Origin: Calvatia gigantea
Taxonomy: Eukaryota; Basidiomycota; Agaricomycetes; Agaricales; Lycoperdaceae
Direction of reading: 5' to 3'
Length of the DNA: 64,000 nucleotides
Assembly (NCBI GenBank): GCA_025093985.1
Contig: JACAAK010000008.1
Location: 1,674,001 to 1,738,000 of the forward strand
Below the pieces are notes generated by a model, which saw only the letters and a list, made by a program, of their open reading frames with translations, was not told the origin of the DNA and did no database searches. Below are positions 1 to 64,000 of this stretch, in pieces; positions within the stretch are counted from its first letter, which is position 1, and each line of letters opens with the position of its first letter. A program made the translations under genes and the position numbers.

Positions 1-161
1 GGTTAGCGCTTGGGTTGGGTTGGGCTGCGTCTGAACAGTAGATTACTCTTAACTCATCGGACTTTGTAGCTAGGGGATCTGTACCCTCTACACGCGGACT
101 GCGATCGGGCACCGCATTATAAATTGGTGCAAGCCTTGATTTAAAAAAAAAAAAAAAAAAA
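1..161 (+). mobile_element. LN1: 3' end of a LINE with A-tail
   Basis: This is the last part of the LINE 3' untranslated region, cut by the window edge. It carries the family tail (a GGGTTGGGTTGGG stretch, the block from CTGAACAGTAG to CATCGGACTTTG, the GCGG...CCGC hairpin, then ATTATAAATTGG) and ends in an A-run at 143-161. The same tail recurs next to every A- or T-run in the window. It appears to have inserted into an antisense copia leader. Confidence 0.9.
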
Positions 162-333
162 GGATGGTGGTGGCAGTGAGAGGATGATGGAAGGAAGGTG
201 TGGTGACAGTAGGAGGACAGTGGGGACAGCAGGGAGCCCAGGGGAAAGGAAGGAAGAGAGGAGTTGTTGCCAAGGGATGGATACCAGAGAAAGACACGTC
301 GTTTTTGAGCGTTATAGCGCGGGGCCCATAACC
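162..333 (-). mobile_element. Copia leader fragment with half-tRNA primer-binding site
   Basis: Read on the minus strand, GGTTATGGGCCC (322-333) directly follows the LTR terminus ...TTCAACA. It is complementary to the anticodon arm of eukaryotic initiator Met tRNA, the half-tRNA primer known for Ty1/copia elements. The remaining ~160 bp are a purine/pyrimidine-skewed leader; a short open frame in it has no ATG at a sensible start. The fragment ends where LN1's A-tail begins. Confidence 0.75.
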
Positions 334-650
334 TGTTGAAGGGGGCGTGTAGGGGAACGTCTGGCGGTCCTAACACTGAAGAAACAACGCAAGGGAGAAT
401 CTCGAGAAAAACGCGTTTTATTGAACACCAGTCCTGTGGACTGTTGTAAGAGGCTGAGTACAAAACAGAAAATTGTCCTACTCACCTGTGGACTGTTGTA
501 AGAGGCTAAAGAGCCAGAAAGTGTCCACAGGTGTTCTAACTAAGTCCAACCATCATGTGACCAAGTCACATGATCACAAAAGCATCCATTGTGGCTCTAA
601 GTTCACATCCCTATGTACAAGTCCATATCTCCTTGGACAACTCCACAAGT
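334..650 (-). repeat. Copia LTR, antisense, 5'-truncated
   Basis: Reverse complement of the copia LTR seen at 19735-20073. It ends in TTCAACA on the minus strand next to the primer-binding site, but lacks about 67 bp at its TGTCAGG end. It holds an extra ~52-bp segment relative to the 3' LTR, so that a 20-bp block is present twice around a 32-nt GTGAGT...CTCAG spacer. Confidence 0.85.
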
Positions 651-906
651 TGTCAGGAGTGCTCCAGACAGTGTTAGATGGACTCTCCTGAGTCAGGGCT
701 CCAAGGTTTGGTAGGACACTTGTGGAGTTGTCCAAGGAGATATGGACTTGTACATAGAGATGTGGACTTAGAGCCACAATGGACACTTTTGTGATCATGT
801 GACCAAGTCACATGATGGTTGAACTTAGTTAGAACACCTGTGGACGCTTTCTGGCTCTTTAGCCTCTTACAACAGTCCACAGGTGAGTAGGACAATTTTC
901 TGTTTT

Positions 907-908
<2 letters not shown>
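460..908. repeat. 191-bp inverted repeat of copia LTR arms
   Basis: 460-650 and 718-908 are near-perfect reverse complements of equal length with a 67-bp spacer (651-717), giving a large potential cruciform. It arises because an antisense, 5'-truncated LTR abuts a sense LTR. Confidence 0.9.
651..907 (+). repeat. Copia 5' LTR, truncated by LN2
   Basis: Begins TGTCAGGAGTGCTCC, identical in start to the 3' LTR at 19735. It runs to the GTGAGTAGG...CTGTTTTG segment, where the T-run of antisense LN2 begins. It is probably the 5' LTR of the copia element whose RT/RNase H lies at 18242-19711; the intervening gag, protease and integrase are missing. Confidence 0.8.
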
Positions 909-941
<33 letters not shown>

Positions 942-1644
942 TGGCTTGCGCCAATTTATAACGCGGTGCCCGATCGCAGTCCGCGTGTAGCTAAGTACAA
1001 AGCCCCAACTACAAAGTCCGATGAGTTAAGAGTAATCTACTGTTCAGAAGCAGCCCAACCCAACCCAAGCGCTAACCCAGACCAGACTAGACCACCCCTT
1101 ACTTGCCAAATCCCCCGGTTCCCCGAAATGCCCATCACATTGAAGAAGACCCAGTTGCCCAGGTCTTGTGGTGTACACCCAGTGACGCATCGCCGCCGCG
1201 TGGCGGTGCCCTGATCATCCCACAAGCAGCGGGCCCAGTGGCAACGGCGGCCGAGCACCCGAGAGGGGACAGGTGTAGTCAGGAGAGCCAGCACAAGGAG
1301 CCCCCGCTTGGAGCCGCCTTACCCCCAACTTCCCAAGTGAAAGGGTATCAGCCCAGGCCCGATCTAGAGCGACGCAACGGGCAGGGTAGCAACTCGAAGC
1401 GCCGTCAAGACAGTGCCCAAGAAAGCAGCTTAGCAGGACGAACCCGCACCGCCACCCGGGGACCCCACCCCCATTATTTAACGCCTTCGCCCCCCACAAA
1501 GCCCCCGACCAAGCCCAGGAAAGGAGCACCACCAGCCGAGGCCAGAAGCACCCCCCAGGGACCCCACCCCTGTTACCTTGCGACTTCTCCACCCAGTAGG
1601 CCAGAAGACCAGCGACACTGCCGGGACCCCCTGTATGCACCAGC

Positions 1645-3041
1645 TCAGCCGATCCCAGCATCATCCGGTCTGAACGCAAACGCCCCGGGGTTCGCATTCA
1701 GGAAATCAATCAGCTCACGAATGGTCTGAGGAGGTCTGTCAAGTTCCCTCTTGTGGTTGGGACACCTGACGAAAATATGATAGCGCCCCTCGAGAGCGGC
1801 GCCACACGAGCAGCCAACGCTTTCGTTAGGAAAGAATCGTACGTGGTACAACCCAATCGGAGCATGACCTGTGACGGCATGCACGGCCCTCGCACAAAGC
1901 GAGTTAGAGCCGCTAACATGAGGGAGCCAGGGCCCACCAGAAAGGTAGGACGGCTTCCCCGGAATAGCTGGATCCGCCCCTGAGGCAAGGTCCATGTTAC
2001 TACGCCCCTTGTACGAAGAGGTAGAGTACAGCTGACGCCATGACTCTAGAACATCATCGACCGCCTCTTTGCGCAGGTGGGCAATAGAAGTGAACGGCCT
2101 CAGACCATAAGTGACCTGAGGGAACGAGGTGACATGCCGGTGAACAGCATGGTGAAACTCCCACTTCTCGGAAGAAGGGACAGCGAGAAACTCAATGCCT
2201 CTCCGGGGATCCCCAGAGAGCCAGTGCTTAAGCGCCACACACACCCCTTGGGACAGCATCTGCCCGGAGTGTGTAGACGGATCAACTGCGAGCTTCACTG
2301 ACGCAATAGAGTCAGTGAATACGCGTATGAGCCTGACGTCATTCTGCTTAAGGGCAAAATGAACGCCAAGTGCAATGGCCATGAGTTCAGCATCAGGCGC
2401 TGTGACCCGGCCTGCCACGCGAGTGATCTCCCAGAGACACTCCCGTTGGCGATAGACATGGGCAGATGAAACTGCCTGGAACTTGCCATGAAGCGGCAGA
2501 CTTGCGTCCGTCGCCATATGAACAATCCCGAAGTCCTCCCTGCACTCCCTGAGGCGCGCGTTGAGAGCATACATATGCTCGGGGTCGGTATTACCCTCCG
2601 CATTGAGTTTCACCTCCATGAACAACACCTGGTCAGGGTGGCAGTCCATCAGGCGGTATCCGGGCCGATTGATTGAAGCCATAGGCTCAAACTCCTCGAT
2701 GAGGTTTACCAGGCTGGCATCAGCCTGGATTAAAGAGCCCTTAGTCTTCTTGCAAACCGCAGGAGACATAAGACCAACAGAGCGAGTGTGCAACTTAGCA
2801 GACCCAGAATATTCAGGGCTCATGAGGGCCCTGAGAGGATGGTTAGGTGACAGGGTCTTAATCCTGTAGTCCGACCTGACAGCAAGCTTCTGTATGTGGA
2901 GCTGGATAGGTATGAGACCCGCGAATGACTCTGCGGCCCCAGTAGGAGCAGTCCGGAACGCACCTGTAATCCACAGGGCTGCCCGTCTCTGCATGATGTT
3001 CAGACTCTTAAGGGCCGCCTTACAGCGAGAGCCCTTGAAGA
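1645..3041 (-). pseudogene. LN2 ORF2 C-terminal part: RNase H and zinc knuckle
   Basis: Open frame matching the end of LN3 ORF2. It starts in the thumb region (KGSRCKAALKSLN), passes through an RNase H-like domain (ATDASLPLHG, then APDAELMAIALG, FTDSIAS, and a late HHAVHRHV; a D-E-D-H set), and ends with a Cys-rich CSCGAALEGRYHIFVRCP knuckle before DDAGIG-stop. In Tad/I LINEs this region removes the RNA strand of the hybrid and may bind nucleic acid. The frame is uninterrupted here, but the RT is on the far side of LN3, so the gene is broken. A longer frame that reads through the LN2/LN3 junction has no biological meaning. Confidence 0.85.
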
Positions 3042-3138
3042 CCTCACCTTCCTTTTCCAGCAACCACCACCATCAACGGGGCGGTTACTGTAGTCTAGTC
3101 GCATCGAATACACCATAACCCCAACGCTTGGCTAGGGC

Positions 3139-4280
3139 ATGTCCCTAGTTGCTGATCTACTCGCTGGTATGAGCCATAGGCCACCCAGCTCATCAAACGA
3201 CCCGTGGGCTGACGACCCGGTCCCGCCGCAATTGTCCCCTGACCCGATCGCCCGTATTCCGGGTGTGGGCTCCCAGCAGCCACAACCCCGCTACCAAACC
3301 CGCGCCTCGACCCAGGCCTCCTCTGGGGAGGGCACACGCCAACGATACGCCGCCGTCCCGATCACGGCACAGCCGCCATCATCAACCTCCTCGAGTGGAA
3401 CCGCCCGACCTCGGTCCCATGCTCCCTCTCGTGCTACCTCCCCCTCTCCTGCGCCGATGGAGATGGCGGACTCTTTCGACGATGACGAGGACGAGGTAGT
3501 GGCCCCTGGTGCCGCTGCTTCTGCGATCGCCACCGATCCCCCTGGGAGCTCCGCTGGCAGAGATATGTCAGTGGAGTCGTTCGGCGATTTGGAGTATGCT
3601 CCATCCGTAGCGGCGTTGGCAGGTGACGAAGAACACCTCGCTGTGGACGTCCAAGGCGCAGCCGAATCCCTGCATAACCTGTCCTCCTGGTTCAGGTCCG
3701 TGCATGCTATGCCGCTCAGCGCGGAATCCACCACAGTGGTACTGGGCGCCGCCTTGGCGTTTGTCCAGTCCCTGTCTAACAATGGCTGGTTGGATCGCTC
3801 TCCAACTGGTCAGTCTAATCCGAGTTGGCTCGGGGGTCACGCTGTGGCCAACATTGCCTCTCGCTACGCTCGTCCCCTGCCTGACAGGAGAGTTACTCCC
3901 CCGCCTCGGCCATCTGGCTCGGGCGATGTTGACGCTGATATGGGAGGCTCCACGCCTAGATCCGGCAGATCGAAGCCGGTTAGAGCTCCCATACCACCAC
4001 CTCCGTTTCAACCCGTCCGTCCTGCTCATCGCGAGCGGGATCTTGTCGAGTCGATCCGGAAGAACACAGAGGCAAAGCGCCTTGCCCTGCAACAGCAACG
4101 GAGGAGTGCACCGGTCCAACCTGGTCCGGTGCGCCCTCTCAACATCACCAAGAAGAAGAAGGCAGTGCCGTCCTCGTACGCACAGACGCTATCTTCCTCT
4201 GGCAAGGGCAAGTCTGCCCAGATCCCTGTGGTCACGGCTGTGCGCATTGCGCAGTCTTTCCCAGAGCTTGAGCCCAAACG
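3139..4280 (+). pseudogene. LN3 ORF1, N-terminal part (gag-like)
   Basis: Starts MSLVADLLAGMS. The first ~380 residues are low-complexity and probably disordered, rich in Pro, Ser, Arg and Ala with an acidic patch (DDDEDE). This resembles N-termini of LINE ORF1 RNA-binding proteins. The family frame runs to ...PELEPKR, where the 6.5-kb element interrupts it; the few extra codons before the stop at 4309-4311 come from the insert. Joining the base before 4281 to 10821 keeps the frame. The start is supported by the same N-terminus in LN2 (18148 on the minus strand). Confidence 0.8.
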
Positions 4281-4751
4281 AGTCGTATTCATCCGGGAGA
4301 CGGTCCAGTAGGAGAGGCGCATGGTAGCGGACATAGTCCTGCTTATACCATCGTACTCAGAGAGTCTTGAGGAGAGGGGAAGCGATGCTTAAAGAAGCTA
4401 GCGTAGAGCAGGGAAGACATAGTGTCTTATGCCAAAGGGCATCGCTAAGAAGCGTACATACTATAATGCTACATAGGGTATATATACTAATATCCCTGGT
4501 CTGTGCACTCTAAACCTTTATACGGGTGAGGTCTAACTACCAGTAGCATAATTGGAGCATACTGTGTACGACGCATGTACTAGAAGGTTCCATGCGGAGT
4601 GAATAACCGACTACCTAAAGGGCGGTACAACTACTGCGTACGTAGTCCGTGATGGTCCGTTATTATCGACCCTCTGAAGGTGAAATACTCGAACCCCGTT
4701 TCAGCTATAAATAGACTGAACCAACGTAGTGGTACGGAGCGAGATTCAACA
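4281..4751 (-). repeat. 3' LTR of the non-coding element, truncated
   Basis: Minus-strand start TGTTGAATCTCGC at 4751, preceded by the purine-rich tract AAGTGAGGAGGAG (minus, about 4752-4764). Identical to the right LTR but missing the ~71 bp that carry CTCTCAACA. TATA-like sequences occur on both strands (TATATATA near 4480-4490; TATAAATA at 4706-4713 on plus). Confidence 0.75.
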
Positions 4752-5467
4752 CTCCTCCTCACTTGAAGGGGGGAAGATTAACGCTTCAATAATCTAGCGG
4801 TATTGAAACCAGACTTAGACATTGGAATCTTCAACAAAAGAGTGGCAGAGCCGAACATCAAATATCGGAGTCATCAACGATCATGCGGAATTAACCAGCT
4901 TTTGAAAGTTGGTAAAGCATTCCTGTAGCGGAGAGGAATTGATGCTAGCGTTTGTTATGATGGCCATAAAGGACGCAACGACAATTGCTTTGAGCTATCA
5001 AATATCCTTTAACTCAACTTTTAAACTCCCGCGACTAACTCGCTGTGACTTTCGTCTAAGAGTAAGGAGTAGGAAAGCCTAAAGAGGCTCCTCCAGAAAT
5101 TGTAAACAGCAATTCTTTCGAAGCGTTCAACAAATCTGTTTTTCCGCATAGGTGCGAAATACAAAAACCATTTTTGCTTATTCAGCATGCGTTTATTGTG
5201 AGATCAGGAAAGTGGCAATAAAGCCAGCGTAGCCAAGGCCGTCACTTTGTGGTTATGTAAATTAATCAGCCGCGGCAGTCACATGAGCCGGCGAAGCAAT
5301 GATGCTACAAGCCTTGTTCTGATTTGACTCGAACAAATTCCAAATTAATGGATTCGCAAATGGAAGTGGTCTCATGCAATTTTCCTCCATGCAAAAGGCA
5401 TTTCGGCCGATGCGGATTAAGGATTCAGTCCCAAGGAATGCATACACACTTTTTGTTATTTCCTGTC
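4752..5467. other. Interior of the non-coding element, no gene seen
   Basis: About 700 bp with no supported coding region. It holds the polypurine tract next to the LTR, one copy of the ~85-bp internal repeat (5231-5315) and one GCGGCAGTCAC motif (5272-5292). CpG is not depleted here, unlike in the surrounding old elements. Confidence 0.6.
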
Positions 5468-7170
5468 AACTCCGAAAAGGAGGGAGGAACGATTAAGTCC
5501 CTTATTTGTTTTTCCATACAGCTCCGAAGAGGTGGAAGGATCTTGAAATTGACCCTGTATATTTTTCCAGACTCTCGATTTGAGGCGGATGGATAAATTC
5601 CATATAGATGTTTTACCGTAGACTCACGAAGAGGCGGAAGGTTACATTCAAAACCTATGAAGTTTTTCCTCGATCTTGTAAAAGAGAGAAAGGATCGTTA
5701 GACCCTATCTTATTTTCATCTTGCGAAAGGAATAAGTTCCTGCCATATTTTTACAGTCGACTCTAGAGCGAGTATGAAGGAATATGTTCCTGATTTATTT
5801 TATCCAACAACTCGTAAGAGGTGGAAAGGTAAAAGCGTAAACCTTATAATATTTTCTCCTACAGCTCGTTAGAGGAGGAAGGAATAATTTCCTAATGTTA
5901 TTTTTGCCCAGGACGCTCGTCTTGAGACGTCAGCGGGGATAACTCCCCAGTTGTTTTATCAGCGGCTCGCGAGAGGCGATAGGAACAATTGAAAGTCCTA
6001 TGAATATATTTTTCCAGCGACTGTGGCGGAAAGGAATATTTATAAACCTAATATGTTTATCCAAGCATCTTCGTATGAAGGCGGAAAGGAATATCATATC
6101 CTTTGTGTTTTCCCCATCAACTCCAAAGAGGAGAGCTCGCAATGACGTAGGAATCGGGATCATGTTGCGGCAGTCACTTGAGCCAGCTAGACAACGCATT
6201 GCGGCAGTCACTCGAGCCATCTAATTGCGGATCCGTTAGACTTTATTGCTAAAGCGAGGTCGACAAAGTGGTTTTGGAAAATGCGGATAAAATCCAGCGT
6301 AATCGCATGAAGGCGGATTAAATCCTGCTCAATCAAGGATCAAAGAATCCTTCCATGTAACACATATAGTGCTTGTCTAGTGTCATTCAAACTCTCTTCT
6401 TATCTGGTAAGCCGAAGCCCGTCAGATTATTCCAGTGTATCTTCTCATCCAGTCTGCAAAAGCAGTTTTGTCATCAACGCTAAGCATTTCTCACATGCGC
6501 GGATAACTGGAGAATTGAATCACAAAAGCGATGCCTTCAACTTAATGAAGTTCCTTTGCTGTTAAGCGCAGGATAAGGCGGTCATCAGATTTGGAGTATG
6601 AATACTGTAACCGTTGTTCTCCTCCATGCTTTTCAGCATGTTAAGTTTCCTAACACATGTTACTCAATCATATCGCTTTTTAGGGCTCAGAGAGTGTTTA
6701 TCATGTATTCACCAGCAATTAAGAACTTGTTTTACTGTACTCCTCCCTCAGCAACGAGTATTTTCGATTTAAATGTCAACGCGCATTGTTAATGGCGGAT
6801 CATTATCGATGCAGTTCCAGAAATAAAAGAATAGCTCATATGGAGGTGTAACCATCTCATATTTTTAGGATGATTTTTCTGAGCTGTTGCGCTTTTCTGG
6901 TAGACGCTAGCGTGAATGCGTAGCAAGTCTTATGCTTGTCCAACTCTAGTCGGTGAGTCCAAACGAGTTCTTCTTTGAAATTGAACGCCTAATCCATTAT
7001 AGTCTACCTGTAGGTGACCCGCGTAATGAACAGTGCGGTCTTTCCTATTCAGGTTCAATTGTGCAATGCATATTAACCAGCATTTTCAAGGCCGTCACTT
7101 TATGGTTATGTAGATCAATTAGCCGCGGCAGTCACTTGAGCCGGCGAAGCAATGATACTACAAGCCTTAA
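5231..7170 (+). repeat. ~85-bp internal direct repeat and dispersed GCGGCAGTCAC motif
   Basis: 5231-5315 and 7086-7170 share a block from CCAAGGCCGTCACTTT to CTACAAGCCTT with only a few substitutions. Inside it is GCGGCAGTCACTTGAGCC, which recurs alone at 6167-6187, 6201-6218 and 9292-9312 as well as 5272-5292 and 7125-7145. Five copies in one 4-kb stretch is far above chance. Confidence 0.8.
5468..6134 (+). repeat. Array of about 14 degenerate ~50-nt double-hairpin units
   Basis: A typical unit on plus has hairpin A (CTC, a 4-6 nt loop, GAG; loops include GTAA and GCGA of GNRA type), then G(G/T)GGAA or GGCGGAA, then hairpin B (AGGAA, short loop, TTCCT), then a T-rich tail such as TATTTTTCC. 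Starts fall near 5468, 5520, 5570, 5621, 5672, 5719, 5759, 5808, 5862, 5912, 5962, 6017, 6065 and 6118. Stem B pairs change together: AGGTT/AACCT (5638-5655), AAGGT/ACCTT (5826-5844), GGGG/CCCC (5935-5948), AAAGGA/TCCTTT (6085-6103). Hairpin A is missing or weak in the units near 5719 and 6017. I know no named family for it. Confidence 0.75.
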
Positions 7171-9904
7171 AAGCGGTAGGTATCCTGTAAAGGATGCGCA
7201 TATTATGCATCAAATTGGCGAATATGTCAGCATAAGACATAGGACATGGTGGGCGGAGATTTCTTGAATGGAAATGGAAAGGAATCAGGAGGTGATCGTG
7301 GAGTGTAATGGAATATATCCTGCGACATCTAAAGATGGCGGATAAAGAAATTGCTATCTCTTGCTTCGTGCAGGTTTTGCTCTCTTCTTTGCAAATGAAC
7401 TGGTTTTACTGCTATCCAGTTGCTGAATCATGGCGTTTAAGGGTATATTCCCTCATCGAGTAAGGCATCCAAATGTGGATTGTTTGTAGAACATTAAGCC
7501 TTTCTGTGTGCTGCTTGAACTTGAAAGTTCTCGTTGATCAAACGATCGAGGTATGTTACATCCCGAATAAGCGATCATGTTTGGGCGGTCATCATGTTAA
7601 CTGATGCGCCGTGAAGCCAAACTCACAGTACAGAACCAAATTAATGGTTTATCCCTTGATTTACACAATTAAGTGTCTTCCACTATAAACGCTTGGACTG
7701 GCGCGTTACGCTCTAGTCAACGCTTAAACTATCACTGAGACGGGTAAGACTTTCCCGTTGCCATAAAGCTTTTAGGCTCTCTAAGTGTAGTGCGGATCAG
7801 TCTTTCTACATCAACCGTTGCGAAAGCATTGGGAGTAGGAGGTTTAAGTGGGTTATTCATGCCACGAATATTTGCTATTGCTCTCATTTAGACAAACTCT
7901 CCTCCATAATCAGTTGCGACATTGACCATTGTCTGCTATACTGTAGAGGTTTCTCTAATGAATCTTAGAGCCTCATAACTTCTTCCGAAGGAGGACAACT
8001 ATTATCATGAGATAAGAGGTCATAGAGAAGCGTCGTAATAGACGACTAGCAATTCCATCAAGTCCGAGTATTACGCTCAAGGACGAGGATATTCGTCTGA
8101 AGGATTCTGGATAAAGGTACTGATGCAATTTCCCTTATGAAATAATCCAGAGTGGCGATGAAATAATGCAATCATCCCAACAAGTCGTAAACGACGAGTG
8201 GAGAAGGCATAATCATGGGAAGTTCTGTTCGATGATGTCAAACGATATAGTCTAGTAGGCGTAATGTTCAACAACCATTCATCTCCTTGCTTGTAATTGC
8301 AAGTTCGTGTACAACGATGAGATTGGGTGAACTATAACAGCTCTGCATGACTTATTGCAAAGGTGGTGACCTTTAACGATTGCCTCAAAAGCATTACACT
8401 CGAGGACATACGTTGTAAGATTTTCTCGATATAGATCGGCCGCACACTAATGTGGCGCTACAAATCTTTATCCCTATTGTCATAGACTAATGCTGGAATA
8501 TGAAAGCAGTTCAGATTCTTGTCGTTCCCGTAGGATTCCAGTTTCTTGCCTCAAGCCTAATGTAAAGTGGCGAGGTCTAAGAATTAATTCTGGTGACATA
8601 GTGCTGAAGCTCAACCATTATACGTTGGGAGCTATTCTGCTAATTCCTAGACGTGTTGTAATTTCCTTTCTTTGTAATGATGCGATTCACGAGATCCTGT
8701 AAAGGATATTCTTCTCAAGTGAATAGAGCAACTTGCTCCCGCTATCATCTTCATATGATCTGTAAGGATTTCTCACTTGTTGCGTAGAAAAGGATTTATA
8801 GCCAGCGCTTACATCTCACGCGGCACACCATTATTCGTAGCATTTATCAAGGAGTATGAAGTCGAAAGTACTATCGTATATCCTTCCATTGGTATCAAGG
8901 TCAGTGACATCCAAAGATGGCGACACAAGAACTCCTCCGGCGCCAAGCTCCGTAAAGAGCGGTCTAAAGGATTTCTTAAGGAATTCGTCGGCGTGTTGCA
9001 TCGTATGGTGCTACACTCATCCTCTTTCTTAATTATAGTTGCTAAATGGTGCGCACAAGTCCTAATCGTGGACGGCGACTTCCATAAAGTCAAACTTCCT
9101 TAAAGCAATCATTGTTATTCCTGTAGTTGGTGGACAAAGCATTTTATCGTGCTCGTCTATGCTCTGACTTAAAACAGGTCTTCAAACTTGGGCGCGTGGA
9201 CATGCGCTTAACACAAGTGAAGGAACGTTGATGCTAGAAGCAGGGCGCGATATATAGCGACGCGGCTCCTCTATAAGGGAAATAGTATATGGCGGCAGTC
9301 GCTCGAGCCAGCGACACATTTAAACTATATTCTGAAGTATTTCCTGAAATGACATAATGGCGGTATTACCAGCTCATTATCCTTCTCCCCTTATTTCCCA
9401 GCTGCAAGGACGCAATAAGCGTTCTTCTCCTTGCTATCTTCTTTGGATATTTTTGCGAATGCTGCAAATGCTGCTGCAACGTAAGCACTGCAAATGCGGC
9501 GGCCCACTGCCTTAGTGTGGCATAAAGCGCTTATAGCGCATGAGCTATCCGTAGAAAGAATAAAGCGGTAGTCGAATAGACGTGGAAGGGGTAAAGCGTT
9601 GAAGCCTGAGGCGAAGGAACGAACGGCGGACTTCTCAAAGATATTTTCTATATCCCAGCTTTATTTGATTTAAGTGGGCCTTAGCGGCTTATAGCTGCCA
9701 GCTTAAGTGGGTCAAATAGCTCAGGTATATGCTCGTGGTGTGTTATTCTACTCAAGGCGGGACTTGCCCAGTCGACTTGAAACACAAGAACACAAGGCTT
9801 ATAATTTGCCTGACACTGCGGTATTATTGCGGTTACTAAGACCAGCTAATTTACCAGCAAAGTGGAGTATAATGCTCAGCGTAAATGATACATCATATAG
9901 TAAA
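6135..9904. other. Interior of the non-coding element, no convincing gene
   Basis: About 3.8 kb with short frames only (largest 108 codons at 8777-9103, without a recognisable domain). It contains further GCGGAT...ATCC mini-hairpins (for example near 6284-6296 and 6312-6325) that resemble hairpin B of the array, the second 85-bp repeat copy, and GCGGCAGTCAC motifs. Base composition is moderately AT-rich with normal CpG. Confidence 0.55.
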
Positions 9905-10265
9905 TTACTGAGGCGGATCTGAAGAGAATCCCAGAAAGCCCAAAGCGTTGTCGTCGATCAGAGAGAGAATACCAGAACAGAGGTGGAGCAACCAGAGCGG
10001 AACAGTTCTGCTGCAACCCGGAATGGGGAGCGGACCTAAAGCGGTCAAACCAGACCGGAGATGACGGTTTGCCAGATCAAAAACCAAGAACGGGTAACAA
10101 CGTGTCAGCATCATGTAGGACTGCTGTGCGTAGTGCACGCGTTCACAACATGGGTCAGACAGGGTATCAAGTGGACCAAAGGCACCACTGTCTCCCAGGT
10201 TGAAAGCGACCGTAGCCTCCTCAAACTCTGCCAGCGTGCTAACGCAGTCTGAGTGAGCGGCGGTC
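9905..10265 (-). other. Open frame next to the primer-binding site, uncertain
   Basis: A 131-codon minus-strand frame spans 9905-10300, but its ATG lies upstream of the primer site inside the LTR. Its GC content is clearly higher than the rest of the interior. Position just after the PBS is where a copia gag leader would begin, so this may be a remnant of the ancestral autonomous element that supplies the packaging signal. No gag motif or zinc knuckle is visible, and I do not call it a gene. Confidence 0.3.
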
Positions 10266-10278
10266 GGGGCCCATAACC
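10266..10278 (-). promoter_or_regulatory. Primer-binding site (half initiator-Met tRNA type)
   Basis: GGTTATGGGCCCC on minus, immediately after the LTR end CTCTCAACA. The identical arrangement occurs in the copia fragment at 321-333, so the two elements probably use the same primer. Confidence 0.75.
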
Positions 10279-10822
10279 TGTTGAGAGAATGAGTAGACAT
10301 CCCAATATAAGTTCACACTACCTAAGCGTGTAGGCGTCAGCGGTGGAGGGTAGTCGTATTCATCCGGGAGACGGTCCAGTAGGAGAGGCGCATGGTAGCG
10401 GACATAGTCCTGCTTATACCATCGTACTCAGAGAGTCTTGAGGAGAGGGGAAGCGATGCTTAAAGAAGCTAGCGTAGAGCAGGGAAGACATAGTGTCTTA
10501 TGCCAAAGGGCATCGCTAAGAAGCGTACATACTATAATGCTACATAGGGTATATATACTAATATCCCTGGTCTGTGCACTCTAAACCTTTATACGGGTGA
10601 GGTCTAACTACCAGTAGCATAATTGGAGCATACTGTGTACGACGCATGTACTAGAAGGTTCCATGCGGAGTGAATAACCGACTACCTAAAGGGCGGTACA
10701 ACTACTGCGTACGTAGTCCGTGATGGTCCGTTATTATCGACCCTCTGAAGGTGAAATACTCGAACCCCGTTTCAGCTATAAATAGACTGAACCAACGTAG
10801 TGGTACGGAGCGAGATTCAATA
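10279..10822 (-). repeat. 5' LTR of the non-coding element
   Basis: About 544 bp on minus, ending CTCTCAACA. It starts TATTGAATC where the other LTR has TGTTGAATC, so the terminal TG reads TA or two bases were lost at the junction with LINE ORF1. The 469 bp shared with the left LTR show no difference. Confidence 0.7.
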
Positions 10823-11691
10823 CCCCCCGCCCTCAAACCAACCACTTTGTTGAAGTTATCAACAGAGGCCTTGTGCAGGCTCGCGTCCGTTGCAGGATCG
10901 AGTTGGTTCGCTCGAGCACGGCCAATTCCTGGTCGTTGCTCACCAACTTTGCCCCCACCCCGAAGGATGTCGCCATCATCGACGAGTGGGCCCATAAGGC
11001 GGTCGCTGAGGGCATTAAGCTCCAGCTCCGTGTCCCCGATTCCACATCCTACATCAGGATCGTGGATATCCCCTTCATCGACGAGCTTGGCCGCAAGGCC
11101 ATGACTGTCGAATGCCTCCTGGGCCATCTGTCGAAGTCTCCGCATCGCGAGGACTTCGCCATGCTGTCTCACACCCCGCGCATCTCGCGCAACTCCGCCA
11201 GCTCTGACACTTGCACAGCTTGGCTCGACCTAGCCGACTCCAAAACCGGCACTCGGATGAAGTGTCTTGTAGGGCGCACCGTCCAGATTGGAACGCACTC
11301 CTGCCGTGTGCAGCAGGCTTCCGCCCGTACCGGGGTCCCCTGGTGTCAGCGCTGCTGGTACTGGGGCCACCCCACTGCTATCTGTCGATCTCGGTTGAAC
11401 AGATGCCCTATCTGCGCTGGGCCTCACACTGCTGAGAACCACCGCACTGTCGCCGGTTGTTGTCATCCTAAGGATCTCAACAAGGCTACCCCCGAGGGAC
11501 AACCGTGTCCCCACAAATTCAAGTGTCTTAACTGCGGTGGTGAACACCGCGCCGACTCCCATTCGTGCCAACTTTGGCGCCACCGGTATGAGGCCGAGTG
11601 GATCAAAGAGCACTATAGAAAGGTGAGTGAACGTCGTCTTTCAAGGATGGCGTCACGATCCGCTGATAACAATTCAGCATCCGCGCAATGA
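10821..11691 (+). pseudogene. LN3 ORF1, C-terminal part with zinc knuckles
   Basis: Continues ORF1 after the insertion (TPRPQTNHFVEVINRGL). A folded segment (WSLLTNFAPTPKDVAII, then LQLRVPDSTSYIRIVDIPF) is followed by CCHC-type knuckles: CQRCWYWGHPTAIC, CPICAGPHTAENH, and a third Cys/His cluster around CLNCGGEHRADSHSC. Such modules bind element RNA. The frame is open to the stop at 11689-11691, which overlaps the ORF2 ATG at 11688 (ATGA), suggesting coupled translation. Confidence 0.85.
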
Positions 11692-11968
11692 ACCCCGAGC
11701 CTGACGAGTTGAAGCGTTTCGTGAAGGGTAGATTACGTATTTTGTCATTTAACGTAGCGAAGAATTACTGTATACGTTATTGGACACTTTGCTAGAGTCT
11801 GAAAAAGACAACTTCGACATCATCTTCGTCCAGGAACCACCCTGGCGAACGATTAGATCCGCCCCCTCGACGCTCGACGCCGAGGGTGAGCCCGTCATCG
11901 GAGCACCTAAGCACCCTGAGTGGTTATATATGGTGAGGCCGGCCTCCACTGCGGAGGAGCGAGATTGA
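11688..11968 (+). pseudogene. LN3 ORF2 start: endonuclease N-terminus, broken
   Basis: Begins MNPEPDELKRFVKGRL; the ILSFNVAKN and QEPPW motifs mark the N-terminal strands of an apurinic-type (EEP) endonuclease, with Glu of QEPPW as a metal ligand. About four extra bases near 11767-11775, compared with LN4, shift the frame. The frame is then closed by TGA at 11966-11968 after EERD. The same TGA occurs in LN4 (21058-21060), where CGA would restore the family frame. Confidence 0.8.
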
Positions 11969-11977
11969 CCGCGTGTC

Positions 11978-14900
11978 ATGGCGTTTGTCCACACACAGAT
12001 CAAGAGACTGAGGCCCTCGCTTAGGCGGGACCTCATTGATCACTGGGATGCGATGGTTCTCACCATCTTCAATCACGGCCGCGAACGCCACTTCATGAAT
12101 GTTTATTCTGACGATGAGCACACTGCGATCAAACTTCTCTACGAGAAGCGTGATTCTTTACCCCAGATGCACTACATGGGGGGCGATTTCAATTGCCATT
12201 CGCGTGAGTGGGACGATTGCGTCCCGCATCACCACCGACCCGCCCAGCAGCTTCTGGAAGCTGCCGACGACCTCGGCCTTGGGATCTGGTTGCCAGATTC
12301 CAGGGCCTCTACTCATGTACCTCGAGATCCAACCAAACGCCAATCGGTGATTGATCTGATCTTTATCTCCGATCTCAGGTGGCGCATCGCACGTCCCCAG
12401 ATCAGATCGGATCTGACAGGCCCGTCAGACCACCATCCGCTGTCTGTCACGATCCCTATCCGCCCTGAAGACATCACTAATGTCAGAAGGGCATTTCCCA
12501 AGAACTCGGCAGCGACTGCGGAATTGCAGTTCCTGGATGAGATCAGAGAAGGGGTGTATGGTCTTCGGGATCATCCCCTTACCTCAGCGCGGGATGTTAA
12601 TGTCCTGGCATCGGCTATTGGGTTGGTGTTCTCTGCAGCGTGGCATCGCCACACTGTGGAGGTGCACATATCCGCAAAGTCTCAACCCTGGTGGGATGAG
12701 GACTGCAGGGCCGCCCTTCAGGCCCACAGGGATTCTTCGGACCCTGTGGACTGGAAGGCATTTCGACGCATTGTGGCATCTAAGAAGCGCAAATTCTTTG
12801 ATGAGAAGATTGAGGAAATTGCTGAGACCAACAAGCGCCCCTGGGACCTTATGGAATGGGTCAAGGCGTGCAAGTTGCCTGCATGTGAGGCTATCTCCTA
12901 CCAAGGGGAGCCTTGTCATACTATGGACTCCCTATGGGAGGCCCTTCATGGTACCTACAACTCTGCTTCCGGGCGCGAGTGTGATACCCCCGTTATTGAT
13001 CCGCTCCCTACGCTAACGCGGCGGGAATGGGTGGACTTCTCAGCCAAGGAACTGGTGGATGCGTTGTCCGCCTGCTCTAAGGTCTCTGTGCCGGGCCCTG
13101 ACCACGTTACGTGGAGGATGCTCAAACAGATCGTGCTTGGGGATGCCCTGCCGGTCTTCGTACGTCTAGCTAGCGCCTGTATTCGTTTAGGCTGTTGGCT
13201 GGAGTATTTTAAAGAATCTATGTCGGTTATTATCCCTAAGCCGGGTAAGCCTGCATATTCTACACCCAAGGCCTTTAGGCCTATAGTTCTTCTCAACACG
13301 CTGGGTAAGCTGTTTGAGAAAATGATCGCGACTAGGCTCCAGTTTGACTCTGTCAAATTTGGGGTCTTTCACCCTAATCAGCTCGGAGGTGTGATCCAAC
13401 GGTCCACTGAAGATGCTGGCCTGATGCTGACCCACATCGTAAGAGCGGGTTGGGCTAAGGGCCTCAGGACTAGCGTTGTGGCTTTTGACATAGCGCAGTT
13501 CTTCCCGTCATTGCACCATGATATGCTGGTGGCAATACTCCGCAAGCAAGGATTCGCCCCTGAGTTGGTTGAGTTCTTTGCGCACTACCTGGTAGGACGG
13601 AAGACCCAGTATTGCTGGGACTCTTTCAAGTCCGAGCCATTTCCATTGGATGTGGGGGTGGGGCAGGGGTCTGCCCTCTCTCCCGTCCTGTCGGCCCTAT
13701 ACATAGCTCTGCTAATGTGGCTTTTCGACAGGGAGGCGTCACGTCTTGGGACGACTCTTTTGTCATATGTCGATGATGGCACCATCATTGCCCAGTCGAA
13801 GGACTGGGGATCTAACCTTGTGGCTCTTAAGGAGGCATATGGTATTATATTCAGGCTCTTTGAGCGCTTCGCCTTGGTACTTGAGCATGACAAGTCCGAG
13901 GTCTTTCACTTCTCCCATAAGCACGGTGATGATAATCCACCAATAGACCTGGGCTTTGCCCCGTTCACTGGTGATACGCCGCTCCGGCCCAAGCCTTATT
14001 GGAGGTATTTGGGCTTCTACTTCGACCGCGCCCTTACTTTCAAGGAGCACGTTCGTTATTACTCTACTAAAGCACTCTCTACGGTGAAAGCCATGAAGAT
14101 GCTTGGTAACTCTACGAGGGGCTTGCGGCCTATGCAGAAGCGCCTCCTTTATCGGTCGTGTGTCGTTCCTATTGCGACGTACGGCTTCAAACTCTGGTTC
14201 TTCAAGGGCTCTCGCTGTAAGGCGGCCCTTAAGAGTCTGAACGTCATGCAGAGACGGGCGGCCCTGTGGATTACAGGCGCTTTCCGGACTGCTCCTACTG
14301 GGGCCGCGGAGTCTTTCGCGGGTCTCATACCTATCCAGCTTCACATACAGAAGCTTGCTGTCAGGTCGGATTACAGGATTAAGACCCTGTCACCTAACCA
14401 TCCTCTCAGGGCTCTTATGAGCCCTGAATACTCTGGGTCTGCTAAACTGCACACTCGCTCCATTGGCCTTATGTCTCCTGCGATCCGCAAGAGGACTAAG
14501 GGCTCCTTGATCCAGGCTGATGCCAGCCTGGTGAACCTCGTCGAGGAATTTGAGCCTATGGCTTCAATTAATCGACCCGGATACCGCCTGATGGACTGCC
14601 ACCCTGAGCAGGTGTCGTTCATGGAGGTGAAGCTCAATGCGGAGGGTAACACCGACCCCAAGCATATGTATGCTCTCAACGCGCGCCTTAGGGAGTGCAG
14701 GGAGGACCTCGGGATTGTCTATATGGCGACGGACGCGAGTCTGCCGCTCCATGGCAAGTTCCAGGCAGTTTCATCTGCCCATGTCTACCGCCAGCGGGAG
14801 TGCCTCCGGGAGATCACTCGCGTGGCAGGCCGAGTCACAGCACCTGATGCTGAGCTCATGGCCATTGCACTTGGCATTCATTTTGCTCTTAAGCAGGATG

Positions 14901-15214
14901 GCGTCAGGCTTATACAGGTGTTCACTGACTCTATTGCGTCAGCGAAGCTTGTAGTTGATCCGTCTACACACTCCGGGCAGATGCTGTCCCAGGGGGTGTG
15001 TGTGGCGCTTAAACGATGGCTCTCTGGGGACCCCCGGAGAGGCATTGAATTCCTCGCTGTCCCTTCTTCCGAGAAGTGGGAGTTCCACCATGCTGTTCAC
15101 CGGCATGTCACCTCGTTCCCTTAGGTCGCTTATGGTCTGAGGCCGTTCACTTCCATTGCCCGCCTGTGTAAGGAGGCGGTCGATGATGTTCTGGAGTCAT
15201 GGCGTCAGCTGTAC
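11978..15214 (+). pseudogene. LN3 ORF2: endonuclease, reverse transcriptase, RNase H
   Basis: A 1048-codon frame (11978-15124) followed by an in-frame stop TAG at 15122-15124 (CAG in other copies) and then more ORF2. Visible motifs are GGDFNCHSREW and SDHHPLSVTI (endonuclease), AFRPIVLLNTLGK, AFDIAQFFPSLHH, GVGQGSALSP and LLSYVDDGT (RT, YVDD catalytic pair), then ATDASLPLHG, DAELMAIALG and FTDSIAS (RNase H). It should nick target DNA and copy its own RNA by target-primed reverse transcription. This is the most complete ORF2 in the window but cannot work as it stands: N-terminal break, late stop and LTR insertion. Confidence 0.9.
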
Positions 15215-15844
15215 TGTTACGTGCGTTACCTTACTTCACAACCGGGCCCGGATCGTCTCCACTCAGGGAGAGGTTCAACGCTATAGCCCAGGAGTATTTG
15301 ACAAGTCTCAATGACTTCTGTGCAGGCTTCGGATCGCTCCCTCGAGTAGAAGCTCGCGCTTGCCTGAGAAGTCCGAGTTAAGTGTCACTGCAGTCCCCAA
15401 GGTTGTTAGCCTTGTAGCAGACGAGCGAAGATAAGGAAGCTTGTTACTAGAATAACCTAAAGTAATACAAAGTACTACTTAGGGTTTATATACTAGCTGC
15501 GAATAGGAGATAAGAGATTACGTAGTAAGTAGATATGAGTCAACGAGAACTACTACGGGTTAATTGGTAATCTAAGGAATCATAGGGATAGGTGAAATGA
15601 ATAGAAGAACGAGTACGAGTCATAAGAAGATGGAGTCGGGTAAAGAGAAGTACGATGATGGGAAAAGATAAAGGTGAAACAGGAACATGATTCAGAATGA
15701 ATCATAAGAAGCAAAGGTAGAAGTACACGTGATAAATAAATAAAGAATGGACCGGGGTATACAAGAAAAAACAAGAATGGAAAGTCCATACGGAAGGTTA
15801 ATACGTTAATGTGGAGAGTCCGGGGATGTGGTAAGTTCGTAACA
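15215..15844 (+). repeat. Solo LTR, 630 bp, with 5-bp TSD
   Basis: Starts TGTTACG and ends CGTAACA (perfect 7-bp terminal inverted repeat). It is flanked by TGTAC at 15210-15214 and 15845-15849. It interrupts ORF2 of LN3 between QLY and STSSYKG. No internal coding sequence; it is the product of LTR-LTR recombination of an element family not otherwise present in the window. Confidence 0.92.
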
Positions 15845-16230
15845 TGTACTCTACCTCTTCTTATAAGGGGCGTAGTAATATGGATCTTGCCTCTGGGGCA
15901 GACCCTACTGTTCCGGGGAAGCCAACCTACCTTTCCGGTGGGCCCTGGCTCCCTCATGTTAGCGGCTCTAACTCGCTATGCGCGAGGGCCGTGCGTGCCG
16001 TTACAGGTCATGCTCCGATTGGGTCGTACCGCGTGCGATTCTTTCCTACTGAGAGCGTTAGCTGCTCGTGTGGCGCCGCTCTTGAGGGGCGCTATCACAT
16101 TTTCGTCAGGTGTCCCAAACACAAGAGGGAACTCGACAGACCTCCTCAGACCATTCGTGAGCTGATAGACTTCCTGAACACAAACCCGGGGGCCTTTGCG
16201 TTCAGACCAGATGATGCTGGGATCGGTTGA
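15845..16230 (+). pseudogene. LN3 ORF2 C-terminus: zinc knuckle
   Basis: Resumes ORF2 after the solo LTR (YSTSSYKGRSNMDLASG), contains CSCGAALEGRYHIFVRCP and ends DDAGIG with TGA at 16228-16230. The same C-terminus is found in LN2, LN5, LN6, LN8 and LN9. Confidence 0.85.
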
Positions 16231-16958
16231 GCTGGCGCGCGTGGGGGGCTCCTGCGGGGTCGCTGGTCTTCTGGCCTACTAGGTGGAGAAGTTGTAAGGC
16301 AACAGGGGTGGGGTCCCTGGGGGGTGCTTCTGGCCTCGGCTAGTGGTGCTCCTTTCCTGGGCCTGATTGGGGGCTTCGCGGGGGGCGAAGGCGTTAAATA
16401 ACGGGGGTGGGGTCCCCGGGTGGCAGTGTGGGTTCGTCCTGCTCAGCTGCTTTCTTGGGCACCGTCTAGGCGGCGCTTCGAGTTGCTACCCTGCTTACTG
16501 TGTTGTTCTGGGTCAGGACTGGGCTGATACCCTTTTACTTGGGAAGTTGGGGGTAAGGCGGCTCCAAGTGGGGGCTCCTTGCGCTGGCTCTCCTGACTAC
16601 ACCTGTCCCCCTGAGGGCACTCGGCTGCCGTTGCTGCTGGGTCCGCCTCTTGAGGGATGGTCAGGGCACCGCCGCCTTGCGGCGATGCGTCACTGGGTGT
16701 ACACCACAAGACCTGGGCAACTGGGTCTTCCTCAGTGTGATGGGCATTTCGGGCGACCGGGGGATTTGGCAAGTAGGGGGTGGTCTGGTCTGGTCTGGGT
16801 TAGCGCTTGGGTTGGGTTGGGCTGCTTCTGAACAGTAGATTACTCTCAACTCATCGGACTTTGTAGTTGGGGCTTTGTACTTAGCTACACGCGGACTGCG
16901 ATCGGGCACCGCATTATAAATTGGCGCAAGCCATGAATTTAAAAAAAAAAAAAAAAAA
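16231..16958 (+). other. LN3 3' UTR and A-tail
   Basis: About 710 bp, GC-rich, without a supported gene; long antisense frames here are compositional artefacts. Ends with the family tail hairpin (GCGG...TGC...GCA...CCGC) and an A-run at 16941-16958. Confidence 0.85.
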
Positions 16959-16973
16959 GAGAGCCCTTGAAGA

Positions 16974-17460
16974 ACCAGAGTTTAAAGCCATATGTCGCAA
17001 TAGGTACAACACACGACCGATAAAGGAGGCGCTTCTGCATAGGCCGCAAGCCCCTCGTAGAATTACCAAGCATCTTCATGGCTTTCACCGTAGAGAGTGC
17101 TTTAGTAGAGTAGTAACAGACATGCTCCTTAAAAGTAAGGGCATGGTCAAAGTAGAAGCCCAGATACCTCCAATAAGGCTTGGGCCGAAGCAGCGTATCA
17201 CCAGTGAACGGGGCAAAGCCCAGGTCTATCGGTGGATTATCATCCCCGTGCTTACGGGAGAAGTGAAAAACCTCGGACTTGTCATGCTCAAGTACCAAGG
17301 CGAATCGCTCAAAGAGCCTGAATATAATACCATACGCCTCCTTAAGAGCCGCAAGGTTAGATCCCCAGTCTTTCGACTGGGCAATGATGGTGCCATCATC
17401 GACGTATGACAGAAGGGTCGTCCCTAGACGAGACGCCTCTCTATCGAAAAGACGCCTCTC
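16974..17460 (-). pseudogene. LN2 ORF2 RT fragment
   Basis: Minus-strand RT piece beginning FDREASRLGTTLLSYVDDG and reaching the RT/thumb region up to the LN3 insertion; the YVDD pair is present. It is fused on its N-terminal side to ORF1 by an internal deletion. The junction contains an ~18-bp tandem duplication (the stretch reading TTCGATAGAGAGGCGTC on minus occurs twice), which looks like RT template slippage. Confidence 0.85.
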
Positions 17461-18148
17461 TATCGAAATTAGACTGACCAGTTGGAGAGCAATCCAACCA
17501 GCCATTGTTAGACAGGGACTGGACAAACGCCAGGGCGGCGCCCAGTACCACTGTGGTAGATTCCGCGCTGAGCGGCATAGCATGCACAGACCTGAACCAA
17601 GAGGACAGGTTGTACAGGGATTTGGCTGCGCCCTGGACGTCCACAGCGAGGTGTTCTTCGTCACCTGCCAACGCTGCTACAGATGGAGCATACTCCAAAT
17701 CGCCGAACGACTCCACTGACATGTCTCTGCCAGCGGAGCTCCCAGGGGGATCGGTGGCGATCGCAGAGGCAGCAGCCCCAGGGGCCACTACCTCGTCCTC
17801 GTCATCGTCGAAAGAGTCCGCCATCTCCATTGGCACAGGAGAGGGGGAAGTGGCACGAGAGGGAGCACAGGACCGAGGTCGGGCAGTTCCACTTGAGGAG
17901 GTTGATGATGGCGGCTGTGCCGTGATCGGGACGGCAGCGTAACATTGGCGCGTGCCCTCCCCAGAGGAGGCCTGGGTTGAGGCGCGGGTTTGGTAGCGGG
18001 GTTGTGGCTGCTGGGAGCCCACACCCGGAATACGAGCGATCAGGTCGGGGGACAATTGCGGCGGGACTGGGTCGTCAGCCCACGGGTCGTTTGATGAGCT
18101 GGGTGGCCTGCGGCTCATACCAGCGAGTAGATCAGCAACTAGGGACAT
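17461..18148 (-). pseudogene. LN2 ORF1 N-terminal part
   Basis: MSLVADLLAGMS...SPTGQSN, closely similar to LN3 ORF1 residues 1-230 and then cut by the deletion into ORF2. Pro/Ser-rich and acidic as in LN3. Upstream, 18149-18241 is the 5' UTR (the same CTTCCTTTTCCAGC start as LN3). Confidence 0.85.
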
Positions 18149-18241
18149 GCCCTAGCCAAGCGTTGGGGTTGCGGTGTATTCGATGCGACTAGACTACAGT
18201 AACTGCCCCATTGATGGTGGTGGTTGCTGGAAAAGGAAGGT

Positions 18242-19711
18242 GTGTCCAACAGGACCTGGGAGATTGTTGAGCTGCCTCCTGGGAAGAAGGTGATCAACTC
18301 TGGCTGGGTCTTCAAGGTCAAGCGCAATCCAGATGGCTCTGTGGAGTGCTACAAGGCCCGTCTTGTTGCAAAGGGCTATTCTCAGCGCCCTGGCTATGAC
18401 TACACTGAAGTCTTTGCTCCCACCTTCCGTCCTGCCTCCCTTTGCCTCATTATTGCCTTAGCTGCAAAAGAGGGCTTCAAAATGCAATCAGTTGACATCT
18501 CCTCTGCCTTCACCTATGGAGAGCTTGATGAGGAGATCTACATGGCCCAGCCTGAGGGGTATCACCAGGGCAGTTCTAACCATGTCTGCAGACTTACCAA
18601 GTCCCTCTATGGCTTGAAGCAAGCTGCCCGGCAATGGAACAAGAAGCTTTACTCTGTCATGGTCTCTATGGGCTACTCTCGTCTCCAGTCTGACAACTCG
18701 CTCTACATCTATTCTAAGGGATCAGTCAAGGTGATTGTCCCAGTCTTTATTGATGACATCACTCTGGTGTCCAAGGATGACTCTGCCATGAACTTGGTAG
18801 TCAAGGAGCTCTCCAAACACTTCAAACTTCGAGATCTTGGCCCTACGAGCTGGCTACTGGCTGTACAGGTGAAGCAGGACTTGGCCAACCACACCATCTC
18901 CCTTTCCCAGTCACAATACATACAGGAACTCCTTGAGCGCTTCAAGATGGATGACTGCAATCCTGTGAAGACTCCTCTCAGTCCTGGTCTTGACCTCTCT
19001 GCCGATGTTCCTACTCCAGATGAGCAACAGGAGATGAAGTCCATTCCCTATCTCTCAGCTGTAGGTTCACTTCAATACCTTGCCACCATGACTTGCCCTG
19101 ACATTGCCTATGCTGTCTCCTACCTTGGGAGATTCAACCACAATCCCTCACCCCGTCACTGGGCTGCTGTCAAGCACCTACTTCGCTATCTCAAGGGCAC
19201 CATGGACTACAAGCTTGTCTACAAGGGTAACAACAACTCTGAGTTGTTCCAGACCTATTCTGATGCTTCCCATGGCTCATGCAAGGCTACTGGACGTGCT
19301 ACAGGTGGTTATGTGACCAAAGTGAGTGGTGCGGCTGTTGGGTGGTCCTCAAAGTGTCAGAGCTTTGTCACCCTGTCTTCTACTGAAGCCGAGTATGTTG
19401 CTGCTGTTGAAGGAGGCAAGGAGATCATGTGGATGAGGAACATCCTAACTGAGTTTGGCTATCCCCCTTCCCTTCCTTCCACTCTCTTTGTTGACAACAA
19501 GTCTGGGATCAGTGTGGCGAAGAACCCAGAACACCATGGACGCATGAAGCACCTGGACTTGTGGTACTACTGGCTCCGGGATGCAGTGGCTGAAGACATC
19601 ATTGATCCTGTATACATTCCCACTGATGAGCAACTTGCCGATATTCTCACCAAGGCTGTCCAACCCAAAATGATCTCATTTGCTGTTCCTATGCTTGGTC
19701 TCACTCGTTAA
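18242..19711 (+). pseudogene. Copia pol fragment: reverse transcriptase and RNase H
   Basis: An uninterrupted frame of about 490 codons from the LINE junction (the open frame extends back into LN2). It starts in the RT entry region (NRTWEIVELPPGKKVI, GWVFKVK) and carries KARLVAKGYSQ, TFRPASLCLIIALA, VDISSAFTYGEL, SLYGLKQAARQW, the catalytic FIDDITLV, then RNase H (TYSDASHGSCK, STEAEYVAA, VDNKSGISVAKNP, KHLDLWYYWLRD, DILTK). This order is diagnostic of Ty1/copia pol. Gag, protease and integrase are missing, so it cannot be autonomous. It is much less mutated than the gypsy copies. Confidence 0.92.
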
Positions 19712-20073
19712 GGACTGTCTGGATCAGGGGGGTGTGTCAGGAGTGCTCCAGACAGTGTTAGATGGACTCTCCTGAGTCAGGGCTCCAAGGTTTGGTAGGA
19801 CACTTGTGGAGTTGTCCAAGGAGATATGGACTTGTACATAGAGATGTGGACTTAGAGCCACAATGGACGCTTTTGTGATCATGTGACTTGGTCACATGAT
19901 GGTTGAACTTAGTTAGAACACCTGTGGATGCTTTCTGGCTCTTTAGCCTCTTACAACAGTCCACAGGACTGGTGTTCAATAAAACGCGTTTTTCTCGAGA
20001 TTCTCCCTATCAAGTCGCGTTGTTTCTTCAGTGTTAGGACTGCCAGATGTTCCCCTACGCGCTCCCTTCAACA
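19712..20073 (+). repeat. Copia polypurine tract and 3' LTR
   Basis: A purine tract around 19724-19734 (CAGGGGGGTG) lies directly before the LTR, which starts TGTCAGG at 19735 and ends TTCAACA at 20073 (339 bp). It lacks the second copy of the CCTCTTACAACAGTCCACAG block seen in the LTR at 334-650. It abuts LN4 ORF1 with no recognisable target duplication. Confidence 0.9.
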
Positions 20074-20788
20074 CATCGATGAGTGGGCCCACAAGGCGGT
20101 TGCTGAGGGTGTTAAGCTCCAGCTCCATGTCCCTGACTCCACATCCTATGTCAGGATTGTGGATATCCCATTCATCGATGAGCTCAGCCGCAAAGCCATG
20201 ACCGTCGAACGGCTCCTGGGCCATCTGTTGAAGTCTCCGCACCATGAGGACTTCGCCATGCTGTCTCATACCCCGCGCATTTCGCACAACTCTGCCAGCT
20301 CTGACACCTGCACAGCTTGGCTTGACCTAGCCGACTCTAAGACTAGCACCTGGATGAAGCGTCTTGTGGGGCGCACTGTCCAGATTGGAACGCACTCCTG
20401 CCGTGTGCAGCAGGCCTCCACCCATACCGGGGTCCCCTGGTGTCAGCATTGCTGGTACTGGGGCCACCCCACTGCTATCTGTCGATCTCGGTCGAACAGA
20501 TGCCCTATCTGCGCTGGGCCTCACACCTCTGAGAACCATCGTGCTGTCGCCAGTTGTTGTCATCCTAAGGATCTCAACAAGGCTACCCCAGAGGGACAAC
20601 CATGTCCCCACAAATTCAAATGTCTTAACTGCAGTGGTGAGCACCACGCTGACTCCCATTTGTGCCAGCTTTGGTGCCACTGGTATGAGGCCAAGTGGAT
20701 CAAAGAGCACTACAGAAAGGTGAGTGAACGTCGTCTCTCAAGGATGGCGTCACGATCTGCTGATAACAATTCAGCATCCGCGCAATGA
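20074..20788 (+). pseudogene. LN4 ORF1 C-terminal part with zinc knuckles
   Basis: Begins IDEWAHKAVAEGVKL and keeps CQHCWYWGHPTAIC, CPICAGPHTSENH and the CLNC...HADSHLC cluster, ending SASAQ-stop with the ORF2 ATG overlapping at 20785. Frame open, N-terminal two thirds lost. The open frame runs back into the copia LTR, but that extension is fortuitous. Confidence 0.85.
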
Positions 20789-22043
20789 ACCCTGAACCTG
20801 ATGAGCTGAAGCGTTTTGTGAAGGGTAGATTATGTATACTGTCATTTAATGTAGCAAAGAACTATGCGTTATTGGACACATTGCTAGAGTCTGAGAAAGA
20901 CAACTTCGACATCGTGTTCATCCAGGAACCTCCCTGGCAAGCGATCAGGTCCGCCCCCTCGACGCTTGATGCCGAGGGTGAGCCTGTCATTGGAGCACCT
21001 AAGCACCCTGAGTGGTTGTACATGGTGAGGCCAGCCTCTTCTATGGAGGAACGAGATTGACCCTGTGTTATGGCTTATGTCCATACACGGATCAAGAAAC
21101 TGAGGCCCTCATTAAGGAGGGACCTTATTGACCACCGCAATGTGATGGTTGTCACCATCTTCAATCACGGCCGTGAACGCCATTTCATGAATGTCTATTC
21201 TGATGATGAGCACACTGCGATCAAGCTTCTCTATGAGAAGTGGGATTCTCTACCCCAGATGCATTACATGGGAGGCGATTTTAATTGCCATTCACGTGAG
21301 TGGGACAATAGTGTTCCACATCACCACCGACCCGCCCAGCAGCTCTTGGAAGCTGCCGATGACCTTGGCCTTGGGATCTGGTTGCCAGATTCTAGGGCTT
21401 CTACACATGTATCTCGAGATCCAACCAAATGCCAATCAGTGATTGATCTGATCTTTATCTCCGATCTTAGGTGGCGCATCGCACATCCCCAGATCAGATC
21501 GGATCTGATGGGCCCATCAGACCACCATCCGCTGTCTGTCACGATCCCTATCTGCCCTGAAGACATCACAAATGTCAGAAGGGCTTTTCCCAAGAACTCG
21601 GCAGCGACTGCAGAATTGCAGTTCCTAGACGAGATCAGAGAAGGGGTGTATGATCTCTGGGATCATCCCCTTAATTCAGCGCAGGATGTTAATGTCCTGG
21701 CATCGGCTATTGGGTCGGTGTTCTCTGCAGCGTAGCACCACCACACTGTGGAGGTGCACATATCTGCAAAGTCTCAGCCCTGGTGGGATGAGGATTGCAG
21801 GGTTGCCCTTCAGGCTCACAGGGATTCCTCAGACCCTGTGGACTGGAAGGCATTCCAACGCGTTGTAGCATCTAAAAAGCGCAAATTCTTCAATGAGAAG
21901 ATCGAGGAAATTGCTGAGACCAACAAGTGCCCTTGGGACCTTATGGAATGGGTTAAAGTGCGCAAGTTGCCCACGTGCGAGGCTATCTCCTATCAGGGGG
22001 AGCCTTGTCACACTATGGACTCCCTGTGGGAGGCCCTTCACGG
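20785..22043 (+). pseudogene. LN4 ORF2: endonuclease region, interrupted
   Basis: MNPEPDELKRFVKGRLCILSFNVAKN, QEPPW, then TGA at 21058-21060 after EERD (same position as in LN3). The frame reopens at 21070 and has GGDFNCHSREW and SDHHPLSVTI. TAG at 21733-21735 replaces a Trp codon (AAWHRHT in LN3), and the frame continues to the LN5 insertion. Unlike LN3 it has no frameshift in the first 90 codons. Confidence 0.85.
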
Positions 22044-24648
22044 TTTTTTTTTTTTTTTTTTTTTTAAATCAAGGCTTGCGCCAATTTATAACGTGGTGCC
22101 CGATCGCAGTCCATGTGTAGCAGAGTACAAATCCCCTAACTACAAGGTCCGATGAGTTAAGAGTAATCTACTGTTCAGAGGCAGCCCAACCCAACCCAAG
22201 CGCTAACCCAGACCGGACCAGTCTACCCCCTACTTGCCAGATCCCCTGGTCGCCCGAAATGCCCATCACACTGAAGAAGACCCAGTTGCCCAGGTCTTGT
22301 GGTGTACACCCAGTGACGCACCGCTGCTCCGCAGCGGCGCCCTGATCATCCCACAAGCGGCGGGCCTGGCAGCAGCGGCGGCCGAGCGCCCGAGAAGGGA
22401 CAGGTGTAGTCAGGAGAGCCAGCGCAAGGAGCCCTTGCTTGGAGCTGCCTTACCCCCAACTTCCCGGATGAAAGGGTATCAGCCCAGTCCTGGTCCAAAG
22501 CAACCCAGTAGGCAGGGTAGCAACTCGAAGCGCCGCCTAGACGGTGCCCAAGAAAACAGCTTAGCAGGACGAACCCGCACCGCCACCCGGGGACCCCACC
22601 CCCGTTATTTTATGCCTTCGCCCCCTGCGAAGCCCCCAGCCAGGCCCAGGAAAGGAGCACCACCAGCCTAGGCCAGAAGCACCCCCCAGGGACCCCACCC
22701 CTGTTGCCTTACAACTTCCCCACCCAGTAGGCTGGAAGACCAACGACCCCGCAGGAGCCCTCCACGGGCGCCGGCTCAACCGATCCCAGCATCATCTGGT
22801 CTGAACGCGAAGGCCCCAGGGTTCGCGTTCAGGAAATCAATCAGCTCACGAATAGTCTGAGGAGGTCTGTCAAGCTCCCTTTTGTGGTTGGGACACCTGA
22901 CGAATATGTGATAGCGCCCCTCAAGAGCGGCGCCACACGAACAGCTAACGCTTTCAGTAGGAAAGAATCGTACGCGGTACGACCCAATTGGAGCATGACC
23001 GCTAACGGCACGCATGGCCCTTGCGCAGAGCGAGTTAGAGCCGCTAACATGAGGGAGCCAGGGCCCACCAGAAAGGTAGGTCGGCTTCCCTGGAATAGAT
23101 GGGTCCACCCCAGAGGCGAGATCCATATTACTACGCCCCTTATAAGAAGAGGTAGAGTACAGCTGGCACCATGACTCTAGAGCATCATCGACCGCCTCTT
23201 TGCGCAGGCGGGCAATAGAAGTGAACGGCCTCAGGCCATAAGCGACCTGGGGGAACGAGGTGACATGCCAGTGAACAGCATGGTGGAACTCCCACTTCTC
23301 GGAAGAAGGGACAGCGAGGAATTCAATGCCTCTCTGGGGATCCCCAGAGAGCCATTGCTTAAGCGCCATACACACCCCTTGGGACAGCATCTGCCCAGAG
23401 TGCGTAGATGGATCAACTGCGAGCTTCGCTGACACAATAGAATCAGTGAATACACGTATGAGCCTGACATCACCCTGCTTAAGAGCAAAGTGAATGCCAA
23501 GTGCAATGGCCATGAGCTCAGCGTCAGGTGCTGTAACCCGGCCTGCCACGCGAGTGATCTCCCGGAGACACTCCCGTTGGCGATAGACATGGGCAGATGA
23601 AACTGCCTGGAACTTGCCATGGAGTGGCAGACTTGCGTCCGTCGCCATATGAACAATCCCGAGGTCCTCTCTACACTCCCTAAGGCGCGCGTTGAGAGCA
23701 TACATATGCTCGGGGTTGGTGTTACCCTCTGCATTGAGTTTCACCTCCATGAACGACACCTGGTCAGGGTGGCAGTCCATCAGGCAGTATCCGGGCCAAT
23801 TGATTGAAGCCATAGGCTCAAACTCCTCGACGAGGTTTACCAGGTTGGCATCAGCCTGGATTAAGGAGCCCTTAGTCTTCTTGCGACTCGCAGGAGACAT
23901 AAGACCAATAGAGCGAGTGTGCAGCTTAGCAGACCCAGAATATTCAGGGCTCATAAGGGCCCTGAGAGGATGGTTAGGTGACAGGGTCTTAATCCTGTAG
24001 TCTGACCTGACAGCAAGCTTCTGTATGTGAAGCTGGATGGGTATGAGACCCGCGAATGACTCCGCGGCCCCAGTAGGAGCAGTCCGGAAGGCGCCTGTAA
24101 TCCACAGGGCCGCCCGTCTTTGCATGACGTTCAGGCTCTTAAGGGCCGCCTTACAGCGAGAGCCCTTGAAGAACCAGAGTTTAAAGCTGTATGTCGCAAT
24201 GGGGACAACACATGACCGATAAAGGAGGCACTTCTGCATAGGCCGCAAGCCCCTCGTAGAATTACCAAGCATCTTCATGGCTTTCACCATAGAAAGTGCT
24301 TTAGTAGAGTAATAACGAACATGCTCCTTGAAAGTAAGGGCGCAGTCAAAGTAGAAGCCCAAATACCTCCAATAAGGTTTGGGCCAGAGCGGCGTATCAC
24401 CAGTGAACAGGGCAAAGCCCAGGTCTATCGGTGGATTATCATCCCCATGCCTACGGGAGAAGTGAAAAACCTCGGACTTGTCGTGTTCAAGTACCAAGGT
24501 GAAGCACTCAAAGAGCCTGAATATAATACCATATGCCTCCTTAAGAGCCACAAGGTTAGACCCCCAGTCTTTCGACTGGGCAATGATGGTACCATCATCG
24601 ACATATGACAGAAGAGTCGTCCCTAAACATGACGCCTCCCTGTCGAAA
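22044..24648 (-). mobile_element. LN5: antisense, 5'-truncated LINE inside LN4
   Basis: T-run 22044-22065, 3' UTR to about 22775, ORF2 C-terminal half to 24648. Its 5' end lies at the FDREAS codons of ORF2, the same place where LN2's internal deletion resumes. Confidence 0.9.
22776..24648 (-). pseudogene. LN5 ORF2 C-terminal half: RT, RNase H, zinc knuckle
   Basis: About 624 codons without a stop from FDREASCLGTTLLSYVDDG through the RNase H D-E-D-H set to the CSCGAALEGRYHIFVRCP knuckle and DDAGIG-stop. The YVDD pair is intact. Missing are the endonuclease and the first RT blocks. The longer open frame upstream of 24648 is LN4 sequence read antisense. Confidence 0.88.
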
Positions 24649-24939
24649 GGGCCCTTCACAGTACCTACAACTCTGCCTCCGGGCATGAGTGTGATACCCC
24701 TGTTATTGATCTGCTCCCTGCACTTCTGTGGCGGGAGTGGGTTGACTTCTCGGACAAGGAGCTGGTAGACGCACTGTCTGCCTGCTCCAAAATCTCTGCT
24801 CTGGGCCCCGACCACATTACATGGAGGATGCTCAAACAGATCGTGCTTGGGGATTCCCTGCTGATCTTCGTACATCTAGCTAGTGCCTGTATTCGTCTAG
24901 GCTGCTGGCCAGAGTATTTTAAGGAATCTATGTCAGTTA
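24649..24939 (+). pseudogene. LN4 ORF2 continuation
   Basis: Resumes after LN5 with the region before and into the RT (WREWVDFSDKEL, GPDHITWRMLKQIV, RLGCWPEYFKESMSV), then stops abruptly at the joint with antisense LN6 3' UTR, without a T-run, which points to recombination rather than insertion. Confidence 0.8.
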
Positions 24940-27135
24940 TGGACCCAGCAGCAATGGCGGCTGAGTGCCCTCAGGGGGACAGGTGTAGTCAGGAGAGCCA
25001 GCGCAAAGAACCCCTGCTTGGAGCTGCCTTACCCCCGACTTCCCAAGTGAAAGGGTATCAGCCCAGTCCTGGCCCAGAACAACACAGTAGGCAGGGTAGC
25101 AACTCGAAGCGCCGCCTAGATGGCGCCCAAGAAAGCAGCTTAGCAGGACAAACCCGCACTGCCACCCGGGGACCCCACCCCCGTTGTTAACGCCTTTGCC
25201 CCCCACGAAGCCCTCAACCAGGTCCAGGAAAGGAGAGCCACCAGCCGAGGCCGGAAGCACCCCCCAGGGACCCCACCCCTGTTGCCTTACAACTTTTCCA
25301 CCCAGTAGGCCCAAAGACCAGCGACCCCGCAGGAGCCCCCTGCGCGCGCCAGCTCAACCAATCCCAGCATCATCTGGTCTGAATGCAAAAGCCCCGGGGT
25401 TTGCATTCAGGAAGTCAATCAGCTCACAAATGGTCTGAGGAGGTCTGTCAAGCTCCCTCTTGTGGTTGGGACACCTGATGAATATGTGATAGTGCCCCTC
25501 GAGAGCGGTGCCACATGAACAGCCCACACTTTCGTTAGGAAAGAATTGTACCCAGTACGACCCAATTGGAGCGTGACCTGTGACGGCATGCACAGCCCTC
25601 GCACATAGCGAGTTAGAGCCACTAACATGAGGGAGCCAGGGCCCACCAGAAAAGTAGGTTGGCTTCCCCAGAATAGATGGATCCGCCCTGGAGGTGAGAT
25701 CCATATTACTATGCCCCTTATAAGAAGAGGTAGAGTACAGCTGATGCCATGACTCCAGAACATCGTCGACCACCTCTTTGCGCAGGCGGGCAACAGAAGT
25801 GAACGGCCTCGGGCCATAAGCAACCTGAGGGAATGAGGTGACATGCCAGTGAACAGCATGGTGGAACTCCCACTTCTCGGAAGAAGGGACAGTGAGAAAT
25901 TCAATGCTCCTCCGGGGATCCCCAGAGAGCCATCGTTTAAGCGCCACACACACCCCTTGGGACAGCATCTGCCCAGAGTGTGTAGACGGATCAACCGCGA
26001 GCTTCGCTGATGCAATAGAATCAGTGAATACACGTATGAGCCTGACGTCATCCTGCTTAAGGGCAAAATGAATGCCAAGTGCAATGGCCATAAGCTCAGC
26101 ATCAGGTGCTGTAACTCGACCTGCCACACAAGTGATCTCATGGAGACACTCACGCTGGCGATAGACATGGGCAGATGAGACTGCCTGGAACTTGCCATGG
26201 AGCGGCAGACTTGTGTCCGTCACCATATGGACAATCCCGAGGTCCTCTCTGCACTCCCTAAGGTGCGCGTTGAGAGCATACATATGCTCAGGGTCAGTAT
26301 TACCCTCTGCATTGAGTTTCACCTCCATGAACGACACCTGGTCAGGGTGGCAGTCCATCAGGTGGTATCTGGGCCGATTAATTGAGGCCATAGGCTCAAA
26401 TTCCTCGACGAGGTTTACCAGGTTGGCATCAGCCTGGATTAAGGAGCCTTTAGTCTTCTTGTGAGTAGTGGGAGACATAAGACCGATGGAGCGAGTATGC
26501 AGCTTAGCAGACCCAGAATACTCAGGGCTCATAAGGGCCCTGAGGGGATGGTTAGGTGATAGGGTCTTGATCCTGTAGTCCGACCTGACAGCAAGCTTCT
26601 GTATGTGAAGCTAGATGGGTATGAGACCCACGAATGACTCCGCGGCCCCAGTAGGGGCAGTCTGGAATGCACCTGTGATCCACAGGGCCGCCCGTCTCTG
26701 CATGACATTCAGGCTCTTAAGGGCTGCTTTACAGCGGGATCCCTTGAAGAACCAGAGTTTGAAGCCGTATGTCGCAATGGGCACAACACATGACCGATAG
26801 AGGAGGCGCTTCTGCATAGGCTGCAAGCCCCTCGTAGAGTTACCAAGCATCTTCATGGCTTTCACTGTAGAAAGTGCCTTGGCAGAGTAGTAGTGAACAT
26901 GTTCCTTAAAAGTAAGGGCACAGTCGAAGTAAAAACCCAAATACCTCCAATAGGGTTTGGGCCAGAGCAGTGTATCACCAGTGAATGGGGCAAAGCCCAG
27001 GTTGATCAGTAGATTATCATCCCCGTGCTTGCGGGAGAAGTGAAAACCTCAGACTTGTCATGCTCAAGTACCAAGGCGAAGCGCTCAAAGAGCCTGAATA
27101 TAATACCATATGCCTCCTTAAGAGCTACAAGGTTG
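24940..27135 (-). mobile_element. LN6: antisense LINE fragment
   Basis: 3' UTR (24940-25353, lacking the terminal tail) and ORF2 from about 27135 down to 25354. It is head-to-head with sense LN7 at 27135/27136, forming a long imperfect inverted repeat. Confidence 0.85.
25354..27135 (-). pseudogene. LN6 ORF2 C-terminal part
   Basis: Starts in the RT (NLVALKEAYGIIFRLFERFA), followed by the thumb, RNase H and CSCGTALEGHYHIFIRCP knuckle. It is broken: a stop at 26609-26611 (GLIPI then TAG, where other copies have Gln), and a frame change around 26940-27060. Many Arg codons are replaced by His, Cys or Gln relative to LN3, as expected from CpG decay. Confidence 0.8.
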
Positions 27136-28908
27136 GTGGTCATGTGTTATTCCCATTGTGACGTATGGCTTCAAACTTTGGTTCTTCAAGGGGTCCCGCT
27201 ACAAGGTGGCCCTTAAGAGCCTTAATGTCATGCAGAGACGGGCAGCCCTGTGGATTACAGGTGCATTCTAGACTGCTCCTACAGAGGCTGTGGAGTTGTT
27301 CATGGGACTCATACCCATCCAGCTTCATATACAGAAGCTTGCTATCAGGTCGGATTACAGGATTAAAACCCTGTCACCTAATCATCCCCTTAGGGCTCTT
27401 ATGAGCCCTGAGTATTCTGGGTCTGCTAAGTTGCATGCCCACTCAATCAGTCTTATGTCTCCTGCCATTCACAAGAAGACTAAAGGCTCCTTACTCCAGG
27501 CTGATACCAACCTGGTGAACCTCGTTGAGAAGTTTAAGCCTATGGCTTCAATTAATCAGCCCGGATACTGCCTGATGGACTGCCACCCTGACCAGGTGTC
27601 ATTCATGGAGGTGAAACTCAATGCAGAGGGTAACACTGACTCTGCACACATGTATGCTCTCAATGCGCACCTTAGGGAGTGCAGGGAGAATGTTGGGATT
27701 GTTCATATGGCAATGGACACGAGTCTGCTGCTTCATGGCAAGTTCCAGGCAGTTTCATCTGCCCATGTCTATTGCCAGCACAAGTGTCTTCAGGAGATTA
27801 TTTGTGTGGCAGGCCGAGTTACAGCACCTGATGCTGAGCTCATGGCCATTGCACTTGGTGTTCATTTTGCTCTCAAGCAGGATGATGTCAGGCTCATATG
27901 TGTCTTCACTGATTCTATTGTGTCAGCGAAGTGTGTGGTTGATCCATCCACACATTCTGGGCAGGTCCTGTCCCAGGGAGTGTATGTGGTGCTTAAACAA
28001 TGGCTCTCTGGGGATCCCTGGAGAGGCATTGAGTTCCTCACTGTTCCTTCCTCTGAGAAGTGGGAGTTCCACCATGCTGTCTACTGGCATGTCACTTCAT
28101 TCCCTCAGGTCACTTATAGCCCGAGGCTATTTACTTCTACCGTTCACTTCTATTGCCTGCCTCCGCAGGGAGGTGGTTGATGATGTTCTGGAGTCATGGC
28201 ACCAGCTGTACTCTACCTCTTCATACAAGGGGTGTAGTAATATGGATCTTGCCTCTGGGGCAGATCCGTCTACTCCAGGAAAGCCAACCTACCTTTCTGG
28301 TGGGCCTTGGCTCCCTCATGTTAGCAGCTCTAACTCACTATGTACAAGGGCCATGCATACCGTTACTGGTCATACTCCAATTGAGTCATACTACATATGA
28401 TTCTTTCCTAATGAAGGCATTGGCTGTTCGTGTGGTGCCGCTCTCAAGGGGTGCTATCACATATTTGTCAGGTGTCCCAATGTTAGAAGTGGTAAATCAG
28501 CACCTTGAACTATTTTTAGATCCATCTCATACATTGTGTCATTATGACGTGTTTACTCCACGATGACGTCATTCATGACGTCATCTCTTTTGTTCCAGAA
28601 CATTCCGTATGTTTGGTTCCAGTACTGATAGTAAATGATGTATGTAGTATATAGTTATGTACTCACCAAGGTCAATCCCTTGTCGAGTTACACCTCGAAT
28701 ACTACGATCTTCACTTTGTTGTAATCCCTGCTCTAGGCCACTCAGCGCCACTCAGGAGACTTCATTGACATCTTTATTTATTCTAACACCCAACCACAAG
28801 AGGGAGCTTGACAGACCTCCTCAGACCATTCGTGAGCTGATTGACTTCCTGAATGTGAATCTGGGGGCATTTGTATTCAGACTAGATATTGCTGGGATCA
28901 GTTGAGCT
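27136..28908 (+). pseudogene. LN7 ORF2 C-terminal part
   Basis: A frame from about 27290 to 28100 covers MELFMGLIPIQLHIQK, the RNase H region (MAMDTSLLLHG, APDAELMAIALG, FTDSIVS) and EKWEFHHAVYWHV. There is a small duplication/frame change near 28125-28170, then STSSYKGCSNMDLASG and the knuckle region, cut by the solo LTR in the CPNHKREL motif. It resumes at 28794 to the TGA near 28905. Non-functional. Confidence 0.8.
28481..28788 (+). repeat. Solo LTR, 308 bp, TSD CCCAA
   Basis: TGTTAGAA...TTCTAACA with an 8-bp terminal inverted repeat, flanked by CCCAA at 28476-28480 and 28789-28793. Not obviously related to the other LTRs in the window; it contains a cluster of TGACGTCAT-type half-palindromes near 28540-28590. 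Confidence 0.92.
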
Positions 28909-29054
28909 GGCATGTGTGGGGGGTTCCTATGGGGCTGCTGGTCTTCTGGCCTACTAGGTGGAGAAGTCATAAGGTAACAGGGGTTGGGTCCCTGGGAGGT
29001 GCTTCTGGCCTCAGCTGGTGGTGTTCCTTTTCTGGGTCTGGTTTGGGGCTTCTC

Positions 29055-29324
29055 TGTTAGATGTAGTCTCATCAGTCCTATAGATAGATTTGGACTTATC
29101 ACTGATGGAGTTTTGGTCAGGTGATGAGTCACATGAGACAGGTGGACTTGTAGCTTCCTGTGGACACTTTGAGAGCCTTTAGTCTCTTACAGTTGTCCAC
29201 AGGTGAGCAAAGTATTGTAACTTCATTATTGAGTCTCTTACAGTTGTCCACAGTAATTGTGGATTATCTCCTCCAATACCCAATCAATAGACTTCATTCC
29301 ACTGCTGTTAGGACTGTCTCAACA
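29055..29324 (+). repeat. Diverged copia LTR, 270 bp
   Basis: TGTTAG...CTCAACA. It shares with the copia LTR of this window the order of blocks: a GATGAGTCACATGAG region, TCTCTTACAGTTGTCCACAG, a GTGAGC...GAG spacer, then the same block again. It separates LN7 3' UTR from a gypsy gag fragment, without matching flanks. Confidence 0.7.
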
Positions 29325-29616
29325 TCCCCCATGTGCACCTTTTTACAGTTTCATCTGAAGGTTATCTAAAAGCTTGGCAGATTTACCATGTAGGTCTGCA
29401 ATCCTAAAATTGGTTTTGAGCTCTAGGACAAAAAGGTCCCAGTCAGAGATCCACAGGTGAACAGTACCAAGAGTCTCTTCTTGGTCGATAGCTGTCTTGA
29501 ACCATTGGAGAGCAGTATTAGTCAAATAGGTGAGTGTGAAGTTCACCTTATTGTTGTTGGTCAGAAAGAGTGATGGGTTGGAGTGAAAGTAGAGCTGATA
29601 TTGGAACAGGAACTGA
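29325..29616 (-). pseudogene. Gag fragment of a second Ty3/gypsy family
   Basis: Minus-strand frame with FTLTYLTNTALQWFKTAID, LWISDWDLFVLELKTNF and AKLLDNLQMKL. This matches the retrotransposon gag (capsid) pattern of an ALxWF core followed by W..F...L...F and a terminal LxxLxM. It differs from the gag of G2-G7. Only ~95 codons remain; bounded by an LTR on the left and the LN8 T-run on the right. Confidence 0.7.
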
Positions 29617-30114
29617 TTTTTTTTTTTTTTTTTTTTTTAAATCAAGGCTTGCGCCAATTTATAATGCGGTGCCCGATCGCAGTCCGTGTGTAGTAGAGTA
29701 CAAATCCCCTAGCTACAAAGTCCGATGAGTTAAGAGCAATCTACTATTCAGCGGCAACCCAACCCAAAGAACCCCTGCTTGGAGCTGCCTTACTCCCGAC
29801 TTCCCAAGTGAAAGGGTATCAGCCCAGTCCTGGCCCAGAACAACACAGTAGGCAGGGTAGCAACTCGAAGCACCGCCTAGATGGCGCCCAAGAAAGCAGC
29901 TTAGCAGGACGAACCCGCACCACCACCCGGGGACCCCACCCCTGTTGTTAACACCTTTGCCCCCTGCGAAGCCCTCAACCAGGTCCAGGAAAGGAGAGCC
30001 ACCAGCCGAGGCCGGAAGCACCCCCCAGGGACCCCACCCCTGTTGCCTTACAACTTTTCCACCCAGTAGGCCCAAAGACCAGCGACCCCACAGGAGCCCC
30101 CCGCGCGCGCCAGC

Positions 30115-30697
30115 TCAACCGATCCCAGCATCATCTGGTCTGAATGCAAAAGCCCTGGGGTTTGCATTCAGGAAGTCAATCAGCTCACAAATGGTCTGAG
30201 GAGGTCTGTCAAGCTTCCTCTTGTGGTTGGGACACCTGATGAATATGTGATAGCGCCCCTCGAGAGCGGCGCCACACGAACAGCCCATGCTTTCGTTAGG
30301 AAAGAATTGTACCTGGTACGACCCAATCAGAGCATGACCTGTGACGGCACACACAGCCCTTGCACATAGTGAGTTAGAGCCGCTAACATGAGGGAGCCAG
30401 GGCCCACCAGAAAGGTAGGTCGGCTTCCCCGGAATAGATGGATCCACCCCGGAGGCGAGATCCATATTACTATGCCCCTTATAAGAAGAGGTAGAGTACA
30501 GCTGACACCATGACTCCAGAACATCATCGACCACCTCTTTGTGCAGGTGGGCAATAGAAGTGAACGGCCTCAGGCCATAAGCAACCTGAGGGAACGAGGT
30601 GACATGCCGGTGAACAGCATGGTGGAACTCCCACTTCTCGGAAGAAGGGACAGCAAGGAATTCAATGCTTCTCCGGGGGTCCCCAGAGAACCATTGC
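30115..30697 (-). pseudogene. LN8 ORF2 C-terminal part
   Basis: End of RNase H to the knuckle (CSCGAALEGRYHIFIRCP) and DDAGIG-stop, continuing on the far side of LN9 as the RNase H core (ATDASLPLHG, APDAELMAIALG, FTDSIAS; 32030-32395). Confidence 0.82.
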
Positions 30698-32019
30698 TTT
30701 TTTTTTTTTTTTTTTTTTTTAAATCATGGCTTGCGCCAATTTATAATGCAGTACCCGGTTGCAGTCCGCGTATAGCTAAGTACAAAGCCCCAACTACAGA
30801 GTCCGATGAGTTAAGAGTAATCTACCATTCAGAAGCAGCCCAACCCAACCCAAGCGCTAACCCAGACCAGACCAGATCACCCCCTACTTGCCAAATCCTC
30901 CAGTTCCCTGAAATGCCCATCACACTGAAGAAGACCCAGTTGCCCAGGTCTTGTGGTGTACACCCAGTGCCGCACCGCCGCAAAGCAGTGGTGCCCTGAT
31001 CATCCCACAAGTGGCAAGCCCAGCGGCAGCGGCGGCCGAGCGCCCGAGAGGGGACAGGTGTAATCAGGAGAGCCAGCGCAAGGAGCCCCCACTTGGAGCC
31101 GCCTTACCCCCAACTTCCCAAGTGAAAGGGTATCAGCCCAGTCCTGATCCAGAGCAACACAGTAGGCAGGGTAGCAACTCGAAGTGCCACCTAACGGCGC
31201 CCAAGAAAGCAGCTGAGCAGGACGAACCTGCCCTGCCACCCGGGGACCCCACCCCCATTATTTTATGCCTCCACCCCCTGCGAAGCCCCTAACCAAGCCC
31301 AGGAAAGGAGCACCACCAGCCAAAGCCAGAAGCACTCCCCAGGGACCCCACCCCTGTTGCCTTGCGACTTCTCCACCTAGTAGGCCAGAAGACCAGTGGC
31401 ACCGCAGGGACCCCCCACGCGCGCCAGCTCAGCCGATCCCAGCATCATCTGATCTGAATGCAAACACCCCGGGGTTTGCATTCAGGAAGTCAATCAGCTC
31501 ACGAATGGTCTGAGGAGGTCTGTCAAGTTCCCTTTTGTGGTTGGGACACCTGACGAAAATGTGATAGCGCCCCTCAAGAGCGGCACCACACAAGCAGCCA
31601 ACGCTTTCATTAGGAAAGAATCGCACCCGGTACGACCCAATTGGAGCATGACCTGTAACAGCACACATGGCTCTCGCACACAGCGAGTTAGAACCGCTAA
31701 CATGAGGGAGCCAAGGCCCACCAGAAAGGTAGGTCAGCTTCCCCGGAATAGATGGATCCGCCCCGGAGGCAAGATCCATGTTACTATGCCCCTTGTAAGA
31801 AGAGGTGGAGTACAGCTGACGCCATGACTCCAGAACATCGTTGACCACCTCTTTGCGCAGGCGGGCAATAGAAGTGAATGGCCTCAGACCATAAGCGACC
31901 TGAGGGAATGAGGTGACATGCCGGTGCACAGCATGGTGGAACTCCCACTTCTCAGAGGAAGGGACAGTGAGGAATTCAATGCCTCTCCAGGGATCCCCAG
32001 AGAGCCATCATTTAAGCGC
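30698..32019 (-). mobile_element. LN9: antisense, 5'-truncated LINE nested in LN8
   Basis: T-run 30698-30720, 3' UTR to 31428, ORF2 C-terminus 31429-32019 (frame open from the HRHVTSFPQVAYGLRPF region to DDAGIG-stop; one Cys of the knuckle context reads CLCGAALEGRYHIFVRCP). Only the last ~1.3 kb of the LINE was copied. Confidence 0.88.
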
Positions 32020-32395
32020 TGAGAGAACCATCACTTAAGCGCCACACACACTCCTTGGGACAGTATCTGCCCAGAGTGTGTAGACGGATCAACTGCGAGC
32101 TTCACTGATGCAATAGAATCAGTGAAGACGCGTATAAGCCTGACATCATCCTGCTTGAGGGCAAAATGAACTCCAAGCGCAATGGCCATGAGCTCAGCAT
32201 CAGGTGCTGTAACTCGACCTGCCACGTGAGTGATCTCACAGAGACACTCACACTGGCGATAGACATGGGCAGATGAGACTGCCTGGAACTTGCCATGGAG
32301 TGGCAGACTTGCATCCGTCGCCATATGGACAATCCCGAGGTCCTCTCTGCACTCCCTAAGGCACGCATTGAGAGCATACATATGCTCGGGGTCGG

Positions 32396-33861
32396 CCTAC
32401 AAGGGGTGTAGCAATATGGACCTGTCCTCTGGGGCAGATCTGTCTATTCTGGGGAAACTGTCCTACCTTTCTGGTGGGCCTTAGCTTCCTTATGTTAGCG
32501 GCTCTAACTTGCTTTGCACGAGGGCTGTGTGTGCCATCACTGGTCATGCACCAATTGGATTGTACAGAGTACGGTTCTTTCCTAATGAAGCCATTGGCTG
32601 TCAGTGTGGCACCGCTCTTGAGGGGTGCTATCACATCTTCATCTGCTGTCCCCTCTATAAGAGGGACCTGGACAGACCTTCTCAGACCATTTGTGAGCTG
32701 ATCGATTTTCTGGAGGTGAACCCTAGGATGTTCACCTTCAGACCAGATAATGCAGGTATCAGGTGAGTCAGTGTGCATAGGAGGCTCATGCCAAGTCTCT
32801 CCTCTTCTGGCCTGCCGGGCTGGGAAGTCATAAGGAAACAGGGGTGGGTCGGCCACCGTTGCTGCTGAGTCCGCCTCCTGAGGGACGATCAGAGCACCGT
32901 TGCTGCGCGACGATGTGTCACTGGGTGTACACCACAAGACCTGGGCAACTGGGTCTTCTTCAGTGTGATGGGCACTTCAGGGAACCGGGGGATTTAGCAA
33001 GTAGGGGGCGGTCTGGTCTGGTCTGGGTTAGCGCTTGGGTTGGGTTGGGTTGCCGCTGAATAGTAGATTGCTCTTAACTCATCGGACTTTGTAGCTAGGG
33101 GATTTGTACTCTACTACATGCGGACTGCGATCAGGCACCGCATTATAAATTGGCGCAAGCCTTGATTTAAAAAAAAAAAAAAAAAAAAAGGAAACAGGGG
33201 TGGGGTCTCTGGGGGGTTCTTCTAGGTTCATCCTGGTGGTTCTCCTTTCCTGGGGCTTGCCAGTGGTGGTCTGGGGACAGAAGGATTAAAATAACAGGGG
33301 TGGGGTCCCTGGGTGGCATGGCAGATTCGTCCTGCCTGCCGCTTTCCTGGCCTGGAGCTTTTGTGATGCATCAGGTTTCTACCCTTGCTTCTGGGTTGCT
33401 GCAGGTTTGCTCTGGGCAGATACCCTTCAGTTTGGGGGATTGGGGGTCAGGGGGCTCCAAGCGTGGGCTCTCTGTGCTGGCTTCCCTTATTGTATTTGTC
33501 TCCTTTCAGGTGCTTGGCTGCCGCCACTGCTGGGCCCACCACTTGTGGGATAGTTAGGACACTGCTACTGAACTCTGCTCAACTGCAGTGTGTCACTGGG
33601 TGCACACCACAAGACCTGGGCAACTGGGTCTTCTACAGTATGATGGGCATTTTAGGAAACCAGGGGACTTAGTAAGTAGGGGGTGGTTTGGTCTGGTCTG
33701 GGTTCACGCTTGGGTTGGGTTAGGCTACTTGTGAAAGCTAGATTACTCTTAACTCATTGGACTTTGTAGTTAGGGGGTTTGTACTCTGCTACATGTGGAC
33801 TGCAATCGGGCACTGTGTTATAAATTAGTGCAAGCCTTGATATAAAAAAAAAAAAAAAAAA
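32396..33861 (+). mobile_element. LN10: diverged sense LINE 3' end
   Basis: ORF2 C-terminus 32396-32766 (CQCGTALEGCYHIFICCP knuckle, stop near 32764), then 3' UTR 32767-33842 and A-run 33843-33861. Split by LN11 with a ~15-17-bp TSD. Strongly CpG-poor compared with LN3. Confidence 0.88.
32849..33189 (+). mobile_element. LN11: 341-bp LINE 3' end nested in LN10
   Basis: Only the last ~320 bp of the 3' UTR plus an A-run (33169-33189). Flanked by GGAAACAGGGGTGGG (ending 32848 and starting 33190). Non-coding. Confidence 0.9.
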
Positions 33862-34013
33862 GAGGATAGAGATTAATGTGGAAAACAGGATATCAGCCTG
33901 ACTGACAGAAAGAATGAAGAGCATTCCAATGCAGCCAGACTAAGGTAATGATGACTACAAGTGGGGGAAGCAGGTGAGAGTGGGCAAATGTGCATGAGTT
34001 ATAACATATCTCC
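33862..34013. other. 152-bp stretch with nothing recognised
   Basis: AT-rich, between the LN10 A-run and the start of G1 pol. It may be a decayed part of G1 or original flank; no motif seen. Confidence 0.4.
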
Positions 34014-35361
34014 AAACCCTAAGTTATGAGAAGAAATCCTCCAGCAATACCACAACACCCCCAATATAGGACACCTAGGATGACATAGGATGATAGAACT
34101 AATCACCCATGATTATTGGTGGCTGACTATATAAAGGGACATAAAAAAATACACCTGGGGCTGTCAAATGTGTTAAAGAAATAAACTGAGAACAACACTG
34201 CTCAAGTCGCCACTACACTCCTTTCTAGTACCAAATGGTCCATGGGAAGAAATCAGCATTGATATGATCAGACCCTTACCACTATCAGAAGGAAAAGATG
34301 CAATACTAGTCATTATTAACTGATTCACAAAAATGATATGACTCATAGCAACAACAATAGATGTTACATCTAAAGATGTTGCATGAATCTATCGTGATGA
34401 AATATGGAAGCTACATGGGCTGCCAAGGAAAGTACTCAGTGACCACAGACTCCAGTTTGCATCAGAATTCACAAAGGAGTTGTTCAAGGGGCTTAGCATA
34501 GAATGTAACCTGTCAATGGCATATCACCCACAGACCAATGGGCAAACTGAACATATTAACAGAGAAGTGGAGACCTACATCCACCTATACTGCAACTATG
34601 ACCAGAACGACTGGGCTGACTGGCTACCAATAGCAGAATTCCACTATAATGACAAACAACATAGAGGAACAGAAGAGACACCATTTTTCCTCAACTATGG
34701 AAGGCACCTGTGGAAAGGGAAGAATGGCGATACAACAAACAATCCCACAGCCACAGAATTCTTGAAACACCTGCAGAATGCCTAAGCTAATGCCTCAGCA
34801 GCACTATGGCAGTATCAGGAAAAGATGAAACAGCAGCATGACAATAGCAAGCTCCATATCAGAACATACCAAGTTGGTGACAAAGTGTGGCTTGAAAACA
34901 CAAACATCCATACCAATCAGACATCAAAGAAGCTAGGCCAAAAGTAGTATGGGCCTTTCCTTATTAAGGAAAAAATAGGAAATGCAGCATATCAGCTTAA
35001 CCTGCCAGAAGGATGGGCCATCCATGATATTTTTAATGAACAACTCCTGACACAGGCACACTAAGCTGAGTTCCTGAGCCAAAGGAAAGCACCAGTGCCA
35101 GACCTGATCATCATCAACAATGAAGAAGAATATGAAGTAGATAAGATCTGAGAATAAAAAAAGTGTGAATGGGGCTATTAATTCCTAGTACACTGGAAAG
35201 GCTATAAGAATGAAGAAGATATGTAGACTGCAGAGTCCAGTCTAGGAAATGTGAAAGAAGCTGTATAGGACTACCTGAATAGGCATCCAGAGGATACCTA
35301 TAAAAAGGGGGGCAAAAAACCCAGAAAACTCAGAAAACCACATAACAACTCAACTAGCTGA
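34014..35361 (+). pseudogene. G1 pol fragment: integrase and chromodomain
   Basis: Reads NPKL, the zinc-binding HHCC region, GPWEEISIDMI, KVLSDHRLQFASEF, AYHPQTNGQTEHINREVE (integrase D-D-E core), the GPF module (KYGPFLIKEK region) and EEYEV...FLVHWKGYKNEEDM, a chromodomain. In chromoviruses the chromodomain directs integration to heterochromatin marks. At least ten in-frame stops replace Gln, Trp or Arg codons. The terminal stop is TGA at 35359-35361. Confidence 0.85.
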
Positions 35362-35367
35362 ACAAAT

Positions 35368-36913
35368 ATGCCTGCCTCCCAATCCAGCCACATTACCATT
35401 GCCTCCCTTGTCCACCCCAACCCTACTAGAATCTTGTCTGTACCCCTTTCCCCCCCAGGAAACAACAAAGCTTCCACTCCAAGCAGTACCCACTTCAATA
35501 TGGCTACAACCCCATCACCAGCCCAGAAGCTCCTTGAAGACCTGCTCAAGGATGTCAATGACACCACCAATGAAGAGCTAGCCACCATCACCATCCAGAA
35601 CCAAAGGCTGAACACCAACCACCTCATTACACTCACCACTGCCTGCATTACCTTTACAGACATGTACACTGGGTTTGAAAATGCCTCAGCATCAACTAGT
35701 CAATATATCCCCACCATCTTCTAAGCACTTAGTCAATCCTCACTCACCCCAACTGAACAAACTCACATTGACAGTTTACATAGTAGAATTGACCTTGCTA
35801 TCAAAGTGTTCAAAGGTATTAACATTTCCAAAATCTTTCTAAAACTAAGGAACATTGCCTCTAGCCTGCTTGGTAGAGACACCACTCCTGACAATTCTAT
35901 CACTGAGGAGTTCATCAACAGAATTCACAGCACTCTCAAGGAATTGTATGATACTGTCAGGCCCCCACCCACCTCTAACGTCTGAACCAGAACTCTCATG
36001 GATGAAGAAGCTACAGTCTCAATGAAAGAAGAAGTCAATGTCCTACAACATTTCATCAAAACCATCACCCCACCTCAGATTGTCTCAGTTTTTCAACTGT
36101 CCACCTGTTACTGCACTATACTACCTAGCCAAGAATGTGACCCACACTACTGGAACTTGATAGTCAAAAACTATTAGGAGAACTCCACAGTCACTGAGTT
36201 CCCATACAAAGGAGTCCCAGTGTTATGAACTCATGTATTTACTTAGATAATACAAGTTCTAGAACGCCTCAAAGACTAGCTTGTATCTAGACAGGTCTAG
36301 AACATAGCCAGACTTACCTAGAACTTAATATGTATAAATAGCACAGCTTATGTCATAATTCAAAGTCGTACCACTTTGAAGTCGTACCACATTTAAATAC
36401 CATATATAGACAAGTAACATATCAATACAGTATAATACAATAGTACACCATTGTAGTATATAAACCCCTTGACTTGACCAGTAGACCCCATTGTTTCTAC
36501 TTGATTAGGTGGAGACTCAATCTATAACTCTTAACACACTCTTATACTCTGCTCTTAAGATATTGCTTCTAAACTACTAAGTGTACTGCATAAGATGTTA
36601 AGGAGTTATACTCTGAGGATAGACCTCTGATCATAAGACTTTAGAATATCCAAAGTAGTTGTATTACTTTGTCTATTCTTTGAGCCTTCGAGAAGGAGTC
36701 CCCTTTGATATCATCTGTGGATAGATATCAGATAGAATTAGAACAAATTCTATCTCACTATAACATCCAGTCCCTATCCATCAAGACAGCCAAAGCCACT
36801 TACCTGTCTTCTTCATACAATCCAACAGTGGAAAATATCTCATTGGTGCCACCAAGAAGGCACTCGCTGCAGCAGTAGTCCATAGAGACTTCAATGAGCT
36901 TCCTGAGGCATGA
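35368..36913 (+). pseudogene. G1 ORF3 (family-specific third ORF), split by solo LTR
   Basis: Begins MPASQSSHITIASLVHPNP, 6 nt after the pol stop and in the same frame. Without the LTR and its duplicated target it spans 996 bp (331 codons) and ends GKYLIGATKKAL...FNELPEA-stop at 36911-36913. Stops at 35722 (TAA for Gln) and a few later sites break it. Conserved blocks shared with G4, G5 and G6: LVHPNPT, RIHSTL.ELY, DEEATVSMKEEV, FIKTITPPQ, YW..IVKNY. Mostly helical in appearance; no transmembrane segment or known domain recognised, so an envelope protein is unlikely. Function unknown. Confidence 0.75.
36221..36765 (+). repeat. Solo LTR, 545 bp, in G1 ORF3
   Basis: TGTTATGAA...CTATAACA; flanks CCCAG (36216-36220) and TCCAG (36766-36770), a 5-bp TSD with one transition. 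A TATAAATA box lies near 36333, and AAGTCGTACCAC occurs twice near 36365-36392. Confidence 0.85.
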
Positions 36914-36931
36914 AGCTTAATTGGGGGGTAA

Positions 36932-37241
36932 TGTTGTGAATTCCACTGTTTCCATTGTATCATCACACTGTTTCCTATCCCTGTACCTACCATGTACCTG
37001 TTTCAGCTATTCTAGTGTCAGCAGTCTCTAAAGTACTGACTTACATACTACCATGCCATGGTAATCAGATGTTTCATGTAATATCTCCATCTATTCAACT
37101 AGATGGCCTTCCCTGTATTTAAGCATATATACACCTCTTGTATTCAGTATGCTTAACCATCTACAGTTTCTTTGCCCTTACTCGCCCTCAAGTCTTAGCC
37201 TAAGTTACAACCTGAGGTTCAGTCAGACTAAGGTTGTAACA
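36932..37241 (+). repeat. G1 3' LTR, 310 bp
   Basis: TGTTGTGAATTCC...GGTTGTAACA, preceded by the purine tract TTGGGGGGTAA. Related to the 306-308-bp LTRs of G4-G6. It directly abuts G2 pol. Confidence 0.85.
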
Positions 37242-38815
37242 ATGGTTGGTTTTTCTGTGATGCATTTTTTCAGATTGTTGAATACCATTTGATGTTCCAT
37301 GTTCCATTCCCATATGGTCACTCCCTTGAGCTTGTTCAGTAGTCCCACAATTTTACTGAAGTTCTTGATAAAATGTCAGTAGTAGTTGGTGAAACCTAGG
37401 AATCATTCTACTCCCTTGGTGTTTTTGGGTTTGAGCCAGTCCCATACTGCTTTGACTTTTTCTTCCTCCATCTCAATTCTTCCATGTCCTACTTTGACTC
37501 CCAACATTGGGATCTCTTCCACATTGAATATGCATTTGGTCCATTTGAAACACAGGTTATATTGGCTTGCTCATTCTAGAAACCATATCATCTATTCTTT
37601 TAGTTGTTCCTTTGTGTTGCCAGGGATTGTGAAGTCATCCATGTAGTTTACAATATCTCCATTCTGCAGGAGGTTGCAAAAGATACTTGTCATCATATGG
37701 AAAAAGGTTCCAGGAGAGTTGCTTAATTCAAAGTATATGACCATTGGTTCAAAGAGTCCCTCATTGGTGAGGAATGTTACCTTCCATTCATTTCCTTCTT
37801 TGATTCTGACATTGTTGTAGCCCCAAATGATGTCTAGCTTGTTGAAATACTTTGCTTTGCCCAGTTTGTCAATAACTTCTCCAATTCTTGGTAGTGGGGT
37901 TTTGTCTTTAATCACTATGTTGTTTAGCTGTTGGTAGTCTTGGATTAACCTTTTGGATCCATCCTTCTTTGGAATAAAGAAGGTGGGTGCTGCATATGGG
38001 GATTTCAAAGGTCTTATTTGTCCTGATTTGAGATTCTCTTTAATAAAGGCTTGGAGTTCATCTTGCTCTTTGACTATTATGTTGTATATACCAGCATTTA
38101 TTTCCTTTGGGGCATTATCCATTAGGACTATTTCATAGTCTCATTCTGTTTGTTCCAGGAGTTTGTCAAATGTTGTTTTGTTAAATAGATGTACTGTATG
38201 AATGGTTGTATATAGTCAGATAGGTCCTCTGGCTTAGCTGGGTCTGGTTCATCTTCTTCTTCCCATAGGTCTTCTGTAGTAACTATGCCTTGTATTTTGT
38301 CCATAATATGAATGTTCTGATGTGGGAATTGGCAACTCAATGGGCATTGGGTGAACTTGATTTCTCCTATGTTCTAGTCTACCTCAGGGTTATGTTTGAC
38401 TAACCAGTTGTGTCCTAGAAATATTTTGGCTCTATCTTGTAGTTGTATGACTGATGCCTCGATTCTTTCTTTGTGCCCTTGGATGTTCATTTTGATAGTT
38501 GCTGTCTCCATTACTTTTCCTCCTTGGTTTGGTGTTCCATCTGCATTTAGTACCAAGATTTGTTGCCCTAGTTTCCATGTGGGGATGTTTTCTTCATTGA
38601 CCAGTTTTTTGCTAATGCTGCTGGTAGTGTACCCTGAGTTTATGATCATATTTACTGTGACCATTTTTCCTGCAGTCTAGATATCTCCTTTCAGGTTTAG
38701 TTTGCACTTTTATTTCTGAGGAATTGTGTAAAATTTGTCTAATGTCCTAGGTACAAGTTTCTTGACTCTCAGGGCAGTGTTTGCCCAGAGTCCTTGGAAA
38801 AATCCTTCTTTTCTT
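37242..38815 (-). pseudogene. G2 pol fragment: protease and reverse transcriptase
   Basis: Protease region IINSGYTTSSISKKLV (the catalytic Asp of D-S-G reads Asn), then FLGHNWLVKHNPEVD, the RT blocks FFIPKKDGSKRLIQDYQQLN, FNKLDIIWGYNNVRI, LSNSPGTF and NYMDDF (catalytic pair intact). RNase H begins near the left end. Isolated stops and losses break the frame. Confidence 0.85.
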
Positions 38816-39957
38816 TTGGTTCAGCTTCTTTTACTCCTCAGATTTGTGCTTTTTTAGGTGTGGTGCAGGCCTTTGTAATGTGACCAGTCTTGCCACAGTT
38901 ATAGTAAGTTAGCTCCTTAAGTTTCTTGCAGTCTTTGGCTATATGTCTAAAGATACTGCAATTGTAGCATTTGGGTTCTCCTTTGGCATTAAAGACATGG
39001 CACCTGCTTCCTATCTCCATGGGTTCTTCTATACCTCTGTATATAGTTTCCATGCTAGTCTTCTTGTCTCTGCAGTACTCCAATGCTTTATACCCTTGTC
39101 CAATGGAAAGTATAGCTTCTTTCCATTCAGCATATATGTCTGGTCTGGTAACAGGTGGGTAACCTGTGATTGTGTGGATGATATCCTGTTGGGCATTCTT
39201 CTTCGAGTAGGAATGTAGTATGCTTATTGTCAGTTTTCACCTTGCTTTTTAGGACTTTGAACTCAATCAGGTAGTTGGTGGTGTTTCAGTTTCCCTGTTT
39301 GAATTTCTTGATTTGCCATTCTACCTTGCTGTTTGATGTATTGTCTAAGAAGGTTCTCTTGAAGTCTTCTGAGAACACCTTCTAATTTACTAAGTTTTCT
39401 CCATCTAAAATTTGTGGTACTTTCATAGCTGTATAAGCCCCTGCTATTCCTTCTTGCAGTCTGGCTAGAACTGCTATGGCCTTATCATCAGCTGTGCTAA
39501 TCTTATTGAACTTCATGAAGAGTGTCATGGCTCTCCACCAATCATCAAATTTGGTGCAGGTTCTATCAAAGAATCCAGGGTCTGGTACTAGGCCTTTTCC
39601 ACTGGAAGCTAGTATGGGTACTATGGCATTGTTGGTCATGTTTAAGTCAGTGTCTGAGTTGGTTTCTATTTTTCCTGAGCTTGATTCTGATTCTGTCTCA
39701 TCTAAGTTGGATTCCTCCTGTTCTTGTATTGGGTTCTCCTGGTGTGCTAACTCTTTTTCTGCTAAGTCAAGTTCATTTAGAAGTTCTGATAGTACTTCTT
39801 CTTCTCCTGTTGGGTTTACTCCAGGTTCATCATGTGTTTGTTCAACTAGTTCTGCAGGTACTTCAGGGTTCCCTGCTTCTTCTTTGTCTGATGTTTCTGA
39901 CTTGTCATCTGTAACTTCAAGGTTCAGTTCTCTATATTTGTCTGGGTTTGAGCTCAT
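38816..39957 (-). pseudogene. G2 gag
   Basis: MSSNPDKYRELNLEVTDDKSETSD, an acidic N-terminus, then DDWWRAMTLFMKFNKI...VLARLQ capsid-like region. A stop in the middle (near 39380) interrupts it, and the C-terminus has two CCHC knuckles (CYNCSIFRHIAKDC and YYNCGKTGHITKAC; the first Cys of the second is Tyr). Nucleocapsid role by family. The usual gag stop is absent here (SGQTL instead). Confidence 0.8.
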
Positions 39958-40037
39958 ATACTAGCTCTTAGGTTCATCATTGTTCAGGCCTGTTTCAGCC
40001 TACTCCTTGCAAAGTGAGGTGGGGACACTTAACCAAA

Positions 40038-40328
40038 TGTTATGGCCTTAGTTTGACAAGACCTCAGGTTGAAACCTAGGCTTAAGACTTGAGGGCAAGT
40101 AAGGAGGAAAGAATCAGGTAGTTAAGCATACCAAATACAGGAATGTGTATGTACACTTAAATACTAAGGAGCATCCAGTTGAATGGATGGGACTATTACA
40201 TAAAGCATCCAGTGACAATGGTGCAGTAGTTGGATGTTGCTTGGACAAGAATAGGTGAAACAGGTATGCTAGTAGTAGGAAATGCAGATGAGTATGGTGA
40301 TGCAGTGGAAACAGTGAAAACCATAACA
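40038..40328 (-). repeat. G2 5' LTR, 291 bp
   Basis: On minus TGTTATGGTTTTCACTG...AAGGCCATAACA, followed on minus by TTTGGTTAAGTGTCCCC; PBS candidate TGGTTAAG starts two bases after the LTR, as in all full copies. Confidence 0.85.
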
Positions 40329-40470
40329 GGCTATGGCTATATGTATTTTGTTTTTTTGATAGGATTGATATCCCCAGGTGTACCTCCTTACATCCTTTTA
40401 TATCATCAGCCACCAGTAATCTCTGGTGATGAGTTTCCTCATCCTGTATTGTCCTGGGTGCCCTATATCT
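40329..40470. other. 142-bp spacer between two divergent LTRs
   Basis: AT-rich sequence between G2 and G3 LTRs. An antisense frame (APRTIQDEETHHQRLLV) lies here but is too short to assign. Nothing recognised. Confidence 0.4.
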
Positions 40471-40769
40471 TGTTGTGGTTTTCACTGCCTCCATTATATC
40501 ACCATACTCATCTCCATTCTCAATGCATGTTTCACCTATTTCTATCAAGCAATCTCCAAGTATTGACTCATATACACTACTACACTATAGTTATTGGATG
40601 TTTCATGTAGTTACCTCCATCTATTCAACTGGATGCTCCTTCATACTTAAGCATACATACACACTTCTGTATTCAGTATGCTTAACCACTTAGTTCTTTT
40701 CCCTTTACTCACCCTCAAATCTTAAGCCTAAGTTTCAACCTGAGGTCTTGTCAGACTAAGGCCATAACA
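40471..40769 (+). repeat. G3 5' LTR, 299 bp
   Basis: TGTTGTGGTTTTCACTG...AAGGCCATAACA. Followed by TTTGGTTAAGTGTCCCC (primer site) and an ~80-bp leader to the gag ATG at 40849. It is an inverted partner of the G2 LTR, 142 bp away. Confidence 0.88.
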
Positions 40770-40848
40770 TTTGGTTAAGTGTCCCCACCTCACCTTGTAG
40801 GAGTAGGTTAAAATAGACCTGAACAAACAATGACCCAGAAGCCAGTAT

Positions 40849-41247
40849 ATGAGCTCAAACCCAGATGAATACAGAGAACTGAACCTTGAAGTCATGGATA
40901 ATGAATCAGAAACATCAGACAAAGAAGAAACAGGGAACCCCAAAGTACCTGCTAAACTAGAAGAACAAACACACAATGAATCCAGAGCAAATCCAACAGG
41001 AGAAGAAGAAGTATTATTAGAATTTCTAAACAAACTCAACTTAGCAGAAGAAGAGTTAGTGCACTAGGAGAACCCAACACAAGAACAGGAGGAATCTGAC
41101 TCAGATGAAACTGAATCAGAATCAAGCTCAGACACCAACTCAAACATGACTGACAACACTGTAGTACCTGCATCAACACCTAGTGGGGAAGGCCTAGTAC
41201 CAGACCCCAGGTTTTTCGATGGCACCTGCTCCAAATTTGACAACTGG
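40849..41247 (+). pseudogene. G3 gag, N-terminal part
   Basis: MSSNPDEYRELNLEVMDNESETSD, acidic; TAG at 41065-41067 (Gln codon in G6), then EQEESDSDETESES... to FFDGTCSKFDNW, where G4 has inserted. Continues at 47595. Confidence 0.85.
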
Positions 41248-41555
41248 TGTTACAACCTTAGTCTGAGTTAACCTCAGGTTGCAACTTTGGGCTAAGACTT
41301 AAGGGCGAATAAGGGGAGGAAAACAAGAGATGGTTAAGCATACTGAATACAGTGGATATATGTATGCTTAAATACAGGGAGTCACCCAGTTGAATGGATG
41401 GGATTACTACATGAAATGTCTGATCAGGTTGGTGCAGTAGTTAGTATGAGTCATAGCCAGAGATTGCTCGACAGGAATAGGTGAAATAGATATACTAGCA
41501 GTATAGAAATGCAGACATTGATGGAGTATGATGTGATCAGTAAAAAACCATAACA
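41248..41555 (-). repeat. G4 3' LTR, 308 bp
   Basis: Plus-strand TGTTACAACC...CCATAACA. Directly to its right is the C-run complementary to the polypurine tract (ATACCCCCCAATTTGG). Confidence 0.92.
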
Positions 41556-41580
41556 ATACCCCCCAATTTGGCTTCATGCC

Positions 41581-42564
41581 TCAGGAAGCTTTGTCAAAGT
41601 CACCATTGACTATGGCAGAGGTGAGGGCCTTCTTGGTGGCTCCAATAAGGTACTTTCCATCGTTCAATCATACAAAGAAGATGGGCAAGTGGCTTCTTCC
41701 ATCCTAATGGATAGGGACTAGGACGCCATTGAATGGGAAGTTGGTCATGGTAGAGTTGTCCCAATAGTTCTTGACTATTGTTCTCCAATAGTGTTGGTCC
41801 TTTTCTTGTCCTGGTAACACAGTACAGAATCTTGCAGAAGGGAGAAAAACTGATATGAGTTGTGGTGGAGTGATGGTCTTTATGAAACAGCAGAGTGAGT
41901 TAACTTCTTCCTTCATGGAGACGGTTGTTTCTTCATCCATGGGTATGTTGGATCGGGTCAGTGGCATGGGGTTGATTGTATTGTGTAGCTCAGAGAGGGT
42001 ACTATGGATCCTGTTGATGAGGGCATCAATCTCAGGATCTTCTGTGGTCTTGTCATGTCTAAGTAGGTTCATTGCTACATTGGTAAGTTCTAGGAATATG
42101 TCAGCAATATCGAGGTGTTTGAATACTTCAAGTCCGAGGTCGATGTGGTTGTGGAGGCTGTGGACACAGTCTTGTTCACTGGGTGTGAGTGTAGATTGGT
42201 CTAAGGCTTGGAAGATGGCAGGAATGTGCTGGTTGGTGGATGAGGATGCATTGGTGAACCCTGCATACATGTTGGTGAAGGTGATGCATGTAGTGGCTAG
42301 GGCAATGTGTTGGTTGATGACTAGTCACTTGTTTTGAGCAGTGATGGTTTCTATTTCACTGTTGGTAGCTTTGTCAATGTCTTTCAGTAGGGATTCAAGG
42401 AGTCTTTGCACTGGGGACAGTGTGGTGGCAAGGTTGTAACAAGTACCCTGGAAGGCGGGTGCTTGGCTACTGCCTGGTTCTGGGAGGGGAATGGAGGAGA
42501 TTGTGGTTGGGTTGGGGTGGATGAGGGAGCGGATAGTGACATAGTTGGCTTGGGAGGAAGGCAT
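41581..42564 (-). pseudogene. G4 ORF3
   Basis: 984 bp, 327 codons, MPSSQANYVTIRSLIHPNPTT to VNGDFDKAS-stop. Starts 6 nt after the pol TAG, same frame. A stop near 42325 (after ITAQNK) and two near the C-terminus interrupt it, but no indel disturbs the frame. Shared blocks: RIHSTLSELHNTI, DEETTVSMKEEV, FIKTITPPQ, HYWRTIVKNYW, GKYLIGATKKAL. Unknown function; it lies between pol and the polypurine tract, where env or accessory ORFs occur in other Ty3/gypsy lineages. Confidence 0.8.
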
Positions 42565-42570
42565 GTCTGG

Positions 42571-45500
42571 CTAGTTTCCTTGGCTGGGTGATGATTTTTT
42601 GGCTTTTCTGCCCCTCTTTTTATGGGTATCCTCCAGATGCCTCTTTTGGTAATCTGCTATTGCATCTTGAGCATTTGTCAAGTTGGATTCTGCTGTCCAC
42701 ATATCTTCTTCATTGCTGTACCCCTTCCAATGGACTAGAAATTGATAGCCCTTTCCGTGTTTCCTTCATCCACAGATCTCCTCTACTTCATACTCCTCTT
42801 CATTGTTGATGATGACCAGATTAGGCACTGATGGTTGTCTTTGGCTCAGGAACTCAGCCTCATGGGCTGGTGTTAGGATCTGTTCATTGAATACATCATG
42901 GATGGCCCATCCTTCTGGTAGGGCTAGCCAATATACCACTTCTCCTATTTTTTCCTTGATAAGGAAAGGCCCATACCATTTTTGGCCTAGTTTCTTTGAT
43001 GTTTGATTGGTATGGATGTTGGTGTTTTCCAGCCATACTGCATCACCTATCTGATGCATCTTGATGTGGGTTTTACTGCAGTTGTGTTGTTGTTTCATCT
43101 TTTCTTGATATGTCCATAGTGCTGATGCAGCATTATCTTGGGTGGCCTGGAGGTGTTTTAGGAATTCCATGGTGACTGGGTTGTTCATTGCTGGCTCATT
43201 CTTGCCCTTCCATGGGTTTCTTCCATAGTTTAGGAAGAATGGTGTTTCCTGTGTTCCTCCATGTCATTTGTCGTTGTACTGGAATTCTGCAATGGGAAGC
43301 CATTCTGCCCAATCATCTTGATCATAATTGCAATATAGGCGGATGTATGTTTCCACTTCTCTGTTGATGCATTCTGTTTGTCCATCAGTTTGTGGGTGAT
43401 ATGCTATTGATAGGTTCTGTTCTATGCTGAGTCCTTTGAATAACTCCTTGGTGAATTCTGATGTGAATTGGAGTCCTCGGTCACTCAGTACCTTTCTTGG
43501 CAGTCCATGCAGCTTCCATATTTCATTTTGATAAACCCTTGCAATGTCTTTGGATGAAACGTCCATCATTGTCACTATAAGTCATATCATTTTTGTGAAT
43601 TGATCAATGATGACCAGTATCGCATCTTTCCCTTCTGACTCTGGTAATGGTCTAATCATGTCGATGCTGATTTCTTCCCAAGGTCCATTCGGTATAGGGA
43701 GGGGGTGAAGCAGTGATTTGAGTGGTGTTATTCTAGTTTTATTCTTCTGGCAGGTTTGGCACCCTTGGATGTACTTCTTTACATCTTTCCTCATTGTTGG
43801 CCACCAATAGTTGTGGTTGATTAGTTCCATCATTCTATGCTGGCCTGGGTGTCCTGCATCTGGGATGTTGTGATATTGTACTAGAATTTCTTCTTGTAGT
43901 TTTGGATTAGGTGGGACATATGTGCTATTTTGTCTGTAGATAATTCTGCGGTCCTTGGTGAGTTTGGACTCCAGTTTTCTTAGCTTGGTAAGGACTGTTG
44001 TCTCGCACTGAGACTTGTTCCAGATCTGTTCTAGGAATATTGGCTCAAGGAACAACTCTGCCTGTAAGAGTATTGTGTCATCTGTGTTTTCTGTCTGTAG
44101 CTAGCTTTCTCGGATTATAGTGACTAGTTTGTCTTCTTGTTCTTCTGGTATTTGGTGGATTCGGGACAATAGGTCAGCCTTTGTGTTTGTTTTTCCAGGT
44201 ACATGTCATAGTGTGAAGTTATAATCCTGTAAGCATAGGTACCATTGGGCTTGTCATCCATTCAGTTTTTGTGGTTCTTGGTAGTATTTTAAGTTTTCGT
44301 GGTCAGTCCAGATTTCAAACTTCTCTTCAGCATCTAGCAGGTAGTGTCTCCATTCTTTCAGAGCATGGATAATGGCCAGTAGTTCTTTGTTGTATATTTC
44401 ATAGTTGTGTTCTGCCAGTGATAACATTCGTGATGTAAAGGCAATTGGGTGCCATTTGGCCTCCTGTAGCTGTGATAGCATGCCTCCTAGTGCATAGTCT
44501 GATGCATTGACTTTTACCCTGAACTGGCCTTGTCTTTGTGGTAGGGTTAACATGGGTTCTTCAGTGATGCATTTTTTAAAATGGTTGAAGGCCACCTGGT
44601 GTTCTTGGTTCCACTCCCATGTGGCTACTCCTTTGAGCTTGTTTAGTGGTCCTGCAATCTTGCTGAAGTTCTTGATGAAATGCCAGTAGTAATTAGCGAA
44701 ACCCAGGAATCTTTCTATCCCTTTTGTACTTTTTGGCTTGGGCCAATCTTGTACTGATTTGACTTTTTCTTCTTCTATTTCAATTCATCCATGTTCTACT
44801 TTGACTCCTAGCATTGGGATTTCTTCTGCATCGAAGATGCATTTGGTTCGTTTGAAGCATAGGTTGTATTGTACTGTGCATTCCAGGAATTGTATTGTCT
44901 GTTCTTTTAGTTGTTCTTTGGTGTCACCGGGGATGGTGAAGTTGTCCATGTAGTTTACAATATCTCCATTTTGCAAGAGGTCATGGAAGATGCTTGTCAT
45001 CATTCTGGAGAAGGTCCCCAGTGAGTTGCTAAGGCTGAAATACATGACTGTTGGCTCAAAAAGTCCTTTATTGGTGAGGAATGCTGCTTTCCATTTATCT
45101 CCTTCCTTAATCCTGACATTGTTATATCCCCAGATGATATTAAGCTTATTGAAATATTTGGCCTTTCCAAGCTTGTCGATTACTTTACCAATTCTTGGTA
45201 GTGGTGTTTTGTCCTTGGTTACTACATTGTTTAACCATCTATAGTCTTGGATTAATCTCTTGGATCCGTCTTTCTTGGGGATGAAGAAGGTTGGTGCTGC
45301 ATATGGGGATTTTGATGGTCATATTCGTCCTGATTCCAGATTCTCTTTGATGAATGCTTTGAGTTCGTCCTGTTCCTTGACCATCATGTTGTACATTCCT
45401 GTGCTTATTTCCTTTGGGGTATCTTCCATTAGGATTATTTCATGGTCCCATTCAGTTTGTTCTGGGAGTTTGTTGAACATCATTTTGTTGAATAGATATG

Positions 45501-46082
45501 TAAATGGTTGTACATAGTCTAGTAAATCTTCTGGTTTAGTTGGGTCTGGTTTGTCTTCTTCTTCCCATAAATCTTCTGTAGTGGCCATGCTCCATATTTT
45601 TTCTGTGATGGGGATGTTTTGGTGGGGGAATTGGCAGTTTGGTGGGCACCAGGTGAACTTGATTTCTCCATTGTTCCAATCTACTTCCAGGTTGTGCTTG
45701 ACCAGCCAGTTATGCCCTAGGAAGACTTCTGCATGTTCCTGTAGTTGTACAACTGATGCTTCGATCCGCTCTTTGTATTCTTGGATATCTATGTTGATTG
45801 TGGCTGTTTCCGTTACTTTTCTGCCCTGGTTGGGTATTCCATCTGCATTTAGTACCAAGATTTGTTGTTCCAGTTTTTAGGTGGGGAGTCCTTCCTTATC
45901 TACCAGTTTCTTGCTGATACTGCTGGTAGTGTATCCTGAGTTGACAATCATGTCCACTGTTATCTCCTTTTTCACTGTTTGTATTTTTCCTTTTAGGTTT
46001 AGTTCATGCTTTCTTCTCTGAGGAATTGTGTAGAATTTGTCTGATATCCTAGATACAAGCTTTCTGACTCTCAAGATAGCAC
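42571..46082 (-). pseudogene. G4 pol: protease, RT, RNase H, integrase, chromodomain
   Basis: Protease IVNSGYTTSSIS (catalytic Asp reads Asn). RT with FFIPKKDGSKRLIQDY, GLFEPTVMYFSLSNS and NYMDNF: the second catalytic Asp is Asn (codon at 44941-44943), so the enzyme would be dead. RNase H: VNASDYALGGMLSQ, YNKELLAIIHALKEWRHYLL. Integrase: HPGQHRMMELINHNYWW with CQTCQKNK, ISIDMI, VLSDRGLQFTSEF, INREVE. GPF module WYGPFLIKEKIG, then chromodomain EEYEVEEI...FLVHWKGYSNEEDMW. Ends TAG at 42571-42573. Pol lies in the -1 frame relative to gag. More than a dozen stops, mostly at Gln/Trp/Arg codons. Confidence 0.88.
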
Positions 46083-47207
46083 CTACTTGGAGTCTTCGGA
46101 AAAATCCTTCTTTTCTTCATCACTAACTTCTTCTATTTGGACCTGTATCTTCTTGGGTGCAGTGCAGGCTTTTGCTATATGGCCTGTCTTTCTGCAGTTG
46201 TAGCAGGTTAACCCTTTGGGTTTCTTGCAATCTTTTGCCATATGTCTGAAGATGCCACAATTATAGCATTTGGGTTTTCCTTCAGTGTTGAAGATGTGGC
46301 ATTGGCTTCCTATCTCTATTGGTTCTCCCATTCCTCCATAGGTTGTTCTGGTGTTGGTTTTCTTATCTCCTCGGTATTCTGATGCTTCGTATTCCTGTCC
46401 TACAGTGAGAATGGCTTCTATCCATTCTGTATAGGTGTCTGGTCTGGCACTAGGCAGGTAACCTGTGATGGTGTGAATGATGTCCTGCCTGGCATTCTTC
46501 TTGAGTAGGAACATTGCATGTTTGTTGTCTGTTTTTGCCTTGCTCTTTAGGACTTGGAATTCGATTAGGTAGTCAGCAGTGTTTTTGTTCCCCTGTTTGA
46601 ATTTCTTGATTTGCCACTCCGCTTTGCTGTTCGAGGCATTATTGGAGAAGGTTTTCCTAAAGTCCTTGGAAAATGCTTTCCAGTCCACTGAGTCTTTTCC
46701 ATTTAGGATTTGTAGGGCCTTCATTGCTGCATAGGCTCCTGCTGTTCCTTCTCTTAGCCTGGCTAAGACCGCTATAGCTTTATTATCCACTGAGACTATT
46801 TTGTTGAACTTTATAAAGAGTGTCATTGCTCTCCACCAGTCATCAAATCTGGTACAGGTGCCATCGAAAAATCCCAGGTCTGGCACTAAGCCTTTCCCAC
46901 TAGGCACTGTTGTGGGTACTACTGCATTGTTGGTCATACTGGAGTTGGTTTCTGATTCTGTTTCATCTGAGCTTGATTCGTCTGATTTCTCCTGATGGGT
47001 TAACTCTTTCTCTGCTAGGTCGAGTTTGTTTAAAAGTTCTGATAGTACTTCTTCTTCTGCTGGGTTTGCTCTGGGTTCATTATGTGCTCCTCTGGTAGGT
47101 TCTTCAGGTACTTCAGGGTTTCCTGTTTCTTCTTCATCTGATGTTTCAGATTCATTGTTGGTGACTTTGAGATTTGGTTCTCTATATTCATCTGGGTTCG
47201 AGCTCAT
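46083..47207 (-). CDS. G4 gag (intact, 374 codons)
   Basis: MSSNPDEYREPNLKVTNNESETSD. The acidic first ~110 residues precede a capsid-like region (FDDWWRAMTLFIKFNKI, VLARLREGTAGAYAAMKA, AEWQIKKFKQGNKNTADYLIEF) and two CCHC knuckles (CYNCGIFRHMAKDC, CYNCRKTGHIAKAC). Ends EKKDFSEDSK with TAG. By family it forms the particle and binds RNA. Frame open, though the rest of the element is dead. The shared stop and the -1 position of pol suggest programmed frameshifting near a T-run (GATTTTTCC). Confidence 0.85.
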   Translation of the reverse strand: MSSNPDEYREPNLKVTNNESETSDEEETGNPEVPEEPTRGAHNEPRANPAEEEVLSELLNKLDLAEKELTHQEKSDESSSDETESETNSSMTNNAVVPTTVPSGKGLVPDLGFFDGTCTRFDDWWRAMTLFIKFNKIVSVDNKAIAVLARLREGTAGAYAAMKALQILNGKDSVDWKAFSKDFRKTFSNNASNSKAEWQIKKFKQGNKNTADYLIEFQVLKSKAKTDNKHAMFLLKKNARQDIIHTITGYLPSARPDTYTEWIEAILTVGQEYEASEYRGDKKTNTRTTYGGMGEPIEIGSQCHIFNTEGKPKCYNCGIFRHMAKDCKKPKGLTCYNCRKTGHIAKACTAPKKIQVQIEEVSDEEKKDFSEDSK

Positions 47208-47286
47208 ATACTAGCTCCTAGGTTGTCTTTGTTCAGGCCTGTTTCAGCCTACTCCTTGCAAGGTGAGGTGGGGATGCTTAACCAAA

Positions 47287-47594
47287 TGTTATGACCTTAG
47301 TCTGAGTAAACCTCAGGTTGCAACTTTGGGCTAAGACTTGAGGGTAAGTAAGGGGAGGAAAACAAGAGATAGTTAAGCATACTGAATACAGTGGATATAT
47401 GTATGCTTAAATACAGGGAGTCACCCAGTTGAATGGATGGGATTACTACATGAAATGTCTGATCAGGTTGGCACAGTAGTTAGTATGAGTCATAGCCAGA
47501 GATCGCTCGACAGGAATAGGTGAAATAGATATACTAGTGGTATAGAAATACAGACATTGACAGAGTACGATGTGATTGGTAAAAAACCATAACA
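47287..47594 (-). repeat. G4 5' LTR, 308 bp
   Basis: Plus-strand TGTTATGACC...CCATAACA; to its left, read on minus, TTTGGTTAAGC (primer site) and the leader to the gag ATG. Confidence 0.92.
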
Positions 47595-48355
47595 ACTGGT
47601 GGAGAGCCATGATGCTCTTTATGAAGTTCAATAAAATCAACATAGCTGATGACAAGGCTATAGCAGTCTTAGCCAGACTGCAAAGAGGAATAGCAGGAGC
47701 CTATGCAGCTATAAAAGTACTGCAAATCTTAGAAGGAGAAAACTCAGTTGACTGGAAGGTATTTTCAGAAGATTTCATGAAAATCTTCTTGGATAATGCA
47801 TCAAATAGCAAGGTGGAATGGCAAATCAAGAAATTCAAACAAGGAAACTGAAACACTGCTGACTATCTCATCAAATTCAAAGTACTAAAGAGCAAAGCCA
47901 AAACCAACAGCAAATACACCATATTCCTACTTAAGAAAAATGCCTAATAAGACATCATCTACACAATTACAGGATACCTACCCATTGCCAGGCCAGATAC
48001 TTATGCAGAATAGAAGAAAGCAATACTCTCTGTTGGGCAAGGGTATGAGGCATCAGAATACTATGGAGACAAAAAGACTAGTACAGGAACTACATATGAA
48101 GGAATAGGAGAACTTATGGAGATAGGAAGCAGGCACTACATTTTTAATGCAAAAGGAGAACCCAAGTGCTACAATTACAGCACCTTCAGACATATAGCCA
48201 AGGACTATAAGAAGCCCAAGGGGCTAACTTGCTATAACTGTGGCAAGACCAGCCACATCACCAAGGCCTGCACCATGCCCAAGAAAGTACAAATCCAAGA
48301 AGTAGAAGAAGCTGAACCAGAGGAGAAAAAGGATTTTCCCAAAGACTCTGAGTAG
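47595..48355 (+). pseudogene. G3 gag, C-terminal part
   Basis: Resumes after G4 with WWRAMMLFMKFNKINIADDKAI and keeps YNYSTFRHIAKDY and CYNCGKTSHITKAC (first knuckle has lost two Cys). Stops within it (around 47849 and 47945). Ends DFPKDSE-TAG at 48353-48355. Confidence 0.82.
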
Positions 48356-49649
48356 GCACTGCCTTGAGAGTCAAGAAACTTGTATCTAGGATATCAGACA
48401 AACTTTACATAATTCCCCAAAAATGAAAGTGCAAACTAAACCTGAAAAGAAAGATCCAGGCAAAAAGAAAAACAATCACAGTAAACATGATTGTCAACCC
48501 CAGGTGCACTACCAATAGCATCAGCAAGAAACTAGTTGACAAAGAAAGTATCCCCACAAGGAAACTAGAATAAGAAGTCTTGGTACTAAATGCAGATGGA
48601 ACACCAAATCAGGGAGAAAAAGTAACAGAAATGGAAACAATTGAAATGGACATCCAGGGACACAACAAAACAATCAAAGCATTGGTTGTACAACTACAGA
48701 ACAGAGTGGAAGTGTTCCTAAGACACAACTGGCTAGTTAAACATAACCCAGAGGTAGATTGGAATTTAGGAGAAATCAAGTTCACCCAATGCCCACTAAC
48801 CTATCGATTTCCACACCAAAACATTCACATCACTGATAAAATCTGAAGCATGGTGACTACCAAAGACCTATGGAAAGAAGAAGATGAGCCAGACCCAACC
48901 AAGCCAAAGGACCTATCAGACTACATCTAACCATTCACACACTTGTTCAACAAAACAACATTTGACAAGCTCTCAGAATGAACAGAATGGGACCACAAAA
49001 TAGTCCTGACAGACAATGCCCCAAAAGAAATAAATGCTGGTACATATAACATGACAGTCAAGGAGCAAGATGAACTTCAAGCATTCATCAAGGAAAATCT
49101 TGAATCAGAACAAATAAGGCCATCAAAGTCACCATATGCAGCCCCCACCTTCTTCATCCCAAAGAAAGATGGGTCCAAAAGGCTGATCCAAGACTACCAA
49201 TGACTGAACAATGTAGTAGTCAAAGATAAAACCCCACTACCAAAAAATATGAGAAGTCATGGACAAACTGGGAAAAGCCAAATACTTCAACAAGTTAGAC
49301 ATTATTTGGATATACAACAACATCAGGATCAAGAAAGGAGATGAATGGAAGGCTGCATTCCTCACCAATGAAGGACCCTTTGAACCCACAGTTATAAACT
49401 TTGGCTTAAGCAATTCACCTGGAACATTCTCCTGCATAATGGCAAGCATATTTCACAACCTACTACAAAATAGAGATATTGTGAACTATATGGATGACTT
49501 TGCAATCCCTGGGGATATGAAGGAGCAACTACAAGAACAGATAGTATGGTTCCTAGAATGAGCAAATCAGTATAACCTATGCTTCAAATGATCCAAGTAC
49601 ATATTTGATACCAAAGAAATCCCAATGCTTGGAGTCAAAGTAGAACATA
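48356..49649 (+). pseudogene. G3 pol: protease and RT part
   Basis: VNPRCTTNSISKKLV (protease site decayed), VLNADGTPNQGEKV, FFIPKKDGSKRLIQDYQ, FNKLDIIWIYNNIRI, GLSNSPGTFSCIM and NYMDDF (intact pair). Several stops and a small indel near 49245. Cut by G6 after MLGVKVEH; TSD ACATA at 49645-49649. Confidence 0.85.
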
Positions 49650-49850
49650 TGTTACAACCTTAGTCTGATAAGACCTCAGGTTGCAGCTTAGGCTAAGACT
49701 TGAGGGTGAGTAAGGGAAGAGGAAACAAAGGTAGTTAAGCATACTGAATACAGTAGATGTATGTACACTTAAATAGAGGAAGACATCCAGTTGAATGGAT
49801 GGAATAACTACATGAAATGTCTGATCAGGCTGGCATAGTAGTTAACATGA

Positions 49851-50156
49851 TGTTACGACCTTAGTCTAATAAGACCTCAGGTTGCAGCTTAGGCTAAGAC
49901 TTGAGGGTGAGTAAGGGAAGAGGAAATGAAGATGGTTAAGCATACTGAATACAGTAGATATATGTATGCTTAAATAGGGGAAGTCATCCAGTTGAATGGA
50001 TGGAGTAACTACATGAAATGTCCAGTAAGGATGGCATAGTAGTTATTATAAGTCAGGGATGGAGATCGCTTGACAGGAATAACTGAAACAGATGTACTAA
50101 TGGATAGGAATGCAGATAATGATGGAGTATGACTTGATCAGTAGAAAACTGTAACA
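49851..50156 (-). repeat. G5 3' LTR, 306 bp
   Basis: Plus-strand TGTTACGACC...CTGTAACA, next to the ATACCCCCTGATT polypurine complement. Confidence 0.92.
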
Positions 50157-50181
50157 ATACCCCCTGATTAGACTTCATGTC

Positions 50182-51165
50182 TCAGGAAGCTTCATCGAAG
50201 TCGCCATTGACTACCACAGAGGCAAGGGCTTTCTTGGTGGCCCCAATGAAATACTTTCCATCATTTGATCATGCGAAGAAGATGGGTAAGTGGCTTTGAC
50301 TGTCTTGGTGGATAGGGACTGGAACACCATTGAATGGGAAATCAGTTGTGGTGGAGTTGTCCCAATAACTCTTGACTATCATTCTCCAATAGTGTTGGTC
50401 CTTTTCTTGGCCTGGTAACATAGTGTGGAACCTTGCGGGTGGGAGAAAAACCGATATAAGTTGTGGTGGAGTGATGGTTTTTATAAAGTGTTAAAGGGAG
50501 TTGACTTCTTCTTTTATGGAGATAGTAGTCTCTTCATCCATGGATGTGTCAGCTTGGGTCAGTGGTGTGGGGTTGATTGTACTATGTAATTCAGAGAGGG
50601 TACTATGGATCCTGTCAACAAGGACATCGATCTCTGGGTCCTCAGTGGTCTTGTCACATCTGAGGAGGTTCATGGCTACATTGGCAAGCTCTAGGAATAT
50701 GTCAGCGATGTCAAGGTGTTTGAATACCTCAAGTCTGAGGTCAATGTGATTGTGGAGGCTGTGGACACAGTCTTGTTCGCTGGGTGTGAGTGTGGATTGG
50801 TCTAGGGCTCAAAAGATGGCGGAGATATGCTAATTGGTGGATGAAGACACATTGGTGAATCCTACATACATGTTGGCAAAGGTAATGCATACAGTAGCAA
50901 GGGTGATGTGTCAGTTGACAACTAGTTATTTGTTCTGGGCAGTGATGGTTTCTATTTCACTGTTAGTGGCTTTGTTGACATCCTTTAGTAGGGATTCAAG
51001 AAGTCCCTGTGCTGGGGACAGTATGGTGGTGAGGTTATAGCGAGTGCCTTGGGGTGTAGGTGCTTGGCTGCTGCCTGGCTCTAGGAGTGGAACGGAGGAG
51101 ATTGTGGTTGGGTTGGGGTGGATGAGGGAGCAGATAGTGACACGTTTGGCAGAGGAGGAAGGCAT
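50182..51165 (-). pseudogene. G5 ORF3
   Basis: 984 bp like G4, MPSSSAKRVTICSLIHPNPTT to VNGDFDEAS-stop. Starts 6 nt after the pol TAA (51172-51174), same frame. Stops near 50926 (after ITAQNK), around 50810-50830 and 50490 interrupt it. Same block order as in G4; length equal to the base. Confidence 0.8.
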
Positions 51166-51171
51166 GTCTGG

Positions 51172-54100
51172 TTAGTTTCTTTGGTTGGGTGATGATTTTT
51201 TAGTTTTTCTGCCCCTCTTTTTATGGGTATCCTCCAGATGCCTCTTTTGGTAATCTGCTATTGCGTTTTGAGCATTCGTCAGGTTTGACTCTGCTGTCCA
51301 TATATTATCCTCATTGTCATACCCCTTCTAATGTACTAGGAATTGATAGCCCTGTCCTCATTTTTGTCGTCCTTGGATCTCCTTTACCTTGTATTCCTCT
51401 TTATTATTGATGATCACTGGCTTGGGTGCTGGCAATTTCCACTGTTTTGGGAATGCTGCTTTCTGTACCGGGGTTAACAGCTGCTCATTGAACACATCAT
51501 GGATGGCCCATCCTTCTGGTAATGCGAGCCAGTATACCGCTTCTCCTATCTTTTCCTTGATTTGGAAAGGTCCATACCTTTTCTGGCCTAGCTTCTTTGA
51601 TGGTTAATTGGTATGGATATTTGCATTCTCTAACCATACTTCATCACCGATTTGATATTGCATTATGTGCAGCTTGCTGTTGTCATGGATCTGTTTCATC
51701 TTTTCTTGATATGATTGTAGTGCTGCTATGGAGTTCTCTCTTGCATTCCATAGTTGTTTCAGGAATTCAGTGCTACTGGGGTTGTTTGTTACTCTGTGGT
51801 CTTTCCCTTTCCAGGGGTGTCATCCATAATTGAGGTAGAACAGTGTTTCCTGTGTTCCACTGTGCCTCTTGTCATTGTACTGGAACTCAGCCATGGGTAG
51901 CCAATTTACCCAGTTGTTTTGTTCATAGTTGCAGTATAGGCAAAGGTATGTTTTAACCTCTCAGTTGATTCGTTCCATTTGTCCATCTGTTTGTGGATGG
52001 TAGGCCGTTGATAGAGTTTGTTCTATTCCCAATCCTTTGAACAATTCTCTGGTGAATTCTAATGTGAACTGTGGTCCTTGGTCACTGAGGACTTTCCATG
52101 GTATCCCATATAGCTTCCATATTTTGTTCTTGTAAAGCTGCGTGATTCCTTTTGATGATACATCTGTTTTTGTTGGCATGAGTCATATCATTTTTGTGAA
52201 CTGGTCAATAACTACCAGAATTGCATCTTTTCCTTCTAATTCTGGTAGTGGCCCAATGAGGTCGATGCTTATTTCTTCCCATGGTCCATTCAGTATTGGG
52301 AGCAGATGTAGTGGCATTTTCAATGGTGCAATGCAAGGTTTGTTCCTTTGACAGTTCTGACATCCTTTGACGTATTTCCTGGCATTGTTTCATATGGATG
52401 GCCACCAATAGTCCCTAGTGATCAGTTCGATCATCCTATGTTGTCCTGGGTGTCCTATGTCTGGTGTGTCATGATATTGTTGTAGGATTTCTTCATGAAG
52501 TGCAGAGTCTGGTGGTACATATATGCTGTTTCCCCTGTAGATAATTCCATTATGTTCCATGATGTTGGGTTCTTTGTTTAGAAGCTTTGTGGTGATGATT
52601 GTGTCTTTTCAGTGATTTGCTTTTATCCAGTCCATAAATGTCAGTATGATGAATAGTTTTATGCAGAGTAGGATAGTTTCTTCAGATCCTTCCTCATCTC
52701 CTGGTTTGTTTTGTAGCCAACTTTCCCAGATCATGGTGATTACTCCATCATTTTTCTCATCTGGTTCTTGGCAAATTCTGGGCAATAAGTCTGCCTTTAT
52801 GTTTGTCTTGCCTGGCACATGTCGTAGTATAAAGTCATAGTCCTGTAATCTTAAGTACCATTTTGCTTGTCATCCATTAAGCTTCTGGGGTTCTCTGTAG
52901 TACTTGAGATTCTCGTGGTTGGTCCAGATCTCGAATTTTTCCTCTGCATCTAGTAGATAGTGCTGCCATTCTTTTAGGGTGTAGATAATGGCCAGTAATT
53001 CCTTGTTATAGATCTTGTAGTTTTGTTCTGCTGGGGAGAGTGTTTGTGATGTAAATACAATCAGGTGCCATCTCTTGTCTTGTTCTTGTGATAGGACTCC
53101 TCCTAGTGCATAGTTCGAGGCATCGACTTCTACTTGGAATTGTTCCTTTCTTTGTGGCAATGTAAGGGTGGGTTCTTCTGTGATTCTTTGCTTTAATTCA
53201 TTAAATGCTGACTGGTGTTCTTCTTCCCAATTCCATTCATCAGCCCCTTTGAGCTGGTTGAGTGGGGTTGCAATTTTACTAAAGTTCTTGATGAACTGGT
53301 GGTAGTAGTTTGTGAAACCTAGGAAGTGTTCCACTCCCTTTTTGTTTTTTGGTTCTGGCCAATCCCATACAGCTTTGACTTTTTCTTCCTCCATTTCAAT
53401 GCATCCATATCCTATTTTTACTCCTAGCATGGGAATTTCTTCAGTGTCAAATATGCACTTTGTCTGTTTAAAGTAGAGGTTGTATTTGGCTGCTCGCATC
53501 AAAAAGCATATTGTTCTTTCTTTTAGCTGTTCCTTGGTGTCTTCTAGGATTGCAAAATCATCCATATAGTTTACAATGTCTCTGTTTTGCAATAGGTCTT
53601 GAAAGATGCTAGTCATCATCCTGGAGAATGTTCTGGGTGAGTTGCTTAGCCTGAAGTACATTATGGTTGGTTCGAACAATCCTTTGTTGGTCAAAAATGC
53701 TGCCTTCCATTTGTCCCCTTCCTTGGTTCAAATGTTGTTGTAACCCCAAATGATGTTGAGCTTGTTGAAGTATTTTGTCTTTCCTAATTTGTCGATAACT
53801 TCTCCAATCCTGGGCAGTAGTGTTTTGTCTTTTACTACTACATTGTTTAGTCATCTATAGTCCTGGATTAGTCATTTCAATCCATCTTTCTTTGGTATGA
53901 AGAAGGTGGGAGCTGCATATGGAGATTTTGACAGTCGTATGCATCCTGACTTGAGGTTCTCTTTAATGAAGGCCTTGAGTTTGTCCTGTTCCTTGATTGT
54001 CATATTATATGTCCCAGCACTTATTTCTTTGGGTGCATCTTCAGTTAGGATTATTTCATGGTCCCATTCCATTCATTGCAGTAATTTATTGAAGGTGGTT

Positions 54101-54698
54101 TTGTTAAAAAGATGTGTGAATGGCTGAACATAGTCTAGCAGGTCTGCTGGTTTGGTCAGATTGGGTTTGTCCTCTTCTTCCCATATGTCTTCTGTGATAG
54201 CCATGCTTCAGGTCTTTTGGGTAACCTGGATATTCTGGTGTGGAAAGTGGCAATCCAGTGGGCACTGGGTGAATTTAATTTCTTCTTTTTTCCAGTCCAC
54301 TTCGGGGTTATGTTTGGTCAACCAATCATGTCCTAGGAATATTTCTGCTCTGTCTTGGAGTTGGACTACTGATGCTTCAATTGTCTCCTTGTGCCCCTTG
54401 ATTTCCATCTCAATAGTGGCCGTTTCCATGACCTTTCCTCCTTGGTTTGTTGTTCCATTGGCATTGAGGACCATGACTTCTTGTTCTAGTTTTTTCATGG
54501 GGATTCGTTCTTCATCTACAAGCTTTTGGCTGATGATACTAGTGGTGCATCCTAAATCAATGATGGTGTTGACCATGATTTCTTTGTTTGGAGTTTGAAT
54601 AGTCCCTTTTAGGTTTAATTTGTGCTTTTGTTTCTGAGGAATCATGTAATATTTTTCTAATATCCTAGATACAGTTTGTTTGACTTGCAAGGTAGCAC
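51172..54698 (-). pseudogene. G5 pol
   Basis: Protease IIDLGCTTSIISQKLV (Asp kept, Ser to Leu); FLGHDWLTKHNPEVDW; RT FFIPKKDG, FRLSNSPRTFSRMM and NYMDDF with both Asp; RNase H VDASNYALGGVLSQEQ, YNKELLAIIYTLKEWQHYLL; integrase HPGQHRMIELI, CQNCQRNK, LSDQGPQFTLEF, AYHPQTDGQMERIN; GPF module and chromodomain (EIQG...YQFLVH...KGYDNEDNIW). Interrupted by stops. Pol is open backwards through the gag C-terminus in the -1 frame. Confidence 0.87.
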
Positions 54699-55841
54699 CT
54701 ACTTGGAGTCTTCGGAAAAATCCTTCTGTTCTCCTGGGCTGGTTTCTTCTACTGCTTGGATTTGTACTTTCTTGGGCGCAGTGCAAACTTTGGTGATGTG
54801 GCCTGTTTTTCCACAGTTGTAACAGGTTAGCCCCTTGGGCTTCTTGCAGTCTTTGGCAATGTGGCCAAAAATGCCACAATTGTAGCATTTTGGTTCTCCT
54901 TTTGCATTGAAGATGTGGTGTCTGCTGCCTATCTCCATTGGTTCTCCCATTCCTCTATAGGTCATTCTGGTGTTAGTTTTCTTATCTCCTCAGTATTCTG
55001 ATACTTTGTACCCCTGTCCCATGGTGAGAATGGCTTCTGTCCATTCTGCATAGGTATCTAGTCTGGTGCTAGGTGGGTAGCCTGTGATAGTATGGATAAT
55101 GTTCTGTCTGGCATTCTTTTTAAGCAGGAACATTGTGTGTTTGTTGTCTGTTTTTGCCTTGCTCTTTAGGACTTGGAATTCATTTAGGTAGTTGGCTGTG
55201 TTTTTGTTCCCTTGTTTGAACTTTTCGATCTGCCATTCTGCTTTGCTGTTTGAGGCATCATCAGAGAAGGTTTTCCTAAAGTCCTCAGAAAATGCCTTCC
55301 AGTCTACTGAATCTTCTCTGTCTAAGATTTGTGGGGCCTTCATGGCCACATAGGCTCCTGCTGTTCCTCCCCTCAACCTGGCTAAGACCACTATAGCCTT
55401 GTCATCTGCTGAGACTATTTTGTTGAATTTCATGAAAAGCATCATTACTCTCCACCAGTCATCAAATTTGGTATGGGTGCTGTTGAAAAACCCTGGGTCC
55501 AGTACTAAGCCTTTCCCACTGGGTGTTGTTGTGGGTATTACTGCATTGTCGGTCATGTTGGAGTCAGTTTCTGATTCTGTTTCATCTGAACTTGACTTGT
55601 CTAATTTCTTCTGTTCTGGGTTCTCCTGATGGATTAACTCTTCCTTTGCTAGGTCAAGTTCATTTAAAAGTTCTGATAGTACTTCTTCTTTTGCTGGGTT
55701 TGCTCTGGGTTCATTGTGTGTTCCTATAGTTGGTTCTTCAGATACTTCAGGGTTCCCTGTTTCTTCTTCATCTGATGTTTCAGATTCGTTATCGGTGACT
55801 TTGAGATTTGGTTCTCTATATTCATCTGGGTTCGAGCTCAT
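54699..55841 (-). pseudogene. G5 gag, one internal stop
   Basis: 283 codons from MSSNPDEYREPNLKV to EASEY-like ending, then TGA at 54990-54992 where G4 has CGA (SEYRGDKK), then the C-terminal 88 codons with CYNCGIFGHIAKDC and CYNCGKTGHITKVC. Only this single C-to-T change in a CpG separates it from an open frame. Ends DFSEDSK-TAG. Confidence 0.87.
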
Positions 55842-55923
55842 ATACTAGCTCCTGGATTGTCTTCTTTGTTCAGGCCTGTTTCAGCCTACTCCTTGCAAGG
55901 TGAGGCAGGGACGCTTAACCAAA

Positions 55924-56229
55924 TGTTATGACCTTAATCTGATAAGACCTCAGGTTGCAGCTTAGGCTAAGACTTGAGGGTGAGTAAGGGGAGAGGAAAC
56001 AAAGATAGTTAAGTGTACTGAATACAGTAGATGTATGTATGCTTAAATAGGGGAAGTCATCCAGTTGAATGGATGGAGTAACTACATGAAATGTCTGGTA
56101 AGGATGGCATAGTAGTTATCATGAGTCAGGGATGGAGATTGCTTGACAGGAATAACTGAAACAGATGTACTAATGGATAGGAATGCAGACAATGACAGAG
56201 TATGACTTGATTGGTAGAAAACTGTAACA
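55924..56229 (-). repeat. G5 5' LTR, 306 bp
   Basis: Plus-strand TGTTATGACC...CTGTAACA; on minus it is followed by TTTGGTTAAGCGTCCC (primer site). Confidence 0.92.
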
Positions 56230-56364
56230 CATGAGTCAGAGCTGGAGATTGCTCGACAGAAATAGCTGGAACAGATGTACTAGTAGACAGGAATGCAGAT
56301 GTAGATGGAGTATGACTTGATTGGTGGAAAACCATAACAATACCCCCTGATTAGGCTTTATGTC

Positions 56365-57345
56365 TCAGGAAGCTTCATCAAAGTCACTATTGACTATAGT
56401 GGAGGCAAGGGCTTTCTTGGTGGCTCCAATGAGATATTTTCCCTCATTCGAATGCACGAAGAAGATGGGTAAGTGGCTTTGACTATCTTGATGGATAGGG
56501 ACTGGGATGCCATTGAATGGGAAATCAGTCGTGATGGAGTTGTCCTAGTAGCTCTTGACTATCATTCTCCAATAGTGTTGGTTCTTCTCTTGGCCTAGTA
56601 GTACAGTGCGGAACCTTGCAGGCAGGAGAAAAACTGATATGAGTTGTGGGGGAGTGATGGTTTTTATGAAACAATGGAGGGAGTTGACTTCTTTTATGGA
56701 GACAGTGGTTTCTTCGTCCATAAGTGTGTCGGATCAGGTTAGTGGCATAGAGTTGATTGTATTGTGTAATTCAGAAAGGGTACTATGGATTCTGTCAACA
56801 AGGGCATCGATTTCTGGATCCTTGGTAGTTTTGTCATGTCTGAGTAGATTCATGGCTACATTGGCAAGCTCTGGGAATATGTTGGCAATATCTAGGTGTT
56901 TAAATACCTCAAGTCCGAGGTCGATGTAATTGTGGAGGCTATGGACATAGTCTTGTTCGCTGGGTGTGAGTGTGAATTGGTCTAGGGCTCAGAAGATGGC
57001 AGAGATATGCTAATTGGTGGATGAAGACACATTGGTGAATCCTGCATACATGTTGGCAAAGGTGATGCATGTGGTAGTGAGGGCAATGTGTCAGTTGACA
57101 ACCAGTCACTTGTTTTGGGCAGTGATGGTCTCTATTTCACTGTTGGTGGCTTTGTCAACATTCTTTAGTAGGGATTCAAGAAGTCCCTGTGCTAGGGACA
57201 GTATGGTGGCAAGGTTATAGCAAGTATCTTGGGGTGTAGGTGCTTGGCTGTTGCCTGGTTCTGGGAGGGGGATGAAGAAGATTGTGGTCAGGTTGGGGTG
57301 GACGAAGGAGCAGATAGTGACATGGTTGGCTTGGAAGGAAGGCAT
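56365..57345 (-). pseudogene. G6 ORF3
   Basis: 981 bp (one codon fewer than G4/G5), MPSFQANHVTICSFVHPNLTT to DFDEAS-stop. Starts 6 nt after pol TAA at 57352-57354. Stops near 57106 and around 57000 and 56540. The single in-frame codon loss (Ser in the MKEE region) preserves the frame. Confidence 0.8.
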
Positions 57346-57351
57346 GTCTGG

Positions 57352-60300
57352 TTAGTTTCTTTGGTTGGGTAATGAATTTTTGGTTTTTCTGCCCCTCTTT
57401 TTATGGGTATCCTCCAGATGTCTTTTTTGATAATCTGCTATTGCGTCTTGAGCATTTGTTAGGTTTGACTCTGCTGTCCATGTATCATCTTTGTTGTCAT
57501 ACCCCTTCCAGTGTACTAGGAATTGATAGCCCCGTCCTCATTTTCATTGTCCTCGGATCTCCTCTACTTTGTATTCTTCTTTATTATTGATGATTACTGG
57601 CTTGGGCGCTGGTAGTTTCCACTGTCTTGACAATGCTGCCTTCTGCACCAGGGTTAGCAACTGCTCATTAAACACATTATGGATGGCCCATCCTTCTAGT
57701 AATGCAAGCTGGTATGCTGCTTCCCCTATCTTTTCCTTGATTTGGAAAGGTCCATACCTTTTCTGGCTTAGCTTCTTTGATGGTTGATTGGTATGGATAT
57801 TTGCGTTTTCTAGCCATACTTCATCACCAATTTGATATCGCATTGTGTGCAACTTGCTGTTGTTGTGGGTCTATTTCATCTTTTCTTGATATAATTGTAG
57901 TGCCGCTATGGAGTTCTCTCTTGCATTCCATAGTTGTTTCAGGAATTCAGTGCTACTGGGGTTGTTTGTTACTCTGTGGTCTTTCCCTTTCCAGGGGTGT
58001 CATCCATAATTGAGGTAGAACAGTGTTTCCTGTGTTCCACTGTACCTCTTGTCATTGTACTGGAACTCAGCCATGGATAGCCAATTTACCCAGTTGTTTT
58101 GTTCATAGTTGCAGTATAGGCAAAGGTATATTTCGACTTCTTGGTTGATTCATTCCATTTGTCCATCTGTTTGTGGATGGTAGGCCATTGATAGAGTCCA
58201 TTCTATTTCTAATTCTTTGAATAATTCTCCGGTGAATTCTGATGTGAACTGTGGTCCTTGGTCACTAAGGACTTTCCATGGCATCCCATGTAGCTTCCAT
58301 ATCTCGTTCCTGTAAAGCTGTGCAATTCCTTTTGATGATACATCTGTTTTTGTTGGCATAAGTTGTATCATTTTTGTGAACCAGTCGACAACTACCAGAA
58401 TGGCATCTTTTCCCTCCGATTCTGGCAGTAGCCCAATAAGGTCAATGCTTATTTCTTCCTATGGTCCATTCAGTATTGGGAGTGGGTGTAGCAGTGTTTT
58501 CAATGGCATTATGCAAGATTTGTTCCTTTGACAGTTCTGACATCCTTTGATGTATTTTCTGACATTGTTTTGTATGGATGGCCACCAATAGTCCCTGGTG
58601 ATTAGTTCGATCATCCTATGTTGCCCTGGATGTCCCGCATCTGGTGCATCATGATATTGTTGTAGGATTTCTTCATGAAGTGTGGGGTCTAGTGGCACAT
58701 ACATGCTGTTTTCCCTGTAGATGATTCCATTATGTTCCATGATGTCAGATTCTTTGTTTAGAAGCTTCGTAGTAATGCTCATATCCCTCCAGTGATTTGC
58801 TTTTATCCAGTCCATGAATGTTGGTGTGATGAATAGTTCCATATAGAGTAGAATGGCTTCTTTGGATTTTTCTTTGTTTCCTGATTTATCTTGCAGCCAA
58901 CTTTTCCAGATCATGGTGGTTACCCCATCATTTTCTTCATCTGGTTCTTGGCAAATTCTGGACAGTAAGTCTGCTTTTGTGTTTGTCTTGCCTGGTATAT
59001 GTCGTAGTGTGAAGTCATAGTCCTGTAATCTTAAGTACTATCTTGCTTGTCGTCCATTGAGCTTCTGGGGTTCTCTGTAGTACTTGAGATTTTTATGGTC
59101 CATCCAGATTTCAAATTTCTCCTCTGCATCTAGTAGATAGTGTTGCCATTCTTTTAAGGTATGGATAATGGCCAGTAATTCCTTGTCATAGATTTCGTAG
59201 TTTTGTTCTACTGGGGAGAGTGTTTGTGACATGAATGCAATTGGGTGCCATTTCTTGTCTTGTTCTTGTGATAGGACTCCTCCCAGTGCATAGTTTGAGG
59301 TGTCAACTTCTACTCAGAATTGTCCCTTTCTTTGTGGCAGCATTAGGGTGGGTTCTTCCATGATTCATTGTTTTAATTCATCGAATGCTGACTGGTGTTC
59401 TTCTTTCCATTTCCATTCACAGCCCCTTTGAGCTGGTTGAGTGGGGTCACAATTTTACTGAAGTTCTTGATGAACTGGCAGTAGTAGTTTGCAAAGCCTA
59501 GGAAGCATTCCACTCCCTTTTTGTTTTTGTGTTCTGGCCAATCCCATACAGCCTTGACTTTCTCCTCCTCCATCTCAATACATCCGTGTCCTATTTTTAC
59601 TCCTAACATGGGAATTTCCTCGGCATCAAATATACACTTTGTCTGTTTAAAACAGAGGTTGTACTTGGCTACTCATGTCAAGAACTATATTGTTCTTTCC
59701 TTTAGCTGTTTCTTGGTGTCCCCTGGGATCACAAAGTTGTCCATGTAATTTACGATATCTCCATTTTGTAGCAGGTCCCAGAAGATGCTTGTCATCATTC
59801 TGGAGAATGTTCCGGGCGAGTTGCTGAGTCCGAAGTACATTACAGTTGGCTTGAACAACCCTTCATTGGTCAAAAATGCAGCCTTCCATTTGTCTCCTTC
59901 CTTAATTCTGATGTTGTTGTATCCCTAAATGATGTCAAGCTTGTTGAAGTATTTTGCTTTTCCCAATTTGTCAATAACTTCTCCGATTCTAGGTAGTGGT
60001 GTTTTGTCCTTTACTACTATGTTGTTTAATTGTCTGTAGTCCTGGATTAATCATTTTGAACCATCTTTCTTCAGTATAAAGAAGGTGGGGGCTGCATATG
60101 GAGATTTTGACAGTCGTATGCATCTTGACTTGAGGTTTTCCTTAATGAAAGACTTGAGTTTGTTCTGTTCCTTGATTGTCATGTTGTATGTCCTGGCACT
60201 TATTTCCTTAGGTGCATCCTCAGTTAAGATTATTTCATGGTCCCATTCTGTCTATTGTGGTAGCTTATCAAAGGTCATTTTGTTAAACAGGTGTGTGAAT

Positions 60301-60876
60301 GGTTGAATGTAGTCTGGCAGATCTGCTGGTTCAGTTGGGTCTGGCTTGTCTTCTTCTTCCCATACATCTTCTGTAATGACATGCTTCAGATTTTTTGGGT
60401 GACCTGGATACTCTGGTGTGGAAAGTGGCAGTCTGGTGGGCATTGGGTGAACTTGATTTCCCCTTTTTTCCAGTCCACTTCAGGGTTATGCTTGGTCAAC
60501 CAGTCATGTCCTAGGAATATTTCTGCTCTGTCTTGGAGTTGAGCTACTGATGCTTCAATTGTTTCCTTATGTCCTTTGATTTCCATCTCGATAGTGGCTG
60601 TTTCTGTAACCTTTCCTCCTTGATTTGTTGTTCCATCAGTGTTAAGGACTGTGACTTCTTGTTTTAGTTTTTTTGTGGGAATTCATTCTTCATCTACAAG
60701 CTTTTTGCTGATGCTGCTGGTGGTGCACCCTGAATCAATGATGGTGTTGACCATGATTTCTTTGTCTGGAGTTTGAATGGTCCCCTTTAGATTTAATTTG
60801 CACTTTCGTTTCTGAGAAATCATGTAGTATTTTTCTGATACCCTAGATACAGTTTGTTTGACTCGTGAGGTAGTGC
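57352..60876 (-). pseudogene. G6 pol
   Basis: Protease IIDSGCTTSSISKKLV with an intact D-S-G. RT with GLSNSPGTFSRMM but NYMDNF (Asn codon at 59736-59738). RNase H YDKELLAIIHTLKEWQHYLL. Integrase HPGQHRMIELITRDYWW, CQNCQRNKSC, VLSDQGPQFTSEF, AYHPQTDGQMERIN. GPF module RYGPFQIKEKIGEAAYQLA, then chromodomain. Numerous stops, chiefly at Gln, Arg and Trp codons. Confidence 0.87.
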
Positions 60877-62019
60877 CTACTTAGAGTCTTTGGAAAAATC
60901 CTTCTGTTCTCCTGGGCCAGTTTCTTCTACTGCTTGGATTTGTACTTTCTTTGGTGTGGTGCAAACTTTGGTGATGTGACCTGTTTTTCCACAGTTGTAA
61001 CAGGTTAGTCCCTTGGGCTTCTTGCAGTCCTTGGCAATGTGGCTGAAAACACCACAATTGTAGCATTTTGGTTCCCCCTTTGCATTGAAGATGTGGCATC
61101 TGCTGCCTATCTCCATTGGTTCTCCCATTCCTCTATAGGTCATTCTGGTGTTGGTTTTCTTATCTTCCCAGTATTCTGATGCTTCGTACCCCTGTCCCAT
61201 GGTGAGAATGGCTTCCATCCATTCTGCATAGGTATCTGGTCTGGTGCTAGGTGGGTAGCCTGTGATGGTATGGATGATGTCCTGCCTGGCATTCTTCTTG
61301 AGCAGGAACATTGCATGTTTGTTGTCTGTTTTTGCCTTGCTCTTTAGTACTTGGAATTCAATTAGGTAGTTGGCAGTGTTTTTGTTTCCTTGTTTGAACT
61401 TCTCAATTTGCCATTCTGCTTTGCTGTTCAAAGCATCGTCAGAGAAGGTCTTCCTAAAGTCTTCAGAGAATGCTTTCCAATCTACCAAATCTTCTCCGTC
61501 TAAGATTTGTGGAGCCTTCATGGCTGCATAAGCTCCTGCTGTTCCTCCCCTTAGTCTGGCTAAGACTGCTATAGCCTTGTCATCTGCTGAGACTATTTTG
61601 TTGAATTTCATGAAGAGTGTCATTGCTCTCCACCAATTATCAAATTTGGTGCAGGTGCTGTTAAAGAACTCCAGGTCTGGCACTAAGCCTTTCCCATTGG
61701 GTGTTGTTGTGGGTACTACTGCATTGTTGGTCATATTGGAACCAGTTTCTGATTCTGTTTTGTCTGAGCTTGATTCATCTGATTTCTCCTGTCCTGGGTT
61801 CTCCTGATGGGTTAACTCTTCCTCTGCTAGGTTGAGTTCATTTAGAAGTTCTGATAGCGCTTCTTCTTCTACTGGGTTTGCTCCAGGTTCATCATGTATC
61901 TCCTCAATTGGTTCTTCAGGTACTTCAGGGTTTCCTGTTTCTTCTTCATCTAATGTTTCAGATTCATTGTCAGTGACTTTGAGATTTGGTTCTCTATATT
62001 CGTCTGGGTTCGAGCTCAT
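60877..62019 (-). CDS. G6 gag (intact, 380 codons)
   Basis: MSSNPDEYREPNLKVTDNESETLD, acidic N-terminus with Glu/Pro runs, capsid-like middle (FDNWWRAMTLFMKFNKI, VLARLRGGTAGAYAAMKAPQIL, AEWQIEKFKQGNKNTANYLIEF), knuckles CYNCGVFSHIAKDC and CYNCGKTGHITKVC. Ends DFSKDSK-TAG. Nearly identical to the G7 gag. Open frame, but the element cannot move alone with a YMDN RT. Confidence 0.87.
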   Translation of the reverse strand: MSSNPDEYREPNLKVTDNESETLDEEETGNPEVPEEPIEEIHDEPGANPVEEEALSELLNELNLAEEELTHQENPGQEKSDESSSDKTESETGSNMTNNAVVPTTTPNGKGLVPDLEFFNSTCTKFDNWWRAMTLFMKFNKIVSADDKAIAVLARLRGGTAGAYAAMKAPQILDGEDLVDWKAFSEDFRKTFSDDALNSKAEWQIEKFKQGNKNTANYLIEFQVLKSKAKTDNKHAMFLLKKNARQDIIHTITGYPPSTRPDTYAEWMEAILTMGQGYEASEYWEDKKTNTRMTYRGMGEPMEIGSRCHIFNAKGEPKCYNCGVFSHIAKDCKKPKGLTCYNCGKTGHITKVCTTPKKVQIQAVEETGPGEQKDFSKDSK

Positions 62020-62098
62020 ATACTAGCTCCTGGGTTGTCTTTGTTCAGGCCTGTTTCAGCCTACTCCTTGCAAAGTGAGGTGGGAATGCTTAACCAAA

Positions 62099-62404
62099 TG
62101 TTACAACCTTAGTCTGATAAGACCTCAGGTTGCAGCTTAGGCTAAGACTTGAGGGTGAGTAAGGGGAGAGGAAACAAAGGTGGTTAAGTGTACCAAATAC
62201 AGTAGATGTATGTATACTTAAATAGAGGAAGACATCCAGTTGAATGGATGGAGTAACTACATAAAATGTCTGATCAGGCTGGCATAGTAGTTAACATGAG
62301 TCAGAGCTGGAGATCGCTTGACAGGAATAGCTGGAACAGATGTACTAGTAGATAGGAATGCAGATATAGATGGAGTATGACTTGATCGGCAGAAAACCAT
62401 AACA
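62099..62404 (-). repeat. G6 5' LTR, 306 bp
   Basis: Plus-strand TGTTACAACC...CCATAACA; primer site TTTGGTTAAGC on minus to the left; TSD ACATA to the right. Confidence 0.92.
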
Positions 62405-62409
62405 ACATA

Positions 62410-62992
62410 GATGAATTGAAATGGAAGAAAAAAAGGTCAAGTCAGTATGAGATTGGCTCAGACCTAAAAACACCAAAGACATAGAACAATTCCTAGGGTT
62501 TGCAAACTACTACTGATGCTTCATCAAGAACTTCAGCAAGATTGTAGGACTACTAAACAAGCTTAAAAGGAACTATGTCCTGGAAAGGGTATTATCACAG
62601 CTACAGGAAGGAAAATGGCATCTGATTGCATTCACATCACACATACTATCACCAGCTAAACATAACTATAAAATTTATGACAAAGAACTACTAGCTATTG
62701 TACATGCTCTGAAAGAATGAAAATACTACCTACTGGATGCTGAGGAAAAATTCAAAATATGGACAGACCACAAAAACCTCAAGTATTACAGAGAACCATA
62801 AAAGCTCAATGGACAACAAGCTAGATGGTACCTGTGCCTACAAGACTATGACTTCATTCTACAACACATACTGGGAAAGACAAATATAAAAGCCAAATTT
62901 ACTGTCCAGGATACATTAAGTACTAGAAGGATGGAAGGACAAACTAGTCACTATGATCAAGAAAAGCTAGCTACAAACAAAGAAGAACGAAA
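62410..62992 (+). pseudogene. G3 pol, RNase H remnant
   Basis: Continues G3 pol after G6: EMEEKKVKS, EQFLGFANYY, FIKNFSKIVGLL. There is a deletion near 62570 that removes the first RNase H strand, then WHLIAFTS, YDKELLAIVHAL, YLLDAEEKFKIWTDHKNLKYY and YDFILQHILGKTN. Several stops at Trp/Gln codons. Ends abruptly at G7. Confidence 0.82.
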
Positions 62993-64000
62993 CCCTAGAT
63001 ACAGTTTGTTTGACTTGTGAGGTAGTACCTACTCAGAGTCTTTGGAAAAATCCTTCTGTTCTCCTGGGCTAGTTTCTTCTACTGCTCGGATTTGTACTTT
63101 CTTTGGTGTGGTGCAAACTTTGGTGATGTGACCTGTTTTTCCACAGTTGTAACAGGTTAGCCCCTTGGGCTTCTTGCAGTCCTTGGCAATGTGGCTGAAA
63201 ACACCACAATTGTAGCATTTTGGTTCCCCCTTTGCATTGAAGATGTGGCATCTGCTGCCTATCTCCATTGGTTCTCCTATTCCTCCATAAGTCGTTCTGG
63301 TGTTGGTTTTCTTATCTTCCCAGTATTCTGATGCTTCATACCCCTGTTCCACAGTGAGAATGGCTTCCATCCATTCTGTGTAGGTATCTGGTCTGGTGCT
63401 AGGTGGGTAGCCTATGATGGTGTGGATGATGTCCTACCTGGCATTCTTCTTGAGCAGGAACATTGCATGTTTGTTGTCTGTTTTTGCCTTGCTCTTTAGG
63501 ACTTGGAATTCAATTAGGTAGTCAGCAGTGTTTTTGTTTCCTTGTTTGAACTTCTCAATTTGCCATTCTGCTTTGCTGTTCAAAGCATTGTCAGAGAAGG
63601 TCTTCCTAAAGTCTTTGAAGAATGCTTTCCAATCTACCAAATCTTCTCCGTCTAAGATTTGTGGGGCCTTCATGGCTGCATAAGCTCCTGCTGTTCCTCC
63701 CCTTAGTCTGGCTAAGACTGCTATAGCCTTGTCATCTGCTGAGACTATTTTGTTGAATTTCATGAAGAGTGTCATTGCTCTCCACCAATTATCAAATTTG
63801 GTGCAGGTGCTGTTAAAGAACTCCAGGTCTGGCACTAAGCCTTTCCCATTGGGTGTTGTTGTGGGTACTACTGCATTGTTGGTCATATTGGAACCAGTTT
63901 CTGATTCTGTTTTGTCTGAGCTTGATTCATCTGACCAGTTTCTGATTCTGTTTTGTCCTGAGCTGATTCATTGATTTCTCTGTCCTGGGTTTCTCCTGAT
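62993..64000 (-). pseudogene. G7 gag, partial at window edge
   Basis: Minus-strand gag nearly identical to 60843-61790 of G6: two knuckles (CYNCGVFSHIAKDC, CYNCGKTGHITKVC), capsid middle, then the N-terminal region runs off the window. An in-frame stop near 63431 breaks it. The last ~65 bp contain a repeated TTTCTGATTCTGTTTTGTC with small indels, possibly an assembly artefact. Confidence 0.8.

Follow-up and report, generated by a model that had tools for sequence, protein, structure and literature searches.

A non-coding copia-type LARD of Calvatia gigantea carries a tandem array of diverged hairpin units with conserved arms

It was found that a tandem array of hairpin units is nested inside a non-autonomous copia-type retrotransposon in the window, that is, the whole 64,000-nt stretch of Calvatia gigantea DNA analysed here. 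The element is filed in this report as a LARD (large retrotransposon derivative). Its RNA-sense strand is the minus strand of the window, its ends are shared with a coding element of the same genome, and the arms of its hairpins vary less among copies than the loops do. I consider it rather probable that, in this LARD with its helper's termini, the array has been selected in the sense RNA as a reiterated protein-binding region, most likely one bound by the helper Gag.

The original prediction placed the array inside an LTR element. This holds, since LTRs, a primer binding site (PBS) and a polypurine tract (PPT) were found; the strand (minus sense) and the type of the element (a non-coding LARD with a likely helper) had been missed. 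Direct repeats with 469 identical bases lie on both sides of the array region in the window's copy. In other copies the LTR repeat is about 540 bp long with the ends TGTTGA and TCAACA; in the window's copy, the left repeat lacks the outer 73 bp or so and the right repeat ends with TCAATA. The PBS lies beside the right LTR and the PPT beside the left LTR, and both are read on the minus strand. Thus, the sense strand is the minus strand. The parts of the element are as follows.

4281..10822, minus strand: whole LARD copy, inserted in a LINE; the sense-3′ LTR lacks about 73 bp at its outer end relative to the other LTR
10279..10822, minus strand: sense 5′ LTR, starting in sense with TATTGAATC (TGTTGAATC in other copies) and ending with CTCTCAACA; all 469 of 469 bases that it shares with the other LTR are identical
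10266..10278, minus strand: PBS, GGTTATGGGCCCC in sense, adjoining the 5′ LTR; the identical 13 bases follow the helper LTR
10078..10278, minus strand: leader including the PBS, 85% identical to the helper leader (206 columns, copy L009); its end is no more than about 20 nt from the first ATG in the helper gag frame
4839..10077, minus strand: non-coding interior, to which the compared pieces of the helper have no match
5470..6120, minus strand: hairpin array, 13 diverged units of 41-55 nt
6283..6298, minus strand: small bulged hairpin, GCUGGAU-UUU-AUCCGC in sense
6313..6328, minus strand: small bulged hairpin, GCAGGAU-UUA-AUCCGC in sense
4752..4838, minus strand: sense 3′ end region with the PPT (GTGAGGAGGAG in sense, adjoining the LTR), matching the helper at 82% identity in 88 columns (copy L009)
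4281..4751, minus strand: sense 3′ LTR, truncated, a direct repeat of the 5′ LTR

LARDs, with the rice element Dasheng, its helper RIRE2 and the packaging signal, are treated in the relevant part of PMC4558846, and Dasheng and RIRE2 also in that of PMC9033089. The present element has the traits of the class: LTRs with TG...CA ends and short target duplications, a non-coding interior of more than 4 kb (5.6 kb here), and a PBS and a PPT adjoining the LTRs. Twenty copies were taken with their flanks. Both ends could be matched in 13 of them, and all of these have LTRs, a PBS, a PPT and a perfect 5-bp target duplication, the other 7 being without a matched end pair; 12 of the 13 are 6684-6740 bp long. 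The longest ORF overlapping 4750-10351 (ATG, GTG or TTG start) is 131 aa long and extends into the leader and the LTR. No remnant of the helper pol gene was matched in the interior in a comparison with the end pieces of the helper. Rfam gave 0 matches at gathering in the 64 kb and 0 at E up to 1 in 4200-10900. About 76 extra nt are present near window position 6706 in 17 of the 20 fetched copies and absent from the window's copy. In priming by a half-molecule of the initiator tRNA, the PBS would be complementary to a tRNA of the genome. Two guessed anticodon-arm patterns for an intronless initiator tRNA matched one place (not a tRNA according to ARAGORN) and none, respectively.

Is there a coding element that could mobilise the LARD? 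Among 356 candidates, 150 places were scored with the copia reverse transcriptase profile (RVT_2), and 13 of the matches listed are part of frames of 1925-1982 aa and are themselves free of stops. The copia family with these 13 uninterrupted frames, which has L052 and L053 among its places, is probably active in the genome. In the one example whose ends were examined, C58, the LTRs are 99.8% identical over 411 bp. This copy spans about 6.8 kb by its coordinates and has an open frame of 1931 aa, the first 332 residues of which match Retrotran_gag_2. Its LTR starts with TGTTGAATCTCG, like that of the LARD, with 70% identity over 290 columns (against copy L009). The PBS and the PPT are common to both elements, and the leader (206 columns) and the last 88 columns before the LTR are alike at the identities given above (85% and 82%, against L009). 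The shared LTR start, PBS, leader, 3′ end and PPT suggest that an element of the C58 type is likely to be the helper of the LARD, and it may mobilise the LARD in trans. The LARD-type LTR end followed by the PBS was also searched for within 2 mismatches, which gave 140 sites. Among the 100 of these listed, one has a listed reverse transcriptase downstream on the same strand (L054) and one on the opposite strand. L054 was rejected as a helper; it has two LARD-type LTRs and a LARD interior, with a copia reverse transcriptase containing stops between them. Thus, L054 is a mosaic.

The 45.95-Mb genome (77 contigs) contains about 125 first-look candidates of the array. Forty were scored, including the window's own, and the stretch 5468-6134 matches the 39 other places at 94-97% identity over nearly its full length. 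Nineteen of these were taken as arrays only. In 12 copies, the two LTRs were compared with each other and differ by 0, 0, 1, 1, 1, 1, 2, 2, 3, 6, 8 and 10 substitutions in about 468 positions. The mean divergence between copies is 5.1% in the interiors (20 rows, with L023 left out for coverage) and 7.3% in the LTRs. Since LTR pairs are nearly identical while interiors are 5.1% apart, most of the variation was probably carried by the transposing lineages. The copies are thus young and derive from a varied set of parents, and conservation among them probably reflects lineages that kept moving. In L054 and its close kin, the array is shorter by about one unit.

The array had been described as about 14 diverged units of about 50 nt. 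A diverged tandem array is real, with 13 units in 5470-6120, each 41-55 nt in length. In sense, each unit consists of an A-rich spacer, hairpin B, a UUCCGCC-like linker and hairpin A. By eye, unit 12 lacks hairpin A and a 14th hairpin-A-like stretch begins at 6121. Averaged over columns, the units are 53% identical. A leave-one-out profile built from the other 12 units found 9 of the 13 held-out units at 7.3-18.6 bits, with a background maximum of 4.8 (4.9 kb of the interior on both strands and 5 kb of the LINE on one strand); units 3, 5, 6 and 10 were not found by it. The covariance model R1 recovered 12 of its own 13 source units in window 1-22000 and nothing outside the array there, on both strands and at E up to 10.

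It was predicted originally that stem B changes in pairs between units, and the measurements agree. Matched halves of hairpin B are more complementary than mismatched halves, with a mean Watson-Crick run of 4.54 vs 3.79 (permutation p 0.0029). When wobbles are allowed, the permutation p is 0.041 for the plus strand and 0.008 for the minus strand, and duplex energies give p 0.014 (plus) and 0.0007 (minus). Hairpin A is weak in the same kind of comparison; six tests gave p 0.056, 0.35 and 0.066, and 0.070, 0.29 and 0.017 when extended (energies for the plus strand only). The GNRA-type loops that had been ascribed to it exist only on the plus, antisense strand, and the sense loops are UUAC, UCGC and others. 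In the 12-unit model alignment, 80.3% of the cells are paired, as compared with 71.9% in shuffles (reached by 1 of 500). None of 500 shuffles was as high in the covariation score, which is limited by the fact that the alignment had been fitted to the structure, or in the number of cells changed on both sides. The score and the paired percentage are also the top values among seven registers, six of them slid. In the same alignment, the pairs changed on both sides (46/500) and the pair types (106/500) are not significant.

The pairing also has a preferred strand. In context, the mean pair probability of hairpin B is 0.57 in sense and 0.27 in antisense (13 units), and that of hairpin A is 0.40 in both (11 units). 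By eye, the B stems of units 1, 2 and 5 pair G-U in sense where antisense has A-C, and no unit has the reverse case. When the units are folded singly, the summed MFE z is -2.90 for the minus strand (p 0.003) and -2.86 for the plus strand (p 0.010). Windows of 200 nt across the array have an MFE z from -1.83 to +0.45 on either strand, no lower than neighbouring DNA. Shuffled sequence giving equally good hairpins, which had been named in advance as evidence against the array, was therefore obtained for 200-nt windows but not for unit-wise folding (summed z about -2.9). The structure is likely to exist in sense RNA, mainly as hairpin B, while hairpin A is backed by the conservation of its arms. 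It may also form in cells.

Conservation was assessed with the 40 copies, which share descent, and with a stem annotation drawn by eye from the window's copy ahead of the column counts per class. The annotated arms of hairpin B in unit 1 are off (pair probability 0.00) and were kept in the counts. With CpG masked and with stratification by base, stems are less variable than loops (p 5e-5), in 11 of the 13 units, and 0 of 643 circular shifts gave a difference as strong. Thus, the signs of selection on structure that had been proposed are present. The non-CpG mean minor count is 0.16 for A-stem, 0.29 for B-stem, 0.30 for linker, 2.72 for A-loop, 0.76 for B-loop and 1.01 for tail. A loops are thus 17 times more variable than A stems, and B loops 2.6 times more variable than B stems, the B stem against the B loop alone not being significant (p 0.078, 52 of 643 shifts). 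The linker differs from the tail (p 5e-5), and the T-tract from the rest of the tail with p 0.052. The T-tract, an A-tract in sense, is unpaired and conserved (mean minor count 0.06), so pairing is not the sole constraint. CpG columns of the array have a mean minor count of 4.48 and the others 0.74, a sixfold difference. Elevated CpG variation is expected of methylated, deaminating repeats. On the plus strand, T changes less often than G.

Only two compensatory cells, in which both sides changed and pairing was kept, occur across the 40 copies, because the arms are nearly invariant. The support for structure is therefore the conservation of arms against loops and not copy-to-copy covariation. 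Distinct one-sided changes that leave a wobble weakly favour sense for B pairs (11 sense vs 7), and A pairs show the opposite (5 vs 9). Pair-breaking cells number 7 in B and 2 in A. Since stems are kept while loops drift, the shape of the RNA probably matters.

Does the rest of the interior have similar traits? Over 4750-10351, CCGC occurs 46 times in sense vs 7 in antisense. The CpGs within CCGC are somewhat less variable than the remaining CpGs (p 0.02). In the compared pieces of the helper, CCGC outnumbers GCGG on the sense strand as well (10:6 and 13:2), and the LARD is thus not alone in this bias. Watson-Crick stems of at least 5 bp with loops of up to 20 number 130 vs 85 (z 4.9), the array included; stems of at least 6 bp are not in excess in the interior (24 vs 22.6). 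Mini-hairpins of the form GCGGAT-AAA-ATCC had been noted as far as about 6330. They are real at 6283 and 6313 and belong to a class of word pairs, GC[AT]GG...CCGC, with 11 sense matches, some overlapping, 0 antisense matches and 0.56 per shuffle. The matches start at 4885, 6167, 6283, 6313, 9292, 9360, 9626, 9684 and 9829 and span 4885-9858. The inner base pair is formed in 9 of the 11 matches, overlapping matches and related repeats included, and is absent at 4885 and 9626. The same words in reverse order are almost as frequent (9 vs 11), so clustering of the words accounts for part of the excess. A general excess of bulged hairpins is not significant (117 vs 108, sd 9.8; 127 vs 107, sd 11.1). 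Stems found mechanically outside the array have a variability of 0.018-0.023, as compared with 0.020-0.021 for the rest, which is no clear conservation; they are below loops in three of four cuts. Two stretches of 92 nt in the interior (5224-5315 and 7077-7168) are duplicates of one another with 89% identity; GCGGCAGTC is present in both, and five times in the interior as a whole.

Two rival readings of the array are live, and I regard either as rather unlikely. The array may act as DNA, its units being protein sites of an insulator-, enhancer- or silencer-like kind in double-stranded DNA, with the cores GGCGGAAGG and TTTTT as the sites and the inverted repeats as dimer sites. The linker and the T-tract are conserved despite being unpaired, GGCGG is found 17 times in one direction and never in the other over 4750-10351, and the energies of 200-nt windows are ordinary, as such a reading would have it. 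However, the arms differ between units yet match inside units, so they are not one fixed word, and the B stems suit sense RNA better than antisense. The gypsy element of Drosophila carries reiterated Su(Hw) insulator sites, and it is alike in having about a dozen diverged sites within an LTR element; in contrast, the inverted arms of the present array change in concert and suit one of the two RNA strands more than the other. Alternatively, the array may be an old tandem repeat whose structure has no function and which serves as a spacer, keeping the RNA packable in length; mutation bias and the common descent of the copies would then produce the apparent constraint. With 6684-6740 bp in 12 of 13 copies, the LARD is close in length to C58 (about 6.8 kb), the variation is heavily CpG, and T changes are rarer than G changes on the plus strand. 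What the spacer leaves unexplained is the stem-loop difference, which survives CpG masking and base stratification (p 5e-5; the B stem and loop alone are not significant).

A doubtful further possibility is that the LARD is a packaging parasite, whose interior would be a string of high-affinity sites for helper Gag through which its RNA outcompetes the coding RNA for particles. Under this equally doubtful extension, the sites would be the UCCGCC linkers and the bulged GCUGG...CCGC hairpins flanked by short stems, and the LARD is likened to the defective-interfering genome of a virus. It is very improbable that the units are nuclear relatives, mobile on their own, of fungal mitochondrial double-hairpin elements, which the original prediction had offered as the nearest analogue. 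Those are isolated mobile units in mitochondrial DNA and also have two hairpins per unit. In contrast, the array is tandem and borne by an LTR element, with no isolated units in window 1-22000, where all 12 matches of R1 are array units. The leave-one-out background contained no units and Rfam gave no match, and no link was found.

I thus prefer selection on the sense RNA. The LARD would have retained the leader, PBS, PPT and LTR start of the helper, with about 5.2 kb of non-coding RNA in place of gag-pol. Given the shared parts and known copia biology, the LARD would be transcribed in sense, packaged by proteins of the helper and copied by them in trans; priming would take place at the shared PBS, and integration would follow. 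Selection would keep the arms, the linker and the A-tracts of the short hairpins in the sense RNA. Together with the other CCGC and hairpin motifs, the array may offer a series of repeated protein-binding sites on the genomic RNA; the best guess for its role is packaging or protein binding. Helper Gag is the most likely partner, and it would bind the array during packaging or during RNA folding in the particle.

Judging from the parts of PMC4558846 and PMC9033089 concerned, Dasheng and RIRE2 are alike in the LTRs, PBS, PPT, a non-coding interior of more than 4 kb and a helper with shared termini. The present LARD differs in being copia-type and in the tandem array of hairpins in its interior, in which conservation extends to the arms but not to the loops. 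The packaging signals (psi) of retroviruses and retrotransposons are also alike in being RNA structure in a non-coding part of a packaged genome (PMC4558846 in part). Unlike psi, the array is reiterated 13 times and lies about 4.0-4.6 kb downstream of the end of the leader in sense. No LARD with a comparable hairpin array was found in the literature searched, which was one library with partial coverage of the fungal papers that mention LARDs. This family was recently active, its helper seems to be intact, the array has about 125 candidate copies and its constraint has been measured, so that it becomes testable here what maintains the large non-coding interiors of LARDs.

Around the LARD, window 1-20075 is a nest of a LINE (RVT_1 and endonuclease), a copia remnant (RVT_2) and the LARD itself. 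The nest also contains a copia-like LTR end with the PBS word of the LARD next to it, at 321-333. In the AT-skewed half of the window, the minus strand encodes two zinc-knuckle gag proteins (Retrotrans_gag), at 46083-47207 and 60877-62019.
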